Below are positions 1 through 64,000 of a DNA stretch of 64,000 nt, in pieces. The DNA comes from Aquamicrobium zhengzhouense (GTDB lineage Bacteria; Pseudomonadota; Alphaproteobacteria; Rhizobiales; Rhizobiaceae). Numbering within the stretch: position 1 is the stretch's first letter; each line of letters opens with the position of its first letter. The stretch covers positions 62,001 to 126,000 of the forward strand of contig NZ_JADGMQ010000013.1 in assembly GCF_016124105.1 (NCBI RefSeq), in the 5' to 3' direction. Both the position numbers and the translations under genes were made by a program. The notes under the pieces were generated by a model. That model did not search any database. It was not told the origin of the DNA and saw only the letters and a program-made list of their open reading frames with translations.

Positions 1-441
1 CACATCGATTCCTTCATGGAAGACGGCCAGACCAAGGAAGAGTGGAAGGTCACGGCCGAGACCAAGAAGATGCTCGACCCGAAGATCAAGGTCACCTGCA
101 CCGCCGTGCGCGTGCCGGTCTTCATCGGTCACTCCGAAGCCGTCAACATCGAGTTCGAGAACCCGATCACTGCGGACGAAGCACGCGATATCCTGCGCGA
201 GGCTCCGGGCTGCCTGGTCGTCGACAAGCACGAGGACGGTGGCTACATCACCCCGCTCGAGGCTGCTGGCGATGACGCGACCTACATCTCGCGCATTCGC
301 GAGGACTCCACCATCGAGAACGGCCTCAACATGTGGGTCGTCGCAGATAATCTGCGCAAGGGTGCCGCTTTGAACACCGTTCAGATCGCCGAGCTTCTGG
401 TTGCACGCGGTCTGGTGAAGCCAAAGAAGCAGGCTGCCTGA
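1..441 (+). CDS. asd: Aspartate-semialdehyde dehydrogenase, C-terminal part
   Basis: Reading frame is open from the first base, so the gene is cut by the window edge; 146 residues remain. The segment carries the typical Asd C-terminal half: a KVTCTAVRVPVF stretch followed by GHSEAVNIEF, and an end reading WVVADNLRKGAALNTVQIAELL. Asd makes L-aspartate 4-semialdehyde from aspartyl phosphate with NADPH in the cytoplasm, feeding lysine, threonine, methionine and diaminopimelate synthesis. The catalytic cysteine lies outside the window. A strong terminator hairpin follows at 456-480. Identification is firm. Confidence 0.95.
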   Translation, partial: HIDSFMEDGQTKEEWKVTAETKKMLDPKIKVTCTAVRVPVFIGHSEAVNIEFENPITADEARDILREAPGCLVVDKHEDGGYITPLEAAGDDATYISRIREDSTIENGLNMWVVADNLRKGAALNTVQIAELLVARGLVKPKKQAA

Positions 442-455
442 TTTACTTGCATGCG

Positions 456-480
456 CGGGGCCTTCGGGCCCCGTTCTTCT
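456..480 (+). terminator. Rho-independent terminator after asd
   Basis: A 7-bp GC stem (CGGGGCC / GGCCCCG) with a TTCG tetraloop, followed by TTCTTCTTT. It sits 15 bases after the asd stop codon. Confidence 0.8.
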
Positions 481-556
481 TTGGCATGGGGAACTTTCAA
501 CCTGATCGCGCATTCCACTCCTTGCCTTCAATTGTGAGGGAACGAAGGAGAGGACT

Positions 557-808
557 ATGGACGACGCAGGAATTGGCTGGATTGCAGCCATTATTATCGG
601 CGGTCTTGCGGGCTGGATCGCCTCGAATTTCATGAAGAGCGACACGGGCATCTTCATGAATGTCATTCTCGGCATAATCGGCGCAGCAATCGCGAGCTTC
701 CTCTTCGGTCTGCTCGGCGTGTCTTTCGGCGGCTGGCTCGGTTACCTGATCGCCGGTTTCATTGGTGCCTGTATCCTTATTGCAGGCGCGCGAGCGGTCA
801 GAAGCTGA
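557..808 (+). CDS. GlsB/YeaQ/YmgE family small membrane protein
   Basis: An 83-residue, glycine-rich protein made of three hydrophobic segments (about residues 6-23, 32-52 and 56-80), with the family pattern IGGLAGWIAS, then a short polar turn (MKSD), then GIFMNVILGIIGA. This is the transglycosylase-associated (YeaQ/YmgE) family of inner-membrane proteins, linked to general stress responses in enterobacteria; no enzymatic role is established. The start has an AGGAGAGG ribosome binding site 6 bases upstream. It is monocistronic, with terminators on both sides. Confidence 0.85.
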   Translation: MDDAGIGWIAAIIIGGLAGWIASNFMKSDTGIFMNVILGIIGAAIASFLFGLLGVSFGGWLGYLIAGFIGACILIAGARAVRS

Positions 809-823
809 CACGGAACGCGCTGG

Positions 824-852
824 AAAGGCCGGAAGCACAACCGGCCTTTCAT
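824..852. terminator. Bidirectional terminator
   Basis: A 9-bp perfect stem (AAAGGCCGG / CCGGCCTTT) with an 8-base loop, A-rich on the left and T-rich on the right, between two convergent genes. It can serve both the YeaQ-like gene and the TraB/GumN gene. Confidence 0.75.
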
Positions 853-2088
853 CTATTTGGAGCTGCAGAATTCCGCATATGCCTCAGCGCTGGGCTCAAA
901 GCCCTGCGTTTGTGCAAGCTCCCATGGCCGCTCGCATCGGCCAGTCTTCTCACACCATTGATAGCCGGCTGACCTTTTGCAGCCGTGATCGTCAAGGTCA
1001 GCGCCGACTATCGGTGTGGCATCAACTTTTTCAACTTGAAAGCCGGCCTGTCTCAGCAGTGAGATCAGGCCTTCTTCACCCGGAAGGTGCATCGCGCCAA
1101 CGGCAATGAAAGCTGCTCCTCGCTCAATGAACGGGACGGCATTTTGTGCCATCGTGTGGTTGCGAGCAACGATGAGCCGCTCCTCAAAATCCGCAAAGCC
1201 CCCATCGATCCCTGCCTGTTCAGGAAGAGCAACCCGGAAGAACGGCCAGAAGGCTGCGGTTTCGCCATTGAGATATAGCTGAACCATCGTCTCCATGACA
1301 TCCTCGACGCGATCGCCGAGTTCGAGTGTCTCGACGAGACCCCGCAGATGAAAATCCATCGGCAAGGAGGCCATTGCCTCAAGCTGATCGATCGCCGTCT
1401 CAAGACCGCCGAGTTGCTTCCCGTCAGCCAGCGCATCCTGCGCAAGTTTCGCGTCGAGGACCGGCTCCCCTGCCGCCTTGCGGGCAAGTTCGCATTGTGG
1501 AAGCGCCAGCATGGTCGCAAGCATCCACGGCTTCATCCTGGCAACGCTGGAAGGCGGAATGTTGCGCGCTGCCAGCGCCTTTTCGACCGCCTGACGATCA
1601 GCTTCGTTCAGCAATGAGAACAGGCTGGTGCCATCCGTAAACATCATCAGCTCCGGCCGCTGGGCCATCGCTTCCATCATCTTCGACTGGTCGAGGATGT
1701 CCGTCGTCTCGATGACGATTGTCTTGGCACCCTCGAAGGCCTCGCTTGCGGCTGCGGGAAGCTGCACCACCCGCGGATCGGAAAGATGCATCGTGCCAAA
1801 CAGATAGGATGGCGCGATGCCGGCCTTCTCGATGCGCCACAACAGCGCTCCGCCATTTGCAACAGAAGCGGCTTCCTCACGGATCTTCCGCAACTCGTCC
1901 GGACGATCCCGCTCCATCGCCTCCAGCATGTTCTCCCCGCTGCAGGCCGGATATTTTTCCGTCTCGGCGTGGGCAACCGCGAGCAGCAAACCGAGATAAA
2001 AGCCCGCCAGGGCCAGAAGATTGAAGATACTCAGCAAGCGCAAGCTCTTGTCTGCAAGCCGATCGGCGAAAGAAACGGACTGTGTCAT
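853..2088 (-). CDS. TraB/GumN family protein with cysteine-rich C-terminal tail
   Basis: A 411-residue protein. The N terminus has a membrane-spanning or signal segment (about residues 18-40, ending LLLAVAHA), so the rest is probably periplasmic. The TraB/GumN domain shows both family motifs: GTMH at residues 98-101 after a hydrophobic strand, and GAMHLPGEEGL near residue 340. Proteins of this family are predicted metalloproteases related to Tiki, but the bacterial function is not known. The last 45 residues are unusual: cysteines at 370, 379, 385 and 408, with a GYQWC...C...PWE pattern that looks like a separate small disulfide module. It stands alone and is convergent with its left neighbour. 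Confidence 0.82.
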   Translation of the reverse strand: MTQSVSFADRLADKSLRLLSIFNLLALAGFYLGLLLAVAHAETEKYPACSGENMLEAMERDRPDELRKIREEAASVANGGALLWRIEKAGIAPSYLFGTMHLSDPRVVQLPAAASEAFEGAKTIVIETTDILDQSKMMEAMAQRPELMMFTDGTSLFSLLNEADRQAVEKALAARNIPPSSVARMKPWMLATMLALPQCELARKAAGEPVLDAKLAQDALADGKQLGGLETAIDQLEAMASLPMDFHLRGLVETLELGDRVEDVMETMVQLYLNGETAAFWPFFRVALPEQAGIDGGFADFEERLIVARNHTMAQNAVPFIERGAAFIAVGAMHLPGEEGLISLLRQAGFQVEKVDATPIVGADLDDHGCKRSAGYQWCEKTGRCERPWELAQTQGFEPSAEAYAEFCSSK

Positions 2089-2133
2089 AGCCAGACGATA
2101 GAAGTGGAAGCGTGAAGAAAGGTTAAGCAGTGC

Positions 2134-2577
2134 TCACATCTTCGCGCCGGGAATACGGGCAGCCTGTGACACCCAGTCAGCGAACTGCGCTTCATCTAAT
2201 GTCTTGTTTTCAAAGAGATGAAAATAGCGAACCTCAGGATGCTTTGAACCTTCCGGCGGCTCGGGAACGAGCGAGGCTCCACGGAAGAAGGCGACCTTGA
2301 TGTACTTCGCCATGCAGTGAAAGCTCAGGAACCAGATATCGCGCTCCATCCCGTAAAAAGGGGAGTTCCACTTCACCGCCTTGGTAACTTCAGGCACGGT
2401 TCGCGAGACGATCTGGTCCAGTTGCCGACCAGCCGCCTGCTTCCAGCCGGGCATCGCCTCGAGGTAGGCCGCTACCGGTTCTTCGCCATATCCCTTCGGG
2501 ATCTGCGGATTTCCGCCGCTGAGAAGCACAGGCGGGCCGGACGGCTTGACCCATTTGTCCTCGCCCTTGCCTTTCAT
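2134..2577 (-). CDS. DUF1801 domain-containing protein
   Basis: A 147-residue cytoplasmic protein with the DUF1801 pattern: a helical start (EEPVAAYLEAMPGWKQAAGRQLD), then VTKAVKWNSPFYG and a strand series ending in a VRYFHLFENKTLDEAQF segment. The family has a phage-like YdhG/SufE-like fold with no assigned reaction. A longer reading from 2604 is possible, but AGGAGG lies 7 bases before the ATG at 2577, which settles the start. xerC lies upstream on the same strand with about 55 bases between them. Confidence 0.82.
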   Translation of the reverse strand: MKGKGEDKWVKPSGPPVLLSGGNPQIPKGYGEEPVAAYLEAMPGWKQAAGRQLDQIVSRTVPEVTKAVKWNSPFYGMERDIWFLSFHCMAKYIKVAFFRGASLVPEPPEGSKHPEVRYFHLFENKTLDEAQFADWVSQAARIPGAKM

Positions 2578-2633
2578 CCGCGATCCTCCTGTTGCAATTT
2601 GCACCAGTTCAGAGAGGCGAAAATACGGCGGCC

Positions 2634-3572
2634 TCAGGCGCGCGGATGGGCTGCGTCATATATGTCGAGGAGCCGCGCCGTATCGACGCCGGTATAGACC
2701 TGCGTCGTCGACAGGCTGGCATGGCCCAAAAGTTCCTGGATCGTACGAAGATCGCCCCCCTTGGCGAGGAGGTGTGTTGCAAAGGAGTGGCGCAGTGCGT
2801 GCGGTGTTGCCGTATCCGGCAGATTCAGTGCGGAGCGAAGCTTCTGCATCTCGCGCTGGATGATGGCAGGTTGCAGCGGCCCTCCCCTTGCCCCCCGAAA
2901 CAAGGGCTTTTCATCCGCAAGATCGTAGGGACAAAGTTTCCGATATTCGCTGACCGCCCTGGCGGCTGCCGGAAGAACCGGAACCAGACGCGTCTTTCCC
3001 CCCTTGCCTGCGATGCGAAGGACCGACTGCGCTTCGTCCTTTAACTCCTCGCCTAAAAGTCCAAGTGCCTCAGAGATACGCAATCCGCAGCCATAGAGAA
3101 GCGTCAGGACCGCTGCATTCCGGGCGGCAATCCAGGGTTCTTCGGCCAGTTGCTCGCCAGCTTTTACGACCTTTTTGGCGTCCGCAGCAGTCAACGGCTT
3201 TGGCAATGACTTCGGTTGTTTCGGCGCTCGCATGGCGTTTGCGCCGGCTGCGTTCGCCAGCCCTCGCCGTTCCATGAACCGGATGAATGAGCGAATGCCT
3301 GCAAGGCCTCTGCCAAGCGAGCGAGCCCCTGCCCCGTCATTGCGTCGCTGTGCGAGGAAGGCACGAAGATCTGCCGGCTTGAGCGAGGCGACGTCGCTGA
3401 TGCCCGGAGCTTCGCCATGGTAGCCTGTCAAGAACTGCAGGAACTGACGTGTGTCCCGTTCATAGGCATCCACCGTCAATGGCGATAGCCGTCGCTCGGA
3501 CGCCAGGGAATTCAACCACTCAGTGCGGATCGCCTGAAGATCAGGCTTTGCCGGAATCAGAAAGTTCTCCAT
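2634..3572 (-). CDS. xerC: Tyrosine recombinase XerC
   Basis: A 312-residue tyrosine recombinase. The N-terminal SAM-like core-binding domain (residues about 10-95) has RLSPLTVDAYERDTRQFLQF. The catalytic domain carries the full residue set: Arg in CGLRISEALGL, His-x-x-Arg in TPHALRHSFATHLL, His in LGHASLSTTQVY and the nucleophilic Tyr in VYTGVD. XerC acts with XerD at dif to resolve chromosome dimers at FtsK. A TTG start at 3617 would add 15 residues but has no ribosome binding site, so the ATG at 3572 is preferred. It is divergent from rimM. XerC rather than XerD is inferred from overall likeness, with moderate certainty. Confidence 0.85.
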   Translation of the reverse strand: MENFLIPAKPDLQAIRTEWLNSLASERRLSPLTVDAYERDTRQFLQFLTGYHGEAPGISDVASLKPADLRAFLAQRRNDGAGARSLGRGLAGIRSFIRFMERRGLANAAGANAMRAPKQPKSLPKPLTAADAKKVVKAGEQLAEEPWIAARNAAVLTLLYGCGLRISEALGLLGEELKDEAQSVLRIAGKGGKTRLVPVLPAAARAVSEYRKLCPYDLADEKPLFRGARGGPLQPAIIQREMQKLRSALNLPDTATPHALRHSFATHLLAKGGDLRTIQELLGHASLSTTQVYTGVDTARLLDIYDAAHPRA

Positions 3573-3669
3573 GTCCGGATCTTGCGCCTTGGCGGTTAGC
3601 GATGAATGAAATTGCAACAGGCGGGCGCAGAAGATTGAAACCCGCCTGCGGCAAATGTAGAGACGCCTG

Positions 3670-4206
3670 ATGAAAAATCTTGCAAAGCCTGTTCAGCTGG
3701 CCGTCATCGGTGCTCCCCATGGTGTAAGGGGCGAGGTACGCGTGAAGAGCTTCACGGAAGATCCATTGGCGCTCGGAGACTACGGCCCCCTCACCTGCGA
3801 AGATGGCCGCACCCTGACGGTCGCCTCGATCCGCCCGGCCAAGAATGTCGTTGTTGTCCGCTTCAAGGAAATCACCTCGCGGGAACAGGCCGAGGCAGTT
3901 ACCGGGATCGCCCTCCATGTGGACCGCTCCGTTCTGCCGGACGATCTGGACGAGGAAGAATTTTATCACGCCGACCTCGTCGGCCTGGAGGTTCGTGACG
4001 AAACGGGCGAAAAAATCGGCAAGGTCACGGCCATCCAGAATTTTGGCGGCGGCGACATCGTTGAAGCAAATCTTGCCGGGCGACGCTCGGTTATGATCCC
4101 ATTCACTCTGGCGGCGATCCCGGAAGTTTCGATATCCGGCGGCTACATTCGGATCGACAGCGTCGCGGCGGGACTTGTTTCCGACGGCGAGGACGAGGGG
4201 CAATGA
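3670..4206 (+). CDS. rimM: Ribosome maturation factor RimM
   Basis: A 178-residue protein with the RimM N-terminal barrel ([21 protein letters not shown]) and a C-terminal PRC-like barrel ([11 protein letters not shown] ... [20 protein letters not shown]). RimM binds S19 in the 30S subunit and assists 16S rRNA maturation. Its stop overlaps the trmD start (ATGA). In most related genomes rpsP, and often ffh, lie directly upstream; here xerC is divergent upstream, so the operon begins with rimM and its promoter must lie in 3573-3669. Confidence 0.95.
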
Positions 4207-4898
4207 GTTTTTCTGCAACGGTCCTGACGCTTTATCCGGAGATGTTTCCCGGAGCGCTCGGCATGTCGCTGGCGGGGCGAGCGATGGAAGCAGGAACCTG
4301 GTCGATCGAGACTGTCCAGATCCGCGACTTTGCAACCGACAGGCACCGCACCGTCGATGATACTCCGTCGGGAGGTGGCGCGGGAATGGTGATGCGGGCA
4401 GACGTTGTGGCGCGCGCGATAGATCATGCGGCTCCCGCGGCTGACCCGCGACCGAAGCTCCTCATGAGCCCTCGAGGCATGCCGCTGACGCAAGCTCGTG
4501 TGCGCGAACTCGCCGCTGGCCCCGGCGTTGTAATCGTTTGCGGGCGCTTTGAAGGCATTGACCAGCGCGTGATCGACGCGCGCGATCTCGAGGAAGTGTC
4601 GATCGGCGACTATATCCTCTCGGGAGGCGAACCGGCTGCGCTGATCGTGCTTGATGCGATCGTCCGTCTCTTGCCTGGCGTCATGGGCAACGAAGCGTCA
4701 GGAACCGAAGAAAGTTTTGAAAGCGGCATGCTGGAACACCCGCATTACACCCGCCCGCAGATTTTCGAAGACATTTCTATTCCCGAGGTTCTGACTTCGG
4801 GCAACCACGCAAAAATTGCCGAATGGCGCCGCGAGCAGGCATTGAAGCTGACGCGGGAACGCCGCCCTGACCTTCTGGCAGACAAGGATCGCGCGTGA
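4203..4898 (+). CDS. trmD: tRNA (guanine-37-N1)-methyltransferase TrmD
   Basis: A 231-residue SPOUT methyltransferase. It has [18 protein letters not shown] at the start, the SAM-binding knot motif [16 protein letters not shown] and [16 protein letters not shown], and the [13 protein letters not shown] substrate loop. It methylates G37 of tRNAs that read CNN-type codons, which prevents +1 frameshifting. It is translationally coupled on both sides: ATGA with rimM and GTGA with the following DUF4260 gene. Confidence 0.96.
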
Positions 4899-5248
4899 GC
4901 CTGCTCCTGCGCCTCGAGCATCTTGCGCTCACGGTGCTGTTTGTCGTGCTTTACGCAGCGTCTGGTATGAGCTGGTGGCTGTTCGCCGCGTTGTTCCTGG
5001 CCCCTGATCTGGCCTTCGCGGCCTATCTTTTTGGTCCGCGCATCGGCGCTATGATCTACAACGCCGTCCATAGCTGGATCGGCGTCGTTCTGCTGGCGGC
5101 AATCAGCTGGGCCGCAGATCTGCCTGCCGGCTATGCAATCTGCCTGATCTGGGCAGCGCACATCGCCTTTGATCGCACCCTCGGCTACGGGCTCAAATAT
5201 CAGACAGATTTCAAAGACACTCATCTTGGCCGCATTGGCAGGAGTTGA
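4895..5248 (+). CDS. DUF4260 family membrane protein
   Basis: A 117-residue, very hydrophobic protein with about four membrane helices and the family features [27 protein letters not shown] and [15 protein letters not shown]. The function is unknown. The GTG start overlaps the trmD stop (GTGA), so it is translated from the trmD-rplS transcript. Its presence inside a ribosome-biogenesis operon is unusual and probably an insertion. Confidence 0.85.
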
Positions 5249-5416
5249 TCTTTCCCCGGAAATTGTGTATCGCCGCCGCAGTTCCGGAAACTGCCGGACA
5301 TCCGCAACCAAAGAATGGTGCACCGCTCCTGCCTGAGGGCATAGTCACACGGCAAAAGACTGATGTGGCAAGTGTCGAGCGCTCTGACTGTTTGAGAAGA
5401 ATGAAGGATCAGGACG

Positions 5417-5908
5417 ATGGACATCATTCGTCAGCTCGAAGCCGAACAGGCAGCCAAAATCGAAGCAAAGCGCAAGCTTCCAGAGTTCCAGCCGGGCGAC
5501 ACCGTGCGCGTGCTCGTTCGCGTTACTGAAGGTTCGCGTACCCGCGTTCAGGCCTATGAAGGCGTTTGCATCGCTCGTTCGGGCGCAGGCATCCATGAAA
5601 ACTTCACCGTTCGCAAGATCTCCTACGGCGAAGGTGTTGAGCGTGTCTTCCCGATCTACTCGCCACTGGTCGAGGGCGTTGAAGTCGTTCGTCGCGGTAA
5701 GGTTCGTCGTGCGAAGCTCTACTACCTGCGCGATCGCCGCGGTAAGGCTGCACGTATCGTCGAGAACACCGGCACCCGTGCTCGCAAGCTGAACGAAGCT
5801 GAGCGTGAGGCCGCCCAGGCTGAGCGTGCACGCATCGAGGCCGAGAAGGTCGCTGCTGCTGAGGCTCTGGCTGCAGAAAAGGCAGCTGCTGAGGCTTCCG
5901 CAGAATAA
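5417..5908 (+). CDS. rplS: 50S ribosomal protein L19
   Basis: A 163-residue L19. The core (residues about 1-115) has [29 protein letters not shown] and [31 protein letters not shown]. The last 45 residues are an Ala/Glu-rich charged helix found in alphaproteobacterial L19. L19 sits at the 30S-50S interface. The start has AAGGATCAGGACG upstream. A 168-base leader separates it from the DUF4260 gene and may hold its own promoter or a regulatory leader. A strong terminator follows. Confidence 0.96.
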
Positions 5909-5927
5909 GAATTTCCCCATCGGGATG

Positions 5928-5958
5928 AAAATGGCGGCTCCGGCCGCCATTTTTGTTT
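5928..5958 (+). terminator. Terminator after rplS
   Basis: A 10-bp stem (AAAATGGCGG / CCGCCATTTT) followed by TTTTGTTTG, 20 bases after the rplS stop. Confidence 0.88.
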
Positions 5959-6034
5959 GTGGCGGAGTTTTCAGGGCGACCGGAACAAGCCTTTCGCACC
6001 AGCGTTCTTCTCAGCTTTCAAGGTTGAGGGGATC

Positions 6035-6556
6035 ATGCAGGAAATTCTGGACGACATCGGCCACGCCACGTCCCTGCCGTTCGCGGTCATCGCTGCGCGG
6101 CTGGCTATCGCGACGGTGCTTGGGGCTATCATCGGCTTTGAGCGCGAGTGGCGGAACCATCCCGCAGGGCTGCGCACCCATATTCTGGTCGCCCTTGCAG
6201 CTGCGTCCTTCACGCTGATCGGCATTGAGATCGTCCATTCGCCGCAATTCGAAGACGACGGCGCACGGCAGGACCCGCTGCGTCTGATCGAAGCCGTCAC
6301 GGCGGGCGTCGCATTTCTTGCAGCAGGAACCATCATCGTCGCACGTGGCCAGGTGAAAGGTCTGACCACTGGCGCCGGGCTTTGGCTCGCGGGCTCCGTC
6401 GGCCTCGCCGCCGGGCTCGGCTTCTGGCAGATCGCTGCCCTGGTCACAGTGCTGGCCGTCATCGTTCTTGGTCTGCTGCACCCGTTCGAGAAGGTGATCG
6501 TGCAGAAGCGCCCTGGTCGATCACCTCCCGAGAACAGCGACGAACGCGCGGATTGA
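6035..6556 (+). CDS. MgtC/SapB family membrane protein
   Basis: A 173-residue membrane protein with the MgtC hallmarks AARLAIATVLGAIIGFEREW, then the conserved HPAGLRTHILVALAAASF, a LIEAVTAGVAFLAAGTI helix and GLTTGAGLWLAGSVGLAAGLGF. About five membrane helices. MgtC in pathogens modulates F1Fo ATP synthase and Mg homeostasis; this copy is the MgtC membrane domain only, so the exact role is uncertain. The in-frame ATG at 6035 has GAGGGG 5 bases upstream and is preferred over a weaker start at 5957 that overlaps the rplS terminator. Confidence 0.85.
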   Translation: MQEILDDIGHATSLPFAVIAARLAIATVLGAIIGFEREWRNHPAGLRTHILVALAAASFTLIGIEIVHSPQFEDDGARQDPLRLIEAVTAGVAFLAAGTIIVARGQVKGLTTGAGLWLAGSVGLAAGLGFWQIAALVTVLAVIVLGLLHPFEKVIVQKRPGRSPPENSDERAD

Positions 6557-6777
6557 GCACATTGTCGGGACTGCCAAACGCTGGTAATAGGCAGTTCTAT
6601 GGAAGAACTTTTCGGACATCCGGGCTACAAGCACTTCGTGCTGCAGGACGTGAAGCGCCTGCCGGCGCGTTTCTACGCCCGAATTTCCGCTGCGCTACTT
6701 GGTGCCACAGCCTGAGCGCTTTCGCCTCCGGCCGTTGCCGGCCTCTTCCACCTTCCATATCGACGGATTGACGCAAA

Positions 6778-8187
6778 ATGACCGCACCGCGCACCCTCTA
6801 CGACAAGATTTTCGACGACCACGTTGTTGATCGTCAGGACGACGGCACCTGCCTGCTCTACATCGACCGCCACCTCGTGCACGAAGTCACGAGCCCGCAG
6901 GCGTTCGAAGGTCTGCGTTTGACCAACCGCAAGGTTCGTCAGCCAGAAAAGACGCTGGCCGTTGTCGACCACAACGTTCCGACCTCGCCGGACCGCAAGC
7001 ACGGCATCAAGAACGAGGAAAGCCGCATCCAGGTCGAGGCACTGGCTCGCAACGCGGCCGACTTCGGCGTGGAATACTATTCGGAGAACGATATCCGTCA
7101 GGGTATCGTCCACATCGTCGGTCCTGAGCAGGGCTTCACCCTGCCGGGCATGACCATCGTTTGCGGTGACTCGCACACCTCGACCCACGGCGCGTTCGGC
7201 GCACTCGCCCACGGCATCGGCACCTCGGAAGTCGAGCATGTGCTCGCGACCCAGACGCTGATCCAGAAGAAGGCGAAGAACATGCTGGTCCACGTTGACG
7301 GCCAGCTGCCGGAAGGCGTCACCGCCAAGGACATCGTCCTCGCCATCATCGGCGAGATCGGCACTGCCGGCGGCACCGGCTACGTCATCGAATATGCGGG
7401 CGAAGCCATTCGCGCGCTGTCGATGGAAGGCCGCATGACCATCTGCAACATGTCGATCGAAGGCGGCGCGCGCGCTGGCCTGATCGCTCCCGACGAGACG
7501 ACCTTCGCCTACGTCAAGGACAAGCCGCGCGCGCCGAAGGGCGAGGCGTGGGATGCAGCTCTTGCCTATTGGAAGACCCTGCACACCGACGAAGGCGCGC
7601 ATTTCGACAAGGTCGTCGTGCTCGATGCAGCCAAGCTGCCTCCGATCGTCACCTGGGGCTCTTCCCCTGAGGACGTCACGGCGATCACCGGCGTTGTTCC
7701 AAACCCGGACGAGATCGAGGACGAGAACAAGCGCAACTCCAAGAAGCGCGCGCTGGAGTACATGGGTCTCGAACCCGGCACCAAGATGACGGATATATCG
7801 ATCGACCGCGTCTTTATCGGCTCGTGCACCAATGGCCGCATCGAAGATCTGCGCGCTGTCGCCAAGGTCGTTGAAGGCAAGACCGTCGCCTCGACAGTCA
7901 GCGCCATGATCGTCCCGGGCTCGGGTCTCGTAAAGGCGCAGGCAGAAGCCGAAGGCCTCGACAAGATCTTCATCGAAGCTGGCTTCGACTGGCGCGAGCC
8001 GGGCTGCTCAATGTGCCTTGCGATGAACGACGACCGTCTGAAGCCGCATGAGCGTTGCGCGTCGACCTCGAACCGCAACTTCGAAGGCCGTCAGGGCTTC
8101 AAGGGCCGCACGCACCTCGTCTCCCCGGCTATGGCTGCTGCTGCTGCAATTGCAGGCCACTTCGTCGACATTCGCGAGTGGAACTGA
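6778..8187 (+). CDS. leuC: 3-isopropylmalate dehydratase large subunit
   Basis: A 469-residue aconitase-family protein. It has [32 protein letters not shown], the [4Fe-4S] ligands in [13 protein letters not shown] and the [11 protein letters not shown] motif (CxxC), and the NRNFEGRQG substrate loop. LeuC with LeuD isomerises 2- to 3-isopropylmalate in leucine synthesis. LeuD is not next to it. About 220 bases upstream separate it from the MgtC gene; a 38-codon ORF there is not convincing. A terminator follows. Confidence 0.97.
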
Positions 8188-8195
8188 CCTGATTA

Positions 8196-8230
8196 CTGCG
8201 CGGGCAGGGGCAATGCTTCTTCCCGCGCAG
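8196..8230 (+). terminator. Terminator after leuC
   Basis: A 9-bp stem (CTGCGCGGG / CCCGCGCAG) with a 17-base loop, then AATATTTTCC. It starts 8 bases after the leuC stop. Confidence 0.7.
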
Positions 8231-8332
8231 AATATTTTCCCCTCTACTGCATTATAATCTTCACCTTAACTGGCTGTTGTACTTTTACTTGCTACCTCCG
8301 GTTCCGGGTGAACTGGAGGGGGGCTGGTCACT

Positions 8333-9550
8333 GTGAACACCGGGGTATTTACCGCACTGATAAACCCCGGCATGTCGCTGATTTTTTCAGCGTCGTTCTT
8401 CCTGCTTTGGAGACACCAGAGAGACCGCCGCTTCATCGCCGTTCTGAGCGCGGCATTTCTTGCGATCTCGATCGGCTTCTTTCTTCAGTATTTCACCCTG
8501 ATCAGCCTGACTTTTTCGAAGCTGGTATCGAACCTGTTGCTGCTTCTGGGCGCAGTTGGGCTGGCCGCAGGAACGTTTTCCCGATTCAAGTGCCGGCCGC
8601 GTCTCACCCTGGTCTATGTCGCCGCCTTGACGGGTTACGTGGCCTTCGCATGGTTCATTTTCATTGATCCTGACATTACGACCCGTATCTACGCGATCAA
8701 CTTTGCGGCCGGCGCCATCTGCCTCCTGATCACCGCCGAACTAAGGCGCTCGCCCCGCACCTTCCATCTGATCGACAAGTTGCTCCTGGGGCTCCTGATC
8801 GTTTTCGGGCTCGGATGTTTCATCCGCCCGATCCTGGCGGTCATGATTGAAGGGCCCTACACCAGCTATGAGCGGTTTCACGAGACGATCTACTGGACCA
8901 CCATGTCGGTCGCGACGTCACTCTTCCTCTTGCTGATCGCCCTGCTCCTCGTCACCGCAATCGCGCTGGATCTCATGGATCAGCTCAAGCGGGAGTCGCT
9001 GACCGATCCGCTTTCCGGTCTTTTCAACCGCCGCGGTCTGGAGGAGGGAGCCGAGAAGATGGTCCGTACCGCGACGCTCCACAAGATGCCGCTGACAGTC
9101 GTCATCTGCGATATCGACCACTTCAAGAGCATCAATGACACTTATGGACATGCCTGCGGCGATGCCGTTTTTGCCGCTTTCGCACATTGTCTGCGAGATT
9201 TTATCGGCCCTCATCACTTATGTGCACGGATTGGCGGCGAGGAGTTCGCCATCTTGCTTCACGGTGCCAATGCCGCGCTCGGGCGTCTTTTCGCTGAAAG
9301 CCTTCGCACCACATTGAGTGTCATGTCCCTTCCCTGCCTTCCTGACGAACGGCGCTTGTCCGCAAGCTTCGGCGTGGCGGAATGGACCAGTGGTGAAGAT
9401 CTGTACAGCGTGTTGCTGCGTGCAGACGATGCGCTTTACCAGGCAAAGAATGCGGGGCGTGACAGGGTCCACGTGGCTCGGCGAGAAGGCTCTGCGCAAG
9501 ATGCGCCAAGCCGCAGCCGCCTTGAAGATAGCGCCGCAGCCAAAGGCTGA
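8333..9550 (+). CDS. Membrane-anchored GGDEF protein (probable diguanylate cyclase)
   Basis: A 405-residue protein. Residues about 8-215 contain around seven hydrophobic helices in a MASE-like sensor arrangement. The GGDEF domain starts at SLTDPLSGLFNRRGLEEG and has the active-site signature GGEEF at residues 301-305, plus the metal-binding CDIDHFKSINDTYGH motif. It should make cyclic di-GMP. The RxxD inhibitory site expected five residues before GGEEF is absent (the positions read GPHH), so classical product inhibition is not expected. The start is GTG with a GGAGGGGGG ribosome binding site. No EAL domain. The signal sensed is unknown. Confidence 0.88.
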   Translation: MNTGVFTALINPGMSLIFSASFFLLWRHQRDRRFIAVLSAAFLAISIGFFLQYFTLISLTFSKLVSNLLLLLGAVGLAAGTFSRFKCRPRLTLVYVAALTGYVAFAWFIFIDPDITTRIYAINFAAGAICLLITAELRRSPRTFHLIDKLLLGLLIVFGLGCFIRPILAVMIEGPYTSYERFHETIYWTTMSVATSLFLLLIALLLVTAIALDLMDQLKRESLTDPLSGLFNRRGLEEGAEKMVRTATLHKMPLTVVICDIDHFKSINDTYGHACGDAVFAAFAHCLRDFIGPHHLCARIGGEEFAILLHGANAALGRLFAESLRTTLSVMSLPCLPDERRLSASFGVAEWTSGEDLYSVLLRADDALYQAKNAGRDRVHVARREGSAQDAPSRSRLEDSAAAKG

Positions 9551-9697
9551 CCGGGCGCAGTCAGCACCTGTTGCAAATAGGTCGCACAAACGGTTCTTTA
9601 ACCACAATTATTGGATTGTAGGTGTGAACGCCATTATCTTGGCGAGTTATCAAATTTAATTGCCTGCCGGGCGACTGTCGCCCCGACGGAGGGACTT

Positions 9698-10246
9698 ATG
9701 ATTTTAAGGACGAGCGGCGTAGTTCTCACCTCTCTTCTCGCGCTTTCGCTAGCCGGCTGTCAGAGCGAGCGTTTTTCGCCTTATGGTGCGCGCTCGAACG
9801 CCCCTGCCCCACTGGTTGCCGCTCCCTCTGGTCAGGTCACGAGCGGCCAGCTGCCGCCGCCGGCCCAGCCCGGCATGAGCGATCCCTCCCAATTCCCTGC
9901 AGCCCCCGGCGCGGATACGGCACCGACCCAGAACACCCAGGTCGCAGCTCTCGAGCAAGGTGCAGCGGACATTTCCACCGGCTCCGTTGCGGGCGTGTGG
10001 AATGCCAGTGTCGCAGGTCAGAGCTGCCGTATCGCCACGCCGCAGACGCGCTTTGGCCAGGGCTATCGCGCGGGACCGTTGCGCTGCCCCGCCCCGCTTG
10101 ATGGCGTGAAGTCCTGGAATGTCGAGGGCAAGCAGCTCGCGCTTTATGACGCGAATGGCAGTGTCCTTGCACGCCTTTACTCCTCGGGCGGCAGCCGTTT
10201 TGACGGTCAGACGACCAGCGGACAGGCGGTATCGCTGTCGCGTTAG
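9698..10246 (+). CDS. omp19: Outer-membrane lipoprotein Omp19, protease inhibitor Inh family
   Basis: A 182-residue lipoprotein: signal peptide with lipobox LSLAGC, a Pro/Ala-rich linker, then the Inh/Omp19 domain (GSVAGVWNASVAGQSCRIA, GQGYRAGPLRCP, KQLALYDANG, LYSSGGSRFDGQTTSGQAVSLSR). The domain closely resembles Brucella Omp19, an unlipidated form of which inhibits host proteases and which contributes to envelope integrity. It is probably anchored in the outer membrane. The ATG at 9698 has GGAGGG 6 bases upstream; an upstream in-frame start is rejected because it would bury the signal peptide. A strong hairpin follows. Confidence 0.9.
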   Translation: MILRTSGVVLTSLLALSLAGCQSERFSPYGARSNAPAPLVAAPSGQVTSGQLPPPAQPGMSDPSQFPAAPGADTAPTQNTQVAALEQGAADISTGSVAGVWNASVAGQSCRIATPQTRFGQGYRAGPLRCPAPLDGVKSWNVEGKQLALYDANGSVLARLYSSGGSRFDGQTTSGQAVSLSR

Positions 10247-10288
10247 GCGCGATCGTTTGATGCCTCGTAGAAATTGAAGATTTTTTTC

Positions 10289-10316
10289 GTCACCGCGCAC
10301 CCCTCTGCGCGGTGAC
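10289..10316 (+). terminator. Hairpin between omp19 and zapE
   Basis: A perfect 11-bp inverted repeat (GTCACCGCGCA / TGCGCGGTGAC) with a 6-base loop, about 45 bases after omp19 and just before the zapE ribosome binding site. It is followed by only a short T-run, so it is either a weak terminator or a 5-prime leader hairpin of zapE. Confidence 0.6.
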
Positions 10317-10341
10317 TTTACAATGGGGTAAGGGTGGCGCC

Positions 10342-11535
10342 ATGTCCTCGTTCGACGGAATGTCGAACTTTCGTACCGTGCGTGAAGAGTACGCCCACCG
10401 CGAAAGCACCGGCTTGTTGAAGAGCGATCCACGTCAGATCGCAGTTGTTGAGGCACTGGACCGGCTGATCGAGGAAATCTCGATCAAGCGCCTTGCCGCC
10501 AAATCCAGCGCCCTTGGATGGCTGTTTGGAAAACGTCGGCCGGCGCGTGAGCCCGTGAAGGGGCTTTACGTTCATGGCGAGGTCGGCCGCGGCAAAACCA
10601 TGCTGATGGACCTTTTCTATGAGTTGGTTCCCGTCAAGCGCAAGCGTCGTGCCCATTTCAATGATTTCATGGCGGACGTTCATGACCGCATCCAGAAGCA
10701 TCGCGACAAGCTGAAGCGAGGCGAAACCAAGGAAACGGACCCCATCCCGCCCGTCGCCAAAGCGCTTGCATCCGAAGCCTGGGTCCTGTGCTTCGACGAG
10801 TTCACCGTAACCGACATCGCCGATGCCATGGTCCTCTCGCGGCTGTTTTCCAGCCTGTTCGACGAGGGGGTGGTGCTGGTTGCCACCTCGAATGTCAGGC
10901 CACAAGATCTGTATCGCGACGGCCTGAACCGTTCGCTGTTCGAGCCCTTCATCGCAATCCTGGAGCACCACACTCACGTCATGAACCTTGACGGAGAGCT
11001 GGATTATCGCCGGCGCAAGCTGGACCGGATGCAGGTTTATCTGACGCCCCTCGGCCCTGAAACGGACCGCCAGATGGACGAGGCGTGGGCTGCCATGACC
11101 GTGGGCCGCAAGGTTGAGCCCTCAACCATTGCCCTCAAGGGACGCGAGATCCCGGTGCCGCTTGCTGCCGGAACCGCCGCCCGGTTCTCCTTCAACGATC
11201 TTTGTGCCCAGCCGCTGGGTGCACGCGATTACCTCGCTATCGCTGCCCGTTTTGATACGCTGTTCGTCGACCACATCCCGGTGTTGTCACAGGCGCAGCG
11301 AAATGAGGCAAAGCGCTTCATCCTGCTGATCGACACTTTGTACGACCAGCACATGCGCCTTGTTGCGAGTGCAGAAGCAGCGCCGGAGAAACTTTATTCC
11401 GGCACGATCGGGACCGAAAGTTTCGAGTTCACCCGTACGGCCTCGCGCCTTACCGAGATGCAGAGCAAGGAATGGCTGGACAATGTACGGTCTCCCGATA
11501 GCCGCGCTCGCGCAGATACACCGGCTGAAATGTAA
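10342..11535 (+). CDS. zapE: Cell division protein ZapE, AFG1-like ATPase
   Basis: A 397-residue AFG1-family ATPase with Walker A GEVGRGKT at residues 79-86, Walker B VLCFDEFTVTD, and the family patterns FNDFMADVHDRI and FNDLCAQPLGARDYLAIA. ZapE associates with the Z-ring under stress in enterobacteria; its mitochondrial relative is linked to protein quality control. An upstream GTG at 10312 lies inside the hairpin, so the ATG at 10342, with GTAAGGG before it, is used. mdh lies about 200 bases downstream, as in related rhizobia. Confidence 0.93.
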   Translation: MSSFDGMSNFRTVREEYAHRESTGLLKSDPRQIAVVEALDRLIEEISIKRLAAKSSALGWLFGKRRPAREPVKGLYVHGEVGRGKTMLMDLFYELVPVKRKRRAHFNDFMADVHDRIQKHRDKLKRGETKETDPIPPVAKALASEAWVLCFDEFTVTDIADAMVLSRLFSSLFDEGVVLVATSNVRPQDLYRDGLNRSLFEPFIAILEHHTHVMNLDGELDYRRRKLDRMQVYLTPLGPETDRQMDEAWAAMTVGRKVEPSTIALKGREIPVPLAAGTAARFSFNDLCAQPLGARDYLAIAARFDTLFVDHIPVLSQAQRNEAKRFILLIDTLYDQHMRLVASAEAAPEKLYSGTIGTESFEFTRTASRLTEMQSKEWLDNVRSPDSRARADTPAEM

Positions 11536-11552
11536 CGCATCCGTTACAAAAT

Positions 11553-11577
11553 CTCTTACGTTTACGTAAGAGTTTTT
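11553..11577 (+). terminator. Terminator after zapE
   Basis: A palindromic stem (CTCTTACG / CGTAAGAG) followed by TTTTT, 17 bases after the zapE stop. A second small inverted repeat (GTAACG / CGTTAC) overlaps the stop codon at 11532-11547. Confidence 0.75.
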
Positions 11578-11593
11578 GGTTCTAAACGATTGA

Positions 11594-12712
<1,119 letters not shown>

Positions 12713-12722
12713 GGCTTTCTGC

Positions 12723-13919
<1,197 letters not shown>

Positions 13920-13925
13920 TCCGCG

Positions 13926-14828
13926 ATGTCTATTCTGATCAATAAGGACACCAAGGTTCTGGTTCAGGGCCTGACCGGCAAGACCGGCACCTTCCACACC
14001 GAACAGGCACTGGCCTATTTCGGCACCAAGATGGTCGGTGGCATTCACCCGAAAAAGGGTGGCGAGAACTGGGCTGGTTCCAAGGGCGAGACCCTGCCGA
14101 TCTTCGCAACTGTCGCTGAAGGCCGCGAGCGTACCGGTGCAACCGCATCGGTCGTCTATGTGCCGCCGGCAGGCGCTGCAGACGCGATCATCGAGGCTAT
14201 TGAAGCCGAGATGGAGCTCATTGTCTGCATCACCGAGGGCATCCCGGTCTCGGACATGGTCAAGGTCAAGGCTCGTCTCGAGAAGTCGAAGTCGCGCCTG
14301 ATCGGCCCGAACTGCCCGGGTATCGTGACCCCGGAAGAGTGCAAGATCGGCATCATGCCGGGCAACATCTTCCGCAAGGGCTCAGTCGGCGTCGTCTCGC
14401 GTTCGGGCACGCTCACCTATGAAGCTGTGTTCCAGACCTCGAACGAGGGCCTTGGCCAGACCACCGCAGTCGGCATCGGCGGCGACCCGGTCAAGGGCAC
14501 CGAGTTCATCGACGTGCTGGAGATGTTCCTGGCTGACCCGGCAACCGAGTCGATCATCATGATCGGTGAAATCGGCGGTTCGGCTGAAGAAGAAGCGGCT
14601 CAGTTCCTGATCGACGAAGCCAAGCGCGGCCGCAAGAAGCCTATGGCCGGCTTCATCGCTGGTCGCACGGCACCGGCTGGCCGCACCATGGGTCACGCTG
14701 GCGCTGTGATTTCCGGCGGCAAGGGCGGCGCGGAAGACAAAATCGCGGCGATGGAAGCAGCGGGCATCCGCGTGTCGCCGTCGCCTGCACGTCTCGGCAC
14801 GACGCTGGTCGAGGCAATCAAGGGCTAA
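13926..14828 (+). CDS. sucD: Succinyl-CoA synthetase alpha subunit
   Basis: A 300-residue subunit with the CoA-binding Rossmann domain ([17 protein letters not shown]), [32 protein letters not shown] and the active-site His in [14 protein letters not shown], which is phosphorylated during catalysis. It partners SucC. A strong hairpin follows before sucA. Confidence 0.97.
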
Positions 14829-14832
14829 GAAT

Positions 14833-14862
14833 TTGCGCCGGGCTGCCCTCAGCCCGGCGCAA
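14833..14862 (+). terminator. Intra-operon hairpin between sucD and sucA
   Basis: A perfect 13-bp inverted repeat (TTGCGCCGGGCTG / CAGCCCGGCGCAA) with a CCCT loop, 5 bases after sucD. No T-run follows, so it is more likely an mRNA-stabilising or attenuating hairpin that separates sucCD from sucAB output than a full terminator. Confidence 0.65.
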
Positions 14863-14974
14863 TCTGAAGCGAATGGGGGCTGTTTGTCCCCTGGGGAAGT
14901 TTCTGTGTGGCTCTGGGCACAGCCCAGGTCTTTAATTTCGGAGAAGGAGCGGGGAGCTCCCAAAGGATTAAAAG

Positions 14975-17962
<2,988 letters not shown>

Positions 17963-18004
17963 CCAACGGAACCACTGAAGCGAAGAAGGCTACGGAAAAG
18001 AAAA

Positions 18005-19231
18005 ATGGCTACCGAAATTCGCGTGCCCACACTCGGTGAATCGGTCTCCGAGGCAACCATTGGCAAGTGGTTCAAGAAGGTCGGCGACTCCATCGCTGCC
18101 GATGAGCCGCTGGTCGAACTTGAAACCGACAAGGTCACCATCGAGGTACCGGCCCCTGCGGCTGGTACCCTGTCCGAAATCACTGCCAATGAGGGCGACT
18201 CGGTCGAGCCGGGCGCTTTGCTGGGCATGATCGCCGCTGGTGCTGGCGCAGCCGCAGCTGCACCGGCTGCCGCCAAGGCCGAAGCACCGAAGGCCGAGGC
18301 CGCAGCGCCAGCCGCTGCTGCTGCACCGGCTGGCCAGACATCGATGCCGGCGGCTCCGTCGGCAGCCAAGGCTGCTGCAGAAGCTGGCATCTCGACCGAT
18401 CAGGTTGCTGGTTCGGGCAAGCGCGGTCAGGTCCTCAAGGGCGACGTTCTCGAGGCAATCGCAAAGGGCGTCACCGCTCCGGCCGCTTCTGCTCCGGTCG
18501 CAGCACGTCCGGCTTCCTCGGAAGGCGATGCCGTCCGTGAAGAGCGCGTTCGCATGACCAAGCTGCGCCAGACCATTGCGCGCCGCCTCAAGGACGCTCA
18601 GAACACCGCTGCCATGCTCACCACCTTCAACGAGGTGGACATGAAGCCGGTGATGGATCTGCGCGCCAAGTACAAGGACCTTTTCGAGAAGAAGCATGGC
18701 GTCAAGCTCGGCTTCATGGGCTTCTTCACGAAGGCCGTGACGCACGCGCTGAAGGAAATCCCGGCGGTCAACGCCGAGATCGACGGCACTGACCTCATCT
18801 ACAAGAACTACGCGCACATTGGCGTCGCCGTTGGCACTGCCAAGGGTCTCGTGGTTCCAGTGGTTCGCGATGCCGACCAGATGTCGATCTCGGAAATCGA
18901 GAAGGAAATCGGACGTCTGGGCCTTGCTGCCCGTGACGGCAAGCTGTCGGTTGCAGACATGCAGGGCGGCACCTTCACGATCTCAAATGGCGGCGTCTAC
19001 GGCTCGCTGATGTCGACCCCGATCCTGAATGCTCCGCAGTCCGGTATCCTCGGCATGCACAAGATCCAGGAGCGTCCGGTCGTTGTCGGCGGTCAGATCG
19101 TCATCCGTCCGATGATGTACCTGGCCCTCAGCTACGATCACCGCATTGTTGACGGCAAGGAAGCCGTGACCTTCCTCGTCCGCGTCAAGGAAACGCTGGA
19201 AGATCCGGAGCGTCTGGTTCTCGATCTCTAA
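18005..19231 (+). CDS. sucB: 2-oxoglutarate dehydrogenase E2, dihydrolipoyl succinyltransferase
   Basis: A 408-residue E2. One N-terminal lipoyl domain with the lipoylated Lys43 in [11 protein letters not shown]; an Ala/Pro/Glu linker (about 76-112); a peripheral subunit-binding domain (about 113-150, [24 protein letters not shown]); a catalytic domain ending with the active-site [14 protein letters not shown]. It transfers succinyl groups to CoA. It lies 42 bases after sucA, in the same operon. Confidence 0.97.
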
Positions 19232-19247
19232 TTTAGATCAGTCTTCG

Positions 19248-19332
19248 AAAGGCGGCGATGTCGGGCAAGCCCAGCTGAAACACGGTGAAAACCGCTGATT
19301 GGCCAGGTCCTTGTCCCACTCGCCGCCTTTTT
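19248..19332 (+). terminator. Long-loop inverted repeat after sucB
   Basis: A 10-bp stem (AAAGGCGGCG / CGCCGCCTTT) with a loop of about 63 bases, ending in CTTTTTC. It is the only clear structure in the 272-base gap between sucB and lpd; the rest holds no ORF I can support. It may act as a branched terminator that uncouples lpd. Confidence 0.4.
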
Positions 19333-19503
19333 CATGCGGGAAAACAAAACCTGAAGCGTGCGGAGCGAATCCGAAGGATCGCGACACGTTTTAGCCGAAG
19401 CGAACTTGATCAAGGTGCAGCCCGCCTGCGAACATCACGCTAAGCGGCCACCTTCTGAAGAATGAAGCTGCGGGCCGCGCCCGCGTCACAAGAGGAATTT
19501 GTC

Positions 19504-20910
19504 ATGAGCTATGATCTCGTTGTCATCGGTGCCGGCCCTGGCGGCTATGTCTGCGCCATCAAGGCTGCACAGCTTGGCCTCAAGACCGCGATCATCGAGA
19601 AGCGCGACACCTATGGCGGCACCTGCGTCAACGTTGGCTGCATCCCGTCCAAGGCGCTCCTGCACGCTACCGAGATGCTGCTTGAGGCACGTCACTCGTT
19701 CGACGCACTCGGCATCGAGATCTCCGAGCCGAAGGTGAACCTCGAAAAGCTGATGGCGCACCGCGCTAACACGGTCGATCAGAACACGAAGGGTCTGGTC
19801 TTCCTGATGAAGAAAAACAAGATCGACACCTTCCACGGGACCGGTTCGATCGTCGCTGCTGGCAAGGTCGCGGTAACCGCCGCTGACGGTTCGGTTCAGG
19901 AAGTCGAAGCCAAGAACATCGTTATCGCCACCGGCTCCGACGTTGCTGGCATTCCGGGTGTTGACGTCGAATTCGACGAAAAGATCATCGTCTCGTCCAC
20001 CGGTGCTCTCCAGTTCGAGAAGGTCCCGGGTCACCTCGTCGTTGTCGGCGGCGGCGTCATCGGTCTTGAGCTCGGCTCGGTCTGGGCACGACTCGGTGCC
20101 AAGGTCACCGTTGTTGAATATCTGGACAAGATCCTCGGCGGAATGGACGGCGAGGTTTCCAAGCAGTTCCAGCGCATGCTGGCCAAACAGGGCATGGAAT
20201 TCAAGCTCGGCGCCAAGGTCACCGGGGTTGCGAAGTCGGGTGAGGGTGCGACCGTCACATTTGAGCCTGTGAAGGGCGGTGACGCGGTTACGCTTTCGGC
20301 CGATGCAGTTCTCGTCTCGACCGGTCGCAAGCCGTACACGGACGGCCTGGGCCTTGAGAAGGCAGGTATCGAGCTGGATAATCGCGGCCGTGTAGTTGTT
20401 GATGCCAATTTGCAGACCAATGTACCGGGCGTCTTTGCGATCGGCGACGTGATTGCAGGCCCGATGCTTGCTCACAAGGCGGAAGAAGAAGGCGTCGCGC
20501 TTGCCGAGCGCCTTGCAGGCCAGGCAGGTCACGTCAATTACGACGTCATCCCGGGCGTGGTCTATACGAGCCCTGAAGTCGCCGCGGTTGGCAAGACTGA
20601 GGAAGAGCTCAAGACTGCGGGCGTGGCCTACAGCGTCGGCAAGTTCCCCTTCTCCGCAAACGGCCGCGCGCGCTCGATGCTGCAGACGGACGGCTTCGTG
20701 AAGGTTCTGGCCGACAAGGCGACTGATCGCGTTCTCGGCGTCCATATCGTCGGTTTTGGTGCCGGTGAGATGATCCACGAAGCTGCGGTGCTCATGGAAT
20801 TCGGCGGTTCTTCGGAGGACCTGGCGCGCACGTGCCACGCCCACCCGACAATGTCAGAGGCCGTGAAGGAGGCCGCTCTCGCGACCTTCTCCAAGCCTAT
20901 TCATATGTAA
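19504..20910 (+). CDS. lpd: Dihydrolipoyl dehydrogenase (E3)
   Basis: A 468-residue flavoprotein with FAD-binding [19 protein letters not shown], the redox disulfide [16 protein letters not shown]-binding [20 protein letters not shown], and the C-terminal [13 protein letters not shown] with the active-site His. It reoxidises the lipoyl groups of 2-oxo-acid dehydrogenase complexes; its place after sucAB suggests service to 2-oxoglutarate dehydrogenase. The ATG at 19504 has AAGAGGAA upstream. Confidence 0.96.
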
Positions 20911-20923
20911 TCACGCTTGCCCG

Positions 20924-21313
20924 TTACTGGGCAGGTGCAGGTGCCGGGGCGGCAGGTTCAGCAGGAGCCGGAGCCGCCTCTGGTGCGGGGGCAGGGGTCG
21001 CCGGAGCAGTTGTCTCCGGTGCTGCCGGAACCGCGCTAGGCGCGTCCATGGTCGCTGGTGCCTCATCACTCTGCTCTGGAATGACTGCTGTCGTTCCCGG
21101 ATCGGTCGAAGGTCCGGTATTAAACGCAATCAACGCAATCACCAGCAGCACGGCGATCACGCCTGCAGCGATCAGCCCGCCGCGCCCACGCTCAGCCGCT
21201 GGAATGGGACGATCTGTAATTAGCGGGTCCGCTGCCGGGTCGCTGTATGGTGCCCCGGCACGGGGGTAGTTCGGGTCAAGACGAGGGTCTGTGCTTCTCG
21301 GATCAGTCATCAT
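20924..21313 (-). CDS. Hypothetical single-pass membrane protein, Pro/Ala-rich
   Basis: A 129-residue protein I do not recognise. Residues 1-45 are polar with repeated DPR/DP turns; residues about 46-65 form one membrane helix (GLIAAGVIAVLLVIALIAF); the remainder is a low-complexity Ala/Pro/Glu tail, probably periplasmic. Codon use matches neighbours. GGAG lies 4 bases before the first of two adjacent ATG codons, so the start may be 3 bases downstream. It is convergent with lpd and divergent from holA. Confidence 0.6.
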   Translation of the reverse strand: MMTDPRSTDPRLDPNYPRAGAPYSDPAADPLITDRPIPAAERGRGGLIAAGVIAVLLVIALIAFNTGPSTDPGTTAVIPEQSDEAPATMDAPSAVPAAPETTAPATPAPAPEAAPAPAEPAAPAPAPAQ

Positions 21314-21435
21314 ACTCTCCGTTGTTCACCGCCCCCTAATCGCGTACCTAACGCACCAAGATAGTTCGAAGTTCCTTCCCTCATGAGATGGTTTCAAGGG
21401 CTTCCCCCGACGCGGTTCTATGATAGCCAGTCAGC

Positions 21436-22476
21436 ATGGCGCAGAAAAAAGCTCACGAAGTAGATTCCTGGCTGAAGAAGCCGGACCCGGATGTTCGCAT
21501 CGTCCTGATCTACGGACCCGATCGTGGTCTGGTGTCCGAGCGTGCTTCGGCTTACGTCAAGCAATTGGGTCTTGATCCCGAAGATCCCTTCTCGTCCGTC
21601 AGGCTGGACGCAGCAGAAGTCGAAGCCTCGCCCGGCCGTCTGACGGATGAGGCAGGGACGGTTCCAATGTTTTCCGACCGCCGCCTTATCTGGATCAAGG
21701 GGGCAGCCAGCCAGAAGCAGCTGGTTGAAGAGGTAAAGCATCTCTCTGCTTCGCCTCCACAGGATGCGGTCATCCTGATTGAAGCGGGAGATCTTAAGAA
21801 GGGCGCAGGGCTCCGCGGCATCCTTGAACCTGCCGTACGTTGCATGGCGCTTCCCTGCTATGCAGATGAAGGCCGCTCGCTCGACTCTATCATTGATGAG
21901 GTTTTTTCGCGGGAGGGCTTGAGCATCGCGATGGATGCGCGTCACGCTCTAAAGGCCGGGCTCGGTGGGGACCGGATCGCAAGCCGTGGCGAGATCGAAA
22001 AGATTGCTCTCTACTGCCATGGCCAACGTGAGGTGACCCTCGCCGACATTGAAGCGATCAGCGGCAATGTCGCCGGAGTGAGCGTCGACGATGCTGTGGA
22101 TGCAGTGCTGATCGGGAACGCGCCAAACTTCGATACTGCATTCACACGCCTGGTGGGATCGGGTTCGCCGGCTTTCCTGATCCTCGCAGGGGCAATGCGC
22201 CAGTTCCATGCCCTACAGATGATGCGCGCAGAAATGGATTCGTCCGGCAAGCCGGCATCCGCAGCAGTCGCATCCGCACGCCCGCCCGTTTTCTTTGCCA
22301 GACGCAAACTGGTGGAGTCTGCGCTTCAACGCTGGAATGCTGCTTCTATCGCGCGGGCGCTGGAGCGCCTTCAGGCGGCAGTTCTCCTGACACGCCAGCG
22401 GCCGGATCTGACAGAAGCGACCGCAAGACAGGCGCTGATCGCGCTTGTAGTAGAGGCGGGGAGGGGCAGGCGGTAA
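21436..22476 (+). CDS. holA: DNA polymerase III subunit delta
   Basis: A 346-residue clamp-loader delta subunit, with VRIVLIYGPDRGLVSERA at the start, RRLIWIKGAA in the AAA-like core, and the C-terminal collar pattern (AGAMRQFHALQMMRAEM ... LIALVVEAG). It opens the beta clamp. In related genomes holA normally follows leuS and lptE; here those genes are absent and a divergent hypothetical gene is upstream. Convergent with parB. Confidence 0.92.
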   Translation: MAQKKAHEVDSWLKKPDPDVRIVLIYGPDRGLVSERASAYVKQLGLDPEDPFSSVRLDAAEVEASPGRLTDEAGTVPMFSDRRLIWIKGAASQKQLVEEVKHLSASPPQDAVILIEAGDLKKGAGLRGILEPAVRCMALPCYADEGRSLDSIIDEVFSREGLSIAMDARHALKAGLGGDRIASRGEIEKIALYCHGQREVTLADIEAISGNVAGVSVDDAVDAVLIGNAPNFDTAFTRLVGSGSPAFLILAGAMRQFHALQMMRAEMDSSGKPASAAVASARPPVFFARRKLVESALQRWNAASIARALERLQAAVLLTRQRPDLTEATARQALIALVVEAGRGRR

Positions 22477-22491
22477 AACCGCCCCATTAAT

Positions 22492-23370
22492 TTAGCTCCG
22501 CAGACGGTGGCAGATTTCGTCGAGCTGCTCGAGCGTCTTGTAGGCGATGCGAAGTTCGCCGCCTTTCTTGCCATGATTGATCGCGACCCGCAGTCCGATA
22601 ATATCCGTCAGCGTCTTTTCAAGAGCCACGGTGTCCGCGTCCTTTTCCACGGGGCCCTTGGTCTCTCGCTCCGGAGCCGGCTCAGCCGGCTGCTGGGCAA
22701 GTGCTTCGGCCTGACGGACCGAAAGACCCTCTTCCACAATCCGCCTTGCGAGCGTGACCGGATCTTCTGCCGTTACCAGTGTTCGGGCATGTCCGGCTGA
22801 CAAGATCCCATCGACCAGCATCTGGCGCACTTCATCCGGCAGCTTCAAAAGGCGCAACGTATTTGCAACGTGGCTGCGGCTCTTGCCAATCACTTGGCCA
22901 AGATCGGCCTGGGTGTAGTTATGATCATCGATAAGCTGTTGATATCCAAGCGCTTCTTCGACTGCGTTGAGGTCGGCGCGCTGGACGTTCTCGATGATTG
23001 CGAGCTCAAGTGCGACGCGGTCATCAACGTCACGGATGATTACGGGAAGTTCTGCCAGACCCGCACGCTGCGCTGCCCTCCAGCGCCTTTCCCCGGCGAT
23101 GATTTCATACCGCCCGGCCGGTGTGGTGCGCACAACCACCGGCTGAACGACGCCATGCTCGCGGATCGACTGAGCGAGATCACTCAGTTCGTCCTCGCCA
23201 AAACTACGGCGTGGGTTGCGCGGGTTGGGTGCAACGAACTCGATCGGAACCTTGTTGTCAGCCCCGATGCGCGGTGTGGCAGCCGTCGCGGCTTCAACCG
23301 GCTTATCCATCTCACCGATAAGCGCGGCGAGGCCACGTCCCAATCTGCGTCTTGATGGATCTTCGCTCAT
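22492..23370 (-). CDS. parB: Chromosome partitioning protein ParB
   Basis: A 292-residue ParB. Start RRRLGRGLAALIGEMD; N-terminal CTPase domain with the GERRWRAAQRAGLAELPVI box; central HTH (YTQADLGQVIGKSRSHVANTLRLLKLP); acidic C-terminal dimerisation domain. It binds parS palindromes, spreads by CTP-dependent clamping and is moved by ParA. Strong parS matches lie 1.5-3.5 kb upstream. It is encoded 39 bases after parA. Confidence 0.97.
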   Translation of the reverse strand: MSEDPSRRRLGRGLAALIGEMDKPVEAATAATPRIGADNKVPIEFVAPNPRNPRRSFGEDELSDLAQSIREHGVVQPVVVRTTPAGRYEIIAGERRWRAAQRAGLAELPVIIRDVDDRVALELAIIENVQRADLNAVEEALGYQQLIDDHNYTQADLGQVIGKSRSHVANTLRLLKLPDEVRQMLVDGILSAGHARTLVTAEDPVTLARRIVEEGLSVRQAEALAQQPAEPAPERETKGPVEKDADTVALEKTLTDIIGLRVAINHGKKGGELRIAYKTLEQLDEICHRLRS

Positions 23371-23409
23371 ACCCGTGCCCGTCTCATTTCATTGGTGGAA
23401 CGCATCGGA

Positions 23410-24222
<813 letters not shown>

Positions 24223-24230
24223 TCTGTTGA

Positions 24231-24875
24231 TCAGGTCTCAGCCGAAACATTCGCGTCTGTAAGTCGCGAAATTTCCAGGATTCGACTCGTTGAATCGATC
24301 CTGCTCTCATGTTGTACCAGATCGAATCCGTAGGCGTAACGACTTTCCTCCACCTCTGCGGCATATTCCCGACCTTTATGAAACAAGGCGGTAGCGCCCT
24401 GTTGCAACCAGGGTTGCGAGAGCTTGATGAGGAGGGGCAGCGGCGCTAGCGCGCGTGCAGTAACGATCTGGGGCTGCGAAACTTTGCCGACGGCCTGCTC
24501 GATGCGGGAAACGTGAACCTTTGCACGTGCATCGAGCGATGCGAGGACAGACCTCAGAAACGCGGCTTTCTTGTTGTTGCTTTCGACAAGTTCGATTCGT
24601 GCCCCCGGGCGTTCGCGCAGGATCACCGCCATGACCGCACCTGGAAAACCGCCGCCAGAACCCAAGTCTAGCCATTGGAGTGCATCCGGTGCGAGGGCAG
24701 CCAGCTGCGCGCTATCGAGAATATGTCTTTGCCAAAGCGCATCAATCGTTGATGGTGCAGCAAGATTAATGCGGCTGTTCCAGCGTTTGAACTCGGATTC
24801 AAACTTCTCCAGGCGCTCAAAAGTTTCACGTGAAACTCCGGGAATCACATCCTGGAGCTGCTCGAATTTGCTCAT
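24231..24875 (-). CDS. rsmG: 16S rRNA (guanine-527-N7)-methyltransferase RsmG
   Basis: A 214-residue methyltransferase with NLAAPSTIDALWQRHILDSAQLAAL, the SAM motif WLDLGSGGGFPGAVMAVIL and ELVESNNKKAAFLR. It methylates G527 of 16S rRNA; loss gives low-level streptomycin resistance in other bacteria. The start overlaps the mnmG stop (TAATG). The 5-prime coding end contains a perfect 16-bp palindrome that is a strong parS match. Confidence 0.95.
   Translation of the reverse strand: MSKFEQLQDVIPGVSRETFERLEKFESEFKRWNSRINLAAPSTIDALWQRHILDSAQLAALAPDALQWLDLGSGGGFPGAVMAVILRERPGARIELVESNNKKAAFLRSVLASLDARAKVHVSRIEQAVGKVSQPQIVTARALAPLPLLIKLSQPWLQQGATALFHKGREYAAEVEESRYAYGFDLVQHESRIDSTSRILEISRLTDANVSAET
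24823..24836. promoter_or_regulatory. parS site inside rsmG
   Basis: GTTTCACGTGAAAC, the perfect core palindrome of the bacterial parS consensus TGTTTCACGTGAAACA; extended by A and T it remains a 16-bp palindrome with both outer positions differing from the consensus. It lies within the rsmG coding sequence. Confidence 0.9.
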
Positions 24876-26743
24876 TACGCGGCACCTTTTTCCCGCGCAT
24901 GATGCTGAAGCGCTGATACCAATATTGCCAATGCTGCCGGTGTCATCCCGTCGATACGCTGAGCATCCGCCAATGATCGCGGACGCCGCGACATCAATTT
25001 CTGCTGGAGTTCATTCGACAGGCCGGGCAATGATCCAAAATCCAGATCGTCTGGAATGAGGCGTTCCTGCTCTCGCCGAAGCACCGCAAGATCGGATTGT
25101 TGTCGGTCCAGATAAACCGCGTAGCGCGCTTCCGTCTCCAGACGCTCGGCAGTTTTCTCGTCAAGATTTCCAAGCTCAGGCCAGATTTGAACCAGCCGCG
25201 CCAGATCAATCTCCGGGTAGGAAAGCAGGTCATAGGCCGATCGGCGTTGCCCATCGCGGTTGAGCGACAAACCGAATTTGGCTGCCGCGTTTGGCGTGAG
25301 CGTCAAACTCTTCGCCTGATCGCGGGCCTGGTTCAGATCATTCTGTACCGCTGCAAATTTCACCCGCCGCTCGCCACCGATTAACCCAAGTTCCAGTCCT
25401 CGTGGTGTCAGTCTTTCGTCTGCATTGTCCGCACGCAGCGAAAGCCTGAACTCGGCTCGCGAGGTGAACATGCGGTAGGGCTCACTGACGCCGCGTGTCA
25501 CGAGGTCGTCGATCATGACGCCAATATACGCATCGCCGCGACCAAACACGATCGCATCCTGATTTCCGGCTTTCCGGGCGGCGTTCAGTCCAGCCATGAT
25601 GCCTTGCGCCCCGGCTTCTTCATATCCGGTTGTGCCGTTGATCTGTCCGGCAAGAAATAGACCCGGCACGCGACGTGTTTCTAGCGATGGATGAAGCTCG
25701 CGTGGATCGACATGATCGTATTCGATCGCATAAGCGTATTGGAGGATTGTCGCTTTCTCGAGCCCAGGTACAGACGCTACCAATTCGTCCTGCGCGTCTT
25801 TAGGCAGCGAGGTGGAGATGCCGTTCGGATACACGGTATGATCATCCAGGCCTTCCGGCTCCAGGAAGATCTGATGCCCGTCACGGTCGCCAAACTTGAC
25901 GATCTTATCTTCAATCGACGGGCAGTAGCGGGGGCCAATGCCCTCGATGTTTCCCGAATACATCGCGGTGCGCAAAAGATTGTCACGAACGATCTGGTGG
26001 GTACGCTCTGTTGTCCGGGTGATACCGCATTCGATTTGCGGCGTGGTGATCTTCTCTGTCAGAAGAGAGAAGGGCACCAGCTCATCATCTGCTGCCTGCA
26101 TCTGCAGGGAGGCCCAATCAATTGTGCGCCCATCAAGACGTGCCGGCGTGCCGGTCTTCAAACGACCAAGCTCAAACCCGACTTCCGTCATTGTTCGCGA
26201 CAGACCCGTGGAAGCTTTTTCACCCATCCGGCCGGCGGGGAAGCGCTCCTGGCCTATATGGATCAGACCACGCAGAAAGGTACCAGTAGTCAGCACAACA
26301 GCAGAACATTTGATCTTGCTGCCATTCGTCAACCGAACACCCGCAATCCGGCCATCAATCAAAATGAGGTCATCCACCTCACCCTCAATGACCTCAAGTC
26401 CCTCCTGCGCTGCAATTGCGTCCTGCATGGCCAGTTTGTACAGCTTGCGATCGGCCTGCGTTCGCGGTCCACGTACTGCCGGACCTTTGCGCCGGTTCAG
26501 CATTCTGAACTGGATGCCGGCCTGATCGGCGACGCGTCCCATCAAACCGTCGAGCGCATCAATCTCGCGAACGAGGTGTCCTTTGCCCAGACCACCAATC
26601 GCCGGATTGCATGACATGACGCCTATCGTATCGCGCTTCATTGTGACGAGCGCGGTGTTTGCCCCGACGCGCGCAGCCGCAGCCGCCGCTTCGCAGCCAG
26701 CATGTCCGCCGCCGACGACGACCACATCATAATGCATCGACAT
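24875..26743 (-). CDS. mnmG: tRNA uridine-5-carboxymethylaminomethyl(34) synthesis protein MnmG
   Basis: A 622-residue FAD protein: [21 protein letters not shown] at the start, [60 protein letters not shown], and the C-terminal helical domain. With MnmE it forms the cmnm5 modification at U34. Here mnmE lies just upstream on the same strand, with two parS sites in the gap. Confidence 0.97.
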
Positions 26744-26806
26744 GTCTCATACCTCTTTGCCGCAGGCATTGGGTCGCGAATATCCGCGAGTCAAGCGGAA
26801 TCTCGG

Positions 26807-26822
26807 TGTTTCACGTGAAACT
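26807..26822. promoter_or_regulatory. parS site in the mnmE-mnmG gap
   Basis: TGTTTCACGTGAAACT, 15 of 16 positions of the parS consensus, intergenic. It lies 38 bases (start to start) from a second match. Confidence 0.92.
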
Positions 26823-26844
26823 TTTCCACTGCGAGCAAACTGTG

Positions 26845-26860
26845 TGTTTCACGTGAATCA
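26845..26860. promoter_or_regulatory. Second parS site in the mnmE-mnmG gap
   Basis: TGTTTCACGTGAATCA, 15 of 16 positions of the consensus; its last three bases overlap the mnmE stop codon. Confidence 0.88.
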
Positions 26861-28174
26861 TTTGCCAATGCAGAATTCGGAGAATATCACGCCGAGCAAT
26901 TCTTCGGAATCCACGGCGCCAACAATCTTGCCGAGCGCGTACTCAGCCAATCGCAATTCCTCAGCCCGCAGTTCGAGATCAAGGGCGTCCGACTGAGCTG
27001 CGACTTGAAGGTGCGATGCCGCGCGACGCAATAGGGAAACCTGGCGCGCGCGCGTTGGAACAACGCCTTCGGCGGGTTGAGCAGCCTCAGCTGCTATCTT
27101 TCGGATCGCTTCCTCAAGTTCGTCCACGCCAGCACCAGTACGCGCGGCAATTGCCAAATCATGGGTTGAACCTGCGAGGTGGCGGATATCCGCTTTCGTT
27201 GCGATTTTCAAATCTGGACAATCGGCATCGATCTTCACTGGCTCACCTGTGCCATCGTCAAGATGCAAGATGAGGTCCGCTGTTCTCGTGGCCTCAAGTG
27301 CTCGGTCGACACCGATGCGCTCGACCACATCATCCGTGTCCCGCAGCCCTGCCGTATCAGTCAGGATGATCTTGAGCCCAGAAAGATCAAGCGTCACTTC
27401 TACGAGGTCGCGCGTCGTGCCCGGAATATCGGTAACAATTGCAACGTCGCGTTTTGCCAGCACGTTCAGAAGGCTGGACTTTCCGGCATTCGGTCTGCCG
27501 GCCAGAACAACGCGAAATCCCTCACGCACAATCTCGCCTGCACGATACCCATCAATATGGTTAAGGATGTCTTGATGAAGGGCCTGGACACTCGACCAGA
27601 CCTGATCGGAGACTGATCCAGGAACATCTGCCTCATCGGCAAAATCAAGTTCGGCTTCAATCAGGGCCCTCGCATTGAGAAGTGAGCGTCGCCACCCTTG
27701 ATAGAGATCGCGCTGCTTTCCATCGGCATTCGCAATCGCAAGCCGCCGCTGTAGCTCAGTCTCTGCAGAAATCAGATCCGACAGTGCCTCGGCTGCGGTG
27801 AGGTCCATCTTGCCATTCAGGAATGCCCGACGGCTGAATTCGCCGGCTTCTGCGAGGCGTGTATCATCAAAGGTAGACAGTTCCTGAAGGATTGCTGCAA
27901 CGGTCGCCTTACCACCATGCACCTGGAGCTCCGCCACGTCCTCACCCGTGAAGCTGGCCGGTGCCTGAAAATAGAGAACCAAGGCGTGATCGAGCAGGAT
28001 GCCACTTTTTGTGCGTAGCTCGCGCAATGCCGCGCTCCTTGCAGCAGGAACCGCAACAGCCATTTGCCGGAGAATGTTTTGAACCGCAGGGCCGGAAATG
28101 CGGATGACGGCAACGCCAGAAGGAAGCGCACCGGACGACAGAGCGTATATCGTTTCCCTGAACAAATTTCTCAC
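26858..28174 (-). CDS. mnmE: tRNA modification GTPase MnmE
   Basis: A 438-residue GTPase: TIYALSSGALPSGVAVIRISGP, tetrahydrofolate domain, G domain with GRPNAGKSSLLN and DTAGLRDTDDVVERIG, and the C-terminal CIGK motif needed for catalysis. It works with MnmG on U34 of tRNA. The start is GTG with no clear ribosome binding site; this start gives the canonical N terminus. Confidence 0.95.
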   Translation of the reverse strand: MRNLFRETIYALSSGALPSGVAVIRISGPAVQNILRQMAVAVPAARSAALRELRTKSGILLDHALVLYFQAPASFTGEDVAELQVHGGKATVAAILQELSTFDDTRLAEAGEFSRRAFLNGKMDLTAAEALSDLISAETELQRRLAIANADGKQRDLYQGWRRSLLNARALIEAELDFADEADVPGSVSDQVWSSVQALHQDILNHIDGYRAGEIVREGFRVVLAGRPNAGKSSLLNVLAKRDVAIVTDIPGTTRDLVEVTLDLSGLKIILTDTAGLRDTDDVVERIGVDRALEATRTADLILHLDDGTGEPVKIDADCPDLKIATKADIRHLAGSTHDLAIAARTGAGVDELEEAIRKIAAEAAQPAEGVVPTRARQVSLLRRAASHLQVAAQSDALDLELRAEELRLAEYALGKIVGAVDSEELLGVIFSEFCIGK

Positions 28175-28502
28175 TCGATATGGTTGTCTTGGAAAAGCAA
28201 TACGCGTCTGCTCATCCCAAGAGAAGTGGTCGCAGCCAGCATGGGCCGGACGACCAAAAGATATATCTTCAATCCATAGCGCGGCTGATCGCCGGTTGGA
28301 CCTAGATATATCGTCGCGATCACTTTTGCTACGCAGGCTACAAATGGGAGTACCGCATCTGTGGTGGAGGCGCGAGCGGGTCGCCAGGCGTGCGATTTGA
28401 TGTCTTTATTTCGGCCCCGAATCGATTCCTTTAAACCCGCACTAGGCGCAACAAAAAAGCGCGCCTCGCGGCGCGCTCTCGAAGATCGAAAATTTGTGCC
28501 GA
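28175..28502. other. Intergenic region between rho and mnmE
   Basis: 328 bases without a convincing gene. The right end holds the rho terminator (28453-28477); the remainder must hold the mnmE promoter. I see no RNA gene or repeat here. Confidence 0.5.
28453..28477 (-). terminator. Terminator after rho
   Basis: On the minus strand an 8-bp stem (AGCGCGCC / GGCGCGCT) with a 4-base loop followed by TTTTT(T). It starts about 25 bases after the rho stop. Confidence 0.88.
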
Positions 28503-29768
28503 TCAGGTGTTCATTGAGTCGAAGAAGTCCGCATTGTTCTTCGTCTGCTTCAGCTTGTCGATGAGGAACTCGATCGCATCGGTGGTGCCCATCGGGGCGA
28601 GGATGCGGCGCAGGACGAAAATCTTCTGCAGATCCTGGCGCTTGACCAAGAGGTCCTCCTTACGGGTACCGGACTTGAGGATGTCCATTGCCGGGAAGAT
28701 ACGCTTGTCCGCGACCTTGCGATCAAGAACAATTTCCGAGTTACCCGTGCCCTTGAACTCTTCGAAGATGACTTCGTCCATGCGGCTGCCCGTATCGATC
28801 AGGGCCGTCGCGATGATGGTCAGCGAACCGCCTTCCTCAATGTTGCGCGCAGCACCGAAGAAGCGCTTCGGACGCTGGAGCGCATTGGCGTCGACACCAC
28901 CGGTCAAAACCTTGCCTGATGAAGGGACAACCGTGTTGTAGGCTCGGCCAAGGCGGGTGATCGAGTCCAGCAGGATGACCACGTCGCGCCCATGCTCGAC
29001 AAGGCGCTTTGCCTTTTCAATGACCATTTCGGCGACCTGAACGTGGCGGACAGCCGGCTCGTCGAAGGTCGAGGACACAACCTCACCCTTCACCGAGCGT
29101 TGCATGTCGGTCACTTCTTCCGGACGCTCGTCGATCAAGAGAACGATGAGATAGGCTTCCGGGTGATTGGTCGCGATCGCATGCGCAATGTTTTGCAGCA
29201 GGACCGTCTTACCCGTACGCGGCGGGGCGACGATCAGACCGCGCTGACCCTTGCCGAGTGGTGCGACCAGATCGATAACACGGGCCGACAGATCCTTCTT
29301 GGTCGGATCGTCGATCTCCATCCGCAGTCGCTCATTCGGGTAGAGCGGCGTTAGATTGTCAAAGTGGATCTTGTGGCGGATCTTTTCGGGATCCTCGAAA
29401 TTGATCGTGTTGACCTTCAGCAGTGCGAAATAGCGCTCGCCTTCCTTGGGGCTGCGGATCGGTCCCTCGACCGTGTCGCCGGTCTTCAGCGAAAAGCGAC
29501 GGATCTGCGAGGGCGAGATATAGATATCGTCCGGACCCGGCAGATAGTTGGCATTGGCGGAGCGCAGGAAACCGAAGCCGTCCTGAAGCACTTCAACGAC
29601 GCCTTCACCGATGATCTCGACGTCTTGCGCTGCCAGCTTCTTCAAAATCGCGAACATCAGTTCCTGCTTGCGCAGAACGCTGGCGTTCTCGACCTCGAGC
29701 GATTCAGCGAACGCGATAAGGTCGGTCGGACTCTTGCTCTTGAGCTCTTGTAGTTTCATTTCCTGCAT
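28503..29768 (-). CDS. rho: Transcription termination factor Rho
   Basis: A 421-residue Rho: start [30 protein letters not shown]-binding OSB domain ([29 protein letters not shown]), Walker A in [30 protein letters not shown], and the SGTRKEDLL loop near the C terminus. It is a hexameric RNA helicase that ends transcription. Its own gene is followed by an intrinsic terminator. Upstream, 200 bases separate it from hemJ; I see nothing there. Confidence 0.98.
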
Positions 29769-29968
29769 GATGCGGACTCTGATGGCGAGTAAGAAGGTGC
29801 GGGCGTCGGTGCGCTTGAAGAGCGTCGATGGTGACTAAAAGCACTACGCCATGCGGGGGAAGGGACCCCACTCATAACGTTCCTTACGTCAAAGCGCAAC
29901 ACAGGAATTTGGTTCCCGCTGACGCCAAATATGATTGGGTCGGAAAGTTTGCGTCGAGAAGTCGGAAA

Positions 29969-30490
29969 TCAGAAGGGTTTGACGATCACGAGGATGACGA
30001 TTGCCACCATCAGAACCGTCGGAACCTCGTTGATAATCCGCCAATGGCGGGAATTTTTGACGTTCTTGTCTTCGGCAAAACGGCGAACGGAAGCGGAGAG
30101 ATAGCCATGGATCGCGGAGAGCGCCACGACAGCGGTCAGCTTGGCATGCAGCCAGCCGCCTGAAAAACCAAACATGCTCCAGGCCATCCAGAGGCCAAGA
30201 ACCCAGGACACCATCATCGCCGGGTTGATGATGGCGCGAAGAAGGCGTCGCTCCATCACCTTGAAGGTTTCGGATTTCTCGGAACCAATCTCCGCCTCGG
30301 CATGGTAGACGAAAAGCCGGGGCAGGTAGAGCATCCCGGCCATCCACGAAATCACGGCGATGACGTGGAAAGCCTTGATCCATGGGTAGAGCCCGACCGG
30401 ATTCAACCAGAACAGCAGCGCCGTCGCCACCGCGAATATCGCGAGCGCTATGACGGCACGGATCGCCGGTTTTCCGGTTGTTTCAGCCAA
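29969..30490 (-). CDS. hemJ: Protoporphyrinogen IX oxidase HemJ
   Basis: A 173-residue membrane protein with four hydrophobic helices and HemJ motifs: YPWIKAFHVIAVISWMAGMLYLPRLFVYH (conserved His and Arg), RRLLRAIINPAMMVSW, GGWLHAKL, and RRWRIINEVPT-like KNSRHWRIINEVPT. HemJ oxidises protoporphyrinogen IX. It is encoded one base after hemE, so the two are co-transcribed haem genes. Confidence 0.94.
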   Translation of the reverse strand: MAETTGKPAIRAVIALAIFAVATALLFWLNPVGLYPWIKAFHVIAVISWMAGMLYLPRLFVYHAEAEIGSEKSETFKVMERRLLRAIINPAMMVSWVLGLWMAWSMFGFSGGWLHAKLTAVVALSAIHGYLSASVRRFAEDKNVKNSRHWRIINEVPTVLMVAIVILVIVKPF

Positions 30491-30491
30491 G

Positions 30492-31517
30492 TTAGGCCTT
30501 TCGGACGAGTTCTACCATTCGCGCCACATGCGGAATCGGGGTCTGCGGCGTGATACCATGGCCGAGGTTGAACACCAACGGGCCATTTCCAAGCTCGCCC
30601 AAAATGGCTTCAACCCCTTCATCGAGAGCCCGTCCGCCCGCAACGAGGCGCATCGGATCGAGATTGCCCTGAACTGCGCCCTCGCTCTGAAGCTTCCTTG
30701 CCTGTCCCCATGGCACCGACCAGTCAAGACCAAGCGCAGTTACACCGGTCTTGGCACGATAGGTATCGTAGAGCGATCCGGCCCCCTTCGGGAAGCCGAT
30801 GATCGGCGTGTCGGGATAGACCGCACGAACGCGGCGCACGATTTCCGCGACCGGCTGCACGCAGCACAGCTCGAAGGTTGCCTCGTCCAGCACGCCCGAC
30901 CAGGAGTCGAAAATCTGGACCGCATCTGCGCCAGCCTCGATCTGCCGGATCAGATATTCGGCGGATTTTTCTGCAAGCAACTGCAGCAGCGCCCGCATTT
31001 CCTCAGGATGGCTGTAGGCGAAGAGACGGGCAGGTGCCTGATCAGGCGTCCCGTGCCCGGCGATCATGTAGGTCGCCACTGTCCAGGGTGCGCCACAAAA
31101 ACCCAGCAAGGTCGTTTCTTCGGGAAGCTCCCGGCGCAGTCGACGAACCGTCTCGTAGACCGCCTCAAGATTCACGTGAAACGCTCCGGGATCGAGTTGG
31201 CTAACTTCCTCAGCCTTGATCGGCGTCATCAGCGGGCCACGTCCTTCCTCGAAACGCAAATCACGTCCGAGAGCGTGAGGGACGACGAGAATATCTGAAA
31301 ACAGGATCGAAGCGTCAAAGCCGAAGCGACGGATCGGCTGGAGTGTGACCTCGACCGCGAAATCCGGATTGTAGCAAAGGTCCAGGAACCCCCCGGCGTC
31401 AACGCGAGATTGGCGATATTCAGGCAGGTAGCGGCCAGCCTGACGCATCATCCAGATCGGGGGCGGGAATACGGTTTCGCCCTTCAGTACATCAACCACA
31501 ATCCGCTTGGGGGCCAT
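30492..31517 (-). CDS. hemE: Uroporphyrinogen decarboxylase
   Basis: A 341-residue HemE with the substrate-binding [50 protein letters not shown] and [12 protein letters not shown]. It decarboxylates uroporphyrinogen III to coproporphyrinogen III. It is transcribed away from the putative origin, the standard position of hemE in alphaproteobacteria. A weaker parS-like site lies inside it. Confidence 0.97.
31168..31183. promoter_or_regulatory. Weak parS-like site inside hemE
   Basis: AGATTCACGTGAAACG matches 12 of 16 consensus positions, with the TTCACGTGAAAC core intact. It lies 350 bases from the probable origin. Confidence 0.5.
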
Positions 31518-31924
31518 GCTTTGTCCTCACCGTCTATCTGCCAAACAAACAAATAGATTCTTCTGAGAAAGGAATCTTTTGATTCTTAGACTCTGTTGGA
31601 ATCCGTGATTACGGTTTCATCCACGTTCGAGACGCAAACTGCAACGCGCAAAGCGACGCAAGCGGCTTGGGCACGGGATTGCGTAATATCGGGGATAACC
31701 CTGAATCCCCGTTTCAGATCAATATCTTCGCAAGCGAGCGAATTGCGAAAATTTAGGCGCTCTGTTCATAGATAGGGAATATCCCCAAAGTCGTCCACAT
31801 GACGTCGTTCGATTGCACACTGGGCAAGTTTGTGGACAAGTCGGTGTTTGATACAGTCGTTTTCCCCAGCGGCGCCAAAAGGGCTCACTTATCCACACTT
31901 ACCAACAGGACCCGGGCCAAAGCT
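31518..31924. other. Probable chromosomal replication origin (oriC)
   Basis: A 407-base gap between divergently transcribed hemE and ppsR, the known location of oriC in Caulobacter and several rhizobia. It holds one perfect DnaA box TTATCCACA (31889-31897), a one-mismatch inverse box TGTGGACAA (31831-31839) and two-mismatch boxes at 31617-31625 and 31791-31799, with a further one over the ppsR start (31924-31932). Towards hemE lies an AT-rich segment (about 31545-31595) with repeated GATTCTT-type words, a candidate unwinding element. Five GANTC methylation sites fall within 31556-31603 and a sixth at 31703-31707. An ATG at 31799 would read through the boxes and is not used as a gene start. 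Confidence 0.82.
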
Positions 31925-32746
31925 GTGAACAAGCCTCAAAGCTTCTTTCATCTGCACCTGATTTCGGACGCCACTGGCGAGACCTTGATCGCCGCAGGAC
32001 GTGCTGCGGCCGCGCAATACAAGGGCGCGCGGGCGATCGAACATATCTATCCGCTGATCCGAACGGAGCGTCAGCTGCTGAGCGTGCTCGAAGAAATCGA
32101 CAATGCGCCAGGCATAGTGCTCTACACCGTGGTTGATCAGGAGCTGGCCTCCCTGATCGATCGGCGCTGCGCCGAGATGGGTTTGCCGTGTGTCTCGGTG
32201 CTTGAACCGGTGCTTGCGGTCTTCCAATCCTATCTAGGCGCACCAGCCGGTCGCCGTGTGGGCGCACAGCATGTCCTCGATGCGGATTATTTTCGTCGCA
32301 TCGAGGCTCTGAACTTCACCATGGAGCACGATGACGGCCAGCTTATCCACGAGGTGGGGGATGCCGATGTCGTGCTGGTGGGGATTTCACGAACCTCGAA
32401 GACGCCGACCAGCATCTATCTCGCCAACAGAGGCATCAAGACCGCCAATTTGCCAATTGTAATGGGCGTCCCGGTACCTGACAGCGTCATCCACGCCGAA
32501 AAGCCTTTGATCGTTGGGCTGATCGCTACGGCTGAACGAATTTCTCACGTGCGCACGAACCGCATTTTGGGCACATCGATCGGATTTGATACCCAAAGCT
32601 ACGTTGACCGTACCGTGATTGCGCAGGAACTTGGCTATATGCGCCAGCTGTGCTCCCGCCATGGCTGGCCGATCATCGATGTCAGCCGGCGTTCGATTGA
32701 AGAAACGGCCGCGGCAATCGTTGCATTGCGTGGCAAGGCACGCTAA
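31925..32746 (+). CDS. ppsR: Pyruvate, phosphate dikinase regulatory protein (DUF299)
   Basis: A 273-residue bifunctional kinase/phosphotransferase: start [27 protein letters not shown], and the P-loop-like [18 protein letters not shown]. It controls phosphoenolpyruvate synthase or pyruvate phosphate dikinase by reversible phosphorylation. The family start corresponds to the GTG at 31925; an in-frame ATG 126 bases upstream would add a non-conserved extension across the DnaA boxes. The regulated enzyme is not in the window. Confidence 0.9.
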
Positions 32747-32769
32747 CCGCCCGTCAACAAGGAGGCCAC

Positions 32770-33369
32770 ATGTCTGACGCTATCGTATTGGCTTCGGGAA
32801 GTCCGTTCCGGAGAAAGATGCTCGCCGATGCCGGACTGTCTTTTGAGCAGGACAAGCCCGAGATTGATGAGCGCGCAGTGGAAAAGGCGGTGGAAGGTGC
32901 CGGGCTGACCCCCGAGGATCTCGCCTCCATTCTTGCGGAGGCGAAGGCTTTGGATGTCGCGCAGCGCCATCCGGGCAAGCTCGTCATTGGAACCGACCAG
33001 ACCTTGTCGTTGGAAGAAGACGTGCTGCACAAGCCGAAGGATATGGAAGAGGCCCGCCGCCGCCTGCTTCTGCTTTCGGGCAAGACCCACCAGCTCAACA
33101 GCGCCGTCGTGTTGGTGAGGGATGGTGAAGTTCTGTGGCGTCATGTCGGAATCGCGCGTCTGACGATGCGACATCTCGATCCCGGTTTCATCGGCCGGCA
33201 TTTGTCCGGCGTCGGCGACAAGGCACTGTCGAGCGTCGGCGCCTATCAGATCGAAGGTGAGGGCATCCAACTCTTCGAGCGTATTGAGGGTGACCATTTC
33301 ACCATCGTCGGTCTGCCCCTTCTTCCCCTTCTCTCTAAACTGCGAGATCTTGGAGCCATTGATGGCTGA
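32770..33369 (+). CDS. maf: Maf-like nucleotide pyrophosphatase
   Basis: A 199-residue Maf family protein with [27 protein letters not shown], a GTDQTL motif in place of the usual ADQ-type catalytic turn, [29 protein letters not shown], and [16 protein letters not shown]. Such enzymes hydrolyse modified or canonical NTPs. The RBS is GGAGG. It overlaps aroE by 8 bases; ppsR-maf-aroE-coaE-dnaQ looks like one transcription unit leaving the origin. Confidence 0.92.
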
Positions 33370-34207
33370 CACAGGCAAAAAAGCATTCATAATCGGCCAT
33401 CCCGTCGCGCATTCGCGCTCGCCAATGATCCATGGATATTGGCTGAAGCAGCATGGCATTGCCGGCAGCTATGAGCGGATCGACGTGGATCCGCTGCATG
33501 TGGAAGCTTTTCTTAGTGCATTGCCTGCCAGCGGCTTTGCCGGCGGAAATGTGACGATCCCGCATAAGAAAGCAGCATTTGGCGCTGCCGACGTCATCGA
33601 TGAAGCCGCCGAACTGATCGGCGCGGCGAACACGCTCTGGCTCGAAGATGGCAAGCTTCATGCCAGCAATACGGATGCTTTCGGCTTTTCATCGGACCTT
33701 GACCAGCGCGCTGAAAACTGGCGCGAGGCTGAAACAGCTCTGGTTCTTGGTGCTGGTGGCGCCGCGCGCGCTATCCTCTTTGCTCTGGAACAGGCCGGGT
33801 TCAAGAATATTCACGTCGTCAATCGGACGGTGGCACGCGCACAGGAATTGGCAGATCGCTTCGGCGAACGCGTCAGTGCGCACGGCTTTGACGCCGTCAA
33901 CGAACTGGCTCAGGATGCCCGCCTTGTCGTGAACACGACGGCTCTCGGCATGGGTGGCAAGGGCGAACTGCCCCTGGATGTGTCGAATCTTCCATCCGAT
34001 GGGACAGCCGTGGACATTGTTTATACCCCGCTTGAGACCCCGTTTTTGGCCGCCGCCGCGAAACACGGTCTTCGCACGATAGACGGTCTTGGCATGTTGC
34101 TGCATCAGGCCATTCCCGGATTTGAGAAGTGGTTCGGCGTTCGCCCGCGGGTCACGGACGATCTGCGCAATCTGGTGGTTGCCGATCTTCACGGCGGGCA
34201 GGGATGA
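33362..34207 (+). CDS. aroE: Shikimate dehydrogenase
   Basis: A 281-residue AroE. The substrate domain has [14 protein letters not shown] and [13 protein letters not shown] (catalytic Lys); the NADP domain has [17 protein letters not shown] and [16 protein letters not shown]. It reduces 3-dehydroshikimate. The start ATG at 33362 gives the canonical N terminus; a longer reading would mostly duplicate maf sequence out of frame. Confidence 0.96.
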
Positions 34208-34794
34208 TCGTCCTTGGACTCACCGGCTCGATCGGCATGGGCAAATCGACGACGGCCCAAATGTTCGAGGAAGAAGGTGTGCCGGTGCATGATTCAGATG
34301 CGACCGTGCACCGGCTTTATCGTGGTGCCGCGGTAGAACCGATACGCGCTCGATTTCCGGACGCGGTCGTCGATAATGTCGTCAACCGCGAGAAACTCGC
34401 CGCCGCAGTGTTGGGCAATGCTGCCGCCATGAAAGATCTTGAGGCCATTGTTCATCCGCTCGTGCGGGCAGAGACCGACGCCTTTCTTTCTCATCATCGG
34501 GAAGCTGGAACAGCGATTGTCGTTCTCGACATCCCGCTTTTGTTCGAAACGGATGGTCAATCGCGGGTTGACCAGATTGTCGTCGTCACGGCTCCGGCCG
34601 AAATTCAGCGCGAGCGTGTTCTCGCGCGACCTGGAATGAGCGAGGAAAAATTCGAGGCAATCCTGAAGCGCCAGCTTCCAGATGCTGAAAAGCGCGCCCG
34701 TGCTGATTTTGTAATCGACACCGGCGCCGGGATGGAAGCAGCGCGTGCGCAGGTCAGAGATATCGTTGGACGACTTGGCGGCCAACACGGCTGA
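34204..34794 (+). CDS. coaE: Dephospho-CoA kinase
   Basis: A 196-residue P-loop kinase with [21 protein letters not shown] at the start, [14 protein letters not shown], and [10 protein letters not shown]. It phosphorylates dephospho-CoA, the last step of CoA synthesis. Its ATG overlaps the aroE stop (ATGA). Confidence 0.96.
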
Positions 34795-34846
34795 TCATTG
34801 CCTTTGTGGCGCGAGACGGCGATTTTGCATCCTATGGAGCTTTTGA

Positions 34847-35572
34847 ATGCGTGAGATCATCTTCGATACTGAAACCACCGGCCTTGATTCCCGTGAAGAT
34901 AGGATCATCGAGTTCGGCGGGATCGAGATGGTCAACAAATTCCCGACCGGTCGCACCTTCCATCAATACATCAATCCGGAAGGACGGCAGGTTCATCCGG
35001 ACGCTCTTGCCGTGCATGGCATCAGTGATGAGCAGCTGGTGGGGCAGCCCACCTTCAAGGAAGTTGCCCCGGCCCTTGTCGAATTTCTCGATGGTGCAAT
35101 CCTGATCGCTCATAATGCGAATTTCGACATCGGCTTCTTGAATGCCGAGTTTGCACGTCTTGGCCGCCCCGCGATCGATCCCGGCGTCGTTGTCGATACG
35201 CTCGCGCTTGCAAAGCGCAAGCATCCGATGGGGCCGAATTCACTGGATGCGCTTTGCCGCCGTTATGGCATCGATAACAGCCATCGTACCAAGCACGGCG
35301 CGCTGCTGGACTCCGAGCTGCTGGCGGAAGTCTATATCGAGCTGATGGGTGGCAAGCAGGCGACCTTCAGCCTGGATGCACAGGTCGAAACGAGCGCTTC
35401 CGTCACTGAAACTGAAACGATTTCGGTTATTCGCAAGCGCGAACGCCCGCTCTTACCCCGGTTGAGCCTCGATGAGATCGAAGCGCACCGAAAGCTGGTA
35501 GACACGCTCGGATCGGCGGCGATCTGGAAAGAGGTGGAGCCAGCCTACCGCGATCAGCTGGCAGCTGAATAA
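34847..35572 (+). CDS. dnaQ: DNA polymerase III subunit epsilon
   Basis: A 241-residue 3-5 exonuclease: Exo I FDTETTGLDSREDRIIE, Exo II LIAHNANFDIGFLNAEF and Exo III HRTKHGALLDSELLAEVYIEL, the DEDDh set. It proofreads replication with DnaE. Residues after about 180 form a linker and the presumed polymerase-binding tail. It ends the cluster; a bidirectional terminator follows. Confidence 0.96.
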   Translation: MREIIFDTETTGLDSREDRIIEFGGIEMVNKFPTGRTFHQYINPEGRQVHPDALAVHGISDEQLVGQPTFKEVAPALVEFLDGAILIAHNANFDIGFLNAEFARLGRPAIDPGVVVDTLALAKRKHPMGPNSLDALCRRYGIDNSHRTKHGALLDSELLAEVYIELMGGKQATFSLDAQVETSASVTETETISVIRKRERPLLPRLSLDEIEAHRKLVDTLGSAAIWKEVEPAYRDQLAAE

Positions 35573-35575
35573 AAC

Positions 35576-35607
35576 AAAGGCCCGATCATGCCGGGCCTTT
35601 TTCTTTT
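35576..35607. terminator. Bidirectional terminator between dnaQ and secB
   Basis: A 9-bp stem (AAAGGCCCG / CGGGCCTTT) with a 7-base loop, followed by TTTCTTTT on the plus strand and preceded by AAAAC on the left. It lies between convergent genes. Confidence 0.85.
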
Positions 35608-35627
35608 GTCACCTGAGGGTGAGAACT

Positions 35628-36134
35628 TTACGCAGTACCGACTGGCTGTGCCTTGGCCTGTTCCTGCGCGACGCGCTGCTGGAACATCTGCGCGAAATCG
35701 ATCGGATCGATCATCAGCGGCGGGAAGCCACCATTGCGGGTGCAGTCGGCAACGATCTGGCGGGCGAACGGGAACAGGATCCGCGGGCATTCGATGAACA
35801 GGATCGGCAGCATGTGCTCCTGCGGGAAGCCGGCAACGCGGAAAACGCCACCATAGATCAGCTCGACATTGAACAGGACCTGGTCGCCGTCGGTTGCCTT
35901 GGCGTTCATCGTCAGCTGAACGTCATATTCGTGTTCGGCAACCGGATTGGCGGTAACGTTCACGTTGATATTGATGTTTGGGGCCTTGTCGCGCGCACGA
36001 AGCGAGGCCGGAGCCAGCGGGCTCTCGAACGACAGGTCTTTTACATACTGAACCAGAACGTTGAGCGCCGGAGCAGCGCCATTGCCAGCTTGCGGAGCGG
36101 CGGCAGGCTTGGTTTCGTCGGTTTGATTGGCCAT
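35628..36134 (-). CDS. secB: Protein-export chaperone SecB
   Basis: A 168-residue SecB with [22 protein letters not shown], a strand series with [59 protein letters not shown]. It keeps preproteins unfolded for SecA. The acidic QVxxxxVYV-like surface is ordinary. It is convergent with dnaQ and 96 bases from fxsA. Confidence 0.97.
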
Positions 36135-36230
36135 CAGCCGGAATCCTCTTTCTTTCAGCCGTTCCCGGCCGGGAATGAAATCGCGGGTTTGGCTAACATG
36201 CTCAACCCATCTGTGACAAGCTGAACGTGT

Positions 36231-36725
36231 TTAGAGATCGTTTGGAAGCCGCGGTCGCGATGGGGGATCTCGGTGGTCGTCATCGCGACGATAGTCATCC
36301 TCATCTAGATCGATGGTCTGGGAGGAGCGGCGCGAAAAGCCTCCAGTGTAGCCGCCAGCTGCGTTGACGACGATAATTCGGCTCGACAAGAACCGCCAGA
36401 CCGCCTCGCGAACCGGAGGAATGAACAAGAGGATGCCAAACGCGTCCGAAATGAAACCCGGCAGGATCAGCAGAATACCTGCAAGCATGATCATCACGGC
36501 GTGGACCATGTCACGGCCGGGCGAGACGCCGCTTCGCAGCGCGTCCTTCATTTTGTCCATGGCGCCGAGACCCTGAATGCGCAGCAACACTGCACCCAGC
36601 ACCGTCGTCGCCAGAATGAGAGCAATCGTCGCCAGGACACCGATTTCACTGCCGACGACGACGAAGCCCGCAATCTCAGCGAGCGGCAATACGAGAAATA
36701 ACAGCGGCAATAGGGGAAGCCTCAA
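36231..36725 (-). CDS. fxsA: FxsA family membrane protein
   Basis: A 164-residue membrane protein with about four hydrophobic segments (residues 5-50 and 75-115), FVVVGSEIGVLATIALILATTVLGAVLLRIQG and GILLILPGFISDAFGILLFIP. The C-terminal 45 residues are cytoplasmic and charged (DEDDYRRDDD). FxsA eases phage T7 exclusion in E. coli; its normal role is not settled. It is divergent from the Tim44-like gene. Confidence 0.9.
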   Translation of the reverse strand: MRLPLLPLLFLVLPLAEIAGFVVVGSEIGVLATIALILATTVLGAVLLRIQGLGAMDKMKDALRSGVSPGRDMVHAVMIMLAGILLILPGFISDAFGILLFIPPVREAVWRFLSSRIIVVNAAGGYTGGFSRRSSQTIDLDEDDYRRDDDHRDPPSRPRLPNDL

Positions 36726-36879
36726 CGGTTCATCTTTCCGTGTTTAAGCCCGAAAGGGCGATCCTTGTGTAGATAGGGTGACGCCGCTTTAGTTTGAATG
36801 ATGGTATGATGCGTTCTATATGCAAAAAACAAGCTGGCGATAGCGGAACGTCGTCGGACCCGGGATATTGGCGGACGTC

Positions 36880-37581
36880 ATGGAATTTTTTGATTTCGGT
36901 ACGATTTTCTTCATGATCGCGGCAATCGTGATCTTTTTTCAGCTGCGCAATGTTCTGGGGCGCAGGACCGGCCACGAACGCCCGCCATTTGATCCCTACA
37001 CAAATGCTCGCAAGGATGCGCAGGCAGACGCGGCAGCGGGAGAAAACGTCGTTTCCCTTCCGCGCCGAAAGGGAAGCGAGAACCCGGCGAGCTATGCTAC
37101 CATTGATGCAATTGCGGCACCCGGCACCGAACTGAACCGTGGCATGCGCGCGGTGCGCGATGCCGATGCCTCGTTCGAGCCGAACACTTTCGTCGACGGC
37201 GCGAAGATGGCCTACGAAATGATCGTCATGGCCTATGCCGACGGTGACCGGAAGACGCTGAAAAATCTTCTGTCGCGTGAAGTCTACGAAGGCTTCGTGG
37301 CTGCGATTGCTGACCGTGAGGGCCGCGACGAGAAAATCGAATCCTCCTTCGTGGGCATCAATCGCGCTGAAATCACCAACGCCGAGCTCAAGGGCACCGA
37401 AGCACACATCACGCTGCGCATTGTCAGCGAGCTGATCTCGGCGACACGCAATGCGTCCGGCGAAGTGATCGATGGCGATCCGGAGACGGTTGCCGAGGTC
37501 AAGGATGTATGGACTTTCGCGCGTGATACCCGTGCCAAGGATCCGAACTGGAAGCTGGTCGCCACCGAAGCCGACGACTGA
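36880..37581 (+). CDS. Tim44/TimA family membrane-anchored adaptor
   Basis: A 233-residue protein with one N-terminal membrane helix (residues about 5-22, FGTIFFMIAAIVIFF), then FQLRNVLGRRTGHERPPFDPY, a linker, and a Tim44-like NTF2-fold domain (FVDGAKMAYEMIVMAYADGDRKTLKNLLSREVY). Alphaproteobacterial members sit in the inner membrane with the domain in the cytoplasm. The ATG at 36880 is used in preference to a TTG four codons upstream. It is 20 bases from mltA, so co-transcribed; its place next to secB and mltA is common in rhizobia. Confidence 0.88.
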   Translation: MEFFDFGTIFFMIAAIVIFFQLRNVLGRRTGHERPPFDPYTNARKDAQADAAAGENVVSLPRRKGSENPASYATIDAIAAPGTELNRGMRAVRDADASFEPNTFVDGAKMAYEMIVMAYADGDRKTLKNLLSREVYEGFVAAIADREGRDEKIESSFVGINRAEITNAELKGTEAHITLRIVSELISATRNASGEVIDGDPETVAEVKDVWTFARDTRAKDPNWKLVATEADD

Positions 37582-37601
37582 TCGCTCGGCGTTTCCCGGC
37601 C

Positions 37602-38699
37602 ATGAGCGCGACCCTGACACCCGCCAGCTTTGCCGATCTGGCGGGTTGGGAAGACGATTTACACGACGAGGCTTTTCAGGCGTTCCAGCGCTCGGCCATC
37701 TACGGATTGCAGCAGAGCTACAAGACGGGCGCGCTGGGCATTGCCTTTGACAGCTTTCTGCCTGCCTACCGTGCTGCAGCCGCTGTCACCGAAAAACTCC
37801 CACCGACAGAAGCGCGCCAGTTCTTCGAGCGTTTCTTTGCGCCTTTTCATGTACGCCCGCTGGATGGCGAAAGCGGCTTCGTCACCAGCTATTACGAACC
37901 CGAAATAGAGGCTTCTGCGGTCCGGACCGAACGGTTCACCGTGCCGCTCCTTTCCGTTCCCGATGATCTGGTGAAAATTGATGGCACCAATCGTCCTGAC
38001 GGGATGGATCCGTATCTCGCTTTTGGTCGCAGAACCGAAAACGGTGTTGTCGAATATCATGATCGCGCGGCGATAGAGGGCGGGATTTTGGGAGACAAGG
38101 CGAAGGCGATCGCCTTCGTGTCAGATCCGGTTGATGCCTTCTTCATCCATGTCCAGGGCTCGGCCCGTCTGGTCATGCCGGATGGGACGGTGCGCCGCAT
38201 CACATACGCGGCAAAATCAGGTCAGCGCTTCACCGGCCCCGGAAAGATGCTTATCGAGCTTGGCGAACTTCCCGCTGACGAAGTGACGATGCAGTCCATT
38301 CGGGCATGGCTGGCCGATAATCCTCACCGTGTTGGCGAGATCCTGCATCGCAACCGCTCCTATATTTTCTTTCGTGAAGCCGAAGTTGCCGATCGAAATC
38401 TGGGCCCCATCGCAGCGGCGAAGGTTCCGCTGATGCGCGGTCGCTCTCTGGCTGTTGATCGCCTTTTGCACACGTTCGGAACGCCATTTTTCATTCAAGC
38501 GCCTTCCTTGACGGCTTTTAACAATGCGCCGTTCCAGCGTTTGATGATTGCACAAGACACCGGCTCGGCAATAATCGGCCCTGCACGCGGCGATCTTTTT
38601 GCCGGTTCGGGGGATCCGGCAGGAGAGATTGCCGGGGTCGTCCGCCACCAGGCAGATTTCTACGCGCTGGTGCCACGCTCGGCGGAGGTGGCGGTTTGA
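37602..38699 (+). CDS. mltA: Murein transglycosylase A
   Basis: A 365-residue MltA with FEPYFTSYYEPEI-type motif (here FVTSYYEPEI), VQGSARLVMPDG, TYAAKSGQRFTGPGKMLIE, and the C-terminal 3D domain with MIAQDTGSAIIGPARGDLF, whose Asp residues are catalytic. It cleaves glycan strands to 1,6-anhydro ends. No lipobox or clear signal peptide is seen at the chosen start, so export is unclear. It overlaps the Smr gene by 4 bases. Confidence 0.93.
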   Translation: MSATLTPASFADLAGWEDDLHDEAFQAFQRSAIYGLQQSYKTGALGIAFDSFLPAYRAAAAVTEKLPPTEARQFFERFFAPFHVRPLDGESGFVTSYYEPEIEASAVRTERFTVPLLSVPDDLVKIDGTNRPDGMDPYLAFGRRTENGVVEYHDRAAIEGGILGDKAKAIAFVSDPVDAFFIHVQGSARLVMPDGTVRRITYAAKSGQRFTGPGKMLIELGELPADEVTMQSIRAWLADNPHRVGEILHRNRSYIFFREAEVADRNLGPIAAAKVPLMRGRSLAVDRLLHTFGTPFFIQAPSLTAFNNAPFQRLMIAQDTGSAIIGPARGDLFAGSGDPAGEIAGVVRHQADFYALVPRSAEVAV

Positions 38700-39253
38700 A
38701 CAAGAAATATCTTTCGGTCGAGGATCGGATCCTGTGGGGCAGGGTTGCCCGTTCTACCCGCCCCATGCCGGGAAAGTCCGTCGATGCGATCGCGCGCGAG
38801 CTGGAGGATTTTGCGGCTCTGCTTGATCCAGCACCGGTCCAGGAGACGCCGCGCACCAAGCCGGACAGCACCGCTCATACGATTGATCCGACACCGTCGA
38901 AGCGTGCAGTGTCGCCGCCAAAGGCCATCGATTCTCCCACGCGCCAGAAGATTGCCAAGGGGCGTCTGCCCATCGAAGGTAAGGTTGACCTTCATGGCCT
39001 GACGCAAAGCGAAGCCCACTCGCTGCTTCTGTCCTTCCTTCGGCGTGCATTTGGCGATGGGCGGCGTTACGTCCTCGTCGTCACCGGAAAGGGATCTCCC
39101 TCGCGCGGAACCGGCGTTTTGCGCCAGGCCGTTCCGGGCTGGCTTTCAACACCTCCTTTCCGTACCCTCGTGAGCGGGCATGAGCAGGCCGCGCGCCATC
39201 ATGGCGGGGAGGGCGCGCTCTATATTCGTTTGCGCAAGCAGGTAGCTCCGTGA
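38696..39253 (+). CDS. Smr/MutS family protein
   Basis: A 185-residue protein. The N-terminal half is charged and linker-like; the Smr domain (about residues 90-180) has VDLHGLTQSEAHSLLLSFL, YVLVVTGKGSPSRGTGVLRQAVPGWL and SGHEQAARHHGGEGALYI. Smr domains are DNA or RNA nicking endonucleases in several cases. It overlaps both mltA and the HTH gene (GTGA), implying translational coupling. Confidence 0.9.
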   Translation: MNKKYLSVEDRILWGRVARSTRPMPGKSVDAIARELEDFAALLDPAPVQETPRTKPDSTAHTIDPTPSKRAVSPPKAIDSPTRQKIAKGRLPIEGKVDLHGLTQSEAHSLLLSFLRRAFGDGRRYVLVVTGKGSPSRGTGVLRQAVPGWLSTPPFRTLVSGHEQAARHHGGEGALYIRLRKQVAP

Positions 39254-39609
39254 CTCCCTTCGGGCTGAAAATGCGGGAAATGCGGGCGGTAAAAGGTGTC
39301 TCGCAAAAGGAAATGGCAGAAGCGCTGGGGGTGAGCGCTGCTTACCTTTCCGCGCTGGAACACGGCAAGCGCGGCGTGCCGAACTGGGCACTCGTGCAGA
39401 AGATCGTCGGCTATTTCAATGTCATCTGGGACGAGGCGGAAGAACTCCAGAATATCGCAGCTTCGTCGCATCCGCGGGTGGTTGTCGACACGACGGGCTT
39501 GTCGCCGAAGGCGACCGCCTTTGCCAATCGGCTTGCAGGTGAAATTGCGCGCCTTGATGGCGCTACTCTGGACGAATTGATGGCTGTGCTCGACAGCCGC
39601 TCAGCCTGA
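39250..39609 (+). CDS. HTH-type transcriptional regulator
   Basis: A 119-residue protein. Residues about 5-65 are an XRE-type HTH: FGLKMREMRAVKGVSQKEMAEALGVSAAYLSALEHGKRGVPNWALVQKI. The C-terminal 55 residues are a short helical tail. The GTG start overlaps the Smr stop. Its targets are unknown; this gene is conserved next to mltA and Smr genes in rhizobia. Confidence 0.88.
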   Translation: MTPFGLKMREMRAVKGVSQKEMAEALGVSAAYLSALEHGKRGVPNWALVQKIVGYFNVIWDEAEELQNIAASSHPRVVVDTTGLSPKATAFANRLAGEIARLDGATLDELMAVLDSRSA

Positions 39610-39618
39610 TGACTGGGC

Positions 39619-40578
39619 TCAAAAGAGCTTTTTCAACTCATCAAGACGGTCATTGACCAGCCAGCCATAGTAGTTTTCCTGAGGAAAGCGTGGTGAACGG
39701 CCATCCGCCCGACGCTTCTGGTTCTCGGCTTTCAGCGCGCGCGCGCGCTGTTCCGGTTTGCCGAGATTGTATAGCGTTGCGGTAAGGCCGGGGTTCTTGG
39801 AAATGTCGAAGCCGGCAATATCACGATACGCATCGATCGATTTTTTCAGGGTCGCGCCAACATAGGCGAGCGTAAGGTCCGGATCCATGATTGTCCGGTA
39901 AACCTGTTGCGCGTTGTTGTGGTCAAGCTTCGGCAGCTTTGACACCTTCGTGACGAGGTCGCTCATCTGGAGTGCAGTCAGCGGATTGAGCTGGCCGATC
40001 CCGAAGGTCTGTCCTGCATAGAAGGGCTGAAAGAACACTGCGCTGAAACGGTCGTTCGGAAACGATTCTCCATCGACCTTCTTGCCGCGGAAAGAGCGAT
40101 CCCAAACCGTCTCGCGGCATGTCCACTGCTCATAGCTGCCGCTCAAGCCGTCACATGAAGCAAATTCCGGACGCTTGATGAAGTCTGACACAGACTCACC
40201 ATTATAGGCGAACTTGAAGCTCGTCTGAAAATAAGAGACCGCTTTCACATAATAGGTCTGCAGCCGGTCGTAGGCATCAACGTTGTACGTGTGTTCTCCG
40301 ACAATGGCGCCAACCATATGCAGCGGGTCTATCCCATATTGCGCCGAGACTGACTTTATCTTGTTCCGCAGCCCGGCATCATTTTGCAGCAGCGCATATA
40401 CTTTGCGGTACTTGGCTTCATACGTCGAATGAGATGCGCGGGTGCGGTTGGCGGAGGCGCTCGGAACAGGCGGCTGTTTCTCAACCCGGTTTCCAGGAGG
40501 CACCAGGGTCGCAGCATGGGCGATTGCCGGGAGTACGAACAGGCACAGACAGGCGAAAGACCGGATTGCAAAGTTCAT
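39619..40578 (-). CDS. DUF1402 family secreted protein
   Basis: A 319-residue protein with a signal peptide (cleavage after about AIAHA, residue 22). The body contains IKSVSAQYGIDPLHMVGAIVGEHTYNVDAYDRLQTYYVKA and FGIGQLNPLTALQMSDLV, resembling lysozyme-like transglycosylase folds with a possible catalytic Glu in GEHTYN. It is recognised as DUF1402; activity is unproven. Located after hslU on the same strand. Confidence 0.82.
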   Translation of the reverse strand: MNFAIRSFACLCLFVLPAIAHAATLVPPGNRVEKQPPVPSASANRTRASHSTYEAKYRKVYALLQNDAGLRNKIKSVSAQYGIDPLHMVGAIVGEHTYNVDAYDRLQTYYVKAVSYFQTSFKFAYNGESVSDFIKRPEFASCDGLSGSYEQWTCRETVWDRSFRGKKVDGESFPNDRFSAVFFQPFYAGQTFGIGQLNPLTALQMSDLVTKVSKLPKLDHNNAQQVYRTIMDPDLTLAYVGATLKKSIDAYRDIAGFDISKNPGLTATLYNLGKPEQRARALKAENQKRRADGRSPRFPQENYYGWLVNDRLDELKKLF

Positions 40579-40703
40579 GAAAGGCCCAAAACCGGGTCAG
40601 GGGACGACTTTGGCGGCAAGCTATCGCCTGGCCGGCTGAATTTCGAGTGCCCCACGTTCAATCATACGTCAAGTCGTGGCAGCGCAAACTGGGCGCATTT
40701 GTC

Positions 40704-40734
40704 GGCAGCGCGCCATTTTTCCCACGGCGCGCTG
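40704..40734 (-). terminator. Hairpin after hslU
   Basis: A 10-bp inverted repeat (GCAGCGCGCC / GGCGCGCTGC) with an 11-base loop, 17 bases after the hslU stop. No good T-run follows on the minus strand. Confidence 0.5.
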
Positions 40735-40750
40735 CTCTTTCAATCCTGGA

Positions 40751-42061
40751 TCAGAGGATAAATCTGGAAAGATCGGTGTTGCGGGCAAGATCTCCAACGA
40801 ACTTGTCGACATAGGCCGCGTCGATGACGATCTCCGCGCCTGACTGATCTGGCGCGGTGAAGGAAATTTCATCCAGCACCCGCTCCATCACCGTCTGCAG
40901 CCGACGTGCACCAATGTTCTCGACACTGGCGTTAAGGTCGACCGCAATCGCGGCAAGCCGGTCAATGGCGTCATCGGTGAAGCTCAGCTTCACGCCTTCG
41001 GTCCCGAGAAGCGCAATATACTGCTTGATGAGGCTGGCCTCGGTTTCGGTGAGGATGCGACGGAAGTCGTCCTTCTCCAGTGCGCGCAGCTCGACGCGGA
41101 TCGGCAATCGGCCCTGCAACTCGGGCAGAAGGTCGGATGGCTTGGCCACGTGGAATGCGCCGGAGGCGATAAACAGGATATGGTCGGTCTTCACCGGCCC
41201 GTATTTGGTCGCAACCGTAGTGCCTTCCACGAGAGGCAGCAGGTCACGCTGGACGCCTTCGCGGGACGGGCCGCCGGAAATGTCAGAGCGCACTGCAACT
41301 TTGTCGATCTCGTCCAGGAAGACGATGCCATCGTTTTCGGTCGAGGAAATGGCGCGGCGCACCACCTCTTCCTGATCGAGCAACTTGTCGGACTCGTCAT
41401 TGATGAGAAGTGCGTAGGAATCCTTGACGGTGGTCTTGCGCATCTTGGTGCGCTGGCCGCCCATCGCCTTCTGGATCATGTCGTTGATGTTGAGGACACC
41501 GATATTGGCGCCGGGCATACCGGGAATATCGAAACTGGGCATACCGCCATTGCCGGTGTCCGCCACCTCGATCTCGATCTCCTTGTCATCGAGCTCGTTC
41601 TCTCGCAGCTTTTTGCGGAAAGAGTCGCGCGTTGCGGGGCTCGCATTCTTGCCAACCAAAGCTTCAAGGACCCGCTCCTCGGCTGCAAGATGGGCGCGCG
41701 CCTTGACGTCCTCGCGCATTTTCTCGCGCGTCAGGCCGATCGCGGCTTCAACGAGATCGCGAATGATCTGCTCGACGTCACGGCCAACATAGCCAACCTC
41801 GGTGAATTTGGTGGCTTCAACCTTGATGAAGGGCGCGCCTGCAAGCCTGGCAAGGCGGCGGGAAATCTCGGTCTTGCCCACGCCGGTCGGCCCGATCATC
41901 AAAATATTCTTTGGCATCACCTCTTCGCGCATCTGGCCATCGAGCTGCTGCCGGCGCCAGCGGTTGCGCAGGGCGATTGCCACCGCGCGCTTCGCCTCTT
42001 TCTGGCCGATAATGTAGCGGTCGAGTTCGGAAACGATCTCTCGAGGAGAAAAATTGCTCAT
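40751..42061 (-). CDS. hslU: ATP-dependent protease ATPase subunit HslU
   Basis: A 436-residue AAA+ ATPase: [20 protein letters not shown], Walker [41 protein letters not shown], the GYVG pore loop, and C-terminal [16 protein letters not shown] ending in SRFIL, which activates HslV. The frame is open far upstream, but this ATG gives the canonical start. Its partner hslV is not adjacent: a DUF2585 gene and repeats intervene. Confidence 0.97.
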
Positions 42062-42063
42062 CA

Positions 42064-42654
42064 CTATAACCCACTTTGCCACTGCTTGATGAACTCGAAC
42101 GGATGCAGCAGCATGATCACGTTGAGTGTCAGATTGTCCCGGATGATGTAGCCGGTGCCGATCTCGAAGAGGAGCGCGATGGCCACGATCACGAATATAG
42201 GTAGCCGCCAGGCCATCGCAAACCCCACCATCATCGCCACCGTGTCTGCCACGGAATTGACGATGGAATCTCCGAAATAGTCGAGCGAGATCGTCGATTC
42301 CCGGTAACGGTTGATGATGAAATCGCTGTTCTCGACGATCTCCCACGCGACCTCGATGCCAACCGCGCACGCAAGCCGCATCAGGATCGGAGCGCGCGGA
42401 AACAGGAACCAGGCGAGCGCGTAGAACAGAAAGCCGTGGATGATATGCGAGGGCGTGTACCAGTCGGAAAGGTGCTGGGAGTTTTCCGAACTCACCACCA
42501 CGCCATGCCACAATTTGACGTAGCCACACTCACAGATCGGAACCCGCCCCATCAGGTAAAGGGTCACTGTCTGAGCGGCGATCAAGGCCAGAACGAGCAC
42601 CAGTCCCAATTTCTGCCAGTTATCGGATCTGGACCGTTCAATGTGCGCTGTCAT
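42064..42654 (-). CDS. DUF2585 family membrane protein
   Basis: A 196-residue protein with about four to five membrane helices and conserved [34 protein letters not shown] and [21 protein letters not shown]. Known as DUF2585 (UPF0314) with no assigned function. The start at 42654 has AGAAGGG upstream; an in-frame extension to 42909 runs into the intergenic repeat and is rejected. It ends 2 bases from the hslU start, so hslU likely depends on this transcript. Confidence 0.85.
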
Positions 42655-42831
42655 GGCGACCCTTCTTTGCCGATTCATGGTCAGCGGGATCAGTCCTGCA
42701 GTGAACCCCGCCTCATTGTGCATCAGCAGTACATCAGGACCGCTTTTCCCCACAAGCGAGGTGATCGGACGTGGGCAAGGATCAGCGTCGAAGCTTTCGC
42801 GCATTAGGGAAAACACTCTGCCTGGATCCCT

Positions 42832-42896
42832 TGGCAAACCGCCTCCGGGATCTTCCCCCGCCTGCGGGGGAAGTGTCGCGAAGCGACGAAGGGGGC
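42832..42896 (+). repeat. Palindromic repeat unit, copy 1
   Basis: Starts TGGCAAACCGCCTCCGGGAT, then a hairpin TTCCCCCGCCTGCGGGGGAA, then GTCGC-GAA-GCGAC and AAGGGGGC. Near-identical to the unit at 43040-43105, same orientation. Confidence 0.85.
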
Positions 42897-42993
42897 GGCA
42901 AGGAACCACGCCACGAACACCAGCCGCAACTCCGGCGCTGCGATAATCTCTGAGCGATTTCCCTCCACAAGCCCCCTCCGGTCCTCTGGACCA

Positions 42994-43015
42994 CCTCCCC
43001 CACCCGTGGGGGAGG
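42994..43015. repeat. Palindrome between the two repeat units
   Basis: A perfect 10-bp inverted repeat, CCTCCCCCAC / GTGGGGGAGG, with a CC loop. Confidence 0.8.
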
Positions 43016-43039
43016 ATCAGCGGCGACGTCCGCGCATCA

Positions 43040-43105
43040 TGGCAAACCGCCTCTCCGGGATCTTCCCCGCTTGCGGGGGAAGTGTCGCGAAGCGACGAAG
43101 GGGGC
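43040..43105 (+). repeat. Palindromic repeat unit, copy 2
   Basis: Same layout as copy 1: TGGCAAACCGC, a TTCCCCGCTTGCGGGGGAA hairpin, GTCGC-GAA-GCGAC and AAGGGGGC; differs by a 2-base insertion (CT), a 1-base loss and one substitution. Confidence 0.85.
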
Positions 43106-43186
43106 TGCGCCCGACCACTCCCGAAGATGAGGCTCGTTCAGGAGTGAGCAATCCGGCGTAAACGGAATTAATCGACTGCGCGGTCG

Positions 43187-43735
43187 CTATCCGGCATCCA
43201 GCGTTTCGATAATGAAGCTGCCATTGGTGTAAACGCAGATCTCTGCGGCGATCTCCATCGCCTTGTGGGCAATTTCTTCAGCCGATTTGTCTGTGTCCAT
43301 CAGGGCTCGCGCGGCGGCCAGGGCGTAATTTCCGCCCGATCCGATCGCCATCACGCCGTGCTCCGGCTCTAGGACGTCACCATTACCCGTCAGCGCCAGC
43401 GTCACCGATTTGTCGGCAACCAGCATCATGGCCTCAAGGCGGCGCAGATAGCGGTCCGTGCGCCAATCCTTCGCAAGCTCCACCGCGGCGCGGGTAAGCT
43501 GGTCGGGATATTGCTCCAGCTTTGCCTCAAGCCGTTCCAGCAGTGTAAATGCATCGGCGGTCGCGCCCGCAAAACCGGCGATCACATTGCCCTTGCCGAG
43601 GCGGCGCACCTTGCGCGCATTGCCCTTCATGATGGTCTGGCCAAGGCTGACCTGACCGTCACCGGCGATGACGACCTTGTCACCTTTTCTTACGGTCACG
43701 ATCGTCGTCGCGTGCATTGTCAGTTCGTTCGACAT
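43187..43735 (-). CDS. hslV: ATP-dependent protease peptidase subunit HslV
   Basis: A 182-residue threonine protease: the conserved [25 protein letters not shown] puts the nucleophilic Thr at residue 10, so a 9-residue propeptide (MSNELTMHA) must be removed. Also [12 protein letters not shown] and [17 protein letters not shown]. It forms the proteolytic core with HslU. It is divergent from hisB. Confidence 0.96.
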
Positions 43736-43885
43736 CTCTGCTCCGATCCTGTGCGCCGAAGCGCTCGAGGCTTATGTATGCGCCTCAAGCGTGAATGCAA
43801 ACGCGCAAGTGTAGCTCACGCTTTCCATTAACCGGCCATGCTGGTAAGACGCAGGCGCTTTTCTTCGGTTTTGTAGGTGATAAAT

Positions 43886-44485
43886 ATGTCTGGGCGCACA
43901 GCAAGCGTTTCCCGCAGCACCAAGGAGACCCAGATCTCCGTGTCGGTGGATCTCGACGGCAAGGGCCTTAACGAGATCTCGACGGGCGTTGGCTTCTTCG
44001 ACCATATGCTGAATCAGCTGTCGCGTCATTCTCTGATCGACATGAAGATCGACACCAAGGGCGATCTGCATATTGACGACCACCACACGGTCGAGGATAC
44101 CGGCATCGCCATCGGCCAGGCAATCTCCAAGGCGCTGGGCGAGCGCCGCGGCATCTGCCGCTATGCCTCGATTGACCTTGCCATGGACGAGACGCTCACC
44201 AGCGCGGCGATCGATGTCTCGGGCCGGCCCTTCCTCGTCTGGCATGTGGAATTTTCCGCACCCAAGATCGGCACGTTCGATACCGAGCTGGTGCGTGAAT
44301 TCTTCCAGGCGCTGGCGCAAAATGCGGGTATCACCCTGCACGTTCGCAACCAGTATGGCGTGAACAACCACCACATTGCGGAGACCTGCTTCAAGGCAGT
44401 GGCCCGCGCATTGCGGGCAGCAATCGAAGCAGATCCGCGTCAGGAAGGAGCGATCCCTTCGACCAAGGGAACGCTCAACGGGTAG
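43886..44485 (+). CDS. hisB: Imidazoleglycerol-phosphate dehydratase
   Basis: A 199-residue HisB with [39 protein letters not shown] and [19 protein letters not shown], the Mn-binding His clusters. It makes imidazoleacetol phosphate. The ATG at 43886 follows AGGTGA. First gene of the his operon. Confidence 0.97.
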
Positions 44486-44493
44486 GAGCCGCG

Positions 44494-44967
44494 ATGGCCA
44501 GCTATGTAGTGATGGAACCGCCAGTGCGCGATGGCGCGGAGAAGGCCATCCTCATACGGGACGGCTTCCACTTTCTGGCATTTGTCTTCCCCGTCTTCTG
44601 GCTGCTGTTCCACCGGCTGTGGCTTGAGGCGCTGGGTGTTTTGGCAGCAGCCCTCGCACTGGGCGCTGCCAGCTCCTATCTGGGCTACGATCCGCTGGCG
44701 ATCATTGCCTCTTTGGCATTGGGCATCTTCATCGGGCTTGAAGGGGCGGCGTTGAAAACGCATGCGCTTTCCCGCCGTGGCTGGCGTCATTGGGGCGTCG
44801 TCGAGGCAGAAACGCGCGATGATGCCGAAATTCGCTATCTTGCCTCGAATGAAGTTGTGGCGCAGGTCGAACCGGTTCTGGCATCGGCGGCGGTCAAACC
44901 CGTAAGAGGGTCTCCAGCGGGTGCTGTCCCGGCACTTGGAATGCTGGGCTATCCCGGAAGAGGCTGA
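44494..44967 (+). CDS. DUF2628 domain-containing membrane protein
   Basis: A 157-residue protein: a short cytoplasmic start (MEPPVRDGAEKAILIRDGFHFLAFVFPVFWLLFHRLW), about three membrane helices between residues 27 and 92, and a cytoplasmic tail. The DUF2628 family is unassigned. It is regularly found inside the rhizobial his operon; it starts 8 bases after hisB and ends 2 bases before hisH. Confidence 0.87.
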   Translation: MASYVVMEPPVRDGAEKAILIRDGFHFLAFVFPVFWLLFHRLWLEALGVLAAALALGAASSYLGYDPLAIIASLALGIFIGLEGAALKTHALSRRGWRHWGVVEAETRDDAEIRYLASNEVVAQVEPVLASAAVKPVRGSPAGAVPALGMLGYPGRG

Positions 44968-44969
44968 TA

Positions 44970-45620
44970 ATGCGCGTTGCACTTATAGATTACGGATCGG
45001 GCAACCTCCGTTCCGCGCTCAACGCCTTTCAGCGTGCTTCACGTGAATCAGGCATCGCCGCCGACATCGAACTCACCGGGCATGCCGAGCGTGTGCTCAG
45101 CGCGGACCGGATCGTGCTTCCCGGAGTGGGTGCCTATGCAGATTGCCGCGCAGGCCTCGACGCTGTGCCTGGCATGGTTGAAGCGCTGCGTGAAGTGGTC
45201 GAAATCAAGGCCCGACCCTTCTTCGGTATCTGCGTCGGCATGCAGTTGATGTCCTCGCGCGGGCTTGAGAAGACCGTGACCGAGGGTCTTGGCTGGATTG
45301 AGGGGGACGTTAGGGCGATGGTTCCCACGGATCCATCGCTGAAGATCCCGCAGATCGGCTGGAACACGATTCACGTGAAACAGGATCATCCTCTCTTTGC
45401 CGGAATAAGAACCGGCGATGATGGCCTGCACGCCTATTTCGTCCATTCCTATCATCTAGATGCGAAGCGACAGGACGACGTGATTTCGACCACCAATTAC
45501 GGTGGCCAGGTCACGGCTGCTGTCGCTCGCGAGAACATGGCTGGAACGCAGTTCCATCCAGAAAAAAGTCAGGCACTCGGCCTGGCTCTCATTGCCAATT
45601 TCCTGAGGTGGAAGCCGTGA
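44970..45620 (+). CDS. hisH: Imidazole glycerol phosphate synthase subunit HisH
   Basis: A 216-residue glutamine amidotransferase: [29 protein letters not shown], the nucleophile Cys in [12 protein letters not shown], and the His/Glu pair in [13 protein letters not shown]. It supplies ammonia to HisF. Two parS-like palindromes lie inside the gene. It overlaps hisA by GTGA. Confidence 0.96.
45035..45050. promoter_or_regulatory. parS-like site inside hisH (first)
   Basis: TGCTTCACGTGAATCA, 14 of 16 positions of the parS consensus, 13 kb from oriC on the side away from parAB. Confidence 0.6.
45367..45382. promoter_or_regulatory. parS-like site inside hisH (second)
   Basis: CGATTCACGTGAAACA, 14 of 16 positions of the parS consensus, 332 bases from the first. 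Confidence 0.6.
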
Positions 45621-46354
45621 TCCTTTTCCCCGCCATTGATCTTAAGGAAGGTCGTTGCGTACGCCTGAAACTCGGCGAGATGTCGAGTGCGACTGTCTAC
45701 AACGAAGACCCGGGCGCGCAGGCTGCAGCGTTTGAAGCTCAGGGCTTCGAATGGCTGCATGTTGTTGATCTCGACGGCGCTTTTGCCGGTGAAAGCCGCA
45801 ATGGCGACGCCGTGGAAGCCATTTTGAAGTCCACCAAAAACCCGGTGCAGCTGGGCGGTGGCATCCGCAATATGGGGCACATCGAGGCCTGGCTCGACAA
45901 GGGGCTTGCCCGCGTCATCCTCGGCACCATTGCCGTGCGCGATCCGCAGCTGGTTATCGAGGCCTGCAAGGCATTTCCCGGTAAGGTCGCGGTGGGCATC
46001 GATGCGCGCGGCGGCAAGGTTGCGGTTGAAGGCTGGGCGGAAGAATCCGAACTTGGCGCGATCGAGCTTGCGAAAAAGTTCGAAGGAGCTGGCGTTGCAG
46101 CGATCATCTACACCGATATCGACCGCGATGGCGTCCTTGCCGGCATCAATTGGGATTCAACCATCGAGATGGCCCGTGCAGTCAGCATCCCGGTGATTGC
46201 ATCAGGCGGTCTTGCCTCCATGGCCGACATTGAACGTATGATAAAGCCTGACGCAGCCATTCTTGAGGGTGCAATTTCCGGACGAGCGCTTTATGACGGC
46301 CGCATCGATCCGGCAGAAGCGCTCGCAGTCCTGCGCAAGGGAGCACAAGCATGA
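45617..46354 (+). CDS. hisA: Phosphoribosylformimino-5-aminoimidazole carboxamide ribotide isomerase
   Basis: A 245-residue TIM barrel: [17 protein letters not shown] with catalytic Asp, [20 protein letters not shown], and [12 protein letters not shown] with the second Asp. The GTG at 45617 overlaps the hisH stop and has GAGGTGG upstream; another in-frame GTG at 45608 is less likely. Confidence 0.96.
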
Positions 46355-47136
46355 CCCTCAAGGCCCGCATCATCCCCTGTCTGGACGTCAAGGACGGCCG
46401 GGTCGTCAAGGGCGTCAACTTCGTCGATCTGATTGATGCAGGTGATCCGGTCGAGGCCGCGCGCGCCTATGATGCAGCAGGGGCCGATGAACTGTGCTTC
46501 CTCGACATCACCGCGTCGTCCGATAATCGGGAGACGATTGTCGATATCGTTGCCCGCACGGCCGAGCATTGCTTCATGCCGCTGACCGTCGGTGGTGGCG
46601 TTCGCCAGGTCGCCGATATCCGCAAGCTTCTGCTTGCGGGGGCTGACAAGGTTTCGATCAACACCGCCGCTGTCAACAATCCCGACTTCGTTTCTGAAGC
46701 AGCCGACAAGTTCGGCAATCAGTGCATCGTCGTTGCTATCGACGCCAAGAAGGTCTCGGGTGAGGGCGAACAGGATCGCTGGGAGATCTTCACCCATGGC
46801 GGACGCAACGCGACGGGTCTCGATGCGGTGGAATTTGCGGTCGACATGGTTAAGCGTGGCGCTGGCGAGATCTTGCTGACCTCGATGGACCGTGACGGCA
46901 CCAAGGCAGGTTACGACATCCCGCTGACGCGCGCGGTCGCGGATGCTGTCTCCGTGCCTGTCATTGCCTCAGGTGGCGTTGGAAATCTCGATCATCTCGT
47001 CGAGGGCGTCCGCGACGGTCATGCTGCCGCCGTTCTGGCTGCTTCCATTTTCCACTTTGGCACCTACACCATTGCGCAGGCCAAGGAGCACATGGCAAAA
47101 GCTGGTCTTGCCATGCGGCTCGACCCCACGGCCTGA
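46351..47136 (+). CDS. hisF: Imidazole glycerol phosphate synthase subunit HisF
   Basis: A 261-residue cyclase barrel with [41 protein letters not shown] and [15 protein letters not shown]; the two catalytic Asp are in CLDVK and TSMDRDG. Translationally coupled to hisA (ATGA). Confidence 0.97.
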
Positions 47137-47145
47137 GGAGAAGCC

Positions 47146-47469
47146 ATGTCCGAGTTTACGCTCTCCGAGCTTGAACGGATCGTCGCTGAGCGCGGCCGTT
47201 CGGGTGATGCCAATTCATGGACGGCCAAGCTTTTCGCCAAGGGTGTCGACAAGGCAGCCCAGAAGCTCGGCGAAGAGGCGGTGGAGACAGTCATCGCTGC
47301 GGTGCGCGGCGATCGGGCTGGTGTCGTCAGTGAATCCGCCGATCTTCTTTATCATCTGATGGTTACGCTCGCTCTTGCCGATGTCCCTCTGGACGAGGTG
47401 ATGGGCGAGTTGCAAAGGCGGACTGGCCAGTCCGGCATTGCTGAAAAAGCCGCACGTAGCGCTGACTAG
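47146..47469 (+). CDS. hisE: Phosphoribosyl-ATP pyrophosphatase
   Basis: A 107-residue His[44 protein letters not shown] and [15 protein letters not shown], the MazG-like metal-binding helices. Stand-alone, not fused to HisI, which is absent here. RBS GAGGAG. Confidence 0.95.
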
Positions 47470-47481
47470 CCGAGAGGCCCC

Positions 47482-48453
47482 ATGTCGATCGCCCTGGACC
47501 ATCTCGTCGCCAGCGAGAAATATTCACCCTATCGCTTGTTCACGGCAGAGCGATGGGCGGAATTTCGCGCTGACACTCCGCTAACTTTGAGTGAAGACGA
47601 AGTCCGGCGGCTGCGTTCGCTGAACGACCCGATCGATCTGGACGAGGTGCGGCGGATCTACCTGTCCGTGTCTCGTCTGCTTTACGCGCATGTCGAGGCA
47701 ACGCTTCAGCTTTACCGCCAGCGACAGGTCTTCTTCGGTGCAAATGGCTCAGTGAAGACGCCCTTCATCATCGGCATCGCCGGATCGGTCGCGGTCGGCA
47801 AGTCGACAACGGCCCGTGTTCTGAAGGAGCTTTTGCAGCGCTGGCCATCCAGCCCAAAGGTGGATCTCGTCACGACAGACGGCTTCCTCTTGCCCAACGA
47901 TGTGCTGCGTCGCGAGAACCTGATGGAGCGCAAGGGCTTTCCGGAAAGCTACGATGTCGGCGCGCTTTTGCGTTTCCTGTCCGCCATCAAGTCAGGTGAG
48001 CGGGATGTGAAGGCACCCATCTACTCGCACCTGACCTACGACGTTCTGCCAGGCGAATATGTCACCATCGACCGCCCGGATATCCTCGTGTTCGAAGGCA
48101 TTAACGTGCTTCAGACACGCGAACTTCCCAAGGACGGCAAGTTCGTTCCATTTATCTCGGATTTCTTCGATTTCTCGATCTATATCGATGCGCCCGAGGA
48201 TCTCATCCATCAATGGTACATCGACCGTTTCATGCGCCTGCGTGAAACCGCGTTCCAGAACCCCGAATCCTTCTTCCATCGCTATTCGCAACTGTCGCAG
48301 GATGCGGCGCTGGCGATTGCCGAAAGCCTTTGGGCAAACATCAATCTGAAGAACCTGCGCGAGAACATTCTCCCGACGCGACCACGTGCAGATCTGGTGC
48401 TTCGAAAAGGCGCCGATCATCTGATCGAGGAAGTGGCACTGCGCAAGCTTTAG
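47482..48453 (+). CDS. coaA: Pantothenate kinase type I
   Basis: A 323-residue Coa[15 protein letters not shown]-loop [17 protein letters not shown] at about residue 95, [25 protein letters not shown], and the [12 protein letters not shown] loop. It phosphorylates pantothenate, the first step of CoA synthesis. Its stop lies in a hairpin shared with the convergent alkB. A rhizobial his operon ending in coaA is usual. Confidence 0.96.
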
Positions 48454-48460
48454 CTTGCGC
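48441..48460. terminator. Hairpin over the coaA stop codon
   Basis: An 8-bp inverted repeat, GCGCAAGC / GCTTGCGC, with a 4-base loop, between convergent coaA and alkB. No clear T-run on the plus strand. Confidence 0.4.
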
Positions 48461-48461
48461 C

Positions 48462-49085
48462 TTACGCCTTGGGTGGCGTCACTCGCCTCAGCGTCAGATT
48501 GATCCTGCCGCCGTTCTTGAGCAGCGTTGATGTCGTCGGGTAGATGCGGTCGACGCCGTGGAAAGCCAGACGGCCTTCATTGCCCAGGACGACAATGTCG
48601 CCGCTCCGGAGACGGAAGGAGACGGTGCGCCCGGAACGTGTGTTCTCGCCAACCCGGAACAGACAATCATCTCCGAGCGAGATCGAGACGACCGGTGCCG
48701 ACAGATCCTCTTCGTCACGATCCTGATGAAGGCCCATCTTCGCGCCCACCTCATAAAAATTGACGAGGCACGCTTCGGGTTCGTGCGGGTACTGGGAGAT
48801 TTCCTGCCACAAATCCAGCGGGGTCTGCGGGATCGTTGGCCATGGCTGATCGGTGAGTGGATGGTGAGGCTGATAGCGATAACCGCCAATCTTGTCGGTC
48901 ACCCAGCCCAACGTTCCGCAATTGGTCATGCGCACGCTGAGCGGTTTTCCGGTGCGCGGCATGGTGGGGACGTAAAGCGGCGCCGCTTTGACGACTGCAC
49001 GCACCTCTTCCAGCAATGCCTCCTGGGCCTTCCGGTCCAGATAGCCGGGTATGTGGCGCACGCCGCGTGGCAGAACCTGCACCAT
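48462..49085 (-). CDS. alkB: DNA oxidative demethylase AlkB
   Basis: A 207-residue Fe(II)/2-oxoglutarate dioxygenase: MTNCGTLGWVTDKIGGYRYQ, the metal triad in GLHQDRDE (HxD) and LAFHGVDRIYP (distal His), and the 2-oxoglutarate-binding Arg in RINLTLRR. It repairs 1-methyladenine and 3-methylcytosine. No ada gene is nearby. Convergent with coaA. Confidence 0.94.
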   Translation of the reverse strand: MVQVLPRGVRHIPGYLDRKAQEALLEEVRAVVKAAPLYVPTMPRTGKPLSVRMTNCGTLGWVTDKIGGYRYQPHHPLTDQPWPTIPQTPLDLWQEISQYPHEPEACLVNFYEVGAKMGLHQDRDEEDLSAPVVSISLGDDCLFRVGENTRSGRTVSFRLRSGDIVVLGNEGRLAFHGVDRIYPTTSTLLKNGGRINLTLRRVTPPKA

Positions 49086-49143
49086 GATTGCGCCTCGAAA
49101 TCATGCGCCCGGTCACACAGGTGAGGCGGGCGCAGTTTGATAT

Positions 49144-49602
49144 CTAGTCGAGGGCCGGAATGCGCAGCACCTGGCCGGGATAGATCTTGTCCGGGTGCGA
49201 CAGCATCGGCTTGTTCGCCTCGAAGATCACATCGTGCTTGGCACCCTTGCCCTTGCCATAGTGAGCTTCGGCGATCTTCCAGAGATTGTCGCCCTTCTTG
49301 ACCGTGTAGAAGACAGGCTCCTTCTCGGCCTTGTCCGGCGCATCGTCTACCTCGACCGCAGTCTCGACCTCGGCGATGCCCAGCGTGTTGCCAACAGCAA
49401 CGATGGCTTTTTCAAGCGTCGCCTGATCTGCGACCTTGCCCTTCAACACAGCCTTGTTGCCGACGATCTCGACTTTGACGTCATCGGTGCCGAGATTGTG
49501 GGATGCAAGTTCCTTCTCGATCGCTTCGACCTTGGGCTCTTCCTCATCGTCACCGAAACCGAGCTTTTTGCCGATTGATTTCGCGAAACTAAACAGACCC
49601 AT
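49144..49602 (-). CDS. BON and LysM domain protein (Kbp/YgaU type)
   Basis: A 152-residue protein without signal peptide: start GLFSFAKSIGKKLGFGDDEEEP, BON domain (about 25-90), LysM domain (about 98-150, FYTVKKGDNLWKIAEAHYGKG ... IYPGQVLRIPAL). E. coli Kbp binds potassium in the cytoplasm; LysM may otherwise bind peptidoglycan. Transcribed alone, downstream of arfB. Confidence 0.9.
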   Translation of the reverse strand: MGLFSFAKSIGKKLGFGDDEEEPKVEAIEKELASHNLGTDDVKVEIVGNKAVLKGKVADQATLEKAIVAVGNTLGIAEVETAVEVDDAPDKAEKEPVFYTVKKGDNLWKIAEAHYGKGKGAKHDVIFEANKPMLSHPDKIYPGQVLRIPALD

Positions 49603-49685
49603 TCCGCCTCTCCTTGCGTTGGTCGTTGAAAACTGTTCGCCCCATCACCTTTCTTGCACCGGAAGATGCAAATGGGAAGCGCCAA

Positions 49686-50117
49686 TCAATCGTGCGAAAC
49701 CTTGCCCCGCATCTTCTTGATGTTGGCCCGACCTGCCTTTTCTTTCAGGCGGCGTTCAATTGCGCCTTTCGACGGCTTGGTTTTCTTGCGCGGTTTGGGA
49801 GGTGGTTCGGCAGCCTTTGCAAGAAGTTCGAGCAGCCTGTCGCGTGCATCGGAACGGTTCTGCTCCTGGGTGCGGAAGCGTGAGGCCTCGATCACGATCA
49901 CGCCTTCCTTGGTCGCGCGATATCCGGCGAACTTGATCGCCCGCTCGCGCACGCGTTCAGAAAGTCCGGGGGAGGAGGCAGCATCGAAGCGAAGCTGCAC
50001 AGCGGTCGCAACCTTGTTGACGTTTTGACCGCCGGGACCGGACGAGCGGATGAAATTCTCGATCAGCTCGTCTTCGCCGATGACAGCTCCGGGACCGATC
50101 CTGATCATTTTCTCCAT
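49686..50117 (-). CDS. arfB: Alternative ribosome-rescue factor ArfB
   Basis: A 143-residue peptidyl-tRNA hydrolase with the GGQ motif in FIRSSGPGGQNVNKVATAVQLRF and a basic C-terminal tail (KPRKKTKPSKGAIERRLKEK...RGKVSHD) that probes the mRNA channel. It frees stalled ribosomes. The ATG at 50117 is preferred over a TTG at 50126. A long inverted repeat sits immediately upstream (50130-50175). Confidence 0.92.
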   Translation of the reverse strand: MEKMIRIGPGAVIGEDELIENFIRSSGPGGQNVNKVATAVQLRFDAASSPGLSERVRERAIKFAGYRATKEGVIVIEASRFRTQEQNRSDARDRLLELLAKAAEPPPKPRKKTKPSKGAIERRLKEKAGRANIKKMRGKVSHD

Positions 50118-50129
50118 GAAGAACAAGGT

Positions 50130-50175
50130 CCTTGCGCCGCCTTTTCCGACCTACATAGGACGGTGCGGCGCAAGG
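50130..50175 (-). promoter_or_regulatory. Inverted repeat in the arfB leader
   Basis: A perfect 11-bp stem (CCTTGCGCCGC / GCGGCGCAAGG) with a 24-base loop ending 12 bases before the arfB ATG. The stem includes part of AAGGAC, the likely ribosome binding site, so it may hide it; it could also be a weak terminator of the upstream chemoreceptor gene. Confidence 0.4.
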
Positions 50176-50211
50176 TGAAACCCGTCATGGACGCCCAGGG
50201 GCGAAGAGTTT

Positions 50212-52455
50212 CTAAAACTCTTCCCATTCTTCCTGGTCTGGGGCGAGCAGCGCTGCAGCGCTCGTTCCGGCATTGACGACTGCACGGGGTGCTGAAGAAG
50301 CAAGCGTCATTTCGCTTGCGTAACGACCATCATTCGCCGGCTTCGCGTTGTCGAACGTAGCCGCTGACCGGTTCCGCGTGCGATCGGCTTCCAGCTTGAA
50401 CTGTTCGAGTAGATTTTGCAGCGATGCCGCTTCGGTTGCCAGCTTGTGGCTGGCAGCCGTGGTTTCCTCAACCATAGCCGCGTTCTGCTGCGTGCCTTGG
50501 TCGATCCGGTTTACGGCGATGTTGATTTCGGTCAGGCCCGTAGCCTGCTCACGTGCTGCCTCGACGATTGCCGCAACGTTGATGCTGATCTCCTGAACTT
50601 CCGAAACGATGGTTTCCAGCGCCTTGCCAGCTTCGCCGACCAGAGAGACACCGGAGCGTACATGCACGCCGGAAGCGCTGATGAGCGTGTTGATCTCCTT
50701 GGCGGCATTTGCCGAACGCTGGGCAAGTTCGCGAACTTCCTGGGCGACGACGGCAAAGCCGCGTCCTGCATCGCCTGCTCTCGCCGCCTCGATCCCCGCA
50801 TTGAGAGCAAGCAGGCTGATCTGGAAGGCGATCTCATCGATTACGCCGATAATGTTGCCGATCTGATCAGAGGATTCTGCAATCCGGTCCATCGCCATGA
50901 TCGCATCCTGGACGATGACGCCCGAACGCTCGGCGCCCTCGCGGGTGTGGTTGACCAGCATGCCGGCTTCTTCAGCCCGGCGGCTGGAGTCACGGACCGT
51001 TGCCACCATCTGTTCGAGCGCGGCAGCGGTTTCCTCGACAGATGCAGCCTGCTGTTCGGTGCGGGTCGAAAGATCATCAGCTGCCTGGCGAATTTCATCT
51101 GACCCGGCGTGGATGGCTGTTGCATTCATGCCCACCTCGGCAAGTGCCGCGTTGAGCCGTGCAACTGAATTATTGAAGTCGTGGCGCAGCTTTTCCAGCG
51201 AGGCCGTGAACGGTTCGTCGATGCTCTGTGCAACGTCTCCCTCCGCGAGCTTGGCAAGGCCATCGGCCAGACGATCGACCGCCTCCTGCAACTGGCGCGC
51301 CTGCTCGGCCTTCTCCTCATTCTCGCGCGCTTCGCGTTCCATTGCTGCGCGCTGACGCTGTTCTTCCGCTTGCCGCTCCTCCTGCACCCGACGGACCGTG
51401 TTTTCGCGGAAGAGTTCGAAGGCGGTCGCGATCTCGCCAATCTCGTCACGACGGCCGAGACCCGGAACCTGGATATCCAGAGCACCGTCGGCAAGCTCGC
51501 GCATCGATCGTGCCGTCTGCGTGATGGGGCGCGCAACCGAGCGCCATGCCAGCAGGCCGCCAAGCGCGATCAGCACCAGAAGGCCAGCGATGACCGCGAA
51601 CACGACCTGCTGGATCGTCGTCGACATTTCCAATTTCTGTGCCGCGACCTCTTCCTGGATCGCCGCAACCTCGCCGTGGATCTTGGTAAAGATCGGCTGC
51701 AGTTTCGCGTACGTGTCCGCGACATCCTTCTGGTACTGCACGATCAGCGTCGCCTCGCGGGCAAACTGCCTGAAGGTCAGCTCGTACTTGTCCAGCAGCA
51801 GCATCGTCGATTCATAGCGCTCCGCGCCACCGAACACGCCTTGCGGACGCTGGCGAAGACCCTGAATTGCATCCTTGATCGCGTCCTCATTGCCCTTGGT
51901 GGGCGTCAGAATGAAGTTACGCTCAGCAAGGAAAATCTGGGCGGCATCGAGCCGTAGCTGCGTCAGCGGGACCCTTGCGAGATCCTCGGCCAGGGCCGCG
52001 CCTGCGGTGCGCAGAGCAAGCTGCAATCCTAGCGCCGAGTTGAGGCCAAGCCGCTGGCTGGTTGACGCGGCAATTGCAAACGCAGATTCATAATCCCGGA
52101 AAACCTCCGTCAGCTGACCGGCTTCCGGCAGGTCGCGATGCGCATTGCTCTCAATGATCGCTTCGATCTGCTCGATCTTGCCGTTGAGCTCTTCGATCTT
52201 TCTGGCGTGGGCCGTCAGCGCTAGTTCCTGTTTGTTGAGGAAGAAATCCTTTTCCAGGATCTGAAGCTGAGCGAAATCCCTCTCAAGCTCTTCGCTCAAG
52301 CGGCCGGTTTCCTGCGCCTCCGCCTCGGTCTGTTCGAGTGCACTGAGCACGGAGCGTTCATAAATGAACATTCCTGTCACGGCGAGCATGCCGATGACCC
52401 CGGCGAGCGCGATGAGAGCGATGCGATGGGAAATTCGAAGAGATGGCAGCTTCAT
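50212..52455 (-). CDS. Methyl-accepting chemotaxis protein
   Basis: A 747-residue transducer. TM1 at about residues 8-30; a periplasmic helical bundle with long charged helices; TM2 at about 285-305; HAMP; a cytoplasmic signalling domain with the hairpin tip near residue 562 ([29 protein letters not shown]). The protein ends EEWEEF, an xWxxF-type CheR/CheB tether. The ATG at 52455 puts TM1 next to the start; an upstream M at 52557 lacks support. No other chemotaxis gene is in the window, and the ligand is unknown. Confidence 0.93.
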
Positions 52456-52661
52456 TGAGGGAAACTCACGACGCACACACCGCCTCGTTCGTCGGGGCGG
52501 CCGCGCATTGGAAATGCTGAACATGAAATGCCGCGTTGGCTGAGGGACCGACATCATGTCACTCGCCGAAGCAATTCCCCCAACGTCAGACGTGAGCCAT
52601 ATGTCTTAATACAGACTTAACAGCTCGCCACAGGTGTAAGTTCAGAGCAAAGTTCCCCGAA

Positions 52662-52691
52662 AAAATAAAGGCCCGGCAAATACCGGGCCTT
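52662..52691 (-). terminator. Terminator after pckA
   Basis: A 9-bp stem (AAGGCCCGG / CCGGGCCTT) with a 6-base loop; on the minus strand it is followed by TTATTTTTT. Confidence 0.88.
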
Positions 52692-52716
52692 CATCGATTA
52701 GCATGAGCTAAATTCT

Positions 52717-54327
52717 TTACTCAGCGGCCTCGATGATCCGCGGGGCTGCTTCAAGTGTGTTGGCGTCTACATGAGCCTCGTACTTGGCGAAGTTGTCGAT
52801 GAACATGCCGACGAGCTTACGAGCCTGATTGTCATAAGCCGGCTTGTCAGCCCAGGTCGAACGTGGATCCAGGATAGCGCCATCGAGGCCCGGCACTGAA
52901 ACCGGCACTTCGAAGCCGAAGTTCTCGTCAATGCGGAACTCGGCATTGTTCAGCGAGCCGTCGAGAGCTGCAGTCAGAAGCGCGCGCGTCGCCTTGATCG
53001 GCATGCGCTGTCCGACGCCATAGGCACCGCCGGTCCAGCCGGTGTTGACTAGCCAGCAGGTCACGCCATGCTGAGCGATCAGGTCACGCAGCAGATTGCC
53101 GTACTCGGACGGGTGACGAGGCATGAAAGGAGCGCCGAAGCAGGTCGAGAAGGTTGCTTCCGGCTCGGTGACGCCCTTTTCGGTCCCCGCGACTTTCGCC
53201 GTGTAGCCCGAAAGGAAATGGTACATTGCCTGCGCCGGGGTCAGGCGGGCAATGGGAGGCATCACGCCAAAGGCATCAGCGGTGAGCATGATGATGTTCT
53301 TCGGGTGACCTGCCTGGCCGGTCTCGCTGGCGTTCGGGATGAAATCCAGCGGATAGGCGCAGCGCGTGTTTTCCGTCAGCGAGCCATCGTCGAAGTCCGG
53401 AACGCGGCCCTCATCCAGCACGACGTTCTCAAGAACGGTGCCGAAGCGGCGTGTGGTCGCGAAGATCTCTGGCTCGGCTTCTGCCGACAGCTTGATAGTC
53501 TTTGCGTAGCAGCCGCCTTCAAAGTTGAAGATGCCGTCTTCGCCCCAGCCGTGCTCATCGTCGCCGATCAGCGTCCGCTTTGGATCCGCGGACAAGGTGG
53601 TCTTGCCGGTGCCCGAAAGACCGAAGAACACGGCGGCATCGCCGTCCGGGCCGACATTTGCCGAGCAATGCATCGGCATGACGCCCTTTGCCGGCAGCAG
53701 GTAGTTGAGTGCGGTGAAGACTGACTTCTTCATTTCGCCGGCATAGGAAGTGCCGCCGATGAGGACGAGCATGCGCGAGAAGTCGATGGCAATGACGGTC
53801 TCGGTGCGGCAGCCGTGGCGGGCCGGATCTGCCTTGAACGAGGGAAGATCAATGATCGTCATCTTCTGTTGGAACGACGCCAGCTCTTCGCGCGCCGGAC
53901 GGATCAGAAGATTGCGAATGAACATCGAGTGCCACGCATATTCGGTGACCACCCGGGTAGGCAGGCTGTTAGCCTCGTCTGCACCGCCAACCAGATCCTG
54001 AACGTAAAGGTCCAGACCCCGCGCGTGGGCGATAAAGTCCTCGTAGAGCGCCTGGAAGTGCTCCGGGCTCATCGGCTTGTTGTTGTCCCACCAGACCTGC
54101 GCCTCGGTGGAAGGGTCGCGAACAACAAACTTGTCCTTCGGCGAGCGGCCGGTGTGCTGGCCGGTATAAGCGACAAGCGCGCCGTGAGCCGTCAGCTTGG
54201 CTTCGTTGCGACGCAGTGCGTGCTCCACCAACTCTGCAGGGCCAAGATTGTAATGAACTTTACCCGAAGTTTTCAGACCGCAGGTTTCAATCCCGTTTCC
54301 GGGATTGCGTAGGCCAATTTCCGTCAT
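52717..54327 (-). CDS. pckA: Phosphoenolpyruvate carboxykinase (ATP)
   Basis: A 536-residue Pck[22 protein letters not shown], the P-loop [37 protein letters not shown], and [26 protein letters not shown]. It converts oxaloacetate to phosphoenolpyruvate for gluconeogenesis on organic acids. The start at MTEIGLRNP is the family start. It is divergent from chvI, as in most rhizobia. Confidence 0.97.
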
Positions 54328-54683
54328 TCTCACCACCAAAGAACGGAGCAACAAAAAAGCGACGCCTGGTGATGACTAAACGTCCCCGACCAGAAGCCCT
54401 GATCGTTCAGAAACAGAAAAAATAAGTGATATCAAATCATTAATCGATTTAAAAAATTTCAAAAGATTTTTAAATCGGTTGTATGGTTCAGGCCGCACCA
54501 GGCACGTGTGGAAAAGCGATGTTCAACCGCGCCGTACATTGCCGATGCTGCGCTTTTTCCTGGGCTCGCATCTTGCTGGACGCGCCGGGGTGTTCATGCC
54601 ACATTTTGTACCTAATTTGTCCGCCTATAGCTGCCACTTGCAGCAGCAAGGAAGGACACCCGCATATGAGGGAGCCACTTGAT
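54328..54683. other. Divergent promoter region between pckA and chvI
   Basis: 356 bases. An AT-rich patch (about 54420-54482) contains a perfect 11-bp inverted repeat; the part next to chvI is GC-rich and could be a leader. No gene is supported; the ORFs that run through it have no family features. Confidence 0.6.
54445..54477. promoter_or_regulatory. AT-rich inverted repeat upstream of pckA and chvI
   Basis: CGATTTAAAAA / TTTTTAAATCG with an 11-base spacer, flanked by more A/T. It could be an operator for the two divergent units, or a terminator-like structure. Confidence 0.5.
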
Positions 54684-55385
54684 ATGGCAACGATCGCACT
54701 CGTTGATGACGACCGGAACATCCTGACTTCAGTCTCCATTGCGCTTGAGTCTGAAGGCTATCGGGTCGAAACCTACACCGACGGGGCATCGGCACTTGAA
54801 GGTCTTACGGCCCGCCCACCCAACTTGGCTATCTTCGACATCAAGATGCCTCGCATGGACGGGATGGAACTGTTGCGGCGCTTGCGACAGAAGAGCGATA
54901 TCCCTGTCATCTTCCTGACCTCGAAGGACGATGAGATCGACGAATTGTTCGGCCTGAAGATGGGCGCGGATGATTTCATTCGTAAGCCATTTTCACAGCG
55001 CCTACTGGTTGAACGCGTCCGTGCAGTCCTGCGCCGGGCGAGCGCCCGTGATGCCAGCACCAAGGCGCCGGGACAGCCGAGCCGTTCTCTGGAGCGCGGC
55101 CAGCTGGTCATGGATCAGGAGCGTCACACCTGCACCTGGAAAGGCGAGCCCGTCACGCTGACGGTCACGGAGTTCCTTATTCTTCATGCCCTTGCACAGC
55201 GTCCCGGCGTGGTGAAGAGCCGCGATGCTCTGATGGATTCGGCCTATGACGAGCAGGTCTATGTTGACGACCGGACCATCGACAGTCACATCAAGCGCCT
55301 TCGCAAGAAGTTCAAGGCGGTTGACGACAGCTTCGACATGATCGAGACGCTGTACGGTGTAGGATACCGCTTCCGCGAGGCGTAA
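54684..55385 (+). CDS. chvI: Response regulator ChvI
   Basis: A 233-residue OmpR-type regulator: receiver domain with DDDR at 8-11, phosphoacceptor Asp52 in [11 protein letters not shown], Lys in [10 protein letters not shown]; winged helix from about residue 140 with [26 protein letters not shown] and [11 protein letters not shown]. It almost matches rhizobial ChvI, the regulator of acid- and envelope-stress genes. The start at 54684 is chosen from the family N terminus, with GGGAG upstream; an ATG at 54666 is also in frame. Confidence 0.95.
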
Positions 55386-55401
55386 GGGCCTGAAGGAAAG
55401 C

Positions 55402-57180
55402 ATGACGTCGGAAACCGACAAGCAAGAGCCGGCCGCTCGTCGCGCCGCAACCACGGGCGGTTCCTTTAGCTGGGGCCGCCTCCTGCTGCCGTTCCGCCGT
55501 GTCCTCGGGCACTACGTCTTCTCCAGCCTCACGCGCCGCATCCTGTTCCTCAACCTCGCGGCGCTGTGCGTGATGGTTGTGGGTATTCTCTACATCAACC
55601 AGTTCCGCGATGGGCTCGTGCAGGCGCGTATCGACAGCCTCATGACCCAAGGCGAGATCATTGCCGGGGCGATTGCAGCGTCGGCGACGGTCGAGACCGA
55701 TGCCATCACCATCGATCCGGAAAAACTGCTTGAGCTTCAGGCAGGCGAAAGCCTGCCGCCGGGAACGGGCGCGCTGGATCTGCACTTTCCGATCAATCCG
55801 GAGCGGGTTGCGCCGGTTCTTCGGCGGCTCATCTCACCGACCCTGACGCGCGCACGCATCTTCGACCGGGACGCATCCCTGTTGCTGGATTCCCGCCATT
55901 TGTATTCGCGCGGCCAGATCCTGCGCTACAGCCTCCCATCCGTGACGGACGAGGAGGTCGGCGTCCTCAAGCGCATTGAAAAGTTCATCATTGGCTTGTT
56001 CCAGCGCTCGAATTTGCCGGTCTATCACGAGCAGCCCGGTGGCAGTGGCACTGCCTATCCCGAGGTGATGAGCGCGCTGCAGGGCAGTCCGGCGACGATG
56101 GTTCGCGTCAGCGAGCAGGGCGAGCAGATCGTCTCGGTTGCAGTGCCTGTGCAGCGATTCCGCGCTGTGCTTGGTGTTCTAATGCTCTCGACGCAGGGGG
56201 GCGACATCGACAAGATCGTCGCAGCCGAGCGCAGCGCCATTTTGCGCGTATTCGGCGTTGCGGCGCTTGTTGTCACCATCTTGTCGATGCTGCTCGCTTC
56301 GACCATCGCCAATCCGCTGCGCCGGCTGGCAGCGGCTGCGGTCCGTGTCCGTCGTGGTGTGAAGAACCGCGAGGAGATCCCGGACTTCTCGGACCGACAG
56401 GACGAGATCGGCAATCTGTCCGTTGCACTGCGCGACATGACCAACGCGCTCTATGCCCGGATTGAGGCCATCGAGAGCTTTGCCGCAGATGTGTCGCACG
56501 AATTGAAGAATCCGCTGACCTCATTGCGCAGCGCCGTCGAGACGCTGCCTCTGGCAAAGAACGAAAATTCGCGGGCGCGCCTGATGGAAGTGATTCAACA
56601 TGATGTGCGCCGTCTCGACCGGCTCATCACTGATATTTCGGACGCATCGCGCCTCGATGCCGAGCTCGCGCGTGATGACGCAACGCGCGTCGATCTGCAC
56701 AAGCTCATCACCGACATCGCTGCTGCCTCGCGGGAAGCAGGACGCAATCGCAAGGCGGTCGATATTCAGGTAAAGACGCAGAAGAAGACCCAGAACCCGC
56801 GCGACTTTTATGTTCTCGGGCATGATCTGCGCCTCGGACAGGTCTTTACCAACCTCATCGAAAACGCTCGTTCTTTCGTGCCGGAGGGCGAGGGACGCAT
56901 TGTCGTTACGTTTGCGCGCACTGGTCGCCAGGTCGTTGTCACGGTCGAGGATAACGGGCCGGGCATCCGCGCCGAGAAGATCGAACGGATTTTCGAGCGC
57001 TTTTACACCGACCGTCCTTCGACCGAAGCGTTCGGCCAGAATTCCGGACTTGGCCTGTCGATCAGCCGCCAGATCATCGAGGCGCATGGCGGCCGGCTCA
57101 CCGCAGAAAATATTCCCGGCTCCAAACCGGGCGATCTCAAGGGTGCCCGCTTTGTCGTAACGCTGCCGGCCGAGTTGTGA
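55402..57180 (+). CDS. chvG: Sensor histidine kinase ChvG
   Basis: A 592-residue kinase: TM1 at about 40-70, a periplasmic sensor domain, TM2 at about 275-305, HAMP, phosphoacceptor His366 in FAADVSHELKNPLTSL, and the ATP-binding domain with NLIENA, VEDNGPGI, FERFYT and GLGLSISRQI. Partner of ChvI; in relatives its activity is repressed by ExoR in the periplasm at neutral pH. No exoR is in the window. It ends over the hprK start. Confidence 0.95.
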   Translation: MTSETDKQEPAARRAATTGGSFSWGRLLLPFRRVLGHYVFSSLTRRILFLNLAALCVMVVGILYINQFRDGLVQARIDSLMTQGEIIAGAIAASATVETDAITIDPEKLLELQAGESLPPGTGALDLHFPINPERVAPVLRRLISPTLTRARIFDRDASLLLDSRHLYSRGQILRYSLPSVTDEEVGVLKRIEKFIIGLFQRSNLPVYHEQPGGSGTAYPEVMSALQGSPATMVRVSEQGEQIVSVAVPVQRFRAVLGVLMLSTQGGDIDKIVAAERSAILRVFGVAALVVTILSMLLASTIANPLRRLAAAAVRVRRGVKNREEIPDFSDRQDEIGNLSVALRDMTNALYARIEAIESFAADVSHELKNPLTSLRSAVETLPLAKNENSRARLMEVIQHDVRRLDRLITDISDASRLDAELARDDATRVDLHKLITDIAAASREAGRNRKAVDIQVKTQKKTQNPRDFYVLGHDLRLGQVFTNLIENARSFVPEGEGRIVVTFARTGRQVVVTVEDNGPGIRAEKIERIFERFYTDRPSTEAFGQNSGLGLSISRQIIEAHGGRLTAENIPGSKPGDLKGARFVVTLPAEL

Positions 57181-57611
57181 TGATTAGCGAGAATTATCAC
57201 GCGACGGCGGTGGTGGTCGGAGCGGTCGGGGTCCTCATTCGCGGGCCATCGGGTGCCGGAAAATCCGCGCTGGCGCTGTCCGTTCTTGCGCAGGCAAAGG
57301 ACATGGGTTGCTTTGCTATCCTCGTCAGCGACGATCAGGTCTGGCTCAGCGAACATTCCGGGCGGCTCGTCGCCCGCGCGCCAGACCCTATTGCGGGTCT
57401 CATCGAGGTCCGCGGTCTCGGGCCCGTCAAGATCGAGCATGAGCCAGCGGCCGTCATTGATCTCATCGTCGATCTCGTCGCCCAACCAGAACGCTATCAG
57501 GAAGCAAGCGAAGAGATGATCGCCGGCGTATCCCTTCGTCGGTTCGACGTATCGTCTGCCGACATTGCCCAGGCGACGCGCGTGGTTTTGGCGTTGGTGG
57601 GCGAGGGGTGA
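57180..57611 (+). CDS. hprK: HPr kinase/phosphorylase, short form
   Basis: A 143-residue protein equal to the C-terminal catalytic domain only: GVLIRGPSGAGKSALALSVL (Walker A near residue 20), LVSDDQVWLS, and PIAGLIEVRGLGPVKIEHEPAAVIDLIVDL. Alphaproteobacterial HprK lacks the N-terminal half found in Firmicutes. The ATG at 57180 overlaps the chvG stop (TGATG); a GTG one codon upstream is also possible. The usual downstream EIIA (manX), ptsH and ahcY genes are missing here. Confidence 0.92.
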   Translation: MISENYHATAVVVGAVGVLIRGPSGAGKSALALSVLAQAKDMGCFAILVSDDQVWLSEHSGRLVARAPDPIAGLIEVRGLGPVKIEHEPAAVIDLIVDLVAQPERYQEASEEMIAGVSLRRFDVSSADIAQATRVVLALVGEG

Positions 57612-57614
57612 GCG

Positions 57615-58784
57615 TCAGATGACGTTCAACTCCCTGAACGGTCGCTCCTCGATGATCCGCTGATAACTGAACGGGCTGCAGTCGATCGTTCGATAGTCGC
57701 CATGGACGATCAGCTCCGCCAATGCCTTTCCGACAGCTGGTGCCTGCTGCAAGCCATGGCCGGAAAAGCCGTTCGCAAACAGAAAGTTCGTAACCTCCGG
57801 ATGGGGCCCGATCACCGCATTCTGGTCCAGCGTGTTGAAATCGTAGTGCCCCGCCCAAGCTCGCCCCGGCCGGATTGCCTCAAAAGCCGGGACCCTCGCC
57901 GCCAGCGAGGGCCATATGATTTCTTCGAACAGGTTCCAGTCCGGATCGAAGTCCTGAGGATCGGCGGCAAGCTCGTCATGTTCATGTTCAGCGCCCCCCG
58001 TGATGTAAACAGCGCCCTCGGGTCTGACCCAGACGCCTGAAGGGTCGACCATCAGGGGCATGTCCTCAAAGCGATCCTGCGCTTCGAAGACGAACACCGA
58101 GCGTTTGCGCGGTTCTACAGGCAGAGGAAGATCAGCAAGCGCAGCCACGCACCCGGCGTTGGGGCCGGCGGCGTTGATCACCATGCCCGTCTCGACCTGC
58201 CCGCCCTGCGCCAGTGTGACAGATGTGATCTTGCTGTCCCTATGCTCAAGGCTGACGACCTCATCCTTGATAAGCTCGACATTCATCTGCCGCAGCGCCT
58301 TGCGAAAGAGCCCGAGCAGCGCATGGGCATCAAACCAGCCTTCTCCGGAGCGTCCATAGGTCCCGGCGCTCAAACCTTCGCAGGAAAGCCAGGGAAAGCG
58401 TTGTTGCAGCGCTTCGGGGCGCTCCAGAACCACGTCCGCGCCTTCATCGATCTGGACGGCATAATTGGCCTCCAGGATCGGCAGCCCTTCCTGACCGGCG
58501 AGGATCAGATATCCGTTTTCGCGAAAGCCGATGTCTGCTTCCGGGCCAAAGCGCTGCTTCAGATCGCGGAACAGGTCGAGCGTGAAGCGTGACAGGCGAA
58601 TGTTCTCAGGGATCGAAAATTGCTGACGGATGGAAGCAGCTGAAAGGGTGGTGGCCGAATTGGCAAATTGCGGATCGCGCTCAACAACAGCGATCGATCC
58701 TGCAAAACCTTCTTCGCGCAGGAAGTAGGCCGCTGAGGCGCCCATGATCGCGCCTCCGATGATGACGATATCGTAGCTCGCCAT
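57615..58784 (-). CDS. FAD-dependent oxidoreductase (glycine/D-amino acid oxidase family)
   Basis: A 389-residue flavoprotein: N-terminal Rossmann segment YDIVIIGGAIMGASAAYFLREEGF, VVERDPQF, GYGRSGEGWFDAHALLGLFRKAL, VINAAGPNAGC, and the C-terminal WAGHYDFNTLDQNAVIGPHPEVTNFLFANGFSGHGLQQAP. It is DadA/SoxB-like and oxidises an amine or amino acid; the substrate cannot be read from sequence. The start at 58784 has AAAGGGGAC upstream. Convergent with hprK and divergent from the CoA lyase. Confidence 0.88.
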   Translation of the reverse strand: MASYDIVIIGGAIMGASAAYFLREEGFAGSIAVVERDPQFANSATTLSAASIRQQFSIPENIRLSRFTLDLFRDLKQRFGPEADIGFRENGYLILAGQEGLPILEANYAVQIDEGADVVLERPEALQQRFPWLSCEGLSAGTYGRSGEGWFDAHALLGLFRKALRQMNVELIKDEVVSLEHRDSKITSVTLAQGGQVETGMVINAAGPNAGCVAALADLPLPVEPRKRSVFVFEAQDRFEDMPLMVDPSGVWVRPEGAVYITGGAEHEHDELAADPQDFDPDWNLFEEIIWPSLAARVPAFEAIRPGRAWAGHYDFNTLDQNAVIGPHPEVTNFLFANGFSGHGLQQAPAVGKALAELIVHGDYRTIDCSPFSYQRIIEERPFRELNVI

Positions 58785-58904
58785 GTCGTCCCCTTTCGTC
58801 TGCTTCGTCGAGGTCGAGGGAAACAGCTTCATCGGGCAGCCGCAAGGGCCTTGCGCCTCATTGCCCATCTTGCGCCGGAAAATCCATTGCGCCAGAAAGG
58901 GTCC

Positions 58905-59792
58905 ATGACACAGAAGCCCTTCCGTCCCCGTCGCTCCGTCCTTTACGTGCCGGCTCTTAATGAACGCGCACTTGCCAAGCTGGCACATCTGTCCTGCGAT
59001 GCGGTGATCATCGATCTGGAAGATGCGGTCGCGCCCTCGCGGAAGGATGAGGCACGCAACGTTCTCTCCACGTTTTTGTCCACGCGGGAAGATGACGGCA
59101 AGGAGATCGCAATTCGCGTGAATGGGCTTTCTACCCCGTGGGGCCGCGATGACATTGCGCTCGCTTTGAGCACCAGGCCGGACGCAATTTTGCTTCCAAA
59201 GGTTGAGGCCGCTTCGGATGTGCTCGCCGCCAGTCGGCTCCTGGATGATGGCGACCCAAGCGGAAAATTGGCCATCTGGAGCATGATCGAGACCCCGCGC
59301 GGTCTTCTCGAAGTTGGATCGATCGCTTCCTTGGGCCGTGAGCCCGGATCACGCCTTGATTGCCTGATCGCCGGGACCAACGACCTCGTGAAGGACACCG
59401 GCGTGCGGGCGACGGCTGATCGCAAATGGCTGCTTCCATGGCTGATGCAAATGGTGCTTGCAGCCCGCGCGGGCGGTGTCGATATTCTCGACGGTGTCAG
59501 CAACGATTTTACGGATCTCGAAGCGTTTGCCGCTGAATGCGCGCAGGGGCGCGACATGGGCTTTGATGGCAAGACGCTGATCCATCCGGCACAGATTGCT
59601 GCGGCCAATCTCGCTTTTTCACCGGATGAGTCAGAGATCGCCGAAGCGTTGGCGATCAGGGCCGCATTCGATCAGCCGGAAAACGCAGAAACCAACGTCA
59701 TCACCATCGATGGCCGGATGGTCGAGCGCCTTCATTTGCAGCAGGCAGAGCGGCTATTGGCAAAAGCAGGACTTCAAAGGAAAGCAACATGA
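58905..59792 (+). CDS. HpcH/HpaI family CoA ester lyase
   Basis: A 295-residue TIM-barrel lyase of the citrate lyase beta type: RRSVLYVPALNERALAKL, VIIDLEDAVAPSRKDEAR, VRVNGLSTPWG, LPKVEA, IETPRGLL, and GFDGKTLIHPAQIAAAN. Candidate for (S)-citramalyl-CoA, malyl-CoA or beta-methylmalyl-CoA cleavage; the substrate is unresolved. RBS AAAGGG. Coupled to the next gene by ATGA. Confidence 0.9.
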   Translation: MTQKPFRPRRSVLYVPALNERALAKLAHLSCDAVIIDLEDAVAPSRKDEARNVLSTFLSTREDDGKEIAIRVNGLSTPWGRDDIALALSTRPDAILLPKVEAASDVLAASRLLDDGDPSGKLAIWSMIETPRGLLEVGSIASLGREPGSRLDCLIAGTNDLVKDTGVRATADRKWLLPWLMQMVLAARAGGVDILDGVSNDFTDLEAFAAECAQGRDMGFDGKTLIHPAQIAAANLAFSPDESEIAEALAIRAAFDQPENAETNVITIDGRMVERLHLQQAERLLAKAGLQRKAT

Positions 59793-59995
59793 AGCTCTAC
59801 CGTTTCCTCACCGGGCCCGATGATTCCAGCTTCTGCCACAAGGTCTCGCTGGCGCTCAGCAAGGGGTGGCACCTTCACGGCTCGCCCACCTATGCCTTCG
59901 ATGCTGAAAGCAAGACGATGCGTTGCGGTCAGGCCGTCGTCAAAGAGGTGCACGGCAAGGAGTATGATCCGGAAATGAAGCTCGGCGAGCAGTAA
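59789..59995 (+). CDS. DUF1737 domain-containing protein
   Basis: A 68-residue protein: MKLYRFLTGPDDSSFCHKVSLALSKGWHLHGSPTYAFD, typical of DUF1737 (unknown function). It overlaps the lyase by 4 bases and so is its likely partner on the same mRNA. No signal or membrane segment. Confidence 0.86.
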   Translation: MKLYRFLTGPDDSSFCHKVSLALSKGWHLHGSPTYAFDAESKTMRCGQAVVKEVHGKEYDPEMKLGEQ

Positions 59996-60064
59996 GCGCC
60001 GAGAAGATATGCGTAAAAAAGCACCTCAAGCCTGGCGTATGGCTTCGTTTAGCTGCGACAGGCT

Positions 60065-60487
60065 TCAGGTGCGGGTATCTTCGATCCGGGCCATATCGTC
60101 GTCGGACAGACCGAAATGGTGGCCGATCTCGTGGATCAGGACATGGGTGACAATGTCGCCCAGGGTCTCTTCGTTCTCGGACCAATAGTCGAGGATCGCG
60201 CGGCGATAGAGCGTGATGCGGTTGGGGCCTTCACCCGTGGACGGGTTCCATCGTTCCGCAACGCCACGGCCTTCAAACAGACCCAGCAGATCAAACGGTG
60301 TCTCCAGCGCTAGGTCGTCCATGATTTCTTCGGTGGGAAATTCCGCCACCTGAATGACGATCTCGCCGGTGAGTTTGCGAAACTCTTCCGGCAGATGGGC
60401 GTAGATGTCGAGGGCGAGAAGCTCGAACTCTCCCAGCGAAGGGGAGAGCTGGTCGCTCCAGTCTCGGGTCTTGAAAATGCGGGCCAT
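60065..60487 (-). CDS. Metallopeptidase family protein (zincin-like)
   Basis: A 140-residue protein with HEIGH in VTHVLIHEIGHHFGLSDDDM, the HExxH zinc motif; known as a DUF1025/M48-like minimal zincin. Also ITLYRRAILDYWSEN. No signal peptide, so cytoplasmic. The start at 60487 has AAAGGA 7 bases upstream; an extra 7 residues are possible. Substrate unknown. Confidence 0.88.
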   Translation of the reverse strand: MARIFKTRDWSDQLSPSLGEFELLALDIYAHLPEEFRKLTGEIVIQVAEFPTEEIMDDLALETPFDLLGLFEGRGVAERWNPSTGEGPNRITLYRRAILDYWSENEETLGDIVTHVLIHEIGHHFGLSDDDMARIEDTRT

Positions 60488-60596
60488 AATTGTTCCTTTG
60501 GCCGCCATATAGACCGTTCAACGGTCTGTTTCGACCCCCTGATGGGATCGATGACGAAAGAAGATATGTGTGAGGGTTTCTAAGCTGCCGAAAACG

Positions 60597-61010
60597 TCAA
60601 CCGTTCAGGCAGCCCGCGCAGGTGCCGCGCAGTTCAATGATGGACTTCTCGGCCTTGAATGCGTTTTCACGCGCCCAGCTTCCAAGGCGCTCCTGGACGA
60701 CCGCGTCTGAAAACTCGTCGACCTTGCCGCAAGTGCCGCAGATGGCGAAGGCGATCATGCCCTGCGCATGGCAGTTGGGGTGAGCGCAGACGACAAAGGC
60801 ATTCAGCGATTCAAGGCGATGGACAAGCCCTGCACCCAGAAGCTTGTCGAGGGCGCGGTAGACCTGCAGCGGCGCGCGAAATCCGTCATCTCTCAGCCGG
60901 TCAAGGATGGTGTAGGCCGACAGTGGACCTTCCGCCTTCTCCAGCGCGCCGAGCACGAGCGACTGGTTGCGTGTGAGGTCGATCGGTTGATGGTGGTGTC
61001 CGGTACTCAT
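60597..61010 (-). CDS. zur: Zinc uptake regulator Zur
   Basis: A 137-residue Fur-family repressor: LTRNQSLVLGALEKAEGPLSAYTILDRLRDDGFRAPLQVYRALDKLLGAGLVHRLES as winged helix, H/C zinc ligands in CAHPNCHAQGM and ICGTCGK, and a C-terminal CAGC. It overlaps the znuB stop (ATGA), so it is co-expressed with the transporter it should control. A longer frame runs back into znuB and is rejected. Confidence 0.94.
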   Translation of the reverse strand: MSTGHHHQPIDLTRNQSLVLGALEKAEGPLSAYTILDRLRDDGFRAPLQVYRALDKLLGAGLVHRLESLNAFVVCAHPNCHAQGMIAFAICGTCGKVDEFSDAVVQERLGSWARENAFKAEKSIIELRGTCAGCLNG

Positions 61011-61819
61011 GATGCCTGCCGCTCTGTCTGGCCGCGGCCACCATAGGCAATCATGCTCACGAGAAACAAGACCAGAGCAGCGACGACGATCGATGGCCCG
61101 GAAGGGGTGTCGAATTTGAGGGAGCCAAACAATCCGCCAGCAACCGCAAGCGCACCGAGGATGGAGGCGATCACCGCCATCTGTTCCGGGGTCACCGCGA
61201 GGCGACGGGCTGTTGCTGCCGGGATGATCATCAGCGAGGTAATCAGCAAGACACCGACGAGTTTCATCGCAATGGCGATCACCAACGCCATCAGCAGCAT
61301 GAAGATCACGCGCGTACGCTCTGGCGACATGCCCTCTGCCTGCGCGATCTCGTCGCTGACAGTTGAGGCCAGCAGCGGCCGCCACAACCAGGCAAGCGTT
61401 CCTAGAACGGCTGCCCCGCCGATCCAGATGGAGGCGATGTCGGTTTTTGAGACGGCAAGAATATCGCCAAACAGGAAGCTCATCAGATCAACGCGGACCC
61501 AGCTCATGAACGCGATGATGACGAGCCCAAGCGCCAGAGTCGAGTGGGACAGGATGCCGAGCAGCGCATCGGCGGAAAGCCCGCCCCGCCTTTGCAACGC
61601 CATCAGCGCGAGCGAAACAAACACCGCGATGATGAACACGCCAATCGTCAGGTTGATTTCGAGCAGGAAGGCCAGCGCAATGCCAAGCAGGGCCGAATGC
61701 GCCATCGTGTCGCCGAAATAGGCCATGCGGCGCCAGACGATGAAGCAGCCGAGCGGACCTGCAGTGATCGCAAGGCCAATTCCGGCAATGATCGCGCGCG
61801 TGAAGAAATCATCCAGCAT
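61007..61819 (-). CDS. znuB: Zinc ABC transporter permease ZnuB
   Basis: A 270-residue permease with about eight helices, GLAITAGPLGCFIVWRRMAYFGDTMAHSALLGIALAFLLEINLTIGVF, RVDLMSFLFGDILAVS and EGMSPERTRVIFMLLMAL. Inner membrane. The ATG at 61819 has GGGAG upstream and gives the family start; it overlaps znuC by 11 bases. Confidence 0.95.
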   Translation of the reverse strand: MLDDFFTRAIIAGIGLAITAGPLGCFIVWRRMAYFGDTMAHSALLGIALAFLLEINLTIGVFIIAVFVSLALMALQRRGGLSADALLGILSHSTLALGLVIIAFMSWVRVDLMSFLFGDILAVSKTDIASIWIGGAAVLGTLAWLWRPLLASTVSDEIAQAEGMSPERTRVIFMLLMALVIAIAMKLVGVLLITSLMIIPAATARRLAVTPEQMAVIASILGALAVAGGLFGSLKFDTPSGPSIVVAALVLFLVSMIAYGGRGQTERQAS

Positions 61820-62675
61820 GCGGTGCACTCCCAGCGTGATGCGCGTGATCGTGATGATCATGATGATGGTGGTGCCCGTCATGCGGGTGGCAATGATCGG
61901 TAATTGACCCGTCCTCATGCACAACCCGCCCATCTGGCAGATGGGTGTGGTCGTGGCTGTGGCGGTACAGCGCCAGGGCACCTTCCGCACGCGCACCAAA
62001 AAGGCGCATATATTCGGGGCTCGAAGCAACCGTCTTCGGCGTGCCACGGCAGCAGACATGACCGTTGAGGCAGACAACGGTATCGGTCGCCGCCATGACC
62101 ACGTGAAGATCGTGAGATATCAGCAAGATGCCGCATCCGGTCTCGTTGCGGATGCGCCCGATCAATTCGTACAGTGCGATCTCGCCGGAGAAATCGACAC
62201 CCTGCACCGGTTCATCGAGCACCAGCAGATCCGGTTTGCCCAGCATGGCGCGGGCGAGAAGAGCCCGTTGAAACTCGCCGCCTGAAAGTGCCTGCACCTG
62301 CGCATCGGCAAGGTGTGATGCACCGACAGCATCGAGCGCAGCGTGTATCTCGTCCTTCGAATGGGAGCGGGTCAGCGTCATCAGACGGCGCACGGTCAGC
62401 GGCAAGGTCCAGTCGATGGCAAGCTTTTGCGGTACATAGCCGACCCGCAGCCCGGGGCGCTGCACGACCGTACCCTCCGAGGGCTTCAATATGCCGATCG
62501 CGGTGCGCGCGGTGGTGCTTTTGCCCGAACCATTGGGGCCGATCAGGGTAACGATCTCGCCAGCTGAAATAGAAAGATCAACACCGCGCACGAGCCAGCG
62601 ACCATCGCGCTCCACGCCCATGCCGCTCAGGCGCACGAGGGGCTGGCTGGTCTCTTGTTGCTGGGGTGGCTGCAT
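61809..62675 (-). CDS. znuC: Zinc ABC transporter ATPase ZnuC
   Basis: A 288-residue ATPase: Walker A TLIGPNGSGKSTTARTA, Q-loop VGYVPQKLA, signature ALSGGEFQRALLARAML, Walker B LLVLDEPVQGVD, and LLISHDLHVVM. After about residue 240 there is a His-rich tail with more than 15 His, a probable zinc-sensing or buffering segment. Divergent from znuA with a probable Zur box between. Confidence 0.95.
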   Translation of the reverse strand: MQPPQQQETSQPLVRLSGMGVERDGRWLVRGVDLSISAGEIVTLIGPNGSGKSTTARTAIGILKPSEGTVVQRPGLRVGYVPQKLAIDWTLPLTVRRLMTLTRSHSKDEIHAALDAVGASHLADAQVQALSGGEFQRALLARAMLGKPDLLVLDEPVQGVDFSGEIALYELIGRIRNETGCGILLISHDLHVVMAATDTVVCLNGHVCCRGTPKTVASSPEYMRLFGARAEGALALYRHSHDHTHLPDGRVVHEDGSITDHCHPHDGHHHHHDHHDHAHHAGSAPHAG

Positions 62676-62732
62676 CAGGCTTTCCGGAATTCTTGTTGCA
62701 AGATGCGTATTGCACAGGTTATAGCATTTCGC

Positions 62733-62751
62733 AATGTAATATCATTACGTT
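62733..62751. promoter_or_regulatory. Probable Zur operator
   Basis: AATGTAATATCATTACGTT, an inverted repeat of 8+8 bases with one mismatch around ATC, in the 87-base gap between znuC and znuA and 12 bases before znuA. Place and palindrome fit zinc-dependent repression of both genes by Zur. Confidence 0.65.
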
Positions 62752-62762
62752 TGTGAGGACCT

Positions 62763-63773
62763 ATGACGAACTGGCACCGCACCCTGCTCATGACCAGCGC
62801 CGCTATGCTGTCTGCATCTCCCGCCCTGGCTCTGGACGTCGTCACATCGATCAAGCCGGTGCATTCACTGGTTGCGGCTGTCATGGAGGGCGTGGACGAA
62901 CCGGCCTTGATCGTCTCCGGCAGCGGCTCCGCCCATATCCACTCGTTGCGGCCCTCGGACGCCAAGGCGCTGGAAAAGGCCGATCTGGTGTTCTGGGTCG
63001 GCGAGGGTATGGAGACGTTCCTGAAGACGCCGCTACAAAGCCTGTCGGCCGGGGCGACACTGGTATCGCTGGCCGAGACCCCCGGCATCGAGAAGCTGGC
63101 CTTGCGGGAAGGCGGTCCGTTCGAGGCTCATTCTCACGATCATGAGGACGGCCATTCTCACGACCACCATGACGGTCACGACCATGATCACGACCATGAT
63201 CATGACCACCACCATGCACACGCACATGAACATGACGATCACCACCATCCGCATGGGGCATATGATCTTCATATCTGGCTCGACCCGGCGAATGCCAGGG
63301 CGATGCTGACCAGCATCGAGACCGCGTTGAGCAAGGCCGATCCGGAAAACGCCACCACCTATCAGGAAAACGCTGCTCGCTACGCCGAGAGGATCGATGC
63401 TCTCCTTGCCGAAGTGCAGGAGAAGTTGTCAGGCATCAAGGACCGTCCCTCCATCGTTTTCCACGATGCCTACCAATATTTCGAACACCGGTTTGAGGTG
63501 AACGTCGCTGGCTCGATCACGGTGAGCCCGGAGGTGATGCCGGGGGCTCAGCGTCTGAGCGAAATCAGCGAACGGGTGAAGACGGCTGGGGCGACCTGCA
63601 TCTTTTCAGAGCCCCAGTTCGAGCCGAAACTCGTGACCCTGATCGCCGAGGCAACCGGCGCGCGCACCGCCGTTCTCGACCCGCTGGGCGCAGATCTTGA
63701 AGATGGACCCGATCTCTACCTCGATCTGATCCGCAACATGGCAACCTCGTTTGCCGACTGCCTTTCGCAATGA
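62763..63773 (+). CDS. znuA: Zinc ABC transporter substrate-binding protein ZnuA
   Basis: A 336-residue periplasmic protein: signal peptide cleaved after about Ala23; zinc His in SIKPVHSLVAAVM and AHIHSLRPSDAKALEKADLVFWVG; a very His-rich loop at residues 122-165 (more than 20 His); LHIWLDPANARAM; FHDAYQYFEHRF. The His loop is typical of ZnuA. GAGGAC precedes the ATG. A hairpin follows. Confidence 0.95.
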   Translation: MTNWHRTLLMTSAAMLSASPALALDVVTSIKPVHSLVAAVMEGVDEPALIVSGSGSAHIHSLRPSDAKALEKADLVFWVGEGMETFLKTPLQSLSAGATLVSLAETPGIEKLALREGGPFEAHSHDHEDGHSHDHHDGHDHDHDHDHDHHHAHAHEHDDHHHPHGAYDLHIWLDPANARAMLTSIETALSKADPENATTYQENAARYAERIDALLAEVQEKLSGIKDRPSIVFHDAYQYFEHRFEVNVAGSITVSPEVMPGAQRLSEISERVKTAGATCIFSEPQFEPKLVTLIAEATGARTAVLDPLGADLEDGPDLYLDLIRNMATSFADCLSQ

Positions 63774-63799
63774 AAAACGGCTCCCGCGAAGGGAGCCGT
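63773..63799 (-). terminator. Terminator of the leuB-like gene, possibly bidirectional
   Basis: A 9-bp stem (ACGGCTCCC / GGGAGCCGT) with a 5-base loop; on the minus strand TTTTTC follows, so it fits the end of the leftward gene best. Confidence 0.8.
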
Positions 63800-63847
63800 A
63801 ATCTAGCAGAAATACGCGAGAAACGCGTTTTCTTTCGATCCTGCCGC

Positions 63848-64000
63848 TTAGAGAGCGCGGAACTTTGCAATGATCGCATCGCCCATCTGGGCGGTGCCGA
63901 TCTTGGTCATGCCGTCCGACATGATGTCCGGCGTGCGCAGGCCATCGTTCAGAACTTCCGAGATCGCCTTTTCGAGGCGGTCTGCCTCGGCAATCATGTT
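63848..64000 (-). CDS. leuB: Isopropylmalate dehydrogenase-like, C-terminal end only
   Basis: The last 50 residues of a beta-decarboxylating dehydrogenase: [23 protein letters not shown], then [14 protein letters not shown] and a stop. The GLRT-DI and T-MGDAI pattern is the usual LeuB tail; other members of the isocitrate/isopropylmalate family are not excluded because the active site is outside the window. Confidence 0.68.

Follow-up and report, generated by a model that had tools for sequence, protein, structure and literature searches.

The gap between the divergent genes hemE and ppsR (31518-31924) is very probably a DnaA-dependent, hemE-type oriC of the main chromosome of a Rhizobiaceae-type bacterium. 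A sequence-only reading of this DNA had already proposed an oriC between the two genes, and the cluster of DnaA boxes, the AT-rich stretch beside hemE and the flips of strand bias in two relatives back that proposal. What the reading missed is the least ordinary feature of the region, an array of GANTC, the CcrM methylation motif, together with a conserved core and an IHF-like site. Five GANTC fall within 48 bp of the AT-rich stretch and form the densest cluster of the 129-kb contig. The origin is of a known kind; the array is possibly undescribed. A motif-conserved array confined to the unwinding side offers a small testable target, and it bears on once-per-cycle firing in alphaproteobacteria and on the action of CcrM at a DnaA-type origin. 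The window, that is, the whole stretch of 64,000 nucleotides analysed, covers 62001-126000 of a 128,954-base contig from a genome of 4.07 Mb in 29 contigs, and positions are counted from its first letter.

The hemE-ppsR gap as a probable origin of replication

The gap is flanked by hemE on the minus strand and ppsR on the plus strand. This divergent arrangement had been read from the sequence, and NCBIfam TIGR01464 and NF003742 confirm the names of both genes. We take ppsR to be the DUF299 gene, COG1806. The genes referred to below are:

30492..31517, minus strand: hemE, uroporphyrinogen decarboxylase, left border of the probable origin (NCBIfam TIGR01464, 405.9 bits, cut-off 302.95)
31925..32746, plus strand: ppsR, pyruvate phosphate dikinase / PEP synthase regulator, right border (NCBIfam NF003742, 328.6 bits, cut-off 225)
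23410-24222: parA
22492-23370: parB

By PpsR the closest named relative is Aminobacter sp. J41 (90%), and the gap is identical with that of a same-genus genome (G004; L027 duplicates L004). Among 115 loci compared, hemE is divergent from ppsR in 110; no hemE was found upstream in the other five (L005, L007, L036, L062, L115), which were left out. Removal of six duplicates gave 104 distinct gaps, our own locus included, and their length is almost constant (median 403, range 377-513). The start of ppsR is most likely the GTG at 31925, since 93 of the 104 gaps have a GTG at the corresponding place, and the last of the DnaA boxes noted earlier (31924-31932) therefore overlaps the start codon. A search of 29000-34000 against Rfam at gathering thresholds gave no match to a conserved RNA.

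Ten DnaA boxes with at most two mismatches to TTATCCACA are found in 31518-31932, against a mean of 1.07 in dinucleotide shuffles, and none of 300 shuffles reaches ten; for boxes with at most one mismatch the count is two against 0.12 (3 of 300 shuffles reach two). Window-wide, box-like words are not enriched (13 against 17 expected), so the signal is a local cluster. The perfect box, the one-mismatch box and the clustering with weak partners that the earlier reading described are all present in the sequence:

31617..31625, plus strand: weak DnaA box TCATCCACG, 2 mismatches
31690..31698, minus strand: weak DnaA box TTATCCCCG, 2 mismatches
31779..31787, plus strand: weak DnaA-box-like word ATATCCCCA, 2 mismatches, poorly conserved
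31791..31799, plus strand: DnaA box TCGTCCACA, 2 mismatches; at most 2 at the aligned place in 65/104 gaps
31831..31839, minus strand: DnaA box TTGTCCACA, 1 mismatch; at most 1 in 85/104
31889..31897, plus strand: perfect DnaA box TTATCCACA; at most 1 mismatch at the aligned place in 44/104
31924..31932, minus strand: weak DnaA box TTGTTCACA, with the ppsR start codon GTG inside it; no more than 2 mismatches in 68/104

The best conserved box is thus the one at 31831-31839 rather than the perfect box at 31889. All 104 gaps, ours included, have at least one box with no more than one mismatch, compared with 6 of 104 equal-length stretches of ppsR coding sequence. Elsewhere in the window a one-mismatch box is found at 54507. 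It had also been supposed that ppsR expression may be tied to DnaA. The boxes near ppsR are conserved among the gaps compared; an origin would need them anyway, so their conservation says little for such a link, which, as far as the sequence goes, appears to be positional only.

Strand bias was followed in two relatives whose genomes are single contigs. In G110 (4.84 Mb, sampled as 20 slices) the sign of GC skew changes from minus to plus between 480 and 720 kb, an interval that contains the gap (600.2-600.6 kb). The strand preference of GGGNAGGG switches alongside GC skew, between the same two points, and the reverse switch is near 3.0 Mb. The slice at 1.44 Mb deviates slightly from the trend, and in the last two slices (4.2 and 4.56 Mb) the skew is weakly positive with GGGNAGGG still favouring the minus strand. 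In G040, a contig of 5.04 Mb with the gap at 0.697 Mb, all nine slices between 0.72 and 2.98 Mb have positive skew and all seven between 3.22 and 4.66 Mb have negative skew, and the left arm, from 0.1 to 0.68 Mb, is mixed, with two negative and two positive slices (+0.003 at 340 kb, +0.023 at 580 kb). The GC-skew check suggested with the original proposal thus finds a flip around the gap in G110 and agreement, with a mixed left arm, in G040. On our own contig, a small part of the replicon at 129 kb, cumulative GC skew is lowest at 27,947, which is 3.6 kb from the gap, and the polarity of GGGNAGGG is uninformative (left 13/11, right 3/0).

These flips bear on another explanation of the DnaA boxes, in which they form a regulatory cluster of ppsR and the true origin lies elsewhere. 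The boxes do sit within about 140 bp upstream of ppsR, one of them overlapping its start, but the strand-bias flips in both relatives speak for an origin at the gap, 16 of the 18 family genomes that have hemE and no ppsR match retain the conserved core described below, and a hemE-linked origin is known in other alphaproteobacteria (PMC1914354, partial text). We consider a purely regulatory cluster very improbable.

Genes of the parAB type and parS-like sites lie about 5-9 kb from the gap. The parS-like 16-mers, at 24822-24837, 26807-26822 and 26845-26860 in the rsmG-mnmG-mnmE region adjoining parA and parB, have one or two mismatches to the B. subtilis consensus TGTTTCACGTGAAACA. Weaker parS-like words, with two or three mismatches, occur at 31168 inside hemE, at 45035 and at 45367.

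The candidate unwinding element, the conserved core and the GANTC array

The hemE-side half of the gap holds the following features:

31543..31612: AT-rich candidate DNA unwinding element (DUE), of low stability, with the conserved core inside
31577..31596, plus strand with hemE to the left: conserved core, approximately TTYTnnTTCTWWGASTCKGT, from the alignment of 104 gaps
31556..31560: GANTC site 1, GATTC; aligned GANTC in 4/104, within 2 nt in 19/104
31572..31576: GANTC site 2, GAATC; within 2 nt in 52/104, middle base A 21, G 20, T 9, C 2
31581..31585: GANTC site 3, GATTC; within 2 nt in 52/104
31589..31593: GANTC site 4, the core site, GACTC; GA(C/G)TC in 100/104, middle base C 39, G 61
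31599..31603: GANTC site 5, GAATC; 32/104
31703..31707: outlying GANTC, GAATC; 25/104
31717..31729, plus strand: IHF-like site GATCAATATCTTC, 2 mismatches to the consensus WATCAANNNNTTR

The AT-rich stretch that had been placed on the hemE side holds up on a stability scale: of the distinct 50-bp stretches in the window, the one from 31543 ranks second for low stability. The lowest stability in the 64 kb is at 54391-54490, away from the origin. IHF-like words with at most one mismatch are found in 68 of the 104 gaps and in 11 of 104 stretches of 400 bp of ppsR, a comparison that carries no correction for the AT richness of the gaps. A second IHF-like word, with one mismatch, begins at 31572 inside the AT-rich stretch.

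The full core pattern is present in 83 of the 104 gaps and in none of 104 flanks. On a PpsR tree of 103 of the 104 rows, a quick tree with no mixture model on which gain and loss are not told apart, nine positions of the core show no change or one (T31577, T31580, T31583, T31584, T31586, T31592, C31593, G31595, T31596), five show three to seven (31578, 31585, 31589, 31590, 31594) and the free positions show 12 to 24. The alignment is gappy left of 31570, and the columns 31550-31554, which have few changes and perhaps few aligned rows, were left unused.

Clustering of GANTC as tight as ours is rare by chance. Among 2000 shuffles of our own gap the maximum number of sites in 48 bp reached four once and five never; the total for the gap, six against 1.99, is only moderately unusual, being reached in 16 of 1000 shuffles. 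Four sites in 48 bp occur elsewhere in 2 of 20 slices of G040 and, among the 20 slices of G110, only at the origin. The second cluster of our contig, four sites in 48 bp at 24279-24330, falls in the terminal part of rsmG, a short distance upstream of parA. Over the 104 gaps GANTC has a density of 11.1 per kb, against 1.81 per kb in the flanks. Non-coding DNA, delimited by a crude ORF mask, has 2.15 per kb in our own contig and 2.29 per kb in 400 kb of G110, so that the excess in the gaps is about fivefold. For Ensifer, GANTC is reported to be roughly twice as frequent in intergenic DNA as inside genes (PMC8725594, partial text).

The enrichment is confined mainly to the unwinding side. Over whole gaps GANTC reaches 2.23 times the first-order Markov expectation and is the top of 16 motifs of the same form (next 1.87). 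Left of the core the 104 gaps hold 162 sites against a dinucleotide-shuffle mean of 31.7, about five times, and GANTC is the commonest of the 16 motifs there, the next having 61. Right of the core there are 48 against 23.9, second to TTNAA with 53. Mid-gap the count is 86 against 66.7, and the highest of 100 shuffles is also 86; in the DnaA-box half it is not raised (49 against 62.6). Within 31545-31612, neighbouring sites are most often 8, 9 or 10 bp apart (120 of 196 spacings).

The pattern of substitution supports conservation of GANTC as a motif rather than as a fixed sequence. Presence of the core site changes at least four times on the tree, and its middle base, C or G, switches 12 times or more; among carriers of the site at 31572 there are at least 15 changes of the middle base. 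GANTC is missing from the core site in four of the 104 gaps (L112, L113, L119, L121). The outer sites have been gained or lost repeatedly, each with 11 to 15 changes, and are wholly lacking in 15 of 103 gaps. Conservation of the core extends to bases other than those of GANTC, so selection on another feature is possible at the core site.

A possible role of methylation in the opening of the origin

The arrangement suggests how such an origin might work. DnaA would bind the ppsR-side boxes (31779-31932, best conserved at 31831), and an IHF-like protein probably bends the middle of the gap. The AT-rich stretch beside hemE (31543-31612) would then act as the unwinding element, and the T-rich core TTYTnnTTCTWWGASTCKGT may be the strand that DnaA grips once the element is open. 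Each firing would leave the array hemimethylated, a state that would last until CcrM becomes active late in the cycle. N6-methyladenine (m6A) weakens the DNA double helix, so a fully methylated array would be expected to open more readily than a hemimethylated one; if the element opens more easily only when remethylated, re-firing would be delayed. The array lies where the DNA would open rather than among the DnaA boxes, which fits eased opening better than occlusion of DnaA.

The location, the conserved anatomy, the confinement of the array to the unwinding side, the conservation of GANTC at the level of the motif and the presence of CcrM and GcrA genes are supported. Our genome has a CcrM-type gene (G000:C4) and a GcrA gene, and a CcrM match was found in 79 of 80 family genomes searched, the exception being 68% complete. 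That methylation affects initiation at the array is a tentative proposition. We are a shade more doubtful of the fuller model, which is that in the Rhizobiaceae, above all in the Aminobacter-like branch, the unwinding element is a methylation sensor: opening would become cheaper when up to five closely spaced GANTC are fully methylated, the hemimethylated state after firing would hold the origin shut until CcrM acts again, and no SeqA-like protein would be needed. If it were true, constitutive CcrM activity would lead directly to re-initiation, and there would be a cis-acting explanation for bacteroid endoreduplication. Dysregulated CcrM has been put forward, as a hypothesis, as the source of that endoreduplication, and the array together with this idea could tie DNA methylation to polyploidy (PMC8725594, partial text).

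The GANTC sites could equally be a by-product. The oriC would be real, but the sites would arise from the T-rich single-strand DnaA repeats of the unwinding element, and methylation would be irrelevant there; we regard the chances of this as even. Conservation of the core at its non-GANTC bases is in keeping with it, and three of the four aligned genomes without the core GANTC keep T-rich repeats (TTATTATT-like) instead. Eight family genomes that carry CcrM have no core GANTC (G033, G072, G046, G041, G083, G100, G013, G051), and in A. tumefaciens depletion and overexpression of CcrM shifted ori2 but did not visibly affect ori1 (PMC11514494, partial text); both observations count against the methylation step and suit a by-product. 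On the other side, GA and TC are kept while the middle bases vary, by at least 12 switches at the core and at least 15 among carriers at 31572. The fivefold excess over shuffles left of the core, with 162 sites to 61 for the next motif of the same form, argues in the same direction, as does the second rank of GANTC to the right of it.

A promoter offers another explanation for the same sites. The array and core would be a methylation-responsive hemE promoter governed by GcrA and CcrM, rather than part of the machinery that opens the origin. The array does lie 39-86 bp upstream of hemE, the genome has both regulator genes, and methylation of GANTC probes strengthens their binding by GcrA from S. 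meliloti and Brucella (PMC3667746, partial text). Yet YGAKTCK, a motif taken from PMC8725594 (partial text), shows no enrichment among the GANTC sites: it fits 66 of 298 in the DUE and 6 of 100 core sites, compared with 235 of 852 in the flanks. A search limited to promoters of the sigma-70 type, other types being outside it, found none in 31450-31960, where 0.4 was expected, and the oriC region of S. meliloti is described as being without transcription (PMC2245857, partial text). A GcrA-type promoter array was rejected for its lack of YGAKTCK enrichment and of a sigma-70 promoter, and we think a hemE promoter of this sort unlikely.

Comparison with known origins and distribution of the core

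The chromosomal oriC of Sinorhizobium meliloti reportedly lies beside hemE, and its DnaA sites are said to have been mapped by Sibley et al. in 2006. That origin and the present locus are both beside hemE and both from Rhizobiaceae. The S. meliloti oriC has been named as sra01/smc04880 (PMC2245857, partial text). In the literature found, the titles and opening parts of abstracts describe no array of GANTC for the chromosomal origin of a rhizobium; Sibley 2006 or Shaheen 2009 may have published it already.

In E. coli, oriC has Dam methylation sites in and around its unwinding element. There the system is Dam/GATC with SeqA, and here it would be CcrM with GANTC; both have methylation sites in the unwinding element, and at our locus the enrichment is on the unwinding side, the DnaA-box half having no excess. 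The origins of Caulobacter and Rickettsia are placed between hemE and COG1806 (DUF299) in PMC1914354 (partial text). According to the same source, Cori of Caulobacter crescentus shares this position and DnaA boxes with the present gap, and it has a 40-bp AT-rich region, to which the AT-rich stretch here corresponds, and an IHF site, of which the IHF-like words here may be a counterpart. Several GANTC motifs are reported in origins of Caulobacter and its close relatives (PMC3973325, partial text). The family core found here, by comparison, has no convincing match outside the family among 190 class genomes. The two also differ in CtrA, which Caulobacter uses at its origin: Cori has five CtrA sites, TTAA-N7-TTAA (PMC1914354, partial text), and there is none in 31000-32600 of our window. 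In B. abortus CtrA was shown not to bind the origin (PMC2877005, partial text), so CtrA sites seem not to be required in that order. The repABC origins of alphaproteobacterial secondary replicons are GANTC-rich like the present locus, and CcrM affects ori2 of A. tumefaciens, which is of this type (PMC11514494, PMC6090056, partial texts). They are RepC-dependent and usually lie inside repC, whereas the present locus is of the DnaA type between hemE and ppsR.

The core looks like a family trait that does not depend on ppsR. A sequence-only core model (R1), built from 53 of 99 usable core stretches, places its best hit in the hemE gap in 33 of 44 family genomes (E no higher than 4e-6); many of these genomes had contributed sequences to the model. 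In five more the best hit is weak (E 0.007-0.06) yet at the gap (G089, G046, G072, G041, G083), in G098 the match at the gap ranks second, G051 and G100 have only weak matches elsewhere than the gap, and G013, G079 and G060 have no match. No ppsR match was found in 28 of 121 family genomes. Twenty of these were searched for hemE; it is present in 18, of which only G013 and G051 have no recognisable core, and the hemE query gave no match in G079 (1.9 Mb) and G060. Limited to the family and kept where ppsR has no match, the core would be a family trait not needing ppsR. G013, G051, G083 and G100 are small genomes of 1.1-1.5 Mb in which the core is degraded or unrecognisable.

In the search of 190 class genomes, made with strict filters, only our own genome gave a convincing match; the two other hits are weak (E 0.002 and 0.003), on contigs other than that of hemE, and were taken as chance. 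A class-wide array was considered and rejected. In 60 hemE upstream regions from other families, which are the top 60 non-own hemE matches and not a random draw, GANTC is only mildly raised within 600 bp (221 against 171 by a first-order Markov model), and beyond 600 bp, in mostly coding DNA, there are 50 against 117 expected. Scored for the core, for which the family median is 33 and the background maximum over 208 family flank stretches is 1.04, three of the 60 regions stand clearly above background (L166 at 9.9, L184 at 7.1, L181 at 5.7) and L143, at 1.7, slightly so.
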